Of a DNA stretch of 64,000 nucleotides, positions 1 through 64,000 are shown piece after piece. Source of the stretch: Mastigias papua (Eukaryota; Cnidaria; Scyphozoa; Rhizostomeae; Mastigiidae). The stretch spans positions 8,614,407 to 8,678,406 of the forward strand of contig OZ025274.1 in the NCBI GenBank assembly GCA_964019165.1. Direction: 5' to 3'. The notes under the pieces were generated by a model. That model made no database searches. It was given only the letters and a program-made list of their open reading frames with translations, and had not been told where the DNA came from. Every line of letters starts with the position of its first letter. The stretch's first letter is position 1. The position numbers and the translations under genes were made by a program.

Positions 1-690
1 TGACATCTCAAGGGGCCCTGGGGAAACTTCTGTTGAGCGTTTGTATACAGTAGGAGTCTCCGTGTGGATAGTTTTTGCTCGCAATTCGTTGTTTTCCTTG
101 ATTAACTGAGAGTTTCTCTCTTTTACCATCATGAGTTGCTTGTTGAATTTCACTATTGTCTCAGCTAGGCTCACTATTCCAACAGTATCGTCAATGGAGG
201 GGGAGGGGCTATAAGGGCGATTACAAATGTCAACTAGGGGAGGGTGTAGAGTATTCTTTGGTGTTATGTCCTCTTCCATAAGGCTCAATTCTCTAATAAA
301 ATCGTTTTCCAACAGGAGATGAGATTCAGCAGTAATATTGTCAATCAATTAAGTGGCCGATTTTGACATATCAGTATCCACAACTGGGGACAAAATCTGG
401 CAATGTTCATCGTCTTTATTTTCATGTGGGTTGTTCTTTGGCATCAAACTTTCAATAAAATCATGTTCTTTGCTCTTTTCAACAAAGAGAGAATCTACTC
501 CTCTTATTGATTTGGTTCGAAGTATACCATTGTCCAAGAGCTGATCAATCACTCTCGTGATCTCAGATTTACTTAGGCCATGCTCCATAGCTACAGAATC
601 GGTAACTGAAAACTTGTCTGGCCGCTTTCTACGTTGCCATATTTTATGGACCGCTTGTACAATGCTGTTGTATAGCGTGGCTCCTCCACC
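1..690 (-). pseudogene. Coiled-coil protein relic, probably a retroelement ORF1-like protein; runs off the left edge
   Basis: On the minus strand one reading frame runs from about 690 to the window edge, broken by a single in-frame TAA at 349-351. The first half (minus-strand start near 690, Met at 588) reads like a small winged-helix-type segment with many Lys and Arg residues, including KRPDKFSVTD and LSKSEITRVIDQLLDNGI. The part after the stop contains a heptad-rich stretch (LAETIVKFNKQL and following residues to about position 90) that should form a coiled coil. A stop lies just upstream of 690, and a related frame continues 5' to it, so a frameshift is also likely. I do not recognise a named family. 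Location beside retroelement debris suggests a transposon-borne protein, but this is inference. Confidence 0.35.
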
Positions 691-1208
691 TTAACGGATG
701 ATGTCATGCAAGCAATTAAAGATGTTTCGTCATCAAACATTGCACCATGATTGCACATAAAGATTAAAACGCAAACTATTGGACAATTTTATTGATCTTA
801 ATTCATTATTGGTTGTTTCTATATTATTGCACCATCTTTTGTAGTGATTAGTATAAAGTAGCTTGGTTTTTAACGTAAGTCTGTTTTTGAAGAAGTAGCA
901 AAGAATTAGCTGAAGTAGACGAAATTCACACCTGAAGATACTTGATGTGTTAAAGAGAAGAATTCGTAAGTGTTATACCAATATTGCATATTACCGATAT
1001 TAGTGCTAGAGAACCCTCGCTTCCATGTTATAATTTAGGGGTAGGAATTTTGTAGCAAGTGAAGACAAGTATACCCTAAATATAACAATGCTCAATGCAA
1101 TCTTAGCGGATGATTCTGTGTGGAAATATATCCTTCCTGTTTTCTTTACACGAACCATAGCTTCGCAAATTTCAGAGAATTCGGATAACAACCTGTTTCT
1201 CGCAGCAT
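691..1208. other. No gene seen
   Basis: AT-rich spacer between the coiled-coil relic and the Ty3/gypsy relic. No ORF, RNA gene or clear repeat boundary was recognised. Confidence 0.4.
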
Positions 1209-1651
1209 AGTTTCAATTGGGACGAATGGTTAGCTCAAGTAGTGTTTGCGTACAACACAGGTATCTATGAGTCGACAGGGATTTCACCATATGAAATGGT
1301 ATTCGGCCGCCTAGCTCGCATGCCAATCGAAGTGGAACTGGGTGTGCCATTACGGAAACCAACTAGTCAGTCAGATTAATGTCAGTCAGTTAGAAAAGTA
1401 TTAGTCCATTCTAATCACCTAGCTCAAAGTAACTTAGCAGCCGCTCGATCTACACATGCTCATCACTATGACAAAAGGAGTAAGAGAGATTGGACACCCT
1501 ATGAACCTGGGCAGACTGTTTGGCTCTGGCGTCCTAAACACTGGAAGTTTGAGAAAAAGTGGACCGGGTCGTACAAAGTACTAGCTCATAATGGGGCCAA
1601 TTAAAGGCTAGTATCCTCAGTGGGAAAACGCTGGTTGCCCATCGCACTCTC
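1209..1651 (+). pseudogene. Ty3/gypsy integrase C-terminal part, broken
   Basis: The frame reads DEWLAQVVFAYNT, then STGISPYEMVFGR, the signature that follows the catalytic core of Ty3/gypsy integrases. Further on come GQTVWLWRP and KKWTGSYKVL, the GPY/F-like module. In-frame stops occur at 1377-1379 and again near 1602, followed by a frame change, so the copy is dead. The reading frame is split at a TTAA by a 2.26-kb DNA transposon. It resumes at 3917 and runs to a stop at 4118-4120, with a C-terminal tail rich in Pro and Thr. The N-terminal integrase core, RT and RNase H are absent from the window. Confidence 0.75.
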
Positions 1652-1655
1652 TTAA

Positions 1656-3916
1656 AGGGGGAGTTCGGCCCAAACTAAAATTTGATATGTTGTAGAGAAT
1701 GTTGTAAAACCCCATGATCTGAAGTATTTTTGCTCTTATTTGTATACTTCTCCAGATATTTCAATTTGTTTCTCGTCAAAATCGATCTCGTGTTCCCAGG
1801 GGGGCACTCTGCACAAAGACATACGGGGGGTAAGTCCAAGAAATTTATCGGCCACCCAAAAATATCAGCTCATTTTCCATAAGACCCAAAAATATCAGTT
1901 TTTCTTATATCTTGTACCCAAAAATATCACAAATTGGAATGTTGGGTGAGATAATATCACATAGCTGTATTCTATAGGATCTGCCATTTAAAAAAAGCTG
2001 TAAATAGTTGCAGTTGCCATTACCAAACATGGAGCAAATGTTCAATTTCGATATTCAAAACAATTGAAACCCAGAATGTCTACTATCATATCATATACCA
2101 TATCATATTACTTTATCTGCTTCCATCCTTTTCAAGGAGCGGTTCAAATGATAAGTCATAATCTTTATACAGTACCCTCAAGGCATGCTTATTTGTCACT
2201 CTTTGCTAGCAGTTATGCTACAGAACATCCATATAAGAGGACAGTATGAAAAATTTGAAATGGTGATAAATGTCAGGAGTATCTTAGCTTTATCTCTATT
2301 GAGAAATGGTCTTCAAGATTTAACACTGACTGGTTTTCAAGGATTAGCCGCAGTGAATTAGGTCTATGAACAATACATTTGAATCAGATATGAAAATCTA
2401 ATGAAAAACGAAAAAAAAAGTGTTTCTAAATCTGATACCTAGAAATATCAGAATTGTATCTACTATTTTTGCAGGGCCCAAAAATATCATTTCTGACAAA
2501 TATTTATCCCACAAATATCACTTTGGGGAAGCATTTGACCCAAAAATATCGAACTGACCCCCCCGTATGTCTGTGTGCCAAGTGCCCCCCCCTGGGCTCG
2601 TGTTACGCCGCCATTCAAAACTTTTCGCAGCAAGGAAGTGGTTGTTGCACTGACGTCATCACGTTCAGAAAGCCACTAAATCCTAATGTTCCGGTACTAA
2701 ACTATATGTATTTTGAGAGGAATACTCCCGCATTTCTGACATAAAACAATAGATTCTTATGAATTAGACACAACTACAAATATGTATGACTGGAAATACC
2801 CTTTAGGTGAAATATGCGGTGACAAAACCTGACCGTAACTCGTATTTAGACAAATGTCACAGAGCGTGGTAGCAAAAAAAATTCAGACAACACCACCTAA
2901 TCACACTTTTCCTAACTTATGAATGACTCTATGTAATTAAAATTTGGTTGGAGAGCGCTGGTACCCCTAGTATTACCTGCAAATACCCGAAAATTATTCC
3001 GTCACAGGCCAGGTAAAGATGAAGCATGTAAGAATATAAGTTCACACTTTGAAATATAAATTTGCTTACTCCTAGTTACGTAGTGTAGAAGTTATGTTCC
3101 TACAACACTGCTCTAAATAATAGCTTGGCAGTATTGGATGCATAGCTGAATGGGTACAAACACTAGTTATACTGAAATGGTATCTCTGTAAATGGGGAAA
3201 AATGTATATTAAGATTTCAACTATCCCCTCTTGGCCTGTTGAAAAGTAGTTTTCTCTTTCTATAATTTTGAAAGTGATAACAGATGTTTTTATATGGTCG
3301 CATTTAACGAGTTGATTTCCTTACGTACTTTTTATCAATATAACCATGTCCTTCAAAATCACTGTTGCTTTCATCCAGAAGTCTTTACTCTATTGTTTGG
3401 TTTCACAGTCACTAGAACATTCTGACTTGATACGAAAGTCGACCTCCAAATGTTGATATTTCTTGCTAGTGTCCATGTCTAAGGGTTTATGTGCATAGTT
3501 TTAGGTATTTCTTAACTCTCCTGACTTAACTAATACCAACATGGCTGTCGTCTGAAATACGTGTAACTTACAAATTTATCTTATTTTCAGTCTTAAGTTA
3601 CGTTATTTTGGTCTTGGTAGTAAAAATGAGTTGTTTTTAAGTTGCAAATGCGCGAGTGTTCTACTGAAAATACACATAGTTTAGTATCGGAACATTAGGA
3701 TTAAGTGGCTTTCTGAACGTGATGACGTCAGTGCAACAACCACTTCCTTGCTGCGAAAAGTTTTGAATGGCGGCATAACACGAGGTCGATTTTGACGAGA
3801 AACAAATTGGAATATCTGGAAAAGTACGCAAGTAAGAGCAAAAATACTTCAGATCATGGGGTTTTGCAACATTCTCTACAACATATCAAATGTTAGTTTT
3901 GGACCGAACTGCCCCT
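1656..3916. mobile_element. TTAA-specific non-autonomous DNA transposon (piggyBac/Kolobok type)
   Basis: Both ends carry the inverted repeat AGGGG(G/C)AGTTCGG(C/T)CC and are flanked by TTAA (1652-1655 and 3917-3920). Excising the element rejoins the gypsy frame. The inverted arms are about 285 bp. The left arm is interrupted at 1795-2604 by a hAT-like element and continues to about 2750, while the right arm lies at about 3632-3916. The loop (2751-3631) has no transposase. TTAA target duplications are characteristic of piggyBac and Kolobok; I cannot tell which from the ends alone. Confidence 0.8.
1795..2596. mobile_element. hAT-like MITE nested in the TTAA element
   Basis: The ends are near-perfect inverted repeats beginning CCCAGGGGGGGCAC (left) with a matching right end. 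They are flanked by an exact 8-bp duplication, CTCGTGTT, at 1787-1794 and 2597-2604. An 8-bp target duplication fits the hAT superfamily. There is no coding sequence. Six copies of the 13-mer CCCAAAAATATCA or near variants lie inside both ends in the same orientation, at 1855, 1885, 1917, 2477, 2508 and 2539. Confidence 0.82.
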
Positions 3917-4120
3917 TTAAAGCACTGTCCAATTCCTATAGACAAAGGGACCCCAGTTCATGCAGCTCCAGAGACACCAGGGATCACATTTATGGAGTCG
4001 GCTATAGACACTCAGGAGGCCAGCGACCCAAGGCCTACGAGAGGGAACACTGCTCGACCGCCCCACCTTCGCCAGGTGATTAACCCTCCCATTAGATTTG
4101 GGGATGCTGTAGTGCATTAG
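3917..4120 (+). pseudogene. Ty3/gypsy polyprotein C-terminal tail
   Basis: This continues the integrase relic at 1209-1651 after the TTAA insertion. The frame reads LKHCPIPIDKGTP and ends GDAVVH before a stop. A purine tract (AGGGAGGGGAAGG, ending at 4150) follows, as expected for the polypurine tract in front of a 3' LTR. Confidence 0.6.
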
Positions 4121-4150
4121 CTGTACTTTTAATTCTAAGGGAGGGGAAGG

Positions 4151-4560
4151 TGTAACATTCTGCATTGCATATGATCATAATGAATGTGTTGATTTGATGT
4201 GTGTGTGGTTAATTTGGTGTGTGTGGCTAATTGAGTTGTAACGTGTTATGTTGTAAATCGTAGGTGGTGTCTCTGTAATGTCCTGTTTACAGTGTCGGTA
4301 TCTCTCAGTTAAGTAATACATACAATTAAGATTATTGATAAAAAGATGCTTTAGTTTTGGGATCAGTTAGCGCGAGAAACGAAACGAAGAACACTGTCTA
4401 TTCTCTTGGCTTTACTCTTCAGGTAAATGCTACATGAACTCTAGTATCATTTGCTTTGTTTTGGCATTTATCACGTAAAGCTCGTTTATAAACAATCTAC
4501 CGCATCAAACATTTCATAGCAGCAAGTAAACAGCATACACTCCATACACAGGTTCGTGTA
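4151..4560 (+). repeat. Probable start of the 3' LTR of the gypsy relic; right boundary unknown
   Basis: Starts TGTAAC directly after a polypurine tract, which is the expected LTR 5' end. The terminal CA and the target duplication could not be identified, and no second copy lies in the window, so the end coordinate is a guess. Confidence 0.45.
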
Positions 4561-6081
4561 ATCCCGTTTTCCAATTCTTCCTTGCTCGCCATCACCTACT
4601 TTTCACAAAATTTCCGCCTTGGACAGGATTAATTCTCTCCTGCCCCCCTCAGTGATGGCAACCAGAGCATATGGCTTTCTCTCGTATGAAGGCAAGATTA
4701 TAATAAAAAATAATAATTTACAATTACATGCATTTTAATCTATGAAAGTAGCGATCAGCCTTCCCACACCTCAACGCATATAGCTTACCGGAGTGGAATT
4801 TGCTATATTCAGAGTACTTGTGCCCCCTAACATCAAACCTCTGGCTAAGGATATTTTCATATATAATACACGATTTTCAACATTTTCGAAACCTTTTCAC
4901 AATATAATATCACATCAGACCTTGATAAATTGCTAATGAGGCACAGGAGAGCAAATTAGGGTGCTTTGGGATGCAACATCCCCAATAATCTCAGTATCCG
5001 TTCCAGTCACTATTTGATACGCATAGAGCAGGTCCTTATCCTTCTCAGAATTTGATATGCCGCTCTTTTGAAAAGTACTAAATACAATTCTGCTGCCACT
5101 GAGAGACTCAAGCTTTAGCCTTCACTTTGTGCCAACGAAATAGCATTTCCTCTCTATTTTATTTTCACTGTAGTTTTTTTTCAAGATTTGCACCTCACCA
5201 CCATACTAATTTGTCAAATCTTTTTCTGGGAGGTTTCTTTCTAGCCAATATGGAAAGGAAATTTTAACAATTTTCTCCAGCCTTGACCCAACCATGTTGG
5301 GTCCTTTTATGTCACTAAATAAAATAATTTTCTAGAAACTGTGGTACGTTAGATTCGCCAGGTTATGTCAAAACAGCTATTGAAGTTTGTCATACGTATG
5401 CCAGTCAGTGAAGTAATTTACTGTTGTCTATATAGAATGAGTATATCTCTATCCATAAAAGGCTTTTCCTTAAAATCCAAAGAGCGGGGTGTAAAATATT
5501 TTCCTTTGAGCGACGCCCCCGCTCCTCATCATCACTTTTATCTTCCGCTCCTTATCACCGCTCCTTATTATCATTAAATTTAGTTAGCAGGGTACATGGG
5601 TGCATACTTAGGAGCTGGAGAGGCTGCTACCCCCTGCCCTTTTTCTGAGTGGGCATGAGGGGAAAGAAGTACCCTTTAATAAGAGTATTTACACCTGAAA
5701 GAGCACATGCCACGTATTTTAGTAGGAATCTTTCATGATGTACCCTTAGAAGTAACCGTACCAATCTGATATGAGAACGTACAGGAGCTATAGCCCCCAT
5801 TTGGCCTCCTCTGGTGCCATCCTTGAATGGCCTGGTAACAGTAAGTTCTACGTCATACCTCTACAAGCCCCATCGCAGTCAAGCTTGAGGGATATGCTAC
5901 GCAACAATCTCCTTTGTTTATAAATCGTGTATATTTGACGGGAATTTGCTTTTATACATACAGTATGTATAAACCAGAAATGAGACTTAGTTGTCCCGCG
6001 CTATGGTCGTCAATTTGCAGAGCGCCTTCGCAGTTACTACCGCCATTTTTATCTTAAACATTTTTCCATCCTGTTGCAGAT
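4561..6081. other. No gene seen; candidate promoter/5' region of mevalonate kinase near its right end
   Basis: No ORF or recognised repeat. The last 100 bp contains a CGCCATTTTT element at about 6042 and a pyrimidine tract followed by CTGTTGCAG at 6071-6079, which resembles a splice acceptor. Because the following 3.95 kb is a transposon, this stretch may originally have abutted the mevalonate kinase start. That is inference. Confidence 0.3.
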
Positions 6082-6612
6082 ACGCTCTTAAACCGGAAAC
6101 GTATTGTGATTGGTTAGCTGTGCTGAGCCTTAGCGACTCGGTAGCAACCAGCTAATATTTACAAGTTGTGCCATACTTTCACTATTTAGTGGAGTGAAAT
6201 GCAACATGTGGTGAACTGTTCGACGGAGAAAACACTTGAATTCCATCACAAGTTATTACTAGAATTGACTGACTTTTGCTATTTTTCATTTTTCTTCATA
6301 CACTTCGTTGAAAGGATTGTGTCTCGTTATTGAATGTCGTTTGAACTTTTGAGCTGCAGTTAGGCCATTGACTTCCCGTTTCATCGCACTATGTTTACGA
6401 ATGTGTATGTATTATGTTAATCGAAATTAGTTGCTGTATTGATAGTTTGTTAGCTTATCCCTGAATTGCTGTTCATCAAAAAGGATTGGCTCTCGTTATT
6501 ACCAGCTACTTGATCGTTATAATATTTCAACTTCAGGTTTTGGTTAGGCCAGTGGCTTCTCGTCTAATTATTGCACATCGCTTTTATATGGTGTGAATAG
6601 CGCTCCAAGATC

Positions 6613-8269
6613 ATGCCGAATTATTGCTCTGTTTACGGCTGCTATAGTTCTTCAGTGAAAAATCCAGACTTGTCATTTTTCCGTTATCCTAAGGATGTAA
6701 AACTGCTTAACGCTTGGGTTTGTCGCGTAAGGAGAGAGAATTTTACCCCTAGTTCAACATCATATGTATGTTCTAGGCATTTTCTTGAACATGACATGTA
6801 CGTGCCAGATACAGACACGCCACATACCTACAAAAAACGCCGCCTATGCAAGGGTGCAGTACCAAGCGTTAATCTTCGTGGTAAACCTGACGATGAGAAA
6901 GTAGGGAAGCGTTCCACTCGTGTCCTAAATAGAGACAAAAGAACAGCAGAATCAGCAGATGCTGTAGAAGTAGTAGGTCTGGACGCCTTTGAAAACGCTG
7001 CTTTTAAGCCAGTCTTCGCAACGCCAGCTGCAAGCTCCTGTGAAAAAATTTGTAATGCAACTGCTGATGTAGAACAACTTGTACAAAAAATCGAATGTCT
7101 TCAAAAACTTACATTTACGTTTTCAAATTTGTCTGATACTGACGTAAAAAATTATACTGGCGTTGCAAGTTCAATTTTTGAAGCAATTGTGGACATGATT
7201 AAAGTAGTTTCCCCATTAAATTATTGGTCTGGCAAGGCAGTTAGAACAATTAGTGTGGAGAACCAACTTCTGATATGTCTTATGAGACTTCGACTTGATT
7301 TGCCCTATTTTGATCTTGCTCAGAGATTTGGTTTGAGTCAGACAACTATTCAAAACATTTTCATGACTTTTCTACATGCTTTACATGAGATCATCGTTGT
7401 TGGGTGCATGTCCAGTATTCCATCACAATTAAAAAACAAATCGAGTTTACCAGATTTATTTGGAGATTTTACAAATTGTAGACTTATTATAGACTGCACA
7501 GAATTTAGAATTGCAGCTCCAAGGAGTGACCTTTTAGCAGCCTCAGCAGTTTACAGCAATTATAAACATTATTTGACAGCCAAGTTCTTAATCGGTGTAG
7601 CTCCCAATGGAGCAATTACATTTGTTAGCCAAGGGTTTCCTGGAGGCACGAGTGACAAAGTAGTTACATGTGAATCTGGAGTTTTATCACACTTAAAGGT
7701 GAGTCTTATGGCAATATGGACTCTAGTCTGCTTTGCACATCATGTTTCTATAATGGTTTTAAGTCTCCTCATGAAGACATACCTGAGCAACTTAAAAGGA
7801 TAGGCATATATAGCTTTGCCATTGGGTTAGTTACTAAGTATTGATGATTACCTCCTGTGTATTACTGGTATTATTTCATGAAGGTACTCTTAATTGTAAG
7901 CTGAGTAAGTTCCTTCTCTTACAGGCTGGTGACTTGATTTTAGCAGACAAAGGATTTGTCATTCATGACATACTTCCAAAGAATGTTTTTTTAAATATGC
8001 CTGCCTTCCTTTCTGGTAAAACCAAATTTACAAAGGAAGAGGCTGTATATTCTCGAAAGCTCTCAAGATGCAGGATTCATGTAGAAAGAGCAATTGAGCG
8101 GTTAAGGAACTACAAAATTCTTGGATACATTAATGGTCATCTAAGGCCTTTCACAGACATAATTGTTCAAGTGTGTGCAGCACTTGTTAACCTACAGACA
8201 CCCATTATAGCAGGAATTTTCCAAGAATACCAGGCAGGCATTACTTCCAGCAAAGACCCAATACCATAG
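6613..8269 (+). CDS. THAP-domain DDE transposase (two exons)
   Basis: The coding exons are 6613-7698 and 7925-8269, joined in phase 0 across an intron with donor GTGAGT and acceptor TCTTACAG, giving 476 residues. Residues 1-60 form a THAP C2CH zinc finger (C5, C10, C53, H56) that would bind the element ends. Residues about 210-460 are a DDE_Tnp_4/IS5-like catalytic domain. The probable triad is D294 (IIDCTEF), D348 (GGTSDK) and E416 (HVERAIERL), with GDLILADKGF at the start of exon 2. The start at 6613 was chosen because the THAP fold begins MPNYC. The gene faces the YqaJ gene, and the stops lie 35 bp apart. It catalyses element excision and insertion in the nucleus. No break was seen. Confidence 0.88.
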
Positions 8270-8304
8270 ACTATTGTATTGAAACTGATATATTTTTACA
8301 CTCA

Positions 8305-9624
8305 TTACTCATCCTCTTTCAAAAAACAGGTTGGAATTAAGTCATTCAAATAAAACTCCTTAAGCATGGGGACATACTTGGCCTCCCAAGCTAAGTCTTT
8401 CTCAATCCTCAGAATTGCACAGTCCACTGTAGTCCAGATTACAAAATGGGCCCATGTAACATTAGCTGCCAGAATCTCTGCCTGGACTTGATGCCAATAA
8501 TTGTGTTCTTTGTTTAGCTCTTTGGTAGCTGTTAGAAAAAAACTCTTCTTTTTGTCCTTGCCCTTTAATTCTTCAGCTACCATTTGATTTATGGAAGAGT
8601 TCCTATGAGACCAAGGGCATTTTATTTCTAATACCCCTTGAGTAGCTGCCCCCTCTTGACTCATATCAAAAATTATCCCATCAGGACTACTTCCCAAAAA
8701 CCCACAAGGAAGCAAGACAAGACCAATTGGCTGAACATGATTCCCAGTAATTTCTTGGTATTTAGCAATAGCACTGGCTTCATGCATTTGCCCCCACAAT
8801 ACTGAGTCTTTGCTGCCAATTGAATACTCGCCCCTTAGTCTTTTGAACAGTGATGGTGGAAAGGGTTTCTTACTTTGTTCCTTTCTCAAACATGCAGCAA
8901 TGACCTCACCAAAATTGCTTCCAGTCAACCTAAGTTTACGAAACTGGCCCCACAATGCAGATTTTCTTTGTTCAACAGTTGCCCTAGCAAGCCAAGAGAT
9001 TTGCTCCTTAGTTACTGTAGCTTTTTCAATAAATATACATTTATCAGTGATAAAATCCTCCATAATATCCTCTATTAAGTATGGTGCCAAATTAGATACT
9101 GAATGTGATGGCTCAGGCCCTAGGATCCACTGAAGTGGCAAGCAATCTCCACTTTTAGATGCTGCTGTTAATTTTTCACAAAAATAGTCCCTGTCTTCTG
9201 TTGTGATCTCTCTGGAGCAGGCTTTATACCCAGGTTTTGGGTGAGGAAAAAATTCTGCCAGTGTTTTAGTGCCTAGTTTGGCAGCTTTCTTTGGTTTTGC
9301 CAGCCAGGTATTGGGCAAGTCAGTCTTTGACATACCCTTTTTGTTCACATAAATGGCCGTTGCAGCCATATGGCTACAAATCCAATTGCCACGAGGGCAT
9401 TCACAATTCCCCATTAAAATACCACCATCACCATCAATAGTAAGAGTCACCGAGTAACTCTTATCTTTCATGGATGCCCTTACTTTGGAAACAACTGTCA
9501 AGCCAGTCAAACGTAAGTCTAGCACAAAGTCAGCCTTATATTTCAATTCTCCTTTGGTTATGGTATTGGTATCCTCTTTGAAAAAATTCACCATTCCAGC
9601 TATTGTGATTATTTCATTAGCCAT
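8305..9624 (-). CDS. SWIM zinc-finger and YqaJ-type nuclease of the transposon
   Basis: A 439-residue product if translation starts at the ATG at 9622-9624 (MANEIITIAG). The same frame stays open to an ATG at 9717, giving 470 residues. The N-terminal third contains a SWIM motif (CECPRGNWICSH). The C-terminal half is a YqaJ/lambda-exonuclease-like PD-(D/E)xK domain: RLTGSNFGE, LWGQMHEASA, GSSPDGI (Asp), GVLEIKCPW (Glu and Lys) and HNYWHQVQAEI. YqaJ proteins are viral-type recombination exonucleases. In ISL2EU transposons the protein accompanies the transposase, but its exact role in transposition is not established. No stops or frameshifts were seen. Confidence 0.85.
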   Translation of the reverse strand: MANEIITIAGMVNFFKEDTNTITKGELKYKADFVLDLRLTGLTVVSKVRASMKDKSYSVTLTIDGDGGILMGNCECPRGNWICSHMAATAIYVNKKGMSKTDLPNTWLAKPKKAAKLGTKTLAEFFPHPKPGYKACSREITTEDRDYFCEKLTAASKSGDCLPLQWILGPEPSHSVSNLAPYLIEDIMEDFITDKCIFIEKATVTKEQISWLARATVEQRKSALWGQFRKLRLTGSNFGEVIAACLRKEQSKKPFPPSLFKRLRGEYSIGSKDSVLWGQMHEASAIAKYQEITGNHVQPIGLVLLPCGFLGSSPDGIIFDMSQEGAATQGVLEIKCPWSHRNSSINQMVAEELKGKDKKKSFFLTATKELNKEHNYWHQVQAEILAANVTWAHFVIWTTVDCAILRIEKDLAWEAKYVPMLKEFYLNDLIPTCFLKEDE

Positions 9625-10078
9625 CTTTGAACTTACTCCACGAGATTTATGGACGAAGCGACAAAACGATGAATGTATTTTAAAGAACTCAAAAAATGAA
9701 CAACATATTATATACAACCAAAATCAATATGTATTGCGGTAAAACGAGAATTCAATGGCCTAACCGCGCAGCTCAAAAGTTCACACGATGTTCAATAACA
9801 AGAGAGAGAATCCTTTCGACGAAGTGAATGATGATAAATTAGCAAAAGTCCAATCTGGTATTAACTTGTGATGACACTCAAGTTTTTACTCCGTTGGAAT
9901 CTTCATTAAGTGTTTGACACTACACTAATTAGCAGAAGTATCGTGAAACTTATGAATGTTAGCTGGTTGCTACCGAGTCGCTAAGGCTCAGTACACTTGA
10001 CCAATCACTACACGTTTCCGGTTTAAGAGCGTATAGGTGATGTCTAGAACGTGTACTGGGTGGCCTAGAAGTGGAGAG

Positions 10079-10153
10079 ATGTTGAGGTATTGTGAAGTAT
10101 GTGCACCAGGTAAGGTGATCCTACTGGGAGAGCATGCTGTCGTGTATGGCAGG
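10079..10153 (+). CDS. MVK: Mevalonate kinase, first coding exon
   Basis: Encodes MLRYCEVCAPGKVILLGEHA and five further residues. This is the N-terminus of mevalonate kinase, which phosphorylates mevalonate with ATP in the isoprenoid and sterol pathway. The motif APGKVILLGEHAVV contains the substrate- and ATP-site Lys and Glu known from the GHMP kinase family. The exon ends at a GTAAGA donor in phase 0 after 25 codons; the human exon ends after codon 26 in the same phase. The ATG at 10079 was chosen because its distance to the motif matches the human protein; an in-frame ATG at 10037 would add 14 unconserved residues. A transposon ends 46 bp upstream. Confidence 0.9.
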
Positions 10154-11117
10154 GTAAGAAATAAAATGCAATTGTGGTCCTTTAATCTGACTAGATACGC
10201 TTGCGAATTATATAGAAATGTTTTATTTTATAAGAAGCATCGCTCAAGGCTTAGCTGGCAGTTAAAGTTTGTTGTTGCTGTTAATGGTTGGTCTTAATCA
10301 GTTCCATGTATAAAAGCTATGTAAAAACCAACTTTAAACAATGTCATATTATATTATATATATTTCTTAATTGGCGCCTCTTAATTCTTCGCCACACTCG
10401 GTTGTAGAAGTTTCTTAGTAAGAGCTTCACAATTTAAAGAAAAATATTGCAGTGAAAACGAATTAATGCATTAAGCATCGTTTGTTTAGTGCACATAGTT
10501 TTTCTTTACCCATAGGCTTAGCACCTACAACATACTATATTAAAAACTTGTGTAGGACAAAAGGAGGATCTGAAACTGTGAATGACAACTCAGACATTTC
10601 TAATGGTTGTTAACTCGTTACTTGTAGTTCTAAAAATATCTTAGATTTCTCGTAAAAAATTTGTGTACAGTTTTTGTGCAATTGCAACGTTCTGCAATTC
10701 CACTAAACAGGAACTTTAACATTATTTGAGAGGATATAGCTTGGAATAATATTTTTAGATATAGAAATAGGAGAATGTTCATCATGAGTTTGCTACTTTC
10801 AAGCCTTAGGTATGCTTGTGAGAAGTCTCACATCTATCAGAGAGAGAGGACCCTTTAATGGTTTGAAGGAAAATGGGGAGGGGTCACAGACATTCACAGT
10901 ATCCCATCTTTTCCGGGAAACTCCCGTTTTTGGGTAGATCTCCTGCTCTCCCAATTTTTGTATAAAAAATCTCCCATTTTCTAGTGCTTTGCATTAAAGG
11001 CATTAAAGGGCAACTTTCTATATTTTGACCAACAGATTTTGAGATTTGTGCATACTTTTTATGGGAAACTGGCCTATTGTTTAAAACAGTACACAATGGA
11101 ATTTCCGTGAAAAGTCT
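10154..11117. other. Mevalonate kinase intron, no gene seen
   Basis: Intronic sequence without ORFs of note. An AT-rich stretch around 10340-10370 and a pyrimidine/purine-rich patch near 10850-11000 may belong to a decayed repeat, but no ends were recognised. Confidence 0.4.
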
Positions 11118-11690
11118 GTTGGTACTACAGAACTTAACTATAGCACAAAAAAGCGGAAACATTCTTTTAGCATACTGAAAGCTTTTTTCGTCCGACACTC
11201 GTCAGAGTATGAAACGTCGGATAACGACCGAAAGGTGAACCGAAATATATATCCAGATGCGGGTTAAAACTCTAATTCTAAAATGAAAAGTGATTCGGCC
11301 GTAGGACAACATCTTATTACAAATCCAGAATGCGCCAAAATATATACAGACGATAATTTTCAGATCATTGGGCAAGCAAGATCGTCCTTTCATTTAGGTG
11401 TTTTGGAATCAGTTTACAGTAAGACTCAAAACCCAGTCTTGTGTAAACAAAAAGAGTTCGTTTTTTCACTTGGACTCTTCAAGTAAACAATGGTGAATAG
11501 GTGCTAATTGGCCAATCATAGGGCCAAATAGACGCATTATTCATCATATCATGTGCACCCGCATCTGGCTATATATTTTTGTTCACCTTTCGGTTGTTAT
11601 CCGACGTTTCATACTCTGACGAGTGTCAGACGAAAAAAGCTTTCAGTATGCTAAAAGAATGTTTCCACTTTTTTGTACAATGGAATTTAA
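11118..11690 (+). mobile_element. Penelope-like element 3' fragment flanked by inverted arms
   Basis: Two inverted arms of about 130 bp (about 11125-11265 and 11545-11685) share motifs such as CGTCAGAGTATGAAACGTCG and CTTTTAGCATACTGAAAGC. Between them, 11283-11486 encodes the C-terminal piece SAVGQHL, ECAK, SSFHLGVLES, NPVLCKQKEF. I recognise this as the tail of the GIY-YIG region of Penelope-like retroelements. Related arms recur at 34730-34841 and about 49690-49790, and related coding at 49327-49436. The rest of the element (RT) is missing. The family assignment is from memory of related proteins. Confidence 0.55.
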
Positions 11691-12060
11691 TGATAATCAT
11701 TGATGAAGTTTATAATGTATCATCAATGTTTTTGAGAGATATATCAAGTAGACAAAATGGACAAAGTTATGGTTTCACTGATAGAAGATGCCTAGAAAAC
11801 AGGATGGGATGATCAAAGTAAGGAAAGCTTGGCAAGTTCTACTTTTTACCAAGCACATAGGTCAACAACCAGATGCCAAATGATATATTTAGTTTTTCTG
11901 TGTATATATGAGGATGCCATAATTTGTTATTCCGTAAGAGAGTGATTCCATGTCAAATCACAGGTAGTATGTAACCCACCTTCTCAGAATTGACTAAAAT
12001 TTGATAAACTTTGATATATTGCTAACAATTTGGAGAATAGATCATTCTCCTAATTTCTGA
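11691..12060. other. Intron, no gene seen
   Basis: No conserved ORF, repeat end or RNA gene recognised. Confidence 0.4.
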
Positions 12061-12168
12061 TCAGTATTTCAACTGGTGCAGATGATACAGTCCTGCCTGC
12101 GGAAACAATGGAGGTCCATATCTGCACTTAGTGTGGCCTAATTTAGTTGACCTGCGCAATCAAATAAA
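12061..12168 (+). repeat. Probable LINE 3' end feeding into a microsatellite
   Basis: The sequence TTGACCTGCGCAATCAAATAA directly before the TATG repeat resembles the 3' end of CR1/L2-like LINEs, which end in short simple repeats. Only the last part of such an element would be present. Confidence 0.3.
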
Positions 12169-12351
12169 TAATGTATGTATGTATGGATGTATGTATGTAT
12201 GTATGTATGTATGTATGTATGTATGTATGTATGTATGTATGTATGTATGTATGTATGTATGTATGTATGTATGTATGTATGTATGTATGTATGTATGTAT
12301 GTATGTATGTATGTATGTATGTATGTATGTATGTATGTATGTATGTATGGA
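12169..12351. repeat. TATG tetranucleotide microsatellite, about 45 units
   Basis: A near-perfect run of GTAT/TATG units with one interruption (ATGGATGT near 12183). It produces apparent ORFs in several frames (MYVC on +, IHTY on -) that are not genes. It probably grew from the simple-repeat tail of the LINE fragment to its left. Confidence 0.95.
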
Positions 12352-13090
12352 AGATCTGCAGGCCATTGTGAATAAAATAAATGACATTGGAAAAGTATAT
12401 AGTATGAAAATAAATGCCAAAAAGACAAAACTAATGGTCATCAGTAGGGTAGCCAATAAACCACAAGTCAGCATTACCATATATGGTACAGAAGTAGAAC
12501 AAGTAGCAAAATTTACTTATTTGGGACATTTAATAGCAGAAGATGGAAAATGTGATGACGAAATAAAAAGACGTACTGGTATAGCAAAAACAACTTTCTG
12601 CAGAATGAATAAGGTACTAACATCCAGAATGATATCATTTAATACAAGAAAATGCATCCTTCAATGTTACATATTGTCTACATTAACATATGGAGCAGAA
12701 ACATGGTCCATATCAAAGCTTATGTGTAAAAGATTAAAATCTTTCGAAATGTGGTGCTACCAGAGAATGCTCAGAATTTCATGGACATGTAAAGTCAGGA
12801 ATGGACATGTGTACTGCAAAGTTGGCAACAGTACTGATTTATATAAAAGTATTCATATTAAGAAATTGAAATATTTTGGACACTTTGTAAGGCACAGCAC
12901 ATTACAACATATGTTGTTGGAAGGAAACGTGAATGGCAGAAGAGGAAGAGGAAGACCTAGGGCAACCTGGTTTAATAACATCAGTCAGTGGGCAGGCTTG
13001 AAGTATGCAGAAGCAGTAAGAGCTACGTATCATTGCGATGAATGGAAAGGCATTGCATCCAACCCTCTGTCCGAGGATGGAACACCTTGA
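12352..13090 (+). pseudogene. LINE reverse transcriptase C-terminal part
   Basis: A 246-residue open stretch that begins inside the microsatellite frame. It carries the region after the RT catalytic core: SMKINAKKTKLMVIS, FTYLGHLIAEDG, DEIKRRTGIAK, STLTYGAETWS, EMWCYQRMLRIS and GRRGRGRPRATW. No YADD box or endonuclease is present, so it is a 5'-truncated insertion. It is followed at 13089-13105 by four TTGA/GATT units, a simple-repeat 3' tail. The clade was not resolved. The frame has no internal stop, suggesting fairly recent insertion. Confidence 0.75.
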
Positions 13091-13202
13091 TTGATTGATT
13101 GATTTCAACTGGTTCCATAGTTATGGCATATTTAAATGACCAGATTTTGAGGTGTGGCACCCCAACAATTTTGGATTGATTATATCCAGTGTTTCTTATT
13201 TG

Positions 13203-15277
13203 AGTGTGATATGCCATGATTATGTATTGACTTTAAATTTGGCAGTATTTGCATTTTAGTAGTGCACATGCTTGAGCTCAGCAGATATGATAAAATCACA
13301 AGCCAATGTGGCCACTGTCAAAGTGACATTTTATCTTCCTATTTATATCCCAGGATTTCAAGTAGTCTGCAAAAAGTTTGGACTTCATTGTTTCATAAGT
13401 TAATAGTACACAGAATGAGCGTTTCCAAAATATATATTTATCCAGTTGTATATGAAGGTGCTAGATATAATTATACTCTCAAAATTCTAATGTCATTGAA
13501 AGCAACTGCTCATCACTGTTGCTAATATCACATAGTCAACTGGAGTTTACTACTGGATTTAAGCTATATCATGGCAATATTGGTACTGGATATGACTTAC
13601 CATAGCAATATTGGACAATTTATGCTATTTGTAGCACACACTCATAAACTCAGAATTTGTCTTATGTCTGGATCTGAAATGACCAGAAAAGAGTTTTGGC
13701 CATCAGTTAATAAACAATTTTTGGTTGTTTTCCCTCAATACTCTACTATCTTCTGTAATTATTGGCCTCTATGTTATGTGTTGGGTGTCTGATTACAGTT
13801 TCTGTTGCAGGAAGTTTGGATAGCTTGTTGCTGTTGGGTACCCAACACAAGTCAAATCTGACTGCCAATAAGAAGCTCTTAGCTGTTTCAGATGGGTGCA
13901 CAATATTTTCTTGAAGTCTTACACTTCATTGCTTGCTTCTTATAATCTTCAAAGCTATCTTGCACCACTGCTCTGACAGACCATATATTATAGTCATTAC
14001 ATGTGGTATCCTGGCAGCTGTATTTGAAGATTAGTTTTGCTTTGCATATACACTGTATTCCCTAGGAAGACATTTGTCTCCAGTAGTGTAGTTGTACTGC
14101 TATTTTGGATGTTGCCATTGCCCCAGTCTAGTGATATCCCCTTGTACTTGCAAGTGTGCAGCTTTTTTGAAATCTACCTGCTAGCTGTTTCCTAGCTCTA
14201 GTCATAGTCTCTTTGGGGAGAAAATAAACACTGGTATTGTCCATGCTCTGTAGTCATCTGCTTTTTGTATTTATTTGTTTCTCGCATTAATCTGATGTTG
14301 TTTGTTGTAATATTGGGTATATAATGCTTTGTAGGAAAGAGAAGCATGTGCATACAGTATTTGGAAGTTCTTTGACTGACATGCTGCATGTACTAGAGGG
14401 TAGCCTTTATTTGAGACCATGCATTTTTTTAGGGGAAATAGTGAATTTGGTGTCATGTTGCAATTCATCTGAAATGAAACAGAATTACCTGTGCTAATTG
14501 TTCCTTAGTTCTATATTTTGCACCCCATCTGAAACAGCTAAGAGCTTCTTATTGCTAGTCAGTTTTGACTTTTGTTGGATACCCAGCAGGAACATATTAT
14601 CCAAGCTTTCTGCAACAGAAGCTGTGAATAGACATGCAACATATAGCATAGGAGCCAGGAATGGCAGAAGATAGTATATTTTTGAGGGAGAAAACCAGAA
14701 ATTGTTTAGTAACTCATAATCAAAACTCTTTTTCAATAATTTCAAACCCTGACTTAGCACTGATTGTCCAATATTGCTATGATATTGCTTATCCAGTAGG
14801 CAACTCCAGTTTACTGTATGATAATAATGTTGAGCAGTTGTTTTTGATTAAATTTTACCAATTTTGAGAGACTAATTATATCCAACACTTGCATATACAA
14901 GTTACTTTTATTTGTTGTGCAAACATGGCCCTTATTGATGACAATACTAGTAGTATTGAAAAGGCTTTACCCTGTAGAAGTTGTACTCTCAGTATTGTTA
15001 CTATGTTTATAGATGGAAAACTATGCATTTGTGAAAGCTCATTCTTTGTACTATCAACCTATCTAGTAGTGAAGTCCAGATTTTTCCAGACTACTTGAAA
15101 TCCAGGGATATAAGTAGGCAGATGAAGTGTCACTTCGACAGTGGCGACTTTAGCTTGTGATTTTATCATAGTTGCTGAGCTCAAGCATGTATTTAGTCAT
15201 GATATTTGGAATCTGCACTACTAAAATGCAAATACTGCCAAATTTCAAGTCAATATGGAATCATGGCATATCACACT
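13203..15277. mobile_element. 2.1-kb foldback element with about 0.7-0.8 kb inverted arms
   Basis: The ends read AGTGTGATATGCCATGATT on the left and the reverse complement on the right. Similarity between arms runs inward past CATGCTTGAGCTCAGCA (13267 and 15177) to AAGAAGCTCTTAGCTGTTTC (about 13871 and 14536). The loop is about 13915-14495. Arms differ at many sites, so the copy is old. No transposase was recognised. The target duplication was not found; the right end abuts the Harbinger element at 15280. Confidence 0.7.
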
Positions 15278-16247
15278 TAAGGCCTGGCCAAACGACTGAA
15301 CTTTTCACTCAACATTTCACTAAAAATGTTGAGTCACTTTCAGTGCTGTTCAGCTTTGTTAAGTAGGGGGTGGCCAAACGACTAAACTTTGAACTCAACA
15401 TTCCACTAAACATTTCGACTTGTGAGCGCGACGGGGCTTGGAACCAAGCCGTGCCTCACTCTGCTGCTTGGCAATCTCAATATTTTTATAAGGAATATGG
15501 CGGTTCAAGACGATTGTGGTGTTGTGAAACGGAAAATAGCTGCCATCCTGGCAAATGTGGAGCTTAATGATGAAAATACAGGCACTTCGAAGGAAAGAAA
15601 GACGAGGGGCTGGATTTGTAAGCGGGAAGAAAATGGGCTCTGCAACAACTTAGTGATGGAATTAAGCATAGAGCACACAACAGGCTTTCTTTTTCATTTC
15701 CTGGCTGATTCCACTCTATTTGTAACAAGCAGTTATTTGTAACAAGCAGCGGTAACAAGATCTTTATCTTCAATGTCGACATATGTTTTGGCGGCAAAGC
15801 TTTAGACTACACTAATACGCATGCGTGCACTGAACTTTGTTCAGTTGCCCGGCCATACGGCTAAACATCGCTCATCAATACCTCAGAATAATAGAAGCTT
15901 AATCTTGTTGACTAAACATTTTGACCAAGATCAAACTTCTCTGAACATCTCTCAACATCGCTCAACAACGCTGAGCAAAGTGGCTAAACGACTAAACTTT
16001 TCACTCAGAATGTCATTGAACTGTATATTCATTTGGAGTGTCATGGCGGACGGTCACACTTTCGTGAGCATACCTTAGGTGCACATATCTGCGTCGTACT
16101 ATAGGCATAAGCAAGTCCTTATTGAAGGTAATCTAGTTTTCTTTGAATGTAAGAGGTGTGTTACTTCCAAGCGTACTTTTAATCTTCCTATATCATTGTC
16201 TGAAAAATCTGTGGCGCCCCATAGCTTGGCCAAAAGCTGCACGTGGG

Positions 16248-17021
16248 ATGGCAAGCGGCAGTTCCACCCGCTCTCGCTCTTTAGAAGATCAAATAAAAAA
16301 GGCTGTTGAGGAGATAATTTCCCATGCTGGATTAGTTACTAATGAATATATGACTCAGCTAATTGATAACCTTGAATCGCGAATCAATCTTTCTCGTACT
16401 AAACTGATCACTGATGCTACGAAGCCGCTCTTGGATAAAGAAGATGCTCTTGAAAACAAAGTAGCGTTATACGAGGCTCATTTTAAGGAATTAGATGAAA
16501 GAATAGAAGACCTTGAGTAGAGATGCGAGATAAAAGTGGACGATATTGAGCAATACAGTCGTCGTTCCTGCCTTAGACTTTACGGCCTACTCCTCCCAGA
16601 AGGCGGTAAAGAATCATCATCCGAATGCCTATCTAAAGTCAAACAAAGTTTTGAAGATGAGCTCCAGATACCAATCATTGATGACTGGTTCGATAGAGTT
16701 CATAGGATTGGTAAAGTCACAAATCACAAGGACGGTAAAAATCCATCACAGGCCATCATACTAAAGTTTAGGCCCTGGAAGCAACGTGAAGAAATCTACC
16801 GCGCTCGGAAAAGTCTGAAAAATGGTCAACGAATTGGCTTAGATTTAACAACTCGCAGAGTCAAATTGCTCTCCTATGCTACCGAAAAAATTAAGGGCAA
16901 GCCTGATATTAAATTCGCATTCGCGGACATAAACTGCAGACTTTGTCTTCGCATGAAGAATGATAGTGTAAGATACTGTAACAAATATGAGGATTTAGAG
17001 AACCTCCTGCAATGTTCCTAA
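16248..17021 (+). pseudogene. LINE ORF1, coiled coil plus RRM-like RNA-binding protein
   Basis: A 257-codon frame broken by one TAG at 16518-16520 (codon 91). Residues 1-90 are acidic and heptad-rich (DQIKKAVEEII, DALENKVALYEAHFKELDE), a likely trimerising coiled coil. After the stop, DDIEQYSRRSCLRLYGL, FDRVHRIGK and ILKFRPWKQREEIYRARKSL correspond to the RRM-like region of L1-type ORF1 proteins. Such proteins bind element RNA and act as chaperones in the ribonucleoprotein. The ATG at 16248 opens the coiled-coil frame. The ORF2 frame begins about 500 bp downstream. Confidence 0.7.
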
Positions 17022-17521
17022 GTACCATAACTTTCCAGCACTTTTCTTTTTGTTTTCTTTTGATTAACTTCTCTTGGATATTTGTGTTTATTATAGCTAT
17101 TTCTTACCCGGTTTTTTCGTTATTGATATTAGTATCATGATCTGTATGGATCATTTGTTTCGGCAAATGTAAAAGAAAACAATGACAAGCTTGTACCAAG
17201 GGATCCTCGTTACCACAGGAATGCCCTCTAACTTCATCGCTGATCTTGCTTGTTCGCACCTCTCTAACCTTCGCTAAATGTAATTCGACTCTAGGGACTC
17301 TCTTTCACCATTTTACTTAAATAAGGCCCTAGTACGCACGTGGATCTAATGCATTATGGTAATATTGTATGTTTCTACAAATTTGAATTTTGTGGTTTTT
17401 TCGCTAGTATACTTAAGAGGCTGTATGTTTATTTTTGTTTTATTTTTTGTCAACTTTTCTTACCACTTATGCAATCAGACTTCATTAAATGGGAAGTGTA
17501 TTATTTCATGGTTAGATACTT

Positions 17522-18985
17522 ATGCAATCTGCGCTACGCTCTTCAGGAGGTCTTTACCTATTTATGACGTTTGATATTGATCAATGGCGAGCAGCAATAG
17601 GTTGTTTTTGTTCATCTAGGACATATGTAGGGACAAAGTTTTATCACTCACACCCCCTTACCTTTCTATTACTAACTATAACCTTGTACATTGTGCTCTA
17701 TATGGTAGTAGCGGTCTTAATACCCCTGTTGCCTCTCACTGCCATTATCCAGTGTGTCATAGAGTATGAAGACATATGGAAAATGCTCCTTGTATTATCC
17801 TCTGTCTGTTTGCATCGGCTCACTGTAATAGTAGCATATATCCCTCTTACGGCTTCTATATGGCTCCTACCTCGTTCTTGTTTAAAGTTTCTTCAAAATC
17901 ACGTAGTAAATGGTGCGATGAATCTTGCTAATGGGTATATCAATATATTTTGCCCTATCAGGAATTTTCTTTCCTTGCCATGGGTGGTGTACAAAAAGAA
18001 TATTGAGAGTGGAGATATTGAAACTAACCCGGGTCCAATTAATAGACTCTTAAGTTTCTGTACCTGGAACTTAAACAGCATCTCTGCTCATGATTTCATT
18101 CGTGTCTCTCTACTTGAGGCATACAATGCAGTTTATAGTTATGATCTGATAGGCATTGTGGAAACTCATCTTGATGGGGATATAGATATTGACAAATTGA
18201 ATCTCAATGGTTACTACTTTATCAATAGTAATCATCCTCAAAACAGAAAGAGGGGAGGCGTTGGACTTTACATCAGGGAATCATTTCCATATAGAAGAAG
18301 GTCTGACCTTGAGATCCTACCTGAATGCATAGTATCTGAATTTCACATAAATAGGAGGAAATATTTCTTCGTTGTACTTTATCGAAGTCCCAGTCAGAAT
18401 CAAGCCCAGTTCCAAGATTTTATCCATAATTTTGAGAGTTTAGTATCTAAGATAGCTGACGAGAGTCCACACTGCATGATTATAACGGGGGACCTAAACT
18501 GCCGCTCCACAAATTGGTGGGAAGGTGACATTGATAATGAGGAAGGAATATCTCTTGAGGCGTCAACGACTGATCTAGGCCTTTACCAAATGATATCTGA
18601 GCCAACTCACTTTATGGGTTCCTCCAGATCATGTATTGACTTAGTATTTACTGACCAACCCAATATTTTCCTTGAAACTGGTGTTCACCCTTCATTGCAT
18701 GAGCAGTGTCATCACCAAATTATATATGGTAAACTGGCCATGAATAATCTACCCCCTCTATCACATAATCATAGACTATGGTTCTATGATCAAGCGAATG
18801 TATCTGCTATTAGAAAGAGCATTGAAATGTATAACTGGCTAAAATCGTTTGATGAGATTAACTGTCCGAATGAACAAGTCAACCTATTGAACGAAGTATT
18901 ATTAAACATCTTCAGTAATTTCATTCCTAACAAGATTGTTAAAGTAAAGCCTCAAGCAGGCCCCTTGGATAACCAAGACCATTAA
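17522..18985 (+). pseudogene. LINE ORF2, N-terminal part: hydrophobic leader, 2A-like peptide, AP endonuclease
   Basis: A 487-codon frame. Residues about 45-115 are strongly hydrophobic with two or three potential membrane segments. Residues 164-172 read GDIETNPGP (18011-18037), a canonical 2A ribosome-skipping motif. From residue 178 an apurinic-type endonuclease begins: SFCTWNLNSI, GIVETHLDG (catalytic Glu), RGGVGLYI, FFVVLYRSPS, IITGDLNCRS and SCIDLVFTD, then CHHQIIYG. The frame ends prematurely because of one extra base in CCCCTTGG near 18961-18967, after which the protein continues in the +1 frame to the RT part. The ORF2 start is uncertain; ATGs at 17522 and 17564 are both possible. Confidence 0.78.
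18011..18037 (+). other. 2A-like ribosome-skipping motif
   Basis: Encodes GDIETNPGP, matching the consensus D(V/I)ExNPGP in full. In known 2A sequences the ribosome fails to form the Gly-Pro bond, releasing the upstream chain and continuing. Here it would separate the hydrophobic leader from the endonuclease-RT protein. 2A motifs at the ORF2 N-terminus are known in some LINEs of invertebrates and trypanosomes. Confidence 0.8.
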
Positions 18986-19058
18986 AAGTTTTCTTCGGAA
19001 AAGGAATCGGGCTTATAAGTCCTTTGTTAAAAGTGGCTATTCACAGGAGAGATCAGAA

Positions 19059-21317
19059 ATGATACAACAAATGACACTTCAAGGCAGCAGACTTGTAGAA
19101 GAGGCAAAACAAAGGTACTTCTTAAAAATTGGCGAGACGCTTTCAAGGGCAGATACTGGCAATAAAATGTACTGGTCTTTGATAAATAGAGTGCTGAACA
19201 AAGCAAAGATCCCATTAATTCCACCTCTTTTAGAAAATGGCAAGTTTGTTTTAGACGTTGCAAATAAAGCGCAGATCTTTAACGACTATTTCATACTCCA
19301 GTGCACAACTCTTGATACTGGCAGTGAAATCCCTAATGATACTCCCTTGGACATTCCTGTTTTGACTGATTTACATATTTCAGACGAGAAGATTCTGGGT
19401 GTTATTTTTTCATTAAATTCAAGCAAAGCACAAGGTTGGGACGATATTTCGATAAGAATGATCAAGATATGCGACCAGGCACTAATTATTCCACTTAAGA
19501 TCAGTTTTGAAAATTATATTGCAAAAGGGGTTTTCCCACAAATTTGGAAACAAGCTAATGTTGTTCCGGTTCACAAAAAAGATAGTAAATACCTCAAGCA
19601 AAATTACCGTCCAATATCCCTTCTTCCTGTTTTTGGGAAAATATTTAAAAAATTAATTTATGATCATCTGTATATGCATTTCTGTGTCAATAAATTGCTT
19701 AATCCAAGCCAGTCAGGCTTCCGTCCAAATGACTCTACAACATACCAACTGCTATCGATTGTCCATATGGTCTTCTCTTCCTTCGATTGTAGTCCACCAA
19801 TGGATGTTCGATCAGTCTATCTAGATATTTCAAAGGCATTTGATCGTGTTTGGCATGAAGGCCTCATTTATAAACTACGTAGCTGTGGTGTTTCTGGAAA
19901 TTTGCTGTCTCTTCTCCAAAGTTTTCGTGATAACAGAAAACAGCGCACTGTCTTGAATGGCAGGGCATCAAAATGGGGTTCAATATCTGCTGGCGTTCCA
20001 CAAGGTTCTATCCTGGGCCCTCTCTTCTTCCTTGTGTACATCAATGACTTGACTGCAAACATTAGGTGCGACATGAAGCTTTTTGCTGATGATACTTCAC
20101 TCTTCAGAACTGCCAATGATCTAAATCAAGCTGCCGCGGACATGAATCATGACCTTAATATCATCAAAAACTGGGCACATCAATGGCATATGCTCTTCAA
20201 CCCTGATCCTATGAAGCAAGCTGTCGAAATAACGTTTTCCACGAAAAGAAATCCCATTAATCACCCAGTGTTGAAATTTAACAACGTACCAGTTGCTAAA
20301 GTTGAAGAACATAAACATCTTGGGATGATCCTCGACTCAAAGATGTCTTTTGCAAGTCATATCCAGGCAGCTACTTTAAAGTGCAGACGCGGAATAGGAA
20401 TGATAAAATATCTCTCGACATACCTACCTCGCAAAACCTTAGAGCAGCTGTACAAATCGTATGTAAGACCCCATTTAGACTATGGTGATGTAATATATCA
20501 CGTTCCACACAACGAATGTGAACTTAGTCACGCTCCCTTTCTGACCACAAACATGGAAAAACTTGAGCAAATTCAATATTCTGCTGCTTTAGCAATAACT
20601 GGTGCATGGAAAGGAACTTCCCGTGAAAAATTATATGATGAACTTGGTTGGGAATCCTTAAATATGCGTCGTTGGAGTAGGCGTTTGATCCTGTTCTACA
20701 AGATTCTTAACAACATTACCCCTGAATACACCAGTTACCTTATAACGCAGTTAAAAATGGTTCCGTACTTATTTCGTAAGGAAGATGTTGTAGGCCAGAT
20801 AAGGGCAAGGATTTCAAAACTAAAATCTAGCTTTTACCCTCACTGCCTTTCTGAATGGAACAAACTTGATCCAAGTATCACATCATCACCCTCGCTAAGT
20901 AATTTTAAAATAAAATTACTAAAACTCATCCGTCCTCTTCCTAAGCCGGTTTATAGTATCTACGACCCGATCGGATTGGCCATCCTTACACAGCTACGAG
21001 TGGGGCTTAGCAAATTAAACTCTCATAAGTTTAGACATAATTTCAGAGAAACAATAAACCCTATGTGTCCTTCGAACGATGGCATAGAAGATACGGAACA
21101 TTACCTGCTGCTTTGCCGTTCATATGTTGGACTTAGGTGCGATCTCCTAGCAAGCGTAGCTGCAATACTTCAACTTTATAGTCTTTCTTCTCCTTCCTTT
21201 AATCAAGAGCTAGTAAAAGTTATCTCATATGGTGATGAAAAACTCCCTCTTGATTTAAACAAAAAACTACTTGAAGCAACCTTGAAGTTTATTCATGCAA
21301 CAGAACGCTTTAAATAA
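19059..21317 (+). pseudogene. LINE ORF2, reverse transcriptase and C-terminal domain
   Basis: A 752-codon frame that continues ORF2 after the one-base shift; coding similarity starts upstream at about 18965 in this frame. RT blocks are present in order: NVVPVHKKD, QNYRPISLLP, SGFRPNDSTT, VYLDISKAFDRVWH (motif A), AGVPQGSILGPLFF (motif B) and LFADDTSLF (motif C, residues 341-349, both Asp present). Then come HLGMILDSKMSF, SYVRPHLDYGDVIY and a C-terminal LRVGLSKLNSHKFRHNF segment with NPMC and a later EHYLLLC. The zinc-binding-like tail lacks one expected Cys. The enzyme would copy element RNA at the nicked target. Confidence 0.85.
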
Positions 21318-21779
21318 GCTCTTCCTACATCCTATCGAATAGATTTCCCTTTCCCTTATTAAAAAAAAAACATTAGTGGTTCTAGTTTGATTTTTATGTC
21401 CTTTTGGTATTTTAATTTGGGAGTCATTCACCTTTTTACGCTGACGCCGATTTTTTGTTTTATCGCTTCCGACCTTTTTCCCCCTTGACATTTTTCTTTT
21501 CCGTTGGCGTGCCCCCATATGGGTTTCGCAATAACTACAACGGAATTCAAATGCCCCTCCCTCCCCTTTTGAGGCGTTGCGTAAAGAGTGAATGATCCCT
21601 TATATTTGTAGGCTGCAGGGTTGATATGGCATAGCATACTCCTTGCAGTATCGTTTATGTACTTGTGTTTTTTATTTCTTGTACTGTAAGATTTAGACGT
21701 ATATATATAAAAAAAAAAACTTTGTTCATTGAACTTTGTTGAGTCGTTTGGCCAGGGCTTTACATAAGGCAGGGCTCGT

Positions 21780-23496
21780 GCAGGTCCTTGAACTCCTTGA
21801 AAAGTGCTTGAATTTGAAATTTCATTTCAAGAGCACTTGAAAATCCCAGAAAATGGGAATTGTTCCTTGAAAATTGATCACACTCCTTGAAATTTATGAG
21901 TGTTCACTGTTTACATCAGTCAGAGCAATAGAGAATGCAGATAGGTTACAGAAGGTCGTACAGGTAAACTCGTTACATGCCTAGAAATGTTCCATTTTCG
22001 TTATTTAGGCTTCCTTGGTATTCACGCATGCGCTATAATATCCTAGGAGAACGATGAGACATTTGCCTGCAGTCCGCTTAACTTATGGTTACTCAACTAA
22101 AATTGAAAAAGCAACAGAAATAATTGGTGACCTCTTTTTCAAAATAAAACCTTTTACTTTTCTATTGTTTCAAACATGTAGAAAAACGTTTCATCTCAAC
22201 ATATGGCTTCCGTTCGAATGCTTTTGCTATGGAAGTGTACAGATTGTGCTTAACCTAGATTCTTGACAATATACTCAAAGTGATCCTACAAGACAAAATG
22301 CCGAGTGGAATGTTGCATGATATCCATGAATGTATAAATGTATGTCATATTGTGTACTTATTGTTCCGGAGTGATGCTTTGCCACAAAATTGCAACATGT
22401 AGTTTTGTAGAAAGCAAATTCCTTCTACAGGAAACTCGAAGAGGAGTCTAGAATTTCTATTTTGAGCAATAACAGACTCAACCTATTCTATCAAGGCATA
22501 TTCCCATGGCTTCTAGGATCGAGTCATATGGTCAGATTTTGGCAACTTTGACCTAAAAGTTTCCCACAGAAAGCAAATTGCCCAGCAAATTACGTAAATG
22601 CTCCAATTTTGAAGTCTCTAGCATAATTTTTCCAACTTTAGCAACCATTTGATCCCAGGAATTAGTTCCGAAACGTTTATATGGACTGTGTCAAAATTTT
22701 GGTGGTGTCGCAGTATGAAATAGAAAAAATGGATGTGTCTTTTCTGGAATTGTCAATATAATTTGCAACTTAATATGGCGTTACTTTTCGTCGTGTTTAT
22801 CCTTCGATTTAAGAAAATTTGATTGGAGTGTATGTGCTGAGACCCCAGTGCTCTCCCTGTAATTGTGCCCCTTTACTAGGGATAGAAATTATGCTAACAA
22901 GGTCATTCCATGTAAATTCACCAGATAGAATGTGAAATTGGCAGCCAACCTACTTGATTTTGTTAACTGTTTGGCCAATTCCACAAAATGAGGGCAAAGC
23001 CACACTGAAAATTCAGCACAGTACCTTTATCAGTATTTTCAATTTTGTCCATAGTTTGGCTTAAAATTTACTCATTGGTGGCAAGTTTGAATTGCACTTA
23101 GATTTACTTGGTTACAATTTTCTAAATAATTCCAAAACCAGGCACCTTAATTGATGAAAGGTCTCCCATTATTTTCTGCAACGGTAGATGATGGGGGTGA
23201 CTTTGCATTTCCTGGAGAAATATCTTTACATCTTGCATCTCGCCTTCTAAATATGTGAATAGTCTGTTGGTTCTACAGAACTTTGCCGAAAAAGTGAACG
23301 AACGAATGACATCCTTTCTTTGCACGCAAGCATATATAGGAAACTTGGTGAACAAAATTTGCATAGTTCTTCGTAAATTTGACTTTCAATACATCTGAAA
23401 CTGATTGAATTTAAAGAATCATATATATGGGGCCGCAAGTTCTGGGCATTAGTAAAATGATTTTAGGAACTGAGCATTAGTGGACGCCCAATTCTA
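21780..23496. other. Intron with degenerate short repeats, no gene seen
   Basis: 21790-21900 contains repeated CTTGAAA-type units (CCTTGAAAAGTGCTTGAATT), like a small non-autonomous repeat. A degenerate Penelope-terminal motif, GTCTGTTGGTTCTACAGAAC, lies at 23262-23281. No ORF or RNA gene is supportable between. Confidence 0.4.
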
Positions 23497-24921
23497 TGTC
23501 AAAGGAATGTCAACAGGTCATAGACTCTGACAGGCTCCCAGACGAAACAAACGACAAAACGCCATGAAATCAGTGATTCATCTGAGATCAAGTTTCGAAT
23601 TTCACGCCAAATTTTCATTTAATTTCACTTCATTTCATTTTCATATAATTTAAGGAGGGTGGCCCTTCAGCTACAATTTAGGTTTTCAAGGGGCCCTCCA
23701 TTTAAATTACAATATAATGTCTAAAAATAGACATAAAATAGCTTACAAGTAAATAATTAAAAATCATTAAAATACCTTTAAAATACAAATAAATTTACGA
23801 ATTATTAATAAAAAAAAACCAAAAAGATTCCTAATTGTCCTTTAAAAGTCTTTCTTTAAAAATCTTCAGGGATACCTTCTTAATTTCAGGTTAAAGGGCA
23901 TTCCATGATTTTGCACCGCTAAAACAAAAGCAGTTTTGCCCATTGTTTGTTGCTTTCTTAGGCAGTTGTAAGTCCGTAGTGGTATTTCAGAGAACTCTTA
24001 GATGATTTTCTGAGTTTCTTATCAATAAATCTGATATATACTTAGGTGTTAGGCCATTAAGTGCCTTGAATACCATAGTGTTAATCTCGGTATCAGTCAT
24101 ATCTTGGATTGTTTTTAACCCGAGAGCATTTAGAAGTGGTCTGGCATCAGCATCGAAGTGGCTGTTTGTCAGTATCCTTGCTGCTCGATTTTGAAGTTTT
24201 TGCAAGTGGTTCTTTTCAGTTGCGCCACATTTACCCCAAACTGAGCAACAGTATCTAAAATGGGGCTCAACGATACCGCTATATAATGTTTTTAGAGTGC
24301 CTTGAGTTAAAAAGATTTTAGCATGTTTCAAAAAGCCAATTGCTCTACTGATTTTTATTGAAAGAGCTTTGATATGGCCTGTCTAATTAAGGTTATTATC
24401 CACTTGTACACCTAGATATTAGGTAAATTGGACATTATCGATTCGTTCTTCTTGTATGCTCAAAAATAATTCATTACTATTTTCAGATAACCACTTTTCC
24501 TTCTGCTTTGTTAATTTAGCCATAGCCTTTGTTTTAGTAACATTGAGAGACAGTCTGTTGCCCTTCAACCATTCAAAGACCGAAGTAAGGTCCTTGTTCA
24601 TTGCCTCATTGAACTTTTGAACGTCATCAGACCGATAGGAGAGACTAGTATCGTCAGCGTACATTGCTATCATGGAATTTGGACAGCTTGTGGTAGATCA
24701 TTATATTGTGATTTAAATGGAGGGCCTCTTGAAAACCTAAATTGTAGCTGAAGGGCCACCCTCCTTAAATTATATGAAAATGAAATGAAATGAAATTAAA
24801 TGAAAATTTGATGTGAAATTCGAAACTTGATCTCAGATGAATCACTGATTTCATGGCGTTTTGTCGTTTGTTTCGTCTGGGAGCCTGTCAGAGTCTATGA
24901 CCTGTTGACATTCCTTTGACA
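23497..24921. repeat. Inverted pair of 223-bp arms around a LINE relic
   Basis: The left arm 23497-23719 and right arm 24699-24921 are inverted copies of nearly equal sequence. Each arm contains a LINE 3' hairpin (GAGGGCCCCTTGAAAACCT, TGAAGGGCCACCCTCC), its GAAAT-rich tail and about 130 bp beyond the tail. The tails therefore face outwards at both ends. Confidence 0.75.
23720..24680 (-). pseudogene. CR1/L2-type LINE reverse transcriptase relic
   Basis: Minus-strand frames at 24419-24673 and 23987-24331 cover the RT from motif C to the C-terminus: MYADDTSLSY, WLKGNRLSLNVTKTKAM, LKTLYSGIVEPHFRYCCSVW, LQKLQNRAARIL, FKALNGLTPKYI, and then SGAKSWNALN in the frame after 23987. A short disrupted gap separates them. 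The 3' untranslated hairpin falls in the left arm. Endonuclease and RT N-terminus are missing. Confidence 0.75.
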
Positions 24922-25900
24922 ATGTTTAAACAACGCCGAACATTGTCCAACACGGAATTTATCGTCGTACAGGGTGGTCAAACTTGCCGAGCGTTTGCAT
25001 ACCATTATTGTAGAACATTGGTCGTTGACATGCTCAACGTGTTTGACCAAGGCTGAGGTTGTAGGGATCTGAGGAAGTTTGCGAGATTTTATAGCGGCTT
25101 TGAGCTATCTGAGCTATATTCTTTAAGTAATGTTCAATATGTGCTAAATATAATTTTTTCCAACGTTGCCTCTGAGTCTTATAAGGAACCGCTATTCTTC
25201 ATGCCTTAAATTTCGGGTTAGATGTGAATTAAGTGACAATTCTAATTGATCCTTCTGACCTTCTATCGCATGAGTGGAAGTTAATCGGTGATTTTCTACC
25301 CTCTTCAACGTAACTCATGCCCTACTAGGCATTATTTAGAAAATAAAATCTTTGCGGAAATTATATAGTGCGCGTTGGCCGAAGTTAAACAAGTGCGGGT
25401 GATAAGAGTTACGGCAAGCTGTCATGCTTTGTGTTTTAAAGAAACCAGTTTATAAGAAACATAGTACTAGACAAGACAATGGTTTACGTTTAGGTTTCAT
25501 TATCACTGCAATTTGTTTCATTCACCTGAAAACTTTTAAGGAAATTTTTGGAACCAAAATGTAGCCAAAAATTAGGGCACTTAATTTACTGGTTTTTTCT
25601 CTTTGGAGACAGAGTGCAAAATCTTCCAAGAATAGAAGAAAATTATGGTCATGAGAAGAGTACAATTTTGGTCATGAAATGTGAAAGGGTGTAGTCCCAT
25701 TGCTTTCAGGCTCACCGTTGTTTCTACTATTGGGCTCGATCAACTCAAATTTTAAATCCATCCCTGACGACAAAATTTGATGCTACAAATTACAGTAATA
25801 TGTAAAACCGAATTCTCAAATGCTATGAATTCACATTTCTGCTCTGTTGGTGAAGAATTAGCAAATAGATAGAAGATTATGCAAATCCTTGGTTAACTGG
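24922..25900. other. Intron; small MITE-like inverted repeat, no gene
   Basis: At about 24972-25053 CAGGGTGGTCAAACTTG and the inverted CGTGTTTGACCAAGGCTG form short ends that resemble a hAT-type MITE, but no clean duplication was found. The rest holds no recognised feature. Confidence 0.35.
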
Positions 25901-27250
25901 AATGTATGCAATGAATAAATGTAGCAATAAATTCCACTTTAATAGTATTCAAGTTCAGCAAAGAAGGGATGCCATGGCTAAGATCAAAACCTCAAAAGGC
26001 CTTGGAAATGATAATATATCTAGTTATTTTCTAAGTCTTGCTTTGCCAATCATTAGTAAATCACTTAGATGCCTATTTAACAGATCTATCAGCCAGTGCA
26101 AATTCCCTGCTGCATGGAACATTGCGCAGGTGACACCAGTATTTAAAGGTGGGGACAAGAGTGCTAGAGAAAATTACCGACCAATTTCTGTCCTACCTGT
26201 CAATTCCAGGCTTTTTTAGAATACAATATACAACCAAGCGTACAAGAGCCTAAATTGCCGAGGGTTTCTATCAACCAATCAATCGGGGTTTCGGGCCCTC
26301 CACTCATGGCTCACTGAATTATTGAAAGCACTGGTAATTATCAATTATGATTAGTACAGAGGGATGGATCTCGGTAAACATATAGGAACTGTATTTGTTT
26401 ACCTGAAAAGGGCTTTAGACACTGTTGATCATGATGTTCTTTGCAGAAACTTAGCCATTATGGGGTTCAAGAGCTTGATTTAAAATGGCTCGAATCCTAT
26501 CTCTCAAATCGTAAACAGTTCACTAGAATTGACAGTGTAGGCTGTAGCATCCGAAAGATAAATATTAGAGTTCCCCAAGGCCCGTGCCTTGGCCCTGAGC
26601 TATTCCTGATTTACATATATGATCTGCCTTATTCAGCCAAAAATGCACAGGTCTCTATCTATGCTGATGAAACCAGCATGGCGCTTCAATCTGAAAACGT
26701 ATCTCAGCTGATCGCAGCACTGAATGACGACCATAGGAATTTACATCTTTGGCTCAAGGGAAATAAACTATCTCTAAATGTAGCCAAAACCCAATCATTG
26801 TTCATTTCCACTACAAATAGGCAAGCTATTTTGATGGACCAGGCAGTGACTCTAGATCTTGATATCTGCAATGCACCAGTAGAGGTTGCTGAAAACATCA
26901 AGTATTTAGGGATGTACGTTGATAAATCTTTGGAGTGGAAAAAGAAGATCCAAGAGAATTCAAAAGGTTTTCGTCGTCCTTGGGAGTAATTAAGTATTGC
27001 AAACAATTTTTGCCATTCTACACATTGAAGTGTCTCTATTACAGCATTGTGGACCCACATTTCCGATATTGTTGCCCAGTCAGGACCCAGTATTTACCTT
27101 ACCTATTTATGTATTTAACCTTTTCTTAATTTTTCGTTAGAGGATAATTTACAATTAGGTTTTTAAATTTTTTGATCGCATTTTTGTATGTAAATTGAGG
27201 GCTCCTTGAAAACCAGCCATGGCTGAAGGTATACCCTCCCTAAACATTTT
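25901..27250 (+). pseudogene. CR1/L2-type LINE reverse transcriptase relic
   Basis: Broken by stops and frame changes near 26220-26440 and 26985. Visible blocks: KTSKGLGNDNISSYF, AQVTPVFKGGD, RENYRPISVLPV, NQSGFR, LSHYGVQELDLKWLESYLS, VPQGPCLGPELF and YADETSM (26660-26677), then LGMYVDKSLEWKKKI and SIVDPHFRYCCPV. The catalytic YADD reads YADE, which would inactivate the enzyme. The 3' hairpin CTCCTTGAAAACCAGCC and an A-rich tail follow at about 27195-27290. Confidence 0.78.
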
Positions 27251-27290
27251 TAATAAAATAAATAGAAAAATGAAAAATAAGAGAAATTTG

Positions 27291-30240
27291 ACATTTTGGG
27301 TCAACGCTCTTTCTCAAATACATGCGCACCCAGTTGAAGGACGGACACATATATGCTATTATCTAACCCAGCCAAGCATCATTATTAGGATTATTATCAT
27401 TGCCTCTTTCAAGTCTTTCCAACCTTAAAAGTTGTGTTATTTACAGATATTAGTCAAAGTGTCCACCTGCCGATTGTTTTATGTTGTTGACTGCATTTTG
27501 ATACTGCTAAAGTCTCCGATGAACCAGTTTCCAATCACAACCTTGTCAAACCCTTTGAAGCCTTCAGGAGTTCTGGGGATATTCGTATTGAGTACCTTTT
27601 ACAGGGTTTGATCAGGTTCAAAGCTGCGAATAATGAGTGGCCGGACTCAAATTTCCTTCTCGTACGCATGTCAAGAACCATATATATTCAACAGAGGGCA
27701 AATAGGATTAGTGTAAAAACTTGATTTTCTAAGTGATATGGGGTTGTGTATAAGTGATAAACATTCTCTGGTCAATTGTGAATTATGCTGGGTTGAGAAT
27801 AGAAAGCAATAGCTAAAGGAATCTTCATATTTTGTTCAATTGTACTGAGAGGAACGATGGTGATAGATGATAGAACATATGATCCTCCCCTGAGAGTAGT
27901 TGCTTTTCCCACCTGGGCTGGTACAATATTCCATAATTTTACCCCGCGGTACACGTCATTAAAGATTTAAAAATTATTTATCATCAATATAATGCAAAAG
28001 TAGTACGCTGTTTCTAGCATCACCTGTAATATCTAAAGTAGGAAGAAAAATTTAAAAATATGTGAACCATCGTTGACATCTCAGTGCAAGGGTTTGGTTG
28101 TTTTCAGCATCAAAAATCGGAAAAGATTATGTTCCATTCATAAGTAATACAGGTTTGCTAGCACTTCACCCTCATCGCCATGTGTTACATTCATAGAGAT
28201 TTGTGATACTTGTACGACTAGCACAAAAGCTGACCAAATCTAATGTATATCTAGAGAAGCACATGATTACTATATTGTAAGTAACATACAAGAACACTAC
28301 AGAAATATAACCTGGACGGTATTGTTGACACAGAATTTGGACGTTGCCTCATGACATGAATGTGTTTTTCATTGTTTTAAATTACTTATAGTCTTTTTTT
28401 GAAAGTGAAATCCAGTCTGATGTGATGTGCAGTTGGCTTCAAACTTTTATAAATCTATTGATAAAAAGTATAAACAGTTATGTTTAAATAAGAAATTGAG
28501 CTTTGTTCGCATGGTCTTAATATTGTTATTGTTTACATTAGTTCGATACTGTCTTCTATTTCACAGGGCGCAAAACCACTTTGAATACCCCGTTTACCAA
28601 AGAGCTTCCGTTTCCCTGAAGTAGCAATTCTTTTTGAAGCACTGATTTGTGCATTGCATGAAGGTTTTAGTGTCCATTAGACTTCAAATGAGTGCAAGTA
28701 CATGAGGCGTCGAGCTCGCTGTCTTACTTTCCACTTAAACAGGTTCCTTGGAAAGGCTTTGTCCAGAGTAGCACCAAGTGATTTCTCTTAAGTACTGTCA
28801 ACTATTCTCATATCCCCAATTTTATTCAAGTAGTATCAAATGACTTTTCGTTTAATTTAACTTCATGTAGCTGTTTTCAAATAGTAATTGTTTCCTTGTC
28901 TGATGTTTTGATTATAGTGTAGTGCTTGCAATCGTACAAATAGATATGCATTTTCATGAGCAAAATTGGAACTTTTATGAACATAAATCAATCGTTCAGG
29001 TAGATGTTGAATAGATCATATAAAATAACTACCAAAAGTCTTGGAACAGATACATTATTTTTGACACAAAGCAAACTCCCCCACTCCCCCCAAAGAACAA
29101 TGTTGAATTAGTCAAGGATTACTGGCAGCAGATATGTTGATTCGTTCTCAAGGAGCACTCAGACAACTAAGCCTTCACTTTGACAAAGTTTTAAGAAGGG
29201 GGGGGGGGGCATTGCTAGCCTTAAAATTTGGCCGGAAGTTTACCATTGTCAAACAAACTGCAGTACACAATAGCTGTTCAATAAATTTGGCAGTGATTGT
29301 AGATTGTAGTTCATCTACATCACTTTGTTCTATGACGCTTCATGTTTTCCCTCTTCTTGTTTTGCTATTTTGCTTTTCATCTGATTCCTTTGCCTTAGAA
29401 GTGTTGCACAGTATTATATCAGCTATTGTCAGTAAGCATCTAAATTTTTTAGGGTGCCTTGGCATGTTCATTGGAGAAGTGCATAACGTGTGCATTAACG
29501 CTGGACCACTCATTAATGGGAATATCTGTCAGAATTAATGCACAAGAAGTGGTCAGTCACACGTTTAAGAGGACACTATTTCAAGATCTTGAAGGTGAGG
29601 ACATGGTTTTTCCCATTATCAGATGTCATATCTCACTTTGGTGTATGTTCAATTTCTTTTGAATTGTAATTTAGAATAATGATATTACTTCAAACGTGTT
29701 TTAGATTGTTTGATGCTTTTTGGCCAATCCTTACTATGAAACAACGAGCTTTGTCAACATATCCAGGAGGCGAATGACATTTGTAGAAAGCCATATAACT
29801 CATATAGTAGCATTAGTCAGGACAGGAAGACATAATTCATAAATGAAGTAGGGTATACACTGCGGTACGAGTCAAATATTATCATCAAATCGGGCATATA
29901 TATATGAAAGACACAAGACCATCACTTTTCTATGTACACACTATTATTCTTCACTAGAAGAGACAAAAGTGAATGAGTCACGAGCTGTCAATCGATTGTC
30001 TTGTGATACTGTACCGCACTGTACTTTGTAGTTGTACACAAAATAAATTCACAAGGCCATGCAGCTTCCTATTGCATTACCTTGGTGTTATTTGGATTAT
30101 CTAGATACTCAGAGAATTCGCTCAATAGTTTAATTGAGTTGAACTACTGAGCGAACGAGAAACCAGTCGCAGCGAAAGGGATTTCCGTTCACTACGCATG
30201 CTCATAGGGCCAGTCGCTCATTCGCGCAACCAAAGCGACC
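27291..30240. other. Intron, mostly without recognisable features
   Basis: A short minus-strand piece at about 27880-27954 (YRGVKLWNIVPAQV) resembles the C-terminal region of a LINE RT. A sequence at 29032-29052 (CCAAAAGTCTTGGAACAG) resembles one end of the MITE found complete at 38930. A G10 run lies at 29199-29208. The 134-codon frame at 29134-29538 has no recognisable homology and is probably chance. Confidence 0.35.
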
Positions 30241-31020
30241 AAGTGGAAACTGGCCTTAAAGTTAGAACTGCCCTATACGGATTAATTCAAGTTGTCCTCA
30301 GGGATAGTATTTAGTGGAACTCTATATCTGATGAGGTAAAGTCAAGCCAATCTAAAGCCTCATTCAAAGTTCATATCAAATCATGGAGTGGAGATGGTTG
30401 TTATTGTAACGTTCATTCATTCATTTCAGTCATTTAAATCATTTACCCACGGTTACCCCATCAATCGAAGAAGTCAATGATATACTCATAGCCCATGGAA
30501 AAGCCGAAGGTTTAAATGAGAATATACTGCAAATTCTCTTATATGGTGATAAAGATTTGCCATTGGAAATAGGCAAGCTAATTTTGAATTTGACTATAAA
30601 ATATCTGTTTGAAACTAAACGCTTTGACTAAAGACTATCCATGTCTCTTCATAGGCCAAAGACATACCTTTTCTGGAAATGTATAAGTATCTGTAATTCC
30701 CCTATGTGTTTATGGTAGCTTTTACTTTTTAATCGAATTGCCATACCTTGCAGTTAACGTGAAACTCAATTTCTAAACATAACAACCATTTAAAGAAATT
30801 ATTTTAAATGAAGACAATGAAGGTATATGATTGGTAATAGTTAATGGCAAGATATGGTCATTCCATGCCGTGTTTAGTGTTTTAGTGTGTCATGGCCCCG
30901 GGGTAGTCATATTTATTGTTCCCCGGGGTATCGTTCTTGTCATGTATGTAATGTAGCTTATAGGTAATAGTAGGAAGTAATTTTGTCATGTAAATTTTTA
31001 ATGGTAAAAAGAAAACATCG
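30241..31020 (+). pseudogene. LINE C-terminus and 3' UTR
   Basis: Frames near 30290-30415 (SDEVKSSQSKASFKVHIKSW) and 30450-30631 (ILLYGDKDLPLEIGKL, ending ETKRFD and a stop) match the C-terminus of the LINE at 19059-21317. The 3' UTR carries the paired motif GGCCCCGGGGTAGTCAT and CCCCGGGGTATCG. A related 3' UTR recurs at 34377-34690. Confidence 0.6.
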
Positions 31021-31079
31021 AGGAAGATTGCTTTACAGAGGGTCTTGCATAAAATCTAAGAAAAATTATTTATCCTTTA

Positions 31080-31855
31080 AAAACCGTACCCTAATTACAA
31101 TAGTGCATAAATAAATAAAAGGAAAGAAACAGCAAAATAATTCATTTATTTACAGCGTCTTTAAACGCGTTGAAAGAGGATGTCTCCTTGACTTCCAGAT
31201 CTAAGTAGTTCCAGACTCGAGCACCAGGATATGAGAAAGTTCTTTGACCACTGCACGTTTTCACTAGAGGGATTTGGAGATCAGTTGCCGTGTTTCTCAA
31301 ATTTTCCCTACTACATGCCGACGTTTTCTTAAAAATTTATGACATAGTGTGGAGCAAGCTCATTTATTGATTTATAGACCATGCAGGCTGTCTCGACTTT
31401 TATCATATCCGCTACCATAGGCCAATTTAGAGTTTTTATTAGGGCATTAGCGGAAGAATCATAGCTGCTGTTGGTCACAATTCTAGCTGCACGGTTTTTG
31501 AAGTTTTTGCAGCACCTGCAACCTAGCCCCCCACATGCCCCCCCCGAACTGAACAGCAGTAGCGGAGGTGCGGTTCAACGATACCACGATACATTTTGCA
31601 GAGAGTGTCATGCGGCAGTAACTTCCTGGCATATTTAAGGAATCAAATTGCACGAGAGACCTTAGATTGTACAAAATGGATATGTTCGTCCCAAGACAGA
31701 TGTCTATCAATCTGTACCCCTAAATATTTGACGTTATCTACCATTTCGACTTCGGAGCCACCAATAGAAAAAGAGGTAGGTTCGACTAGCTGTGTCGAAA
31801 TCTTCTTCAGTTTGGGGCGTGATCCAATAACCATCATCTGTGTCTGATATATTAG
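31080..31855 (-). pseudogene. CR1/L2-type LINE RT C-terminal relic
   Basis: The minus strand reads NVKYLGVQIDRHLSWDEHI, then RGIVEPHLRYCCSV, QIPLVKTCSGQRTFSY, VWNYLDLEVKETSSFNAFK and a stop near 31140, with frame changes in between. RT motifs A-C are absent. Confidence 0.7.
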
Positions 31856-32165
31856 CTGGAGTCATGATATATTGTACTTATGTAAATAGTTGGTATGAAT
31901 TAGTTACCCTATTCTTAGGATTATCTATCGTGTTTTACACCCCAATTTAAAGAAACTCTTATGTCCTGGGTATAATATCAAACTGTATGCGGTTATAGAA
32001 TTTTGACGTGGGATAATGAGGTTACCCTGCATATGAGTATTTTTAATTAGGTTAGTTATATTTTCGTTTACGCAGGGCACATTGTAAATCAGTTTATTAC
32101 TGATTGTATTGTATACCCTGTTGAAATAAATAAAAATGAATTGAAAATGAAATGTGCTGCAACTA
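31856..32165 (+). repeat. Likely LINE 3' UTR fragment
   Basis: Shares TTGGTATGAATTAGTTACC and TTAGGATTA with a sequence at 33745-33790, so it belongs to a repeated family. It ends with AAATAAATAAAAATG-rich sequence, typical of a LINE tail. Confidence 0.4.
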
Positions 32166-33735
32166 CCTCCAGGTCACCCTTGAGCAAGGTGTAGTCCTGT
32201 CAGTCCCCCCCGGAACCTTGAAATACCGTATTGGCGTCCTGCAGAGGATAGTCTGTCGTATGATTAGGGGGGACTCTTTAGTCTTGGTTGACAGCCCCCG
32301 TAGCCCGTAGAGATGGTGTCTCAATAATAATACCGTGGTTGTGGTACCTCATTACCACTACTCTCAATTGAGTGTGATGACTGCAATCAGGTTACCAAAT
32401 AGCAGCATAAATGAGACCAGATCACAGTGTGAAGGCCTCTCGTCCGGTAGGTGTCCCTTGGAGGAGCAACGTGGGCCTGGCCGTCATCCTGTTACTGCCC
32501 GAAGGATCGAAAGAAGGACATGATATCAACATGATAACAAGATAATTATGGAATGCTACTACCAGAGTGAACCAAAGCGGAAGGGATATCGGAAAAGAAT
32601 GCTCAAGTGTTGGGTAGAAAAGGGAATGTTTCCTGTAACTGAGCAGAGACTACTGGTCCAGAAAAATAATATTATAAAGAATCACTGGCTGACTGATCTT
32701 GAACTTGGAGAGATTAGAAGAATTATGGAGGAATTAGAACCAGGAATCATGCTTGAAGAAGCTGCAGCTGATGCTAGGGAAGTTTGCAGCATAGAGTCGC
32801 CAGATAAATGTAGTGAAAATGAGGAAATCGATGATAGTAATGAGAGGAACGTAAATGTAAATGAAGAAGAAAATATACTTATCAAGAGACTGAAAGACAT
32901 CTTATCTAATAATGAAAGATTACCATCTTGGAGAGGAGTAGAAAAGGGAAGATTGCAATCTGTAGTTCACAAGGTTGATACTTTACTTGGAAAAATGATG
33001 ACAAATAATATCACTGACACAAATAACTTGATATATGCAGGTGCAGTGTTAGCTAAAAAGTTGCTAGGATTGAGGAAGACCGACCAGAATGCAAAAGAGA
33101 GCCATGGTGGAAAAGAGGACTTAAAGGACAAGTGAAGGAAGTGTGCAAAGATCTTAGTCGTGTAAATATTTTGGTGGTCTGAATAAAATCAAGCAATGGC
33201 ATAGAACCAACCTTCAGAACAAGCATAAAATAAAACAGAAGGGATTTGCCACTGTAAACGAAGAAGTATCACAAAGAATGAAAGTAGCCAAACGAAAAAT
33301 AAAGCGGTACAGCGATAGGATCAACCAATATCCACAGAATATGACATTTTGGAACAATCAAAGTAAATTTTACCAAGACGTATATAGGGGTGGAACGCAT
33401 GAGTTGTATGCCAGGTTTAGAAGCAGCAAAGGAATTTTGGGAAGGAATTTCGGGAAGGAATTTTGGGATGGATTTTTGGGAGTAGTGAAAGTGCACAGTG
33501 ACTCAGCTGAAAGGTTTGAGCAATTTAAAAATGAAATGAGGAGACAGAGAGTAGAGGAAGGAGCGGTGAATATGACAAAGAACAATCTGCAGCAGATACT
33601 GAGAAAAATACCCAACTAGAAAGCACCAGGCCCGGATGGGGTATAAGAATACTGGGTGAAAAACTTCGGAAGCATGCACGAACCCCTTAAAAACACCTAT
33701 AACAGTGCCTAAAAGAAGGTACTCCTAACTGGATG
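32166..33735 (+). pseudogene. Restriction-like-endonuclease LINE, 5' part of the ORF
   Basis: An untranslated leader with CCACCCTT-like and GGAC-rich sequence precedes an ORF at 32548-33135 (MECYYQSEPKRKGYRKRMLK, WVEKGMFPVTEQRL, RLPSWRGVEKGRLQSVV, NLIYAGAVLAKKLLGL). After a stop and frame change the protein continues at 33278-33619 (RKIKRYSDRINQY, NNQSKFYQDV, LQQILRKIPN) and then KAPGPDGV, the start of the RT fingers. The rest is truncated. I recognise this as the N-terminal part of LINEs that carry an R2-like endonuclease, based on the related C-terminal pieces at 34853-35411 and 45490-46861. Confidence 0.6.
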
Positions 33736-33984
33736 ACAGATAGTTGGTATGCATTAGTTACCGTATTGTTAGGATTAACTATACTGTTTTGCCCCCAAAG
33801 TTAAATATATTCTTTGGTATTGTTATTGTTTTTCATACTGTAGCTAACATAATACAATTAGCCAAGAATAACCACCAATAGTTTGTTAATTGCATAGTAC
33901 ATTGTTAGATCAAGAGTTTTTGCTGCTTCATCTTCACTTTGGATAAGGGAAAACATCACTCTATGAATAATACCGTCACTATCC
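33736..33984. other. LINE-tail-like spacer
   Basis: Resembles 31880-31960 (TTGGTATGCATTAGTTACC). No gene. Confidence 0.35.
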
Positions 33985-34376
33985 ATTAGCACTATTCTTT
34001 GCATGTCTCTTGCTACTTAATTGACAAGTCCTTGATCTATGAACACCTTTTTAAGCTCATTCTTTATGCCTTCATTCCATCTCCAAGTGCACTTATTATC
34101 ACTGGAATCACGTTAACTGCATGCCTAGAACGCCATTACTTAGTTTCAGCTGCTAATTGTTTATATTTTGTCAATGTTTCCCATCTCTTTGCATCAATAA
34201 TCTGTTGCCGTGGGCATGCCGTATAGCAGGTAAAAATTTTTTTGTCTGACTTTGATTCAATTAGTAAATCTGGTCATCGCTTTATTATTATATGTATGCA
34301 GTCAGCATTTGCTCAGGCTGTTTGAATTGCCGTTACCACATCTGTTAGGTGGGTTGTAGCAAATGGCCAAGGGCTA
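33985..34376 (-). pseudogene. Restriction-like-endonuclease LINE C-terminal relic
   Basis: The minus strand reads RQQIIDAKRWETLTKYKQLA and, after a stop, HAVNVIPVIISALGDGMK. These resemble the segment after the nuclease core in the related copies at 34853 and 46667. The relic is strongly decayed. Confidence 0.45.
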
Positions 34377-34690
34377 ACTCCAAGAAAAGTTTTCTTCATT
34401 AGTTTCATTTACCCTTGCCATCACTTTGATCTGACGTCTAATATGAAGCAGACCTAAGTATCGAATTGTTCTTATTATCCGTAGTGTTGTTTCTAGCTCT
34501 TTAGTTTCAGTTATTTAAGTAGTTTTTTCTTTTTTGTCTTTTATCTATGTTGATCCCCTTGGGGTAGACATGGCCTTTTGCTCCCCTGGGGTGTTCGTCC
34601 CAGTAGTATTGTAAAGTAATTATTGTAAGTATTGTAGACCGTAAATATGTATTGTAGTATTTTATTGGAATATAAAAAAAAAAAAAAAAA
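34377..34690 (+). repeat. 5'-truncated LINE 3' end with poly(A), inserted into another LINE
   Basis: Contains CCCCTTGGGGTAGACATGGC and CTCCCCTGGGGTGTTCG, the same paired 3' UTR motif as at 30890-30930, and ends in an A18-type run at 34673-34690. AGGGCTAAC occurs on both sides (34367-34375, and after the A-run at about 34690), a likely target duplication of about 9 bp. Confidence 0.6.
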
Positions 34691-35420
34691 GGGCTAACCT
34701 GGAAATCCTTTGTTCATAATTCTAACACCTGAAAAGTCTGTTGGTACTACAAAACTTCACTATAGCACGAAAAAGCGGGAACATTGCTTTAGCATACTAG
34801 TATGCTAAAGCAATGTTCCCGCTTTTTCGTGCTATAGTGAAATTCTAACACCCTTCTCAGGAGCTTAGCTGTTCCCAACAAGGCAGTCTTCTGAATAGCT
34901 CCAACATTACTTGGTGCTTCCAGTTTTTCCACCCAGCTGTCAAAATCGTTTCTCACACTTCCCAGGGCACCTATATTAACAGGAACAACCTGAACATTCT
35001 TCAATTGCCACAGTCTTCAAATTTCCCTCCACAACTCTTGGTGTGTCTCAACTTTTTATCTTTCTTCATCATGCACTCGTCCATCAGCAGGTACTGCTAT
35101 ATCTACAATTTTTCCACTTTGTGTTCTCTTGTCTAAGATAACAATATCTGGGCTCCTTACCTCTCTTACATGGTCGCTCCGTATATTTATATCTCATAGC
35201 AGCTTTACATCGTTATTCTCTTTTTTTCCATCTGGGGTATGGTGATACCGTCTTCCTTACGTTCTAATGCATGGTTCTTGCACAGTTCCCAATGGACTCT
35301 CTTTGCTACATTTTCATAGCGCCTCTTGATATGATAAGTACAAATGTTGTATTTATGGAATACACCTAGATAGGCATTACCATCGCTTAATTCATGTGCT
35401 GAAAATACCATTTTAAAAAA
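34691..35420 (-). pseudogene. Restriction-like-endonuclease LINE 3' part
   Basis: On the minus strand: KRRYENVAKRVHWELCKNHA (35205-35411 frame), then SPDIVILDKRTQSGKIVDIA in the next frame (PD-(D/E)xK-like nuclease core, with PD and later D), and KNVQVVPVNIGALGSV, IQKTALLGTAKLLRRVLEF (34789-35004 frame). Stops and a frameshift separate the pieces. The end of the ORF is interrupted by a 112-bp palindromic insertion at 34730-34841. Confidence 0.65.
34730..34841. mobile_element. Palindromic Penelope-terminal insertion with 11-bp target duplication
   Basis: 34756-34841 is an 86-bp perfect palindrome with 43-bp arms, preceded by 26 bp of TGAAAAGTCTGTTGGTACTAC-type terminal sequence. Exact copies of ATTCTAACACC flank it at 34719-34729 and 34842-34852. 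The sequence is the outer part of the arms seen around the Penelope fragment at 11118-11690. Confidence 0.85.
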
Positions 35421-37073
35421 GTTCTCCCATTAGCGTGGTGGAAACTGTATCAGAAAGTGAAGGGATGGAACTTAGAATGGATAGCTGAAACAGAAACAAA
35501 GGAGGAAGACGTGGACAAATTTGAGATTACAGTGGAATCTGAGGACTATAGTGAAGTTGATCTTGAAGATTATTACGATTGTGTGATAACTTTTCGCATT
35601 CACTTATTATGTGTTGCACACTTTCTCCTCTCAGGCTTAAACAAAGGACAAGGTGTTATGACGCAAGAGAATGTTAGTGGGACGTTAGTTTGGTGTTAGC
35701 GTAAAGGAAGTGATGGCAATGAGCTGTAGAAAAAGACACAATGAATGAATGAATGGAGTGGAAGATAAAGTAACTAAAAATGTAATTGCTACATATCTTT
35801 GATATAAATTGCGACTCCGCCACCATGGCTGGATCTTTCAAGCCTTGCTTGTTCGTAGCCAGGTATTTAGGTCAGCACTGTCGGGTAAAGAGGGTCAATT
35901 TTTATCTTATCTCTATATACTAAGATCCCTATATGATAATTTATGCCAAACCAATCAGATTGCTAGAAATTGTACAACGTGACCTGATTACGCGCACACG
36001 ATCTCCTCCCAGGGTATTCGTTCCATGGCCCCCAAATTTCTGTCAAGGGTGGCCAATTGGGTCTACTACTTACATAAGAAGAGATATGATTTTTATCATT
36101 TTTTCTGGCCGAGTTATTCAACTTTCTTCCCATCGCCATTCACAGCAATACTGTTGCTCCTCCCTGCTGGACCACGTGTTGTCAGTTCTGCAAGCGGTCC
36201 TGTAGGACTAAGTAGCTGTATGTGTTATTGCGAGGAGACTTTGGTTGCTGTTCTTCCTGGTAAGGTTACTCTTCTTTCCTGAAATGGGTTGATTTAAGAT
36301 TTCCTGTATTTCCTTTGTCCATTTCATCCGTATTCTACAGTTGCGAACCATTACTACCATATAGTTACCGTGTGACTTGGAGGAGACTTTCGTCGTTCTG
36401 CTTCCAGTTTACTGATGTTTTCGCTTGATTTCATTTGCCAAGGAATCCTACACTTTGAGGGTGATATCGCCATGACAGATCTTCCCTAGCTGTTCGATTC
36501 TCTCTGGTAAACCATAGTGCTTTTTGCCGGTAAGTTGTGATAAACCATATAGAAGATATTTTCATGTTGTATTCTGTGGTATATTATGGTGTATTTTGCT
36601 TATTTCTTACGCTTTTTTACCTGACATGGGATAACATTCGGGAAGCTCTCAGTTTGGGTTGTTTTTGCATGATGTGAAGTTCCAGTTTTATTTTGAGGAA
36701 AATAAATTAAGGCGTGATAACATATTGACCAGTAGCGTACTGAAATTGTTTTTTCTATCTTCCAAAGTTTTTCCGTGTTTTTCCTGTATGAGGTTGTTCG
36801 TTGTGTTATCTATTATAACTCTGAGAGGTTTGTAGCCCTCCTCCCCTCTTATGGTTTAAGCAATTAAGAGGCTGCTGTTCAACTTCCATGTCAAGTGTGA
36901 TTACAAGCAAACTACATGACTTGCTAAGTTTCTTGAGTGTTAGACATATAGCGTGTTGGTATCCTTCAATCTTCATTCTGGTGTAGTTTGTCAGTAAACA
37001 CTCGAGGGGATTCCCAAGTTCATCTCACAATTGCAGATACATTCGATCCTTTGTTTCCGAACAACAACATTAT
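35421..37073. other. Intron, no gene seen
   Basis: 35772-35799 (AAAGTAACTAAAAATGTAATTGCTACA) matches the terminus of the gypsy LTR at 42016-42042, so a small LTR remnant may be present, preceded by GAAT repeats. The acidic ORF at 35457-35699 has no recognised homology. The remainder shows nothing recognisable. Confidence 0.4.
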
Positions 37074-38369
37074 AGCATAGGGCTCAAATCTTGATTGGAC
37101 GAGAGAGTTTGTAAAGTCACGTGCCAATTTTCAGCGAGAGACCAATGATGATCTTCGAAAGTGTAAACAAATCGAATTTTTTGCAAAATTTAGGCCATTT
37201 TGACTAGCCCTTACTTAAAAAATGCGGTGTAAAATCTGTTACAGAATTTTCAAAATCCAAATTATCAGACAAATTTATAGATAAATTCCGCAAAAAACTG
37301 CCGTGGAAGTCGTCTTTTTTAGGCCCTTGTTTTTGCAATACAGCCTCCCAAAAATCGAGGTATATTTTGGCTTAAATCTAGTCTACTTCTCGCAATAATT
37401 TCCTTCATATAAAATCAAAACTAATGTGTTTTGTTTATCTAAGCATTGCAAAATAGATACTAGATACTTGAGGTGTTCATAAGCTGCGCATAAAAGAAAC
37501 GTGTAAGGCCTCATCGATTAGATCAACATAAGATTACGCACTAATGCTGAATGGTCAAAATAGTTGTAAACAAGTCTTGAACTTACTGGATCTATTTCTC
37601 TAATGGTGAATAATTCAATCCTTAAACTTCCCCATCAAAAGCCTTTGGCATTTATTTCGCATCTGTGCTCTTCAACTAGTGCTCTGAACTTGTCTGATTG
37701 TCTGAGCTCACGTCAGCAACACCTCTGCGATAGAGGCTTGGACCCTGGCTTCATTCGCGGGAAAAAGTGGGCGGTGTAACGCAATACGAACAAACGTAAA
37801 CAAGCAAATGAACAAAGAAAAGTTGTAGCAAATATGGGTAAATTTGGAAAGTCTTGTGCAAACGCTCTACACAAGGAATGGAACTCTACTTCTAGCCACA
37901 TGAAAAATTGAAAAATTGACCTTCATGGAAAAATTGGGAGAAGTAGCATATTTTTCAAAGCTTTCCAGCAGAAGATAAAATACAAGCCGAGGGACACATG
38001 TTGCTCCGACTGCGTGCGTTCCTGTTTAAGAAAACGTTCATACACATCCAAACTGCCAGAAAATTATACAAGTCTATCTTCATATGCCAAGGTATGCCGA
38101 TAATCATAAGCGTAGGAGGACTAGAAATTTAGGGGGCTGTAACATTTATGCCCGAATAAATAAAGTGAAGTCAGAAAAGTCGCCCGAATTTCAAATGGTT
38201 TTTTTTCAGGAAAACTGCACAAATGTAGTATATTTCTGCCCTAACTAAGTGGGACTGCAGCTCCCTCCCTGCCATCATCTATCCTATGCTTATGCTGATA
38301 ATTTTACCAGTGTAGCTATAGACGTACAGAATGAAAAGTGAGCTAACTAGGGAGCGACAAAGGCAATAA

Positions 38370-38470
38370 ATGAAGCGTTTCATTTCATTTCATTTTTACA
38401 TGTTTTAGGAGAGTTACCCTTCAGCAATTCTGGTTCTCAAGGGGCCTTCCTTTAAAAATTCTTGAACTTG
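38370..38470 (-). repeat. LINE 3' hairpin and tail fragment inside the foldback
   Basis: Minus-strand reading gives GGCCCCTTGAGAACCAGAAT, TGCTGAAGGGTAACTCTCC and a GAAAT-rich tail, the same 3' end as the LINE relic at 23497-24921. Confidence 0.6.
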
Positions 38471-38929
38471 CTTAACCCCCCTAAAAATTCTTGAATTGCC
38501 CTTGCTTTTTAAAGTTGTCTGACCTTGCTTCCAAAGCATTTTCTATTGCTATGTCGATTATACTATATCAGTATTAACTTAGATTATCATATTTGAAATT
38601 TGAAAATATGGGCGTGGTTACAGCTAGGCCACACCAAAATGTGGGCGTGGTTGCACCTAGAGCCCTCCTTGTTAAAATTTTTGGAAATCACCACTGTATA
38701 TAGGATGTAGATTTTGGCTGTAAAACATAAATTCATCGCTAGAAGACCCCTTCGTACGCGCTTAGCATTAAGGCACTAAGAATTCTATATACGTATTTGC
38801 GTAGTAAGATTGAGATCCAGTAATGAAAGATTTCCTGGGGTCTATTTACATGAAGTGGGAAAACTCACGAAAGTGAGCTGATCAGATCTGAGGTACAATG
38901 CGCCTACAGAAAATATCAAATGTAACCTA

Positions 38930-39165
38930 CAATGTCTGCCAAAAGTCCTTGGAACACCCAAAAATAGCAATTGTCAGCCCCCTTCCCCCCGTTATACAAT
39001 GTTGAATCGATAGCCGAAGCCTTTACCTACTTGGAAAGACATCATTTCTCCCTCCTGTGCTATTTGTATCACCTTGAAACAACATTGTTTTACGGGGGAG
39101 GGGATTTTGTTGTTCGTCTACAGCCTAAATCACAGGTAGTGGTCCAAGACGTTTGGCAGACATTG
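38930..39165. mobile_element. Tc1/mariner-type MITE
   Basis: Ends CAATGTCTGCCAAAAGTC and inverted CAATGTCTGCCAAACGTC, flanked by TA (38928-38929 and 39166-39167). The element is 236 bp. Similar ends occur at 54665-54940 and one end near 29032. No protein is encoded. Confidence 0.7.
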
Positions 39166-40308
39166 TACGTCTGGTACGCCACTGAATGAGGCCCATACCA
39201 CCAAAGTATGATAGCCATTTTTCTCATATTTTCCTTTCCGTATAGCTATACAATTTCCTGTCTTACCTCCTAAACTTGACCTTGAAATTCCATTTGCAAT
39301 GCTTTAAGCACAAAATATTCTGTGCTTTAAGGCATCAATTTTGAGCTTTCAGACATTGTCCATTCAAAGATGATAAACTGGTTTGGCGCCAGAATTCTTT
39401 GCACATGGTTGGAAGGGAATATTCCAGTCCATCAAAGTTTGGTAACCTAGCTGATAAACCGTAAAACGAAAAAACAGATTTTCCTTTGCCTCTGAAATCT
39501 TTAGCTTACCGATTTTCTTACAATATGTGTGCAGCTGGAATATTGCTTCGCTTCCATGATAGCAATATTCTTCTCTTCCACATTACTGTGTAAATGAACG
39601 CGACAATTTTTCCCGCGAATGAAGCCAGGGTCCAAGCCTCTATCGCAGAGGTGTTGCTGACGTGAGCTCAGACAATCAGACAAGTTCAGAGCACTAGTTG
39701 AAGAGCACAGATGCGAAATAAATGCCAAAGGCTTTTGATGGGGAAGTTTAAGGATTGAATTATTCACCATTAGAGAAATAGATCCAGTAAGTTCAAGACT
39801 TGTTTACAACTATTTTGACCATTCAGCATTAGTGCGTAATCTTATGTTGATCTAATCGATGAGGCCTTACACGTTTCTTTTATGTGCAGCTTATGAACAC
39901 CTCAAGTATCTAGTATCTATTTTGCAATGCTTAGATAAACAAAACACATTAGTTTTGATTTTATATGAAGGAAATTATTGCGAGAAGTAGACTAGATTTA
40001 AGCCAAAATATACCTCGATTTTTGGGAGGCTGTATTGCAAAAACAAGGGCCTAAAAAAGACGACTTCCACGGCAGTTTTTTGCGGAATTTATCTATAAAT
40101 TTGTCTGATAATTTGGATTTTGAAAATTCTGTAACAGATTTTACACCGCATTTTTTAAGTAAGTGCTAGTAAAAATGGCCTAAATTTTGCAAAAAATTCG
40201 ATTTGTTTACACTTTCGAAGATCATCATTGGTCTCTCGCTGAAAATTGGCACGTGACTTTACAAACTCTCTCGTCCAATCAAGATGTGAGCCCTATGCTC
40301 AACATTAT

Positions 40309-40858
40309 AGAGTTGTGACTGCAGAGGTTCTGGAAGTTGTTCGGCAGATTCCTACAGGAGTATTTAATAATTGCTAGGATTTTTAGCGTGCTGTTCACTT
40401 TCAGCTATGCTAGGCCACTCTGACATTGTTTACAGTTGAGACAGGTCTGAGTTGAGATGTTGTTTGTAACTTATACATAGCTCTTTATGTTTGCAACACA
40501 GTTATTTTAGCCTAGAGCTAGGATGTTATCCAATTTAGTCTGTGGATTATTACAGTTTTATACTCTGTTTCTGTTTCTTTTTCTTGCATTAGTTGAGGAA
40601 ACTATCGCGTGCATTCTCTCCAAAATCTTGAGGGGCGTGTCGTATTAGTCTCAGTCCCCGTAGCTGATGCCTTACTTACTTCCAGTAAAGTTTGTAGCTG
40701 AATCCCACTACTCTTTATTTACAGCACTTTGTAGTTCTTTTCACTATGGATCGTAGTGTAACTTTTGAGGAGTCAAATTAGGGGTTCCTTTATCCTGAAA
40801 GTTTCTTTGCTGGAAAACAGTTGCTATAAATTCCATTAATGATTTCCATAGATCATTC
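40309..40858. other. Intron, no gene seen
   Basis: No ORF or recognised repeat between the foldback and the LTR. Confidence 0.4.
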
Positions 40859-42042
40859 TGTACATGATGATTCAGTTTAAAGGGATTACTTACTATTAGA
40901 TAGCACGATCATTGCTATTGTGTAAACTTGATTTTTCCGAGCCCCTACCATCAACTCCCCCCTCCCCAAATACTATAATTACTCGAAACCCGATTTGAAG
41001 ATTAATATTTTATAGCATGTTACCTGTACATATCAGTATTCTTTTATTTTTATAAAATAATACTATGGAGTCCTCTGAGCTATAATAATTCGATACAAGC
41101 TAATTTAATGGCTAAAGAAAGCTAATATACCAGTTACCATAGGATTACTGGATGCAACCATATTACAGGTTTATGGCTCAGATTTAATTGTGTACGTGTG
41201 TGGAGAAGATTTGTGATCACCCACTAGGTCATAGCCGTAGTCATTCCTGTCAATTGATGGTCTATATTGTATATGTTATACACTGTTACAGCTATACCGC
41301 TAGATTTTACAACACTATCTACGTTAGAATTGAAGTATGCAGGAGACAATATGTGACGTTGTTCACTAATGTCTCATGTAAAGAACAGTTTGAGTAATTA
41401 TGTGCTTATTTCATATACAGGAGACTAGCTTAGTACTGATAGCCCACTAAACGCATGCTCCCCTTACCCCAGTTCAAAAGTTGTAGATTAGCCTTGGAAA
41501 GACTAACGCTGTGCCCCCATAGAAGCTGCATGGTCTACATTTTAGATGAGCAAGGATAAAAAAAGCTCGCATAGGATCACGAGGTGGCATCATTGGCCTC
41601 TGTTATGGAGCACATTACCTTCGGTCTTGCATTGTGCAAATCGAAGAAAATTGCAAGAAAAATTTGTGCCAGAAATGCTCGGATACCTGCGCTAGGCTTC
41701 GGGGCTTCTTGACTTTCAACCTTTTCCTGTACAGCCCCGTAGCCTAGCGCAGGTATCCGAGCATTTCTGGCACAAATTTTTCTTGCAATTTTCTTCGATT
41801 TGCACAATGCAAGACCGAAGGTAATGTGCTCCATAACAGAGGCCAATGATGCCACCTCGTGATCCTATGCGAGCTTTTTTTATCCTTGCTCATCTAAAAT
41901 GTAGACCATGCAGCTTCTATGGGGGCACAGTGTTAGTCTTTCCAAGGCTAATCTACAACTTTTGAACTGGGGTAAGGGGAGCACGCGTTTAGCGGGCTAT
42001 CAGTACTAAGCTAGTAAAGTAACTAACAATGTAATTGCTACA
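40859..42042 (-). repeat. 3' LTR of the Ty3/gypsy element, carrying a foldback MITE
   Basis: On the minus strand the LTR starts TGTAGCAATTACATTG right after a polypurine tract (CTAGAGGGGAGCCT) and ends ATCATCATGTACA. About 590 bp of its 1184 bp is a foldback MITE (41424-42015). A second copy of the same LTR with the same MITE starts at 51066. The 5' LTR of the element is missing. Confidence 0.65.
41424..42015. mobile_element. 592-bp foldback MITE (near-perfect palindrome)
   Basis: Arms of about 283 bp, starting ACTAGCTTAGTACTGATAGC and meeting around 41707-41734 at a short loop (CTTCTTGACTTTCAACC). Arms are nearly identical. A full copy lies at 60541-61062 and a half copy at 51620-51949. The apparent ORF on the minus strand at 41577-41855 reads through the palindrome and is not a gene. 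Confidence 0.85.
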
Positions 42043-42148
42043 AGGCTCCCCTCTAGAATGCACGCAGAGTGTGACATTCGAAAAATACAAGATGCAACAA
42101 TGAAAGGAAGCAAGGAAAACATAGTGTTAAAGTTCTATATTGTAAAAG

Positions 42149-44430
42149 TCAAGCAGTCCCATATCTGTACGGAAAATGCACTCTTCTTCCAGAGCTAGTG
42201 GTACATGGCAAACTCTTGGATTGAAAAGGGTCCGAAGTTGGTGAATCGTTAAGGGTGGCAGGAGTGGTATTGACTGGAGCAGAATCAAGATGTGCAGGTT
42301 TCAAACGATCAAGTGTGGCGGAAATTTTCTTAACCTGAATGCTGAGAAGACAGTGTTTCTCATGGCAACAAATAATTTGGTAAGGTCCACCGTAAGGTGG
42401 ATCGAGAGGTTTGTGGATAGCATCATGGCGAACAAAAACGTAAGTGCATGTAGAAAGATTGGGTGGTACATGTGATGGTGGAGATTGCAGGTGTGGTGGA
42501 ACTGGCCGAAGCTGGTGCATATAGGATGATAAACGATCTGCATAGAGTGTAGGGTCAAGTGGCATGGTGGCAGGAGAGGGAATAAAGAACTGTCCCCGTA
42601 AACGAAGAGTAGTTCCATAGACAAGCTGGGCAGGAGTGCATTGTAGATCTTGCTTGAATGTTGTACGAAGACTTAGAAGTATGAGAGGGAGAAGTTTTAG
42701 CCATTTAGAGAAGTTGGAGGAGATTTTGAGACAGGCTTTCAATTGACGGTGGAAATGCTATGCTATTGGCACATGGGTGGTATGCAGTTGTGCGTATCCG
42801 TTTGGTTCCGAGAGGGTTTGTAAGGGCTGTGAAGAGGGAGGATTCAAATTGTGTACCGCGGTCTGTTGTAACAGTGGATGGGACACCAAAGGTAGATATC
42901 CAATGAGTAAGAAAGGCGCGAGCAACAGTTTCGGCAGTGATGTCTGAGATAGGTTTGGCTTCGGGCCACTGGTTGAAATGATCAATGCAGGTGAGCAAAT
43001 AATGACATCTTTGAGATGGAGGAAGAGGACCAACAATATCGAGGTGAATGTGATCAAAACGGGCATCTGGAGTAGTGAAAATTCCAAGGGGAGTAACTGT
43101 GTGACATTGTACTTTGGCGTGTTGGCAAGGAAGGCATGATTTGTTCCATTGGTAGATATCCCTATTGATACCGGGCCAGGCAAAACACTCCGTGATTGGG
43201 CATTATGTGACACGGATTCCAGGATGCGAAGGGTTATGGAATTGGTCAAAAACAAGATGGCGGAAGGGTGTAGGAATCCATGGGTGTCATGAGGCAGTGG
43301 TCATATCGCAGAGTATGGTGCTGGTGGACAATGGTAATGGCAGAGCTTGGAGGTGCAAGGATATTGAATGGAGCTGAGAGAGATCTGGATCATTCTGTTG
43401 GGCTTGTGCAATGTGTGTATAATTGAGAGGAGGTGTGGGAGCAGTAAGTGCATTGATATCCATTCGTGAAAGGGCATCAGTGACTGGGTTGTCTTTTCCT
43501 TGAACATGATGTATGTTGGAGGTAAATTGTGAGTTGAAATCAAGGTGTTGAGTGATAACGTAGAATTCACGTCCGTCAAGAAAATGGCGAAAATAACGTA
43601 TGGAGAGGTAAATGGAGTGTAACTCGTGACTAAAGGTACTATATTTAGTTTCAGCAGGCTGCAAACGATTGGAGAAAAAGGAAATAGGTTGCCAGTTGTG
43701 ATTGATGCGCTGTTGAAGAACTCCACCCATGGCGACATTAGAAGCATCAACCATAAGGCAGTATGGTGCAGATGGTTCAGGATGAGTGAGTAGAGTGGCT
43801 TTGGCAAGAGTGGTTTTCACAGCTAGATAGGCAGATAGTGGATCCTCGGAGAGGTGAAATGAGTCAGTACTGGTTTGCTTTGGGGACAGGAGATCAGTAT
43901 GTGGTTAGACAAATGAGGCACAGCGTGGAATGAAATGACGATAGAAGTTAAGCAAACCAAGGAATTCGCGTAAGGAAGGTGGAACAGAAAAGTCTTGAAT
44001 GGCTTGCACTTTTTGTGGAAGAGGAGATATACCATGAACTGAAATCTGGTGGCCTAAAAACCCAAGAGACGCAGCACCAAAAGTGCACTTTGAAGGATTG
44101 ATGACAATACCGTATTCCCAAAGACGATTGAAAAGGGTATTCAGGTGTGTAAGGCGCTCAGCTTCAGAAGAACTGGCAATCAGGACGTCGTTGATGTACA
44201 CATACATAAAATTGAGGCCATGGAGAACTTCATAAATGGAACATTGAAAAGTTTGAGCAGCATTCCGAAGACCAAGAGGCATGCGCAGAAACTCGAACAA
44301 GCTGAAAGGAGTGCAAATGACGGTCTTAGGAACATAATCTGTGTGGAAAGGAATCTGATGATATGCATGGACAAGATCAATCTTGGAGAAAATGGATTTG
44401 CCATGGAGTAAAGAGGAAAAATCATTCTAC
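42149..44430 (-). pseudogene. Ty3/gypsy pol: RT, RNase H, integrase
   Basis: Minus-strand order: RT from MFEFLRMPLGLRNAAQTF (44300) through MYVYINDVLIAS and GIVINPSKCTF, GFLGHQIS, FLGLLNFYRHFIP; RNase H (43820: YCLMVDASNVAMGGVL, YSTFSHELHSIYLSI, HVQGKDNPVTDALSRM); integrase zinc region (about 43240-43100: [13 protein letters not shown]); integrase core ([27 protein letters not shown]) and C-terminal tail (42742-42149). The RT active site reads YIND (Asn codon at 44190-44192) rather than YxDD. The integrase is frameshifted where its catalytic Glu should be (about 42735-42770). Stops separate the domains. Gag and protease are missing. Confidence 0.85.
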
Positions 44431-45480
44431 AAAGTGAAAATCAAGAATCACTAAAATAGGCTGTCTACATCACTCTTTGTATGAAATGCTCCATACATTG
44501 TCATAAGTTTTCTTGTTCCTCTGTCTTACCATTTTATTTCGCGATCTTTCCAATCCAGTATTCCAGTCCCTTATCTCACGAAAGCTACTGGCCATGTGTT
44601 CATTGTTGTGATTTTGCTTCTACCATTCAACTTTGATTTAAGAATAAGACTCACCCTTTTGTTACATTCCCTTATAAATGTATCTCTGATTTCATTTTCT
44701 TTAATCGTATCAAGCTCGACAATCCCTAGATATTTCCAGCCTTCCTGTTAAACTTCCCTCATTACCTCACCATTGGGAAGTTTAATCCCCTCACGTCGGA
44801 CAGCTTTTCTTCTTTTCAACGTAAGAATACCATACTTTTAGGACCAAATTCCATCCCAATATCTCCTCTACAAATATTGGCTGTATTTACAAGTGAGTCT
44901 ATTTGTTTTTTTCTTTCTTGCCAAACAACTTTAGATCATCCATGAAGAAAAGATAGTTTATCTTGTACTCCTTCTTGCCCCATTTATAACATGCATTTAC
45001 TGTCTTAAGAACAAAAGAGATTGGAATCACACTTAATACAAACAACCAAGGTGACAAGCTTTCACTCTGGAATATCCCTCTCCTTACGTGAACATCACTC
45101 AGGTCTTCTCCACTAGATTGTAAAGATAGCTTCCATTGATTAATACTTCTTTCTTGAAAGGTTCTAACATTCTCTGCCACCCCAAAAATTTCCATACACT
45201 TACAAATCCGTCTGTGTGGAACACAGTCGTGTGCTTTCTTATAATCTATCTAAGACATCACTGAATTAGCGTGCTGTTTCTTACAGTCTCTCAATACTGT
45301 CTTATCAATTAACTACTGATCTTTTGTTCCACGACTTCCACACTGACAGCCTTTCTTGTCTTCCGCTAGAAGATTCTCATTTTGGCTAATAGCTTCAAGT
45401 GATCCATGTAAAATAGGTGATTAATGTTTATGTCGTGGATCTTATAGCCATATCCTGTATTATTTAGGATATAAGGTAAG
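44431..45480 (-). pseudogene. Restriction-like-endonuclease LINE RT relic (minus strand)
   Basis: Frame 44899-45195 reads MEIFGVAENVRTFQ, VHVRRGIFQSESLSPWLFVL and YLFFMDDLKLFGKKEK (FMDD active site). Downstream, NTANICRGDIGMEFGP follows in another frame. A further piece at 45366-45480 (NHLFYMDHLKLLAKM) is a second motif-C fragment out of order, so two copies or a rearrangement are present. Confidence 0.6.
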
Positions 45481-46861
45481 TCAGAATGTTCAAAAGGTAA
45501 GTCAGAATGTTCAAAAGCTACTAAAGGAGACGATGAACTCGTGGAAAGTTGAAATGAAGTAATTGGCGAAGTAAGAATAAGGAGAGGAATCTTTGAAGGG
45601 GATGCCTTATCACCTTTGCTATTTGTTATATCAATGATCCCACTCACAAGAGTCCTGAGAAAAGCAACCCCTGGGTACGAGTTTTCAGCAAACAAAGTTA
45701 GCATAAACCATTTGCTTTACATGGACGACTTAAAAACTGTATGGGAAGAGCCAGAAAGATATAGACTCATTGATACAAACAGTCAGAATTTACAACTCAG
45801 ACATAGGGATGAACTTAGGAATTGAAAAATGTGTGTCAATCGTCATGAAAAGAGGAAAGATTGTTGAGCCTCATGGCATTAGCTTACCAAATGACAAAGT
45901 GATAAGGAATTTGAAAAAAGATGACAGCTAGAAGTACCTTGGCGCTCACGAATCAGATATTATGAAGACATCAGAGATGAAAGAAAGAGTTAGTAGAGAG
46001 TATAAGAGTGTGGAAAGTGTTAGAGACAAGATTGAATGGAAAAACCATAATTAAAGCAATTAATACATATGCTGTGTCAGTTGTCAACAGAGCGATAAGA
46101 CAGCTTCAAGAAGAAAGTACTGCATGGCCGGTTTATTAGACATACTGCAGAGTGTATAGGAGCGGAAAGATGGACATGGTTAAACAATAGTGTTATTAAA
46201 AGGGAGACAGAAGCACTGATCGTAGCTGCGCAGGAGCGAGCTATTTGGAAGAATCTCATCAAAGGCTATATTGACAAAACACTGCTGGATAGTAAATGCA
46301 GAATGTGTGGTAAAGTTGATGAAACTAATAATCACTTCATTAGTGAGCGCAGCAAAATTCCGCTGAAAGAATGCAAACGTAGGCATGAATGGGTTGGGAA
46401 ACGAGTTCACTGGGACTTAAGCAAGAAGTTTGGTATACATGCAAGTGAGCAATGGTATAGTCACAAACCAGAAGCTGTTGTTGAAAATGACTTTTGCAAA
46501 ATACTTTGGGACTTTACTATTCAAACCAACCACGTAATAGAAGCCAGAAGACTAGATTTACTTTTGTAAGCATGAAGGAAAAATGTGCACGATTTGTTGA
46601 TTTTGTATACAATATGATACTCGGATAGAACAGAAAGAGAAAGAGAAAGTTGATCAATGCCAGGATTTGAAGAGAGGGCTCCAGAAGCTATGGAATATGA
46701 GAATAACAGTAATTCCCATCGTCATTGGGGCAGTAGGAACACCACCGAAGGACATTAGAAGGAGAGTAAGAGAAGTGGAAGTTGAGATCACCATTGAAGA
46801 GTTGCAGAAGACTGTAATCTGGCAGTCCGCAAGGATTTTAAGAATAGTCCTTGAAAATTGA
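45481..46861 (+). pseudogene. Restriction-like-endonuclease LINE RT to C-terminus (plus strand)
   Basis: RT from QKLLKETMNSWKVEM and IRRGIFEGDALSPLLFVIS through INHLLYMDDLKT (45696-45731; YMDD), then IKAINTYAVSVVN. After frame changes: CRMCGKVDETNNHFI (zinc-knuckle-like), CKRRHEWVGKRVHWDLSK, ENDFCKILWDFTIQTNHVIE and ARRLDLLL (nuclease region, 46303-46569), and RGLQKLWNMRITVIPIVIGA to SARILRIVLEN (46667-46861). Several stops interrupt it. It lies head-to-head with the minus-strand relic at 44431-45480. Confidence 0.65.
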
Positions 46862-48140
46862 GGAGATTTGCTGTCACCAATATCAAGGAGAATGTTCCAT
46901 TGATTGACAAGACATTATATCAATGTGCGATAATTTTGTAATAACCACTAATAATAATAATTATAATAACTCTGCTTGATCTGAAAATGGCTTTTGAACA
47001 GTTCCATATCCATCATCATCTAAGTGAAGGTGAAAATTGCTGCTTATTCCTTCTTATTCAATGGCTTCTATATGCGGATGGTACTGCTGCAATTACTGCT
47101 AATGAAAGAGAAAATCAGGTATTGCTTCTCTTTTTTTCATGGTGGTGCTAGTAGACATATGATTTATTTCGTGTGGACAAACACATTAGATTTGGAGTCA
47201 AGAAATTCTCAACTAGCTCTCTTCAGTTTCAACCTAAACTCATGATTAATTCAGAAGTAGTCTCTCCTCTAAACTAGGCTACTCATTTAAAGTCCTCACT
47301 CATGAGACGTTATCTGAACTTCGATATGGACACCAAAGACCATATAGACCTTAATTTCATTCTTTAGCTAACTCATTGAATATTCATACCAGAAATGAAT
47401 TACAATTATGCAATCATTATTTCCTCTCAGAAATTCCTTGGCTTCTCACAGTAGCAGAGTTACGTAGAACATCGATATGTCAGAATTTATATAACATGAT
47501 CACACAATATGTCCATCAATCGTTAGATCTTCCTATCTCTGTAGCCATAATTTCTATTATTGCAACTCACAAAAATCTCAGAGCAGCTGTCCAGCCACCT
47601 TCTATGAAATTGCTACTATGTCAGGCAACTCTACGCTCAACTTTTAAGTCATCCTGTGATGAAACAATAACAAATCTGCGGATAGGTGCCAACTATGGGA
47701 AAAATAATAAATATGATACTTATTCAAAATACAAAGCAGGTTTTTGAGATCTCTCTAGCTGAAAATATCCACTGACTTCAGACTCAGCTGCCATCACAAG
47801 TACTCATTATATCTTTCCTCTTAGAGCACTTTGTATAAAAACTGAACTCACTGTTGTCTAAAGCACAGACTAAATTACTTCCATACATCTTACACTTTAT
47901 CATCAAATACCTAGTTTATATGTTCGCTACCAGTACAACGTCTCATCCACCTTAGAGCAGTCTTGTTGCCTTCATCCTGAGTTAATCATGCACATAGTTG
48001 CGGGTGGTCAAAGATACCTATATTGAGATCATTTTAACTGGTGATATAACTCTACAGCAAAATTTCTTCGCTCATTGGACAAACATGCACTAGAAATCTT
48101 GCAAATGAACATAATAGCAATGATATTCACTTAATGGCCA
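46862..48140. other. Intron; weak RT-like scrap, no clear gene
   Basis: Around 47060-47130 a plus-strand frame reads LLYADGTAAITANERENQVL, reminiscent of RT motif C, but isolated. The 123-codon frame at 47376-47747 has no recognised homology. Confidence 0.35.
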
Positions 48141-48970
48141 GCAAAAAGCAACGAAAAGATACAAATTTTCTGTGAATTTAACTACAGGCAGAAGAAATCA
48201 TGAGGAAGTAACACTCGAGAGTTTCAGAAAAACTGGACACGAAAATACCAAACAACAGAAAGAAAGAGCCTTCAAATAAAGCAAATGGAAGTCATACAAC
48301 AGCAGATCTAATGGAAATGAAAACAACTTCATTGGAAAATATGAGATATGGATCAGAGAAAAAGAGAGTAGCTGTCCTGATTGTATGTGACTAACAGCTC
48401 AGAGAGCTGGGTGCTGAAAGGATGTCCATTGATCATCATTCTTTTGAAAAGAGATTAAAGCCCGGAATGAAAATATGGGAAACTATCAAACAAACTAGTA
48501 AAGCTAGCGATGATGTGACTATTGTGTATACATCGACAAACAATGTTTGAAAGGCAACCCACCAAGAACAGATTGTGTTCTCTGCAGCCTTCAGGAGCAA
48601 CGGTTCTCATGACTTGTAAGCCGAGGTGACCCAGTTGTATGATCTGCTTGAAGAAGGATTATTATAGGTTTTGACGTTATAGAAAATCGTAACATTTTAT
48701 TTACTAAGCTAAAAAAAGATGGTCTACACTTGAATGAGGAGAGTGTGAGGAAATTTTGCAGGAAACCTAATTGAATTTATAAAATATTGCTAGCGGGGTC
48801 TTAGTTTTAATATCCTAAGTCAAAAAAACAAGATGAATCAATCAAGGAAGATAAATCATCTTGAAATCGCCTTCCTAAGCATAGCATCCCTCAAGAAATG
48901 TAGACATGAGTTCAACATCATTCATCATGATAATGATATTGATAGTATATGTCATTGTTAGAGTATGCTT
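48141..48970 (+). pseudogene. LINE ORF1 with SGNH-esterase-like domain, and start of ORF2 endonuclease
   Basis: The plus frame reads RVAVLIVCD, a TAA where the catalytic-Ser block would be, then QLRELGAERMS, KRLKPGMKIWETIKQTSK, DVTIVYTSTNNV (block like GTNNV), SNGSHDL and, in shifted frame, KKDGLHLNEESVRKFAGNLI (Asp-x-x-His block). This order matches SGNH-hydrolase ORF1 proteins of some LINEs. About 80 bp later EIAFLSIASLKKCRHEFNII resembles the beginning of a LINE AP endonuclease, then the similarity ends. Frames change several times. Confidence 0.55.
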
Positions 48971-49320
48971 TAAGACAAGATCGAAGGTCACAAATTGTCT
49001 ATTGAATGGTAAACGTTGTTTCGCAATGATGGTTATTAAAACGATGGGGCGGTCGCAGTGTTCCTGCAAATAACATAATTAGTAAAGATATCAAATATTA
49101 TGATTTGGCCATGACACTACGATACCAGTACAATCAAATCACATTTAAGAATGTTTCTTTAAGTACCTTAGAAGTGTTTTCCTCATCTTTCACCCAACCT
49201 ATTTCATTAAAATGCTTAAAGAATTTTACATAGCCTAGCAACATCATTACTACATCCTATGAAGACTGTCCACCAGCGCTATGAGATCAACTCATTGTCA
49301 TAATTGACTGTTGATTATTG
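48971..49320. other. Intron, no gene seen
   Basis: No recognised feature. Confidence 0.35.
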
Positions 49321-49795
49321 TGAAAGCAAGATCGCTTTTGTATTTAAGCGTTTTGGAATCTATCCATAGGAAGGCTCAAAACTTAGTCCTGTATAAAGAA
49401 ACAGAGCTCGCCTTCTCCTTTGGATTCTTCATCTGAACTATATTGAATAGGTGCACATTGGCTAACCATAGGCAAGTACAGTCAACCTTGCATAATTCGG
49501 ATCACCCGGGACTGGCTGATGTTGTCCGGATTACAGAACATCCGGATTACGTAGAAACTTTTTCAGTGTTGCACTTTTATTAGGAAACTAGTTGGACTTA
49601 GCAATTCTGTCCGGAATATACAAAACTCCGGATAAAACCGATCCGAATTATGCAAGGTTGACTGTATGACACTGTATTGAATTTGTCACGTGAATCTATT
49701 GGCATCTGGGTATATATTTTGGTTCACCTCTGGGTAATTATTTGATGTTTCAAAAAGCTTTTTAGCATGCTAAAAGAATGTTCCTGGTTGTTTGA
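49321..49795 (+). mobile_element. Penelope-like 3' fragment, second copy, split by a pogo-like MITE
   Basis: 49327-49436 reads ARSLLYLSVLESIHRKAQNL then LYKETELAFSFGFFI and a stop, matching the tail of the fragment at 11283-11486. Its 3' arm (about 49690-49790, with GCATCTGGGTATATATTTTGG and TTTAGCATGCTAAAAGAATG) matches the right arm at 11545-11685 but is more decayed. Confidence 0.5.
49479..49664. mobile_element. pogo/Tigger-like MITE, 186 bp
   Basis: Perfect terminal inverted repeats CAGTCAACCTTGCATAATTC flanked by TA (49477-49478 and 49665-49666). Internal TCCGGATTA/TAATCCGG-type repeats add a second hairpin. Non-coding. Confidence 0.85.
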
Positions 49796-50129
49796 GCAAT
49801 AGTGTATATTGATAGAAGCATGAGCAGATGCGTCTCTATCTGATGTTGTCAGAATATTGTATGCTTCCTTCCTATCACGAGTTGTGCTTGATGTTCTATG
49901 CTGCCTATTCTAGTCCTGGGAATTTCGTTATAGCTTTTTATGTTACAAGGAGGCAATGCGTAAGAATGGGTGGTATAAGTGTTTTGTAAATAAATCATGC
50001 CGCATAGCCGTATATGTTAATAAATCATCCATGACAGTTCTCGTGTTTTCAAGAGATTGAATTTAGTCGATGTCCTTTTGAAGCATTGCTTAAGAGTTGA
50101 GTTATTCAGGTCATCTGTTTCCTCTCTAG
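49796..50129. other. Mevalonate kinase intron end
   Basis: Ends with the strong acceptor TCTGTTTCCTCTCTAG at 50114-50129. No other feature seen. Confidence 0.55.
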
Positions 50130-50292
50130 GCTTCAATAGAGATATAAGATTGCCTAGTCCGATGGATCAGGACCATGCTGCTGCTCTTCAGCAGTTAATA
50201 CGATCTGAGACACACATAAGTCCTTATGAAAAGTTATTTGAAGTTTGCATCTTCTACTATCTTGGCATTGCTTCTGCTATCCTGAAAGATAG
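50130..50292 (+). CDS. MVK: Mevalonate kinase, internal exon (equivalent of human exon 4)
   Basis: Enters in phase 1 after the acceptor at 50128-50129 and ends AAAGATAG before donor GTATGA at 50293. The peptide FNRDIRLPSPMDQDHAAALQ and EKLFEVCIFYYLGIASAIL aligns with the human segment SEQVEKLKEVAG to ERLAVLAFLYLYLSI. Both phases (1 in, 2 out) equal those of human exon 4 (c.227-371). The segment is helical and lies between the N-terminal strand and the ATP-binding loop. The preceding human exon 3 equivalent (about 148 bp, phase 0 to 1) should lie between 10154 and 50128 but was not found. Confidence 0.85.
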
Positions 50293-51065
50293 GTATGATT
50301 CTGTTATATATTTTCTTGGTATTACTGTTAGTTATTAAGATTGCTAATTTCTCACGGTTGAAATCCAGTCAAGTCATTTCATCTTCTTGAATGTTAAGTA
50401 CGTTAATCGTCCTGACTGGATATTCGTGCCGTCGACTTTACATTCATAAGGACAGCTATGTTGAATATATCCTCATACCAATCCTATACACTAATGGAAC
50501 AAAGGTATTGCAACACCCCGCTAAATATGGCGGCTTTCTGCGGGCCAACGGCCTAATCTTTAGAATGTGTATAATTAGATTATCACGATGTAGGGGCTTT
50601 TTGTTTCTTGATTTAGGCTGGAAAATATTCATCATTCATTCAATTCCGAATAAAAACAAGCTTTTTATCACTATTGAGAATTATTAACAGGAAAATTAAC
50701 GAAAGTGTTCAAGGAGTGCCGTTAAATGTTTAGGCAATGATTATAGGAAGATGGTAAGAAGAAATTAACGTGAAAGGAGGAGCAAGCTGATTTAGCATTT
50801 CAAGGCCAGCATAATTCAGGCTTAAATTGACTGTGAATTGCTTGGTAAACTATCTCTTGCCATCTAGAAGAAAAAGATTTTAGTTCATAAAGCAATTTCA
50901 AGTGAGTCATCTTTGGAGGTCCTCATTATGTACATGAAATAAGTTAGGCATACTGTATGATTAAAGAACTGAAAATAAGTAAAGAACTGAAAATAGCATT
51001 ATTTTAAGAGCTCTTTCGGTATATCCAACATGCCTGGTTTTAGACAATTCTTATATTGATCTGTC
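50293..51065. other. Mevalonate kinase intron, no gene seen
   Basis: No supportable ORF; the frame at 50391-50687 has no recognised homology. Confidence 0.4.
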
Positions 51066-51949
51066 TGTACGTGATGATATAGTTTTCAGGGATTACTTAC
51101 TACTAGATAGTAGGACCATTCCTATTGTGTATACTTGATCTCTGGAGCCCCTACTATCACCTCCCGTCCCAAATACTGTTATTGTTCGAAACCCGGGTTG
51201 ATGATTTATATTTTATAACATGCCTCCTATACATGGCAGTATTCTTTTTTTTATGAAGTAAGACTATGGAGTTTTCTGAGGTATTAGACTTCTATACAAC
51301 CTAATTTAATGGCTAAATAAGGCTAATATACCAGTTAACAAAGGATTACTAGATGCGACCATATTACATGTTTATAGTTCAGACATAATTGTGTAACCCT
51401 TTGGGCAAGATTTACGATCACCCCACAGATCATAGTAGTAGTCATACCTGTCATTTGATCGACTATACAGTATATGTTATACACTGTTATAATTATACCA
51501 CTAGATTTTACAAGACTCTCTAAATTAGAATTGAAGTATGCAGGAGACAATACATGACGTTGTTCATTAATGCCTCACTGTAAAGAACATGTTGAAGGAT
51601 TATGTGCTTATTTCATATACAGTAGACTAGCTTAGTACCGATAGCCCGCTAAACGCGTGCTCCCCGTACTCAGGTCAAAAGGTGCAGATTAGCCTTGGAA
51701 AGACTAACGCAGTGCCCCCATGAAAGTTGCATGGTCTGCATTTTCGATGAGCAACTATCAAAAAAGGTCGCATAGGATTACGAGAAGGTGACGTCATGGA
51801 CCTCTGTGATGGAGCACGTGACCTTCAGCAGTGCATTGTGCAAATGGAAGAAAATTGCGAGAAAAAATTGTGCAAAAAATGCTCGAATACCTGCGCTAGG
51901 CTACGGGGCTTCTTGACTTTCATCCTTTTCCTGTACAGCCCCGTAGCCT
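51066..51949 (-). repeat. Second, truncated gypsy LTR with half a foldback MITE
   Basis: 51066-51619 matches the LTR at 40859-41423 along its length (for example TATGTTATACACTGTTA and GAATTGAAGTATGCAGGAGAC). The foldback MITE begins at the identical LTR position (TTTCATATACAGTAGACTAGC) and runs through its left arm, loop and 14 bp of the right arm, where it is joined to LINE sequence at 51949/51950. The missing part is the LTR start and most of the right arm. Confidence 0.75.
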
Positions 51950-54254
51950 CTGATCGTTCCTGGCCATACTGAACTATCGCTTTGCGATCGAATAGATAAT
52001 CAGTAAACCACTCTAGCTCCCGATCATGTATGCCATATTTTGGCAGTTTGCTCAGAAGTGTTGAGTGGCTAATAGTATCGAAAGCTTTCTTTAGGTCTAT
52101 AAAGCACGCACCAACTAATCTCCCTTTGTCGACATTTGACCGTATTTCATCTAGGAAGAGAGTCACTGCCTGCTCTGTAGACATGCCTCCACGAAAGCCG
52201 AATTGATATTTGTATATTAAGTTTTTTTCTTCAAGAAATGTCATCAACTGCTTGTGGATAACTTTTTCAGCAATTTTTGTCACTATTGGTAGAATCGATA
52301 TTGGCCTGTAGTTTTGGAATTGAGATCTAGAACCAGATTTGAAGTCTGGTATGATACGAGCTGATTTCCAGTCTGCTGGAATAACCCCGCTCTTAATGGA
52401 CAGGTTGATAATATATGTTAGAGGCTCTTTAATAGCATCCTTGAAGAATGATACACGCAGATTATCACATCCAGTCGATGTTTTCTGTTTCAACTTTTTA
52501 ATTATGCTGCAGATTTCCACTGATGTTGTCTCTTTGAGGTGAAATGTTTTGTAGGTTTTAGTGACTATATCACTGGATATACGGAATGCAAAATTGATCA
52601 AAGGCATAGCTTGAGATTTAATGTGGTTGACAGTAGTCGAAAAAAAAGATCGAAATCCATGAGCAATTTGTTTCATACCCGTACACTTCTCTCCATTACT
52701 ATCAAAGGATTGGCACGGAGGATTTTCCTCCCCTGATGTAGCATAAATCCTTTTTAGGGTTTTCCAGAATTTCTCTGGATCATCTGATCTTTCTTTAAGT
52801 AGTTCCTTGTTGTAATTATTTCTTGCCTTATGGAGTGTGATATTTACCTTGTTACGTTTATCTTGGTAAGCTCTCCTATCACAAACTAGATGGCTCTTTT
52901 GATATTTTCTATACAGCCTGTCACGATCATTCATGAGGGCTTTTATTTGAGATGTAAGCCATGGAGCCGGTTTAGATTTCACTCTTTTATTAATTATCGG
53001 AGCATGGGTGTTAAATATTGTGGAAGCAATTTTATGAAAAGTCTTCCAGGCAATGTTTACGTCGTTTGTACTATATACTTCAAACCAATTCGCATTTAAA
53101 AGATCAAGGTTCAGATGGTGAGGGTTATATTTGTTATAGTCACGGCAACGGATTTCTTTCGGTTTAAATTTTGTATGGTTTGTTTTACGTACACAGCCAA
53201 CAAAATCATGGTCACTGAAGCCCGATGGAAAAAACTTTGCGAATCGAATATTTTTGCAATTGTTTGATGCAATGATATCAATTAAAGTTCTAGTTGTCTC
53301 GCATGTTCTTGTAGCCTCCTTTATCAATTGTGTCATATCCATGAGAGCAAGGATTTCTTTAAAGTATCTTTTGTCCTCTTTCGCAAGGTAGTTAACATTT
53401 ACATCACCCATGATGATTATTTCTTTGTGTTCTGCTGTTGCCATGGTAAGCATGTCTTTCATACGGGCATTGAAGTTATGTGGGAGATAACGTGAACTGG
53501 ATGTGGGTCGGTACAGGCAGCAAACAAGGAAATTTTTAGCGAACTTACAAGTAATCTCGATCCAAATACTTTCGATATCAGATAACTCCAGATCATTTGG
53601 TCTAATAAAGGATATGTTATTTGAAAGATACATGCCAACTCCCCCGCCTTTACCAGTAGGCCGACTCCGACTTAAAAATGAGAAACCGGGTATCTGAAAT
53701 AAGACTTCTGCCTCTTCTTCCTCAAGACCACATGTTATGTGAGTTTCTATGATACCGAAAATATCAATCTCTGGGTAAACGCTCAGAAAACTCGAGATAT
53801 GAATTAAATTACTTTGAAGGCCTCTAACATTCCCATGGATAATCTTTGATCCGCATATCTTGACAAAATCTTTCATATTAAGTGGTCCCGGACAAGGATG
53901 GATATCCCCGCAAAGTAGTAGCAAGATTAGGCCCATCGATCGAACATGAAACGAGTATTGCTTACGTCTGTTGTTTACCCATAGACTTGTCATGATAAAA
54001 CTTTCTCTGCCAACAACAAGTTCTTCTCCAATAGCACTAAGTCCAACTGGATCACTTGAGATAAAATAACATCTTTTATTCGAGAAAGATAGCAAAAATA
54101 TTACGAAAATTTGCAGTATGTCCGACCGCATGAGAGCCATCTTAAAAAATATTTTTAGTATCACCCTAGTTGGTTCTTTAATTATCTTATACTCCTTTCG
54201 CCACAAGTTAACAACTTCATTCTTCTTTTCGGTAATTTTCGCTTCTCTCTTCAT
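51950..54254 (-). pseudogene. LINE ORF2 with degenerate 2A-like motif, 3'-truncated RT
   Basis: Minus-strand frame from ATG at 54254, open through the LINE and 40 codons into the MITE (stop at 51825). N-terminal 110 residues contain hydrophobic segments (LQIFVIFLLSFS, MGLILLLLCG). Residues 116-124 read GDIHPCPGP (53883-53909). The AP endonuclease follows: IIHGNVRGLQSN, GIIETHITCG, GKGGGVGMYLS, CCLYRPTSSS, IIMGDVNVNY, GFSDHDFVGCV. The RT begins SGVIPADWKSARIIPDFK, QNYRPISILPIV and FIDLKKAFDTISHSTLL (motif A), then stops at 51950, before motifs B and C. The reading frame is otherwise intact. Confidence 0.82.
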
Positions 54255-54664
54255 CGCATTTCAATCTTTGAGAACCCTTATGATACACTTTTATGGCCAC
54301 ATGCAGCCGCTTATGACCGTTTTTCCATTCCTACAGTCAAGTTCACGATTGCGAGGCTACGTCTTTAATACTATGTTAAGCGCAAACTACTGCTCGTAAT
54401 TCTTCTGCGTTTCTGTTATATAGAAGCCAGAGCCTCATATTTTTATGAATATGACTTACAGTTGCACTCGTATGTACAAAAGTACCGTTTGTGCGCACCT
54501 TCAAGAGATAAGCCCAATAAATTTACACTGTGACGTCAGCATGACGTCAAAGGGTAAAGATACGTAAAAACTGTTGTCACTATCGTAATCAGCGCCCCTG
54601 AAAACCGTATGATCACCCATGATTGCAGCCAATATCTTCTATCTTTCAAATTTAATATACCAGA
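54255..54664. other. LINE 5' leader and spacer
   Basis: Probably contains the 5' UTR of the minus-strand LINE up to about 54400. TGACGTCAGCATGACGTCA, a doubled CRE-like site, lies at 54531-54549. No gene. Confidence 0.35.
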
Positions 54665-54940
54665 CAATAATCGCCAAAAGTCCTTGGGACACTTATAAGA
54701 AACAGATAAAAAACCACTTTCCTCTACATATTGTCATAGTTGCTAGAAACATGCACCCCCTTCTCCCTAGAACAATGTTTGTTCGCTTGTGGGACACTTG
54801 AAGTTGGCGTGCGCGCAAAATTTTCCCACTATCGCTGATACTTCTCCAGAAAACCAACACTGTTTCAGAGGGAGAGGGGGATGAAAGTTCGTTGCAGAAT
54901 ACAAAAGTGCAAAGTGTCCCACGACTCTTGGCGAGTATTG
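54665..54940. mobile_element. MITE of the 38930 family
   Basis: Inverted ends CAATAATCGCCAAAAGTCC and CAATACTCGCCAAGAGTC with GGGACACTT next to each. 276 bp, non-coding. A clear TA duplication is seen only at the right end. Confidence 0.6.
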
Positions 54941-55342
54941 TAGATGGGGCATTCTTACCACAACAACGGATCTCAAACTTGAAACAGTGGCAATTGTAAT
55001 GTATTGTTGCTTTATTTTGCATAATTTTTGGGGAAAGCATGATTCATATATGAATGACGAGCTTGTAAATGCTGAGATAAAATTTCGAGACTCCCATGAA
55101 GCTGCACACAGAAATACTCCAGATCCTGTATATTCTATTGATGAAGGACAAGGGGATGTTGTTTGAAGAACACTGAGAAATTACATAGAAATATGTATCA
55201 GCAAGTAGATTTATATAAGTTTGCAAACAATTCTGTGATATTTCGTTATGTTTAATAAGCATCTTATGTTAGTAAGCATGCATTATGTTTAGTAAGCCTG
55301 TTGTGTCCATCCGTTTAGTTATCAAAGAGTTTACATTTGCAA
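54941..55342. other. Intron, no gene seen
   Basis: Ordinary base composition; contains TTAGTAAGCATG-type short repeats at about 55253-55300. No ORF of note. Confidence 0.4.
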
Positions 55343-55600
55343 TCATCTGAATTTTGTGTAGATTTGTTCCTGTGATCCAGATGCAGTGTAAGGCTCACGA
55401 GTGTCATAATTCAGTCTTTGCTGTTGAGCACCAGATAATTGATGGTATATTTGTTCATTTTGGTAAAACAAGTTCTGATGAATAGGCTGTTGTCTTTGAC
55501 CCTGATGCAGTATAGCCTGGGAAAGGACTTCCACTGAGCGACATATTCCATTTGCTAAATATCCGTCATTGTATATATTATTATATTTCTTCATCAAAAT
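55343..55600 (-). other. Gln-rich reading frame overlapping the end of the ATPase gene, uncertain
   Basis: Minus-strand codons KKYNNIYNDGYLANGICRSV to QEQIYTKFR and a stop at 55343-55345. It overlaps the last codons of the ATPase in another frame (start candidate ATG near 55600, or an upstream one at 55687). It is rich in Gln and Tyr (HQGQRQQPIHQNLFYQNEQI). Base composition changes to host-like within it, so it may mark the edge of the inserted DNA rather than be a gene. No homolog recognised. Confidence 0.25.
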
Positions 55601-56231
55601 GTTTATAACATTTATCATTGTTTTTATTAATAAAAATAAGATCGTGTTTGTGACCCTCACCGTGTAAATTTTTGAATGCATTTTCATCTATGTAATTTTC
55701 GCGTAATACCATTCGCATATGTTTTTTTGTTTTGGGCTCATAGATAATCATATAACATGAATTTAATCTTATAACTTGATCTATATCTGTATAATGTTGC
55801 GCTAAAAATATACAAAAAATATTTTTCTGTCTACCAAAAATGTAATGATCTGATATTCTTTTTAATACATTTTTTGACATTCCCATTAAATCATCAAATG
55901 TAACTAATTTTTTAGCATCATTGTCTTTATAACCATTGGTATATGGAATATTATTAGGATCATTTTCTAACACTATAAAATCATACCCAATTTTTGATTT
56001 TATTTTATCAGAAATTGATTTTAAATACTGTATTTTGTCTTGTAAAATATTCCTACCATAATAATACGCTATGTCAGGTTTGTTAAAAAACTTAGTGCTT
56101 AAAATCATATACATTACTAGGTTAGTTTTACCCCTTGACGAATTGCCGACTACAATCATACGAAACGGCCATTTTAACACATAACCATCATCATCATCTT
56201 GGTTTTTAACGTCTAAATTAGGAATCTTCAT
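55581..56231 (-). CDS. A32-like (FtsK/HerA-type) DNA-packaging ATPase of virus or virus-like element
   Basis: A 216-codon intact frame, AT-rich in codon choice. Residues 29-36 are the P-loop GNSSRGKT; residues 109-114 (LVTFDD) are the Walker B; IFLAQHY with Gln145 is the sensor-like motif after GRQKN. This layout (P-loop near residue 30, DD Walker B about 80 residues on, then a Gln motif) is that of the A32-like packaging ATPases of nucleocytoplasmic large DNA viruses, virophages and Polinton-like elements. They pump the genome into capsids. The ATG at 56231 directly follows ATATATAAA, a motif shared with the neighbouring gene. I saw no capsid or polymerase gene nearby. Whether the source is a virus, virophage or Polinton-like element is open. 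Confidence 0.68.
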   Translation of the reverse strand: MKIPNLDVKNQDDDDGYVLKWPFRMIVVGNSSRGKTNLVMYMILSTKFFNKPDIAYYYGRNILQDKIQYLKSISDKIKSKIGYDFIVLENDPNNIPYTNGYKDNDAKKLVTFDDLMGMSKNVLKRISDHYIFGRQKNIFCIFLAQHYTDIDQVIRLNSCYMIIYEPKTKKHMRMVLRENYIDENAFKNLHGEGHKHDLIFINKNNDKCYKHFDEEI

Positions 56232-56251
56232 TTTATATATTTATAGTTATA
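56232..56251 (-). promoter_or_regulatory. AT-rich promoter-like motif before the ATPase
   Basis: The minus strand reads CTATAAATATATAAAATGA into the start codon. It matches the sequence before the ankyrin-type gene at 17 of 19 positions, with 13 nt (ATATATAAAATGA) identical. Placement immediately at the ATG suggests a compact, viral-style promoter. Confidence 0.5.
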
Positions 56252-56602
56252 TTAATTTTCAATGAAATACTTTATACAATCTATATTACCGTATTTCTCT
56301 GCTTCTTTGTAAACACTATCATTCCATGGACAACCGTTTTCATGAGCATATTTTAAACATTTTAATTGACCATTTCGCGTTGTAATTACACAAGTTAATT
56401 CATTCCATGGGCATCCACTCTCATGAGCATATTTTCAACATTCTAAATGGCCATTCTCAACTGCATTTGCTCAAGTGTCATCATCCCATAAACAGTAGTT
56501 TTCATGAGCATATTTTAAACATTCTATATGACTATTTTTAATAGCAATAATTTTGTGTTGTAATAAAATGATATTTTTACATTCACAACATGAAAGCGTC
56601 AT
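56252..56602 (-). pseudogene. Ankyrin-type repeat protein of giant-virus style, broken by two stops
   Basis: A 116-codon minus-strand frame with TGA stops at codons 44 (56471-56473) and 56 (56435-56437). At least three repeat units of about 28 residues are seen, each with the pattern G/S-x-(L/I)-x-C-(L)-K-Y-A-H-E and then G/Y-C-(P/L)-W (for example HIECLKYAHENYCLWD and QLKCLKYAHENGCPWN). Such ankyrin-like repeats are abundant in nucleocytoplasmic large DNA viruses. The gene lies 20 bp upstream of the ATPase in the same orientation and shares its start-proximal motif. Many viral members are longer, so this is a short or decayed member. Confidence 0.62.
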
Positions 56603-56621
56603 TTTATATATATGTAGAATA
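56603..56621 (-). promoter_or_regulatory. AT-rich promoter-like motif before the ankyrin-type gene
   Basis: The minus strand reads CTACATATATATAAAATGA into the ATG; see the matching motif before the ATPase. Confidence 0.5.
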
Positions 56622-57475
56622 CTTTTTGTCTTCAACCCATAAAATGATAACAAACGATTTCAAAACACGAAATTACCATTCAACACACAGCAGCATAAAA
56701 ATATTTATCAAAACGGTGTGATATGATATAACCACATGTTGTAAATCGACGAATGACACCATATTTATTTGTTATTTAAGCGCCAATTTAATTTTGGAGA
56801 TTATTTATGGACCATGATTTATTGTCTGTAATGACATCACGCCACAGCTGTGGTGAAATCGCATTCCGCTTATAAGTCATATTTTATGTCCTATTATTAA
56901 GCAATACACAAGGAGCATAAACATATTTATCAATACGGTGTGATATGATATAGACAGTCGTTGTAAATTAAACAATGGTACCATATTTATTGGTTATTAA
57001 ACGCCAATTTAACTTTGGGAGATAAATTTATGGTCCATGATTTATAGTCGATAATTTATTGCCATGATTTATTGTTTATGATTTATGGTCCAATAATTAA
57101 TAGCGATAATTTACGACCCATCATTAACGGAGTGGTTGTAATTGCAAGGAATGTAATAATTATTTATGTGCTATTAATTATTTAACAATATTGACTTTTC
57201 CAATTTTTCAGTTCAGCTCTGCCCAAAAAATATTTACGATAAATATCATCATAAGTATTTCACAGTATTTGTCAATATTGGCAAATATTAATAATTGATT
57301 TTAATAGGAAATTTATGTTTCCCACTCCTAGCTTCTTCGATTTAATCATGTGAGATCATTAATTACAACACGCTTCCTTTGCAGCCATTATAAACGACGT
57401 GTTTTCTAAATAACCATTTTATGGTCCATAATGTATGGTCATAATGTCTGACCATTATTAACGGAGTGGTTATTA
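56622..57475. repeat. AT-rich field with a 225-bp period direct repeat and ATGATTTATNG units
   Basis: About 130 bp starting AGCATAAAAATATTTATCA (56691) recurs at 56915, including GGTGTGATATGATATA and CGCCAATTTAA. Between 57029 and 57110, short units such as CATGATTTATTG and TTTATGGTCCA repeat. CATTAACGGAGTGGTT recurs at 57123 and 57452. No ORF. The field is continuous with the virus-like genes in composition. Confidence 0.65.
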
Positions 57476-58166
57476 TACCCAGTGAGACTTTTTAAATTTT
57501 TATACCCACTTTAATTCCCAATATTCATCCCAATATTTAGAATTATTTTCAAAATTCATTTCCAAACATTTTATATTAAAATTTTATACCACTCCTTGTA
57601 ATCCACTTCGTATATCAATTTTAAATTTCAGTTCTTATATTCCTCTTTAAAACTCCAATTCTCATATCCAATTTGAAATTCCATTTTTCCTATACTCTAT
57701 TAAAATTCATTTTCTTATATTCACATTATAGCCCATTTTTCTTATATCCACAAAAACCCCATTTTCCTTATATTATCTTTTAAAAACCCATTTTCATATA
57801 TTTATTTAAAATTCCATTTTTCCTATACTCATTTAAAATTCATTTTTCTTATATTCACATTAAAACCCATTTTTCTTATATCATCTAAAAATCCCATTTG
57901 TCTTATATTATTTTAAAAACCTATTTTCTTATATTCATTAAAAATTCCATTTTTCTTCTCCCATTTTCAAAACTCATTCTCTTATATCACACTAAAACAC
58001 CATCCTCACACACCACACAATTCATCACCATCACCCAATAACCCCACTCACATTCCCAATCCCATATTAAAATATTTTAAAACCATATTGTCATTTCCAA
58101 CCCTCTCTACCAACTTTTTTACCATTTTTGTGCCAACATTCCGTATATCATTATATATCTTATATA
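57476..58166. repeat. Degenerate minisatellite, about 25-30 bp units, strongly strand-asymmetric
   Basis: About 20 imperfect units around the core CCCATTTTTCTTATATTCA followed by TTAAAA, from 57480 to about 57990. It then grades into CACCATCAC-rich sequence to 58166. The + strand is very poor in G. There are no spacers of constant length, so it is not a CRISPR array. Non-coding. Confidence 0.75.
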
Positions 58167-59516
58167 CTGTCGTGGCCAGAAGTTTAAGACTGCGCTTTTG
58201 TCAACAACGTTTCTTGGCGTAAAGATATTGAACCCTATCGCTCTCCCTAGTTTATTCTCTTTGGATCGGTTCAGGTCAACTTTCCATGCAGATTCCGAAT
58301 TTCGATGTTATTGTTTGAAATTTTGCGCCATTTTGCTATGACGTCCCAATTAAATCTATAGAAATTCTCGGAGGTTTCAATGGTACTGCCGAGAAGGGGT
58401 ATGACCCGAAAGATGTTTTACTAGGCTGAATTTTACATCAATCTATGCACAATTCATTTCTTTGATTTGTTTGTTAAATATTCAAACTCTACGAAAAAAG
58501 CGGCAGCTGGGAAAAAGTTAGCGGAGAGTTGTTAGTATGTCACTCTGGCCATAGGTTTAAGACCACCCTTGGAAAAACGCACTTTTGTCGCCTCAAAAAC
58601 CAGTTATTGAATAGAAAATGAAACGTATTGCATTCATCGCCTCATCCCTTACTTCAGCCTTTTGTTACAATTTTCTGTTAACCATCTTTCCATATGCATT
58701 TCATCGCATAGAATTTCGCTGCCTTTTGCCTGTCTCAATCTTTACGAAAATGGGGAAGACAGCATCTCTCAGCCTAGCTCAAAGGGCACAAGCTATGTCT
58801 CTCCACCATGAAGGATACTCTGAACAAGCAATTAGTGAGAAGCTTAAGTTTATCTCGGAATAACAATGTGTGTTTTGCCTCAAACCAGAGCTTTGGTCTT
58901 AAACTTATGGCCAGAGCTGTGGACTGAAAGCCTACTGTCAACTTTTTTCCAGCGGCCGCCTTTTCCGTACAGTTTAAATATTTAACAAACAAATCAAAGA
59001 AATACCAGAAAATTGTAACAAAAGGCTGAAGTAAGGGATGAGGCGATGAATGCAATACGTTTCATTTTCTATTCAATAACTGGTTTTTGAGGCGACAAAA
59101 GTGCGTTTTTCCAAGGGTGGTCTTAAACCTATGGCCAGAGTGACATACTAACAACTCTCCGCTAACTTTTTCCCAGCTGCCGCTTTTTTCGTAGAGTTTG
59201 AATATTTAACAAACAAATCAAAGAAATGAATTGTGCATAGATTGATGTAAAATTCAGCCTAGTAAAACATCTTTCGGGTCATACCCCTTCTCGGCAGTAC
59301 CATTGAAACCTCCGAGAATTTCTATAGATTTAATTGGGACGTCATAGCAAAATGGCGCAAAATTTCAAACAATAACATCGAAATTCGGAATCTGTATGGA
59401 AAGTTGACCTGAAACGATCCAAGGAGAATAGAATAGGGAGAGCGATAGGGTTCAATATCTTTACGCCAAGAAACGTTGTTGACAAAAGCGCAGTCTTAAA
59501 CTTTTGGCCACGACGG
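58167..59516. mobile_element. Tc1/mariner-like foldback with 511-bp arms and a transposase scrap
   Basis: Ends C(T/C)GTCGTGGCCA flanked by TA at 58165-58166 and 59517-59518. Arms 58167-58677 and 59006-59516 are inverted copies of equal length with few differences. A second terminus-like motif, CTGGCCATAGGTTTAAGACC, lies inside each arm (about 58546 and its inverse near 59133), and a third inverse copy (GGTCTTAAACTTATGGCCAG) lies at 58894. The centre carries the first 37 codons of a Tc1-type transposase. Confidence 0.82.
58750..58863 (+). pseudogene. Tc1-type transposase N-terminus, truncated
   Basis: Encodes MGKTASLSLAQRAQAMSLHH and GYSEQAISEKLK, the first helix-turn-helix of a Tc1-like transposase, then a stop after 37 codons. 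The DDE domain is absent; only the DNA-binding start survives between the inverted arms. Confidence 0.65.
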
Positions 59517-59571
59517 TAGTTCATAATTTGTTTGAGCCTATACGAGAGTCTTTATTTATATCTTATTCTAG

Positions 59572-59837
59572 CAATTCAGGTGTCATTATTGAAGTCACAT
59601 CTGAATTACCGTTTGGTAGTGGATTAGGCTCCTCAGCTTCATTGTCTGTTGCCGTTGCTTCTGCCTTTCTACTGTTATGCCAAGTAATTGAGCTGCAGTT
59701 TCAAAATACCGATGAAGGACTTACACAAACTGAATTATCTAAGAAAGATCTAGACGTGATTAATGCTTGGGCATTCGAAGGCGAGAAAATTTCACATGGA
59801 CTACCATCGGGAATTGATAACACCATTATTACCTACG
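59572..59837 (+). CDS. MVK: Mevalonate kinase, exon with the ATP-binding GHMP motif
   Basis: Starts after the acceptor TATCTTATTCTAG (59571) in phase 2, completing the codon split at 50292, and ends at donor GTAATG (59838) in phase 1. Encodes SGVIIEVTSELPFGSGLGSS, the GHMP kinase ATP-binding loop, then ASLSVAVASAFLLL, KKDLDVINAWAFEGEKISHG and LPSGIDNTIITYG with the catalytic Asp. It equals human exons 5 and 6 fused: the intron between them in human is absent, while the outer phases (2 and 1) are the same. All key residues are present. A Tc1-like element ends 55 bp before it. Confidence 0.93.
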
Positions 59838-60540
59838 GTAATGTTATATTTGAGGTCTATTTCCATTTCATTTGGCCTGAGTTATAGGATCTGAAATGTG
59901 TCACGTAGCAATGACTTTTGCTTCAAACTCAAACTCCTCGACAATTCATTAAACGAAATAGGACTATAGCAATTAAAAATTTAGCTAGTCAATCCCCACT
60001 CCTCCTTACCTTATTGCATTCCATTTAATATTTGCTTAGACCCAGTTTTGCTACCTCCGTTCGCTATTTTCACCTAATCTAGTGCAAAGAATAATAAATG
60101 ATAGTTGTAATAATTGATGAACGGTCCTTTTGCACACTCGTTGTATAGACAAAAATATCGTGTGATAGCATATGCATTTAAGAGTTTAAGTATAAGCATT
60201 CTGAAGTGATTTCAGACAGCTGTACATCTCAACTGAGAGCATAAAGATTCCTCTCCAGAATGTTTCCTTTCTAAGCGGGAGAAATGAGTTTGATCAAGTA
60301 GTGAACTTCAAGACTTTTTGTTTGGCCTTGGGAAATTTAGAAGGAGCTACGATCAGATGCTCTTCAGAAAGCTTGTACCCTAGCAAAAGCCATTGAATAT
60401 TGTTGTTATGAAATACTTTATTGAAATTTTTAAACAGTACGTACTAGTGTATTTATAGTACAAACATTGTGGTTGTAAAATATTGCTCAAGATTCAATAC
60501 TTAGCTATTGATTAGTGTCAAGCGGTCATTAGTATGAGAT
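59838..60540. other. Mevalonate kinase intron, no gene seen
   Basis: No recognised feature. Confidence 0.4.
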
Positions 60541-61062
60541 AGCTTAGTACTTGTAGCCCGCTAAATGCGGGCTCCCCTTATTGCCATCAAAATGAAATGG
60601 CAAATTAGCCTTGGAAAGACTAACGCAGTGTCCCAACTCAACTGTACCGTCCCAATTTTCGATGAGCAATGAGAAAAAGGTTGGTATAGGATTGGCGACG
60701 TTAAGGCTTTCTGCGATGCAGCACGTGACCTTCAGCCTTGCATTGGCCAAATCGAAAAAAAATTGCGAAAAAAATTGTGTACAAAAGGCTCGGATACCTG
60801 CGCTAGGCTATGGGGCTTTTTGGATTTCTTATTAATCTTCCCAATGTTTTTCGATTTGGCCAATGCAAGGCTGATGGTCACGTGTTCCATCGCAGAAAGC
60901 CATGAAGTCACCAATCCTATGCCAGGAGTTTAACCTTGCTCGTCTAAAATGGGGACCATACAGCTGAGTTGGGACACTGCGTTAGTCTTTCTAAGGCTAA
61001 CTTGCCAGTTCATTTTGATGCCATAAGGGGAGCCCGCGTTTAGCAGGCTATCAGTACTAAGT
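60541..61062. mobile_element. Foldback MITE, third copy
   Basis: Begins AGCTTAGTACTTGTAGCCCG and ends with its inverse. Shares GATTAGCCTTGGAAAGACTAACG-type sequence with the copies at 41424 and 51620 but is more diverged, about 520 bp. Confidence 0.8.
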
Positions 61063-63767
61063 TAGTCTTAATGATAGTGATAAGGCATATAAGTGCTGAG
61101 AATTTCCTTCAATATTCACAACATATCAAACCACATGGCTTGTTGGAGTTATCATTATCTTTCTGTATACTATAGAAATGCTATACAACATAAAAACTAT
61201 AGTATCATATGCAGAATTACCCATAGAAATCAGTAATGGTATTTATAACAAATGATTTCAGAAAGCATGGCAACTGTGCCCCAACAAAACAACATTTAGT
61301 TTAATATAAACCCTTAATTTGACTCATAAATAATAACGCTGCCATCTCTAGTGGAAGTAGCTATAAAAATATTGTAAATACTGTGAAAACACCTGGAAAA
61401 ATGGAGCTACTAACCTACAGTAATCCAAAGAACGGATAGGACAACATCTTAACATTAGCCTGCAATAAGTGTATGGTAAACCCAAACGTTATGTAGAAGT
61501 GGTGACAAAATCTCAAGCGCAAGCAAAGCGGCCTAACTCGAGATATCCTTCCGTCTAACTCACACTCATAGATTAGAAAACAAGAGCAAGCTAAAAAGTG
61601 CTAGTATATCAGCAGATATTACAGTAAGTATCTCCTGACTATCGTAAAGAAACTCTGCAGTGAAAAAATTTTACTTTAGAAGTAAAAATCAAGTGAACCT
61701 GAAGGGGGTTGGCTTTGACAATAAAACCTCCGAAGCGATGTCGTGGAACCTACCTCAAAATATCATAAGTAAATCTCATCAAAGATGCAAAAAGCAACCA
61801 TTCTATGACAATACCGCTGGTGAAGCTATTTCGACACCTGTGACATAAAATACACCACGCACGTCATGCAATACTGACAAAATCCCACGTGAACTTGTAA
61901 CACAACGATTTTGAGATGAACTTGGGAATCCCCTCGCAATTCTCCTAACAAACTATAGCAAAATAACGCCTGAAGAATACTAAAAGAATACATGACTAAA
62001 ACCCAACAACCTTAGCAAGTAACGTAAATAATATTGCGAAATCTTTTGAACGAATCATGTAGTTTGTGAGTAATTGCAATTGCCATGAAAAGCCAAAAGC
62101 ATTCTCTCATTGACTGAACTTTATGGGAACTGCACACCGTTCAGAGTTATAGTGGAGAAGGGAACTATAGAGAAACTCATAGAAAAAACTATAGAAGTAA
62201 GACTAAAAACTTCAGTAAACTACTGGTTGAAAGCTAATAACAACTTACCAAGAAGAACACAGCGAGTTAGGGAACGGAATTTGATATTCCGAACGTGAAT
62301 GCTATATGATCTCTAATACATATCATGCAAATAAACGGTAAATGGAAGTGAACTAAATCATAATCCAGGAAGGAAAAGGACAATAGGATTCTTTTAGCTG
62401 ATTTATAACAATTTAGAATCATAAGCAGTGTCATTTGGCAACGGAATTCAAATGGGTTTGAAAGGAACTGTCATGGCACTGAAACCATCGAGATGGAGGG
62501 AAGGTCATGTAATGTCGCTGAAAATAGGGACATAAGTTGCTCATAACATATGAAGATGCATATTTTAGAAGAAGTAAATACAGGCTATCATGAATAAAAC
62601 CGTTTGGAACCAAGTAAGTGACACACATTGTAGCAAAAGGACGAAATTCCCCTCAACATGCGGAACAAATCATGCACCTTCTGGATACCCCTTGTGCTGA
62701 AAACAGGTCAAATAGCATTTCGGACGAAAACAATGGAAGGCAACAGAGAATAACGACGTAGAACAAATGGCGATAACAAAGGCCCGCAAATTCGCTCAGA
62801 AAAAGTGGAATATCTTGGGGAAGACAAATGATGAAAATAATATCTAACCTTCAATACAATCTACACAACAGGTGGGACCATGACCAGAAGTCTGAGATGG
62901 AGCGCGCAAATACACTAGGAGGAGTTATCCACACGAACTCACTGCCGGCCCCTTTGATGTTGAATAATCACGTGGTACAATCCGAGGCCTCCAATTGGCC
63001 TGGCATAAATTATCATATAAGGATCTTAGAGAATGCTTTGAGTTTGATGTTGGGGAGGTTGCCTTTCCTCCCTCAGGTTGTAATTTAGGAAATCTACTGA
63101 CTATAATCGCTGATATTTGCCAATAGTAGTAGTTGCCCGAAATTTTGTTGTTAATTTGACTAAGTTACGTGATATGCGTTGAATTTCCATCTTTCTATGG
63201 ACGATAATGCTCCTTCTTAAATTAGAATATTTTATCTCAAACATCGTTGTGATGTGGTGGACAGACAATATTCACACCGTTTCTTTGAACCTTAGGAGGT
63301 ATGATCCACTACAAGAAAGGAATAGTACGGACAATTGTTGGGTGATGTACCATATTCTAATTTTTCAAAGCTCTTCTTTGCAGCACATTTATCAGCACTT
63401 AATAAGCACGACAGGATTTTCTCATTAATATATTTAAGTTTGGCCATGAAGTTCGTATCTAGCTGTGAAGTTTTGCCATTCAATTTGATGTAAACACATT
63501 CACATCTGTGCCCCAAGTTCGGAAGTGTTGCTTGTATTATAGTAATAGCGATTCTCTTACAGGCTTGTAGATCTTGAATAAATGACATTTTTGTTATTCT
63601 TTCCAACTTGGCTTGATCTCATTCTTAGATTCAGGAATAAAATTCTGCAGCATGAACAATAAGCTTTTCTACAAGAGGTGTCATGCTTTGCAGTAAGCCA
63701 ATGCTAATGTTCCAAGGTTTACTTGTAAACAATGCCGGTAGTAAAAGTTTATACTGTTTCTCTGCAG
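61063..63767. other. Mevalonate kinase intron; expected small exon not found
   Basis: The human exon 7 equivalent (about 47 bp, entering in phase 1) should lie here, but I could not identify it. The minus-strand 104-codon frame at 63292-63606 has no recognised homology. The intron ends with the acceptor GTTTCTCTGCAG at 63756-63767. Confidence 0.45.
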
Positions 63768-63858
63768 TTATCCTGAAATGGAAATTATTCTGGTTTACAC
63801 CGGAGTTTCAAGAAATACAAATGAGATTGTAATGGGACTTAGAGAAAAGCATGAAAAG
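63768..63858 (+). CDS. MVK: Mevalonate kinase, exon equivalent to human exon 8
   Basis: After one leading base, 30 codons encode YPEMEIILVYTGVSRNTNEI and VMGLREKHEK, ending at donor GTATAT (63859) in phase 0. Human exon 8 also has exactly 30 codons ([20 protein letters not shown] region), and its 3' phase is the same. The leading T implies a phase-2 entry, unlike the phase 0 of human; either the upstream donor is shifted too or the true acceptor differs. The gene continues beyond the window. Confidence 0.82.
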
Positions 63859-64000
63859 GTATATTTATTGTAGTAGTTAATGAGTTGTATCTACTCTACT
63901 GCTTTAAGAGCTCTGGCAGTAGATAGTCTGTGGTGAACATTTCTTAGACACTTTTCGTTCTGGCTAGAAGTGCTCTATAAACCATTTTCAGCTGAAATCA

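Follow-up and report, generated by a model that had tools for sequence, protein, structure and literature searches.

The window analyzed here, a stretch of 64,000 nucleotides of the Mastigias papua genome, contains an AT-rich island with an uninterrupted ATPase frame, a broken ankyrin-repeat gene and a non-coding end region, followed by a fold-back element and an exon of mevalonate kinase (Table 1). The island has a GC content of 27.4%, the flanking 5 kb 37.7% on one side and 38.4% on the other. In an earlier note on this DNA a sharply AT-rich block, an intact A32-like frame of viral packaging type, a broken ankyrin gene 20 bp upstream in the same orientation and an unusual repeat field had been described, and all four descriptions hold; its borders for the island (55560–58166) required correction, since the homology to several sibling copies elsewhere in the genome begins at 55556 and the last eight positions, 58159–58166, consist of target-site sequence followed by the TA of an inserted Tc1-like element.

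Table 1. Features of the island and of its surroundings in the window (strand +, - or none).
Feature	Position	Strand	Remarks
Upstream mevalonate kinase exon (likely)	50130–50292	+	Splice borders, phase, reach of alignment
Truncated Polinton/Maverick, right-hand end only	55556–58158	-	Truncated at 55556, complete terminus at 58158
Uninterrupted 216-aa frame of an A32-like (FtsK/HerA type) packaging ATPase	55584–56231	-	Pfam Pox_A32 (PF04665)
Ankyrin-repeat gene remnant	56252–56659	-	Two in-frame stops inside; three 81-bp units
Non-coding end region (by analogy with siblings, the right terminal inverted repeat)	56660–58158		Tandem units
CTTATA, candidate right half of 6-bp target site duplication	58159–58164		Directly after terminus
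Fold-back Tc1/mariner-like element	58167–59516		Between Polinton end and exon
Downstream mevalonate kinase exon	59572–59837	+	PDB 2r3v, E=4.3e-18, 68.8 bits

The ATPase frame contains the motifs GNSSRGKT, VTFDD and LAQHY and has no internal stop. When the Pfam profiles were run, as the earlier note had proposed for Pox_A32, that family was the best match (E=6.8e-8, 32.7 bits, above the cut-off of 22.8) and FtsK_SpoIIIE fell under its cut-off (E=0.024); among PHROG families a terminase is matched (E=1.3e-4). Its AlphaFold model is poor (pLDDT 46.6), comparison with PDB sequences gave a chance ribosomal match only (E=0.6), and IMG/VR scanned with the ATPase and with an ATPase alignment gave no relative and no matching contig. 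A protein homologue search returned 38 proteins, five of which occur letter for letter in the sibling loci examined; the remainder could be additional copies in this or a near genome. The ankyrin remnant, separated from the ATPase start by 20 bp, is seen as two frames (56252–56434 and 56471–56659, minus strand) that share one reading frame, with three stops in its 136 codons if the natural end is included. In Pfam the first piece reaches Ank_4 only at a sub-threshold level (E=0.0025) and the second matches no family, but a sibling ankyrin gene aligns over both pieces (E=5.5e-34). The end region beyond contains tandem units of 14 bp and of 27, 53, 80 and 133 bp, the latter four making up the repeat field at 57632–58003; its role as terminal inverted repeat (TIR) was measured in siblings, the window copy being one-ended.

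The two edges of the island differ in kind. Position 58158 is the exact end of homology to relatives L009 and L028, and all three finish in CATTATATAT, so that the right edge of the window copy and its relatives share the same ten final bases; many siblings also have these ten bases internally, a short way downstream of the ATPase, and they are thus weak evidence taken alone. The left end, by comparison, is a truncation: the DNA that crosses 55556 runs on in siblings, no terminal-repeat-like sequence is seen at this edge, and two frames of the left flank (54940–55555) matched no Pfam family. The left half of the target site duplication (TSD) would have disappeared with the truncated end, and a duplication at this site is presumed by analogy with the siblings.

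The earlier note had placed mevalonate kinase exons on both sides of the island. The downstream exon is established by its PDB match; the upstream one has AG/GT borders and a compatible phase, alone it matched nothing in PDB or Pfam, and in the spliced peptide the mevalonate kinase match extends 16 residues into it with no gain in score (67.0 bits, E=1.5e-17), and the upstream exon is therefore likely. The island very likely sits within a mevalonate kinase intron. An assembly chimera, with the island misjoined into that intron, might be suspected from the abrupt change in composition, but the right edge falls where the element ends in relatives, with unremarkable DNA and then the exon beyond it, which weakens this worry, and the contig around the window is many megabases long; we consider such a misjoin exceedingly improbable. 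The neighboring Tc1/mariner-like element has arms of ~516 nt that are 98% complementary, with TA flanking each side, and gives weak helix-turn-helix matches under the cut-off (including Sleeping Beauty HTH, E=0.07).

Whether the genome holds other copies with capsid or polymerase genes, a check proposed in the earlier note, was answered by searching the genome with its own sequence: 40 places, the window included, were scored out of 264 candidates, giving at least 39 other related places, 38 with the ATPase part and one with the non-coding end only. Twenty of the 39 siblings were examined in sequence (19 of them ATPase-bearing). Integrase and PolB homology is present in 20/20 and absent from the window copy, where a search for Polinton genes across the whole window gave two chance-level matches only (E=0.25 and 0.29). 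Sibling L028 keeps this homology together with the non-coding end and lacks ATPase and ankyrin; an ankyrin gene is present in 19/20. One sibling measured from end to end (C19:13279951-13302180) spans 22,230 bp between identical TIRs of 1,167 bp. Sibling termini have the form ATATATAATG...CATTATATAT, with tandem repeats within the TIRs, but the exact 12-base terminus is found in only 10/20 siblings, a group that does not include the nearest relatives of the window copy. Among seven copies drawn from those ten, six have perfect 6-bp TSDs and outer TIR stretches (549–650 bp) that are 99.8–100% identical, and the far end of the seventh was not found within the stretch examined.

A Pfam scan of 16 sibling frames identified DNA_pol_B_2 (L029:3-1874, E=3.4e-20) and an rve integrase (L026:2437-3879, E=1.7e-11), in addition to DUF5679 (E=2.1e-9) and Phospholip_A2_4 (E=1.4e-8). 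A PHROG DNA polymerase is also matched by a sibling frame (E=1.1e-7), no match to PolB was obtained in the phage collection, and the enzyme is presumably protein-primed, as judged from its family. Two siblings that were followed further have capsid-like and adenain-like protease candidate genes. The protease candidate weakly resembles the ASFV S273R protease in PDB (whole-sequence E=0.004, best stretch i-E 0.12), has no match in Pfam or PHROG and one in NCBIfam so far under the cut-off that it is taken as chance; a putative His-Asp-Cys pattern in it was read by eye. Frames of 433 aa (MCP-like) and 262 aa (penton-like) lie at the expected position. The MCP-, penton-, fibre- and LamG-like proteins have no convincing match in Pfam, NCBIfam or PHROG, nor has the MCP-like protein in PDB, and their capsid and fibre names are putative, assigned from position; IMG/VR scanned with the MCP-like protein and an MCP alignment gave no relative.

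These results bear on the possibility that the island is a fragment of an endogenous giant virus (Nucleocytoviricota), with a poxvirus-like or amoeba-virus-like genome as the direct source of the inserted A32 ATPase and ankyrin gene. Pox_A32 being the best Pfam match and the ankyrin arrays agree with such a source, as does the expansion of ankyrin families in NCLDV noted in a passage of PMC8715426, but the siblings carry rve integrase, DNA_pol_B_2, TIRs and 6-bp TSDs, transposon-type ends ~22 kb apart in the one measured, and no NCLDV-only family is found among the 16 frames scanned with Pfam. A guess that one sibling gene (L031:840-1409) is the late transcription factor VLTF3 is unsupported, only DZR having matched (E=0.048). 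The 'giant-virus style' of the ankyrin gene, noted earlier, is no sign of a giant-virus insertion, as the gene belongs to the Polinton family (19/20 siblings and a second lineage). A direct giant-virus origin is accordingly given next to no probability.

The terminus common to relatives and the truncated left end together indicate that a Polinton integrated and then lost the greater part of its length, and the island is almost certainly a Polinton/Maverick relic of this kind. The earlier note was right that it is virus-like and had named Polintons among its candidates; it does not represent an undescribed class of virus, for the siblings carry the main defining Polinton parts, and what appeared to be an undescribed viral island becomes the fossil of a known element. 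An element of ~22 kb would have entered the mevalonate kinase intron by means of its retroviral-type integrase, duplicating a 6-bp target. Everything to the left of the ATPase (integrase, PolB, capsid genes and the other terminal repeat) is absent, and deletion is the presumed route of its loss; the fold-back Tc1-like element would have landed later beside the right end, leaving one terminal region, the decayed ankyrin gene and the ATPase frame. In intact siblings, PolB would copy the DNA by protein priming, the ATPase would package the linear DNA into a capsid that the adenain-like protease matures, and the integrase would re-insert the DNA.

Two other histories can be weighed against this relic. 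The 2.6-kb unit of terminal region, ankyrin gene and ATPase could be a short non-autonomous derivative moved by the enzymes of intact siblings, in keeping with its one complete terminus and with the existence of deletion derivatives such as L028; however, its left edge lies within DNA that continues in siblings and shows nothing like a terminal repeat, no second copy with the 55556 break was seen among the 19 ATPase-bearing siblings examined, 19/19 of which have integrase and PolB homology, which makes mobility as a unit extremely unlikely. Domestication of the ATPase as a gene of the host is likewise very unlikely, if marginally less so. Its 216 codons are free of stops, while the matching stretch of relative L010 has three, and dN/dS is 0.09–0.17 (0.09–0.12 against nine open sibling ATPases), but this ratio reflects a long history before insertion and dS is mostly saturated (1.6–2.0). 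A simple simulation gives a frame this long a probability of 0.74, 0.22 and 0.10 of remaining free of stops at 1%, 5% and 8% neutral change, and the adjoining ankyrin gene is broken. No partner genes for the ATPase are left within the window. Most likely the frame is a fossil that has acquired no stop so far, rather than a working gene.

Compared with known Polintons/Mavericks (Polintoviricetes), the siblings share PolB, rve integrase, the A32/FtsK-type ATPase, long TIRs and 6-bp TSDs; they also have a candidate adenain-like protease and, by position, MCP- and penton-like frames. The one measured sibling, at 22.2 kb, is slightly over the 15–20 kb given in a passage of PMC4028283; the termini start with ATATATAATG and so differ from the AG...CT ends that a passage of PMC8097293 reports for vertebrate Mavericks, a motif not taken as defining outside vertebrates since it was published for vertebrate elements. 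Adintoviruses, likened here by description only, are for the most part equated with the Polintons of animal genomes in a passage of PMC10120064. Virophages (Mavirus) and polinton-like viruses have ATPase, protease, MCP and minor capsid protein, with integrase and PolB in some, according to parts of PMC3671162, where a figure that sets virophages beside polintons and related viruses also labels a parvovirus-type PLA2 domain; the difference noted here is that the ATPase and the MCP-like protein matched no IMG/VR contig.

Tandem repeats inside the TIRs and ankyrin genes by both ends further set the siblings apart from published Polintons, the latter being the one unusual trait of the element family. 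In full-length copies giant-virus-style ankyrin genes adjoin both ends, and they do so in two lineages that share 38% identity in their capsid-like proteins; in the literature searched, no Polinton described with ankyrin genes and no work joining adintovirus and ankyrin was found. Poxvirus ankyrin genes are thought to act in host interaction, and if those at both ends here did so, they would tie Polintons to the sets of genes with which larger viruses interact with their hosts. It is possible, as a tentative reading, that the family is an unreported and recently expanding Polinton radiation with ankyrin arrays just inside both terminal repeats, in which lineages with capsid-like proteins of only 38% identity swap end modules (the fibre end and two unknown genes) and host-interaction genes form an exchangeable cassette. 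This genome, assembled in large contigs and with numerous Polintons of probably recent date, is of the kind in which one could ask whether Polintons make virions; that many are recent is probable from the 99.8–100% identity of the TIRs in six copies and from an ATPase that is identical in two copies located on different contigs.

The AT-rich island in the window (27.4% GC over 55556-58158, against 37.7% and 38.4% in its two 5-kb flanks) is a piece of an element whose kind is known, and is read here as the right-hand-end remnant of a Polinton/Maverick. The earlier note had described an A32-like packaging ATPase beside a broken ankyrin-type gene and a repeat field; that description holds, its coordinates being correct to within a few bases, and the ATPase frame does match the Pox_A32 profile. 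Across the whole window a search for other Polinton genes gave two chance-level matches only (E 0.25 and 0.29). Among the origins that note had proposed, a Polinton-like element is the right one, as related places in the same genome (siblings) have integrase and DNA polymerase (PolB), terminal inverted repeats (TIRs) and 6-bp target site duplications (TSDs); its suggestion that the element is not described is unsupported for the element class.

Features of the island, its surroundings and a full-length sibling (window coordinates unless a contig is named)
Feature	Location	Strand	Details
ATPase frame	55584-56231	minus	216 aa, uninterrupted; Pox_A32 E=6.8e-8
Ankyrin-type frame	20 bases upstream of ATPase		three 81-bp units; two internal stops
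Repeat-rich non-coding stretch	beyond ankyrin frame, up to 58158		
Upstream exon	50130-50292		AG/GT borders, compatible phase
Mevalonate kinase exon	59572-59837		E=4.3e-18
LINE-type endonuclease/reverse transcriptase frame	51825-54260	minus	811 aa; RVT_1 E=2.2e-15; same putative intron
Fold-back Tc1-like element	58167-59516		two 516-nt arms, 98% complementary; TA at both sides
Full-length element	C19:13279951-13302180		22,230 bp; both ends inverted repeats, 100% identical across 1,167 bp

When the island was searched against the genome (346.8 Mb, 172 contigs), 264 candidates were returned and 40 scored, comprising the window, 38 places with the ATPase part of the island and one with the non-coding end only. 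Twenty of the 39 places other than the window were fetched with flanks. Their homology to one another continues leftward past the position corresponding to window 55556. Integrase and PolB homology occurs in all 20, and an ankyrin gene in 19. L028 (C20:14949500-14958000) has the integrase and PolB homology, lacks that to ATPase and ankyrin, and is a deletion derivative; it also has an expanded 25-bp tandem array at its end.

Starting at the end that they have in common with the window, the siblings carry, in order, ankyrin, ATPase, DUF5679 zinc-ribbon with a PLA2-like stretch, rve integrase and PolB (DNA_pol_B_2, E=3.4e-20); in one sibling, L026, zinc-ribbon, PLA2-like stretch and integrase share a single open frame (E=2.1e-9, 1.4e-8 and 1.7e-11, respectively). 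Leftward extension of two siblings, L019 (as L029) and L022 (as L030), gave frames of 427, 262, 143, 433, 289, 183, 335 and >638 aa in L029 and the same set, some broken, in L030. By their place we provisionally take the 262-aa frame to be the penton, the 433-aa frame the major capsid protein (MCP), the 183-aa frame an adenain-like protease, the 335-aa frame LamG-like and the last fibre-like. The sole outside support among these names is a match of the protease candidate to the ASFV S273R protease (E=0.004); the penton-, MCP-, LamG- and fibre-like frames found nothing convincing in Pfam, NCBIfam or PHROGs, nor the MCP-like frame in PDB, and the fibre-like frame has a sub-threshold match to avian adenovirus fibre (Pfam Av_adeno_fibre, E=0.0092). 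Judged by eye, the fibre-like protein (L029:8087-10000, and L047:3-1199 in the C1 element below) has short repeats in the style of adenovirus fibres. Past it comes a 166-aa frame, followed on the opposite strand by one of 190 aa and by three further ankyrin genes.

The full-length element on C19 is flanked on each side by CATGTT; it is slightly longer than the 15-20 kb that PMC4028283 gives for Polintons. An exact 12-base terminus occurs in 10 of the 20 siblings; seven of these ten were tested for TSDs, and six have perfect 6-bp duplications (CATGTT, ACCAAG, AACATG, TATATA, GACGTA, CATAAT) with outer TIR identity of 99.8-100%, the far end of the seventh lying outside the fetched stretch. The window's right terminus reads CATTATATAT at 58158, followed by CTTATA. 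BLAST homology to the siblings L009 and L028, whose termini have the same ten bases, stops exactly at 58158; that to L010, whose terminus differs by one base, extends five bases further. The ten-base terminus occurs once on the window's plus strand, also turned up in 49 of 2000 shuffled versions of the end region (1,489 bp), and in many siblings has a second occurrence just downstream of the ATPase; because of this recurrence the alignment ends outweigh the motif. The CTTAT directly after the terminus (58159-58163) is also found in L010, on another contig, which may reflect chance or target preference. Intact vertebrate Mavericks have TIRs, 6-bp TSDs and AG/CT end motifs, according to PMC8097293; the AG/CT motif is absent here.

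Ten ATPase frames passed a 205-aa length filter, the window's among them, and its comparison with the nine open sibling frames gave dN/dS of 0.09-0.12 at saturated dS (1.6-2.0); the relative L010, with three stops in its ATPase frame, gave 0.17 at dS 0.58. The low values therefore indicate that the frame was under selection during the time when its lineage replicated. The intact frame itself says little, because in a simple simulation such a frame escapes stops with a probability of 0.22 at 5% neutral change. The L019 and L020 ATPases are identical. A genome search with the capsid-like protein, in which 99 of 204 candidates were scored, gave 103 matches, at least 20 of them full-length, without stops and 88-100% identical (the query's own place counted); at least about 35 more, near full-length, without stops and 33-40% identical, form a second, more divergent set.

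One member of this second set, on C1, was fetched as two flanking stretches, L046 (C1:21171500-21180500) and L047 (C1:21190500-21196500). Its MCP-like protein is 38% identical to that of the first lineage (L029/L031), and its near end follows the same plan of repeat-rich stretch, ankyrin and ATPase (38%), with zinc-ribbon/PLA2 at 60%, integrase at 61% and PolB at 34-56%. Its far end has the fibre end (64%) together with the genes of 166 and 190 aa and a pair of ankyrin genes. Since identity between the lineages is 95% for the 166-aa gene and 86% for the 190-aa gene but 38% for ATPase and MCP-like protein, this one element suggests that the lineages exchange an end module.

Original Maverick-Polinton capsid genes are almost all from metazoans, as stated in PMC10120064. 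Ankyrin genes in Polintons are not told of in the examined passages of PMC6431247, PMC8715426, PMC11464507, PMC2646287 and PMC12314368; the word ankyrin is absent from the examined main text of PMC3671162, PMC11071308, PMC8097293 and PMC10120064, and no report of a Polinton, Maverick or adintovirus with ankyrin was found in the open literature searched. Such cargo may be new. The variant, with its ankyrin genes at either end and a suggested exchange of modules, merits follow-up; the window itself shows no more of it than one broken ankyrin gene.

The island very likely sits in a mevalonate kinase intron, as predicted from the flanking exons. The upstream exon alone found no match; in the spliced peptide the alignment to the mevalonate kinase of PDB 2r3v extends 16 residues into it, without a rise in score (68.8 to 67.0 bits). 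Between the two exons lie the LINE, the island and the fold-back Tc1-like element, which has additional partial copies inside.
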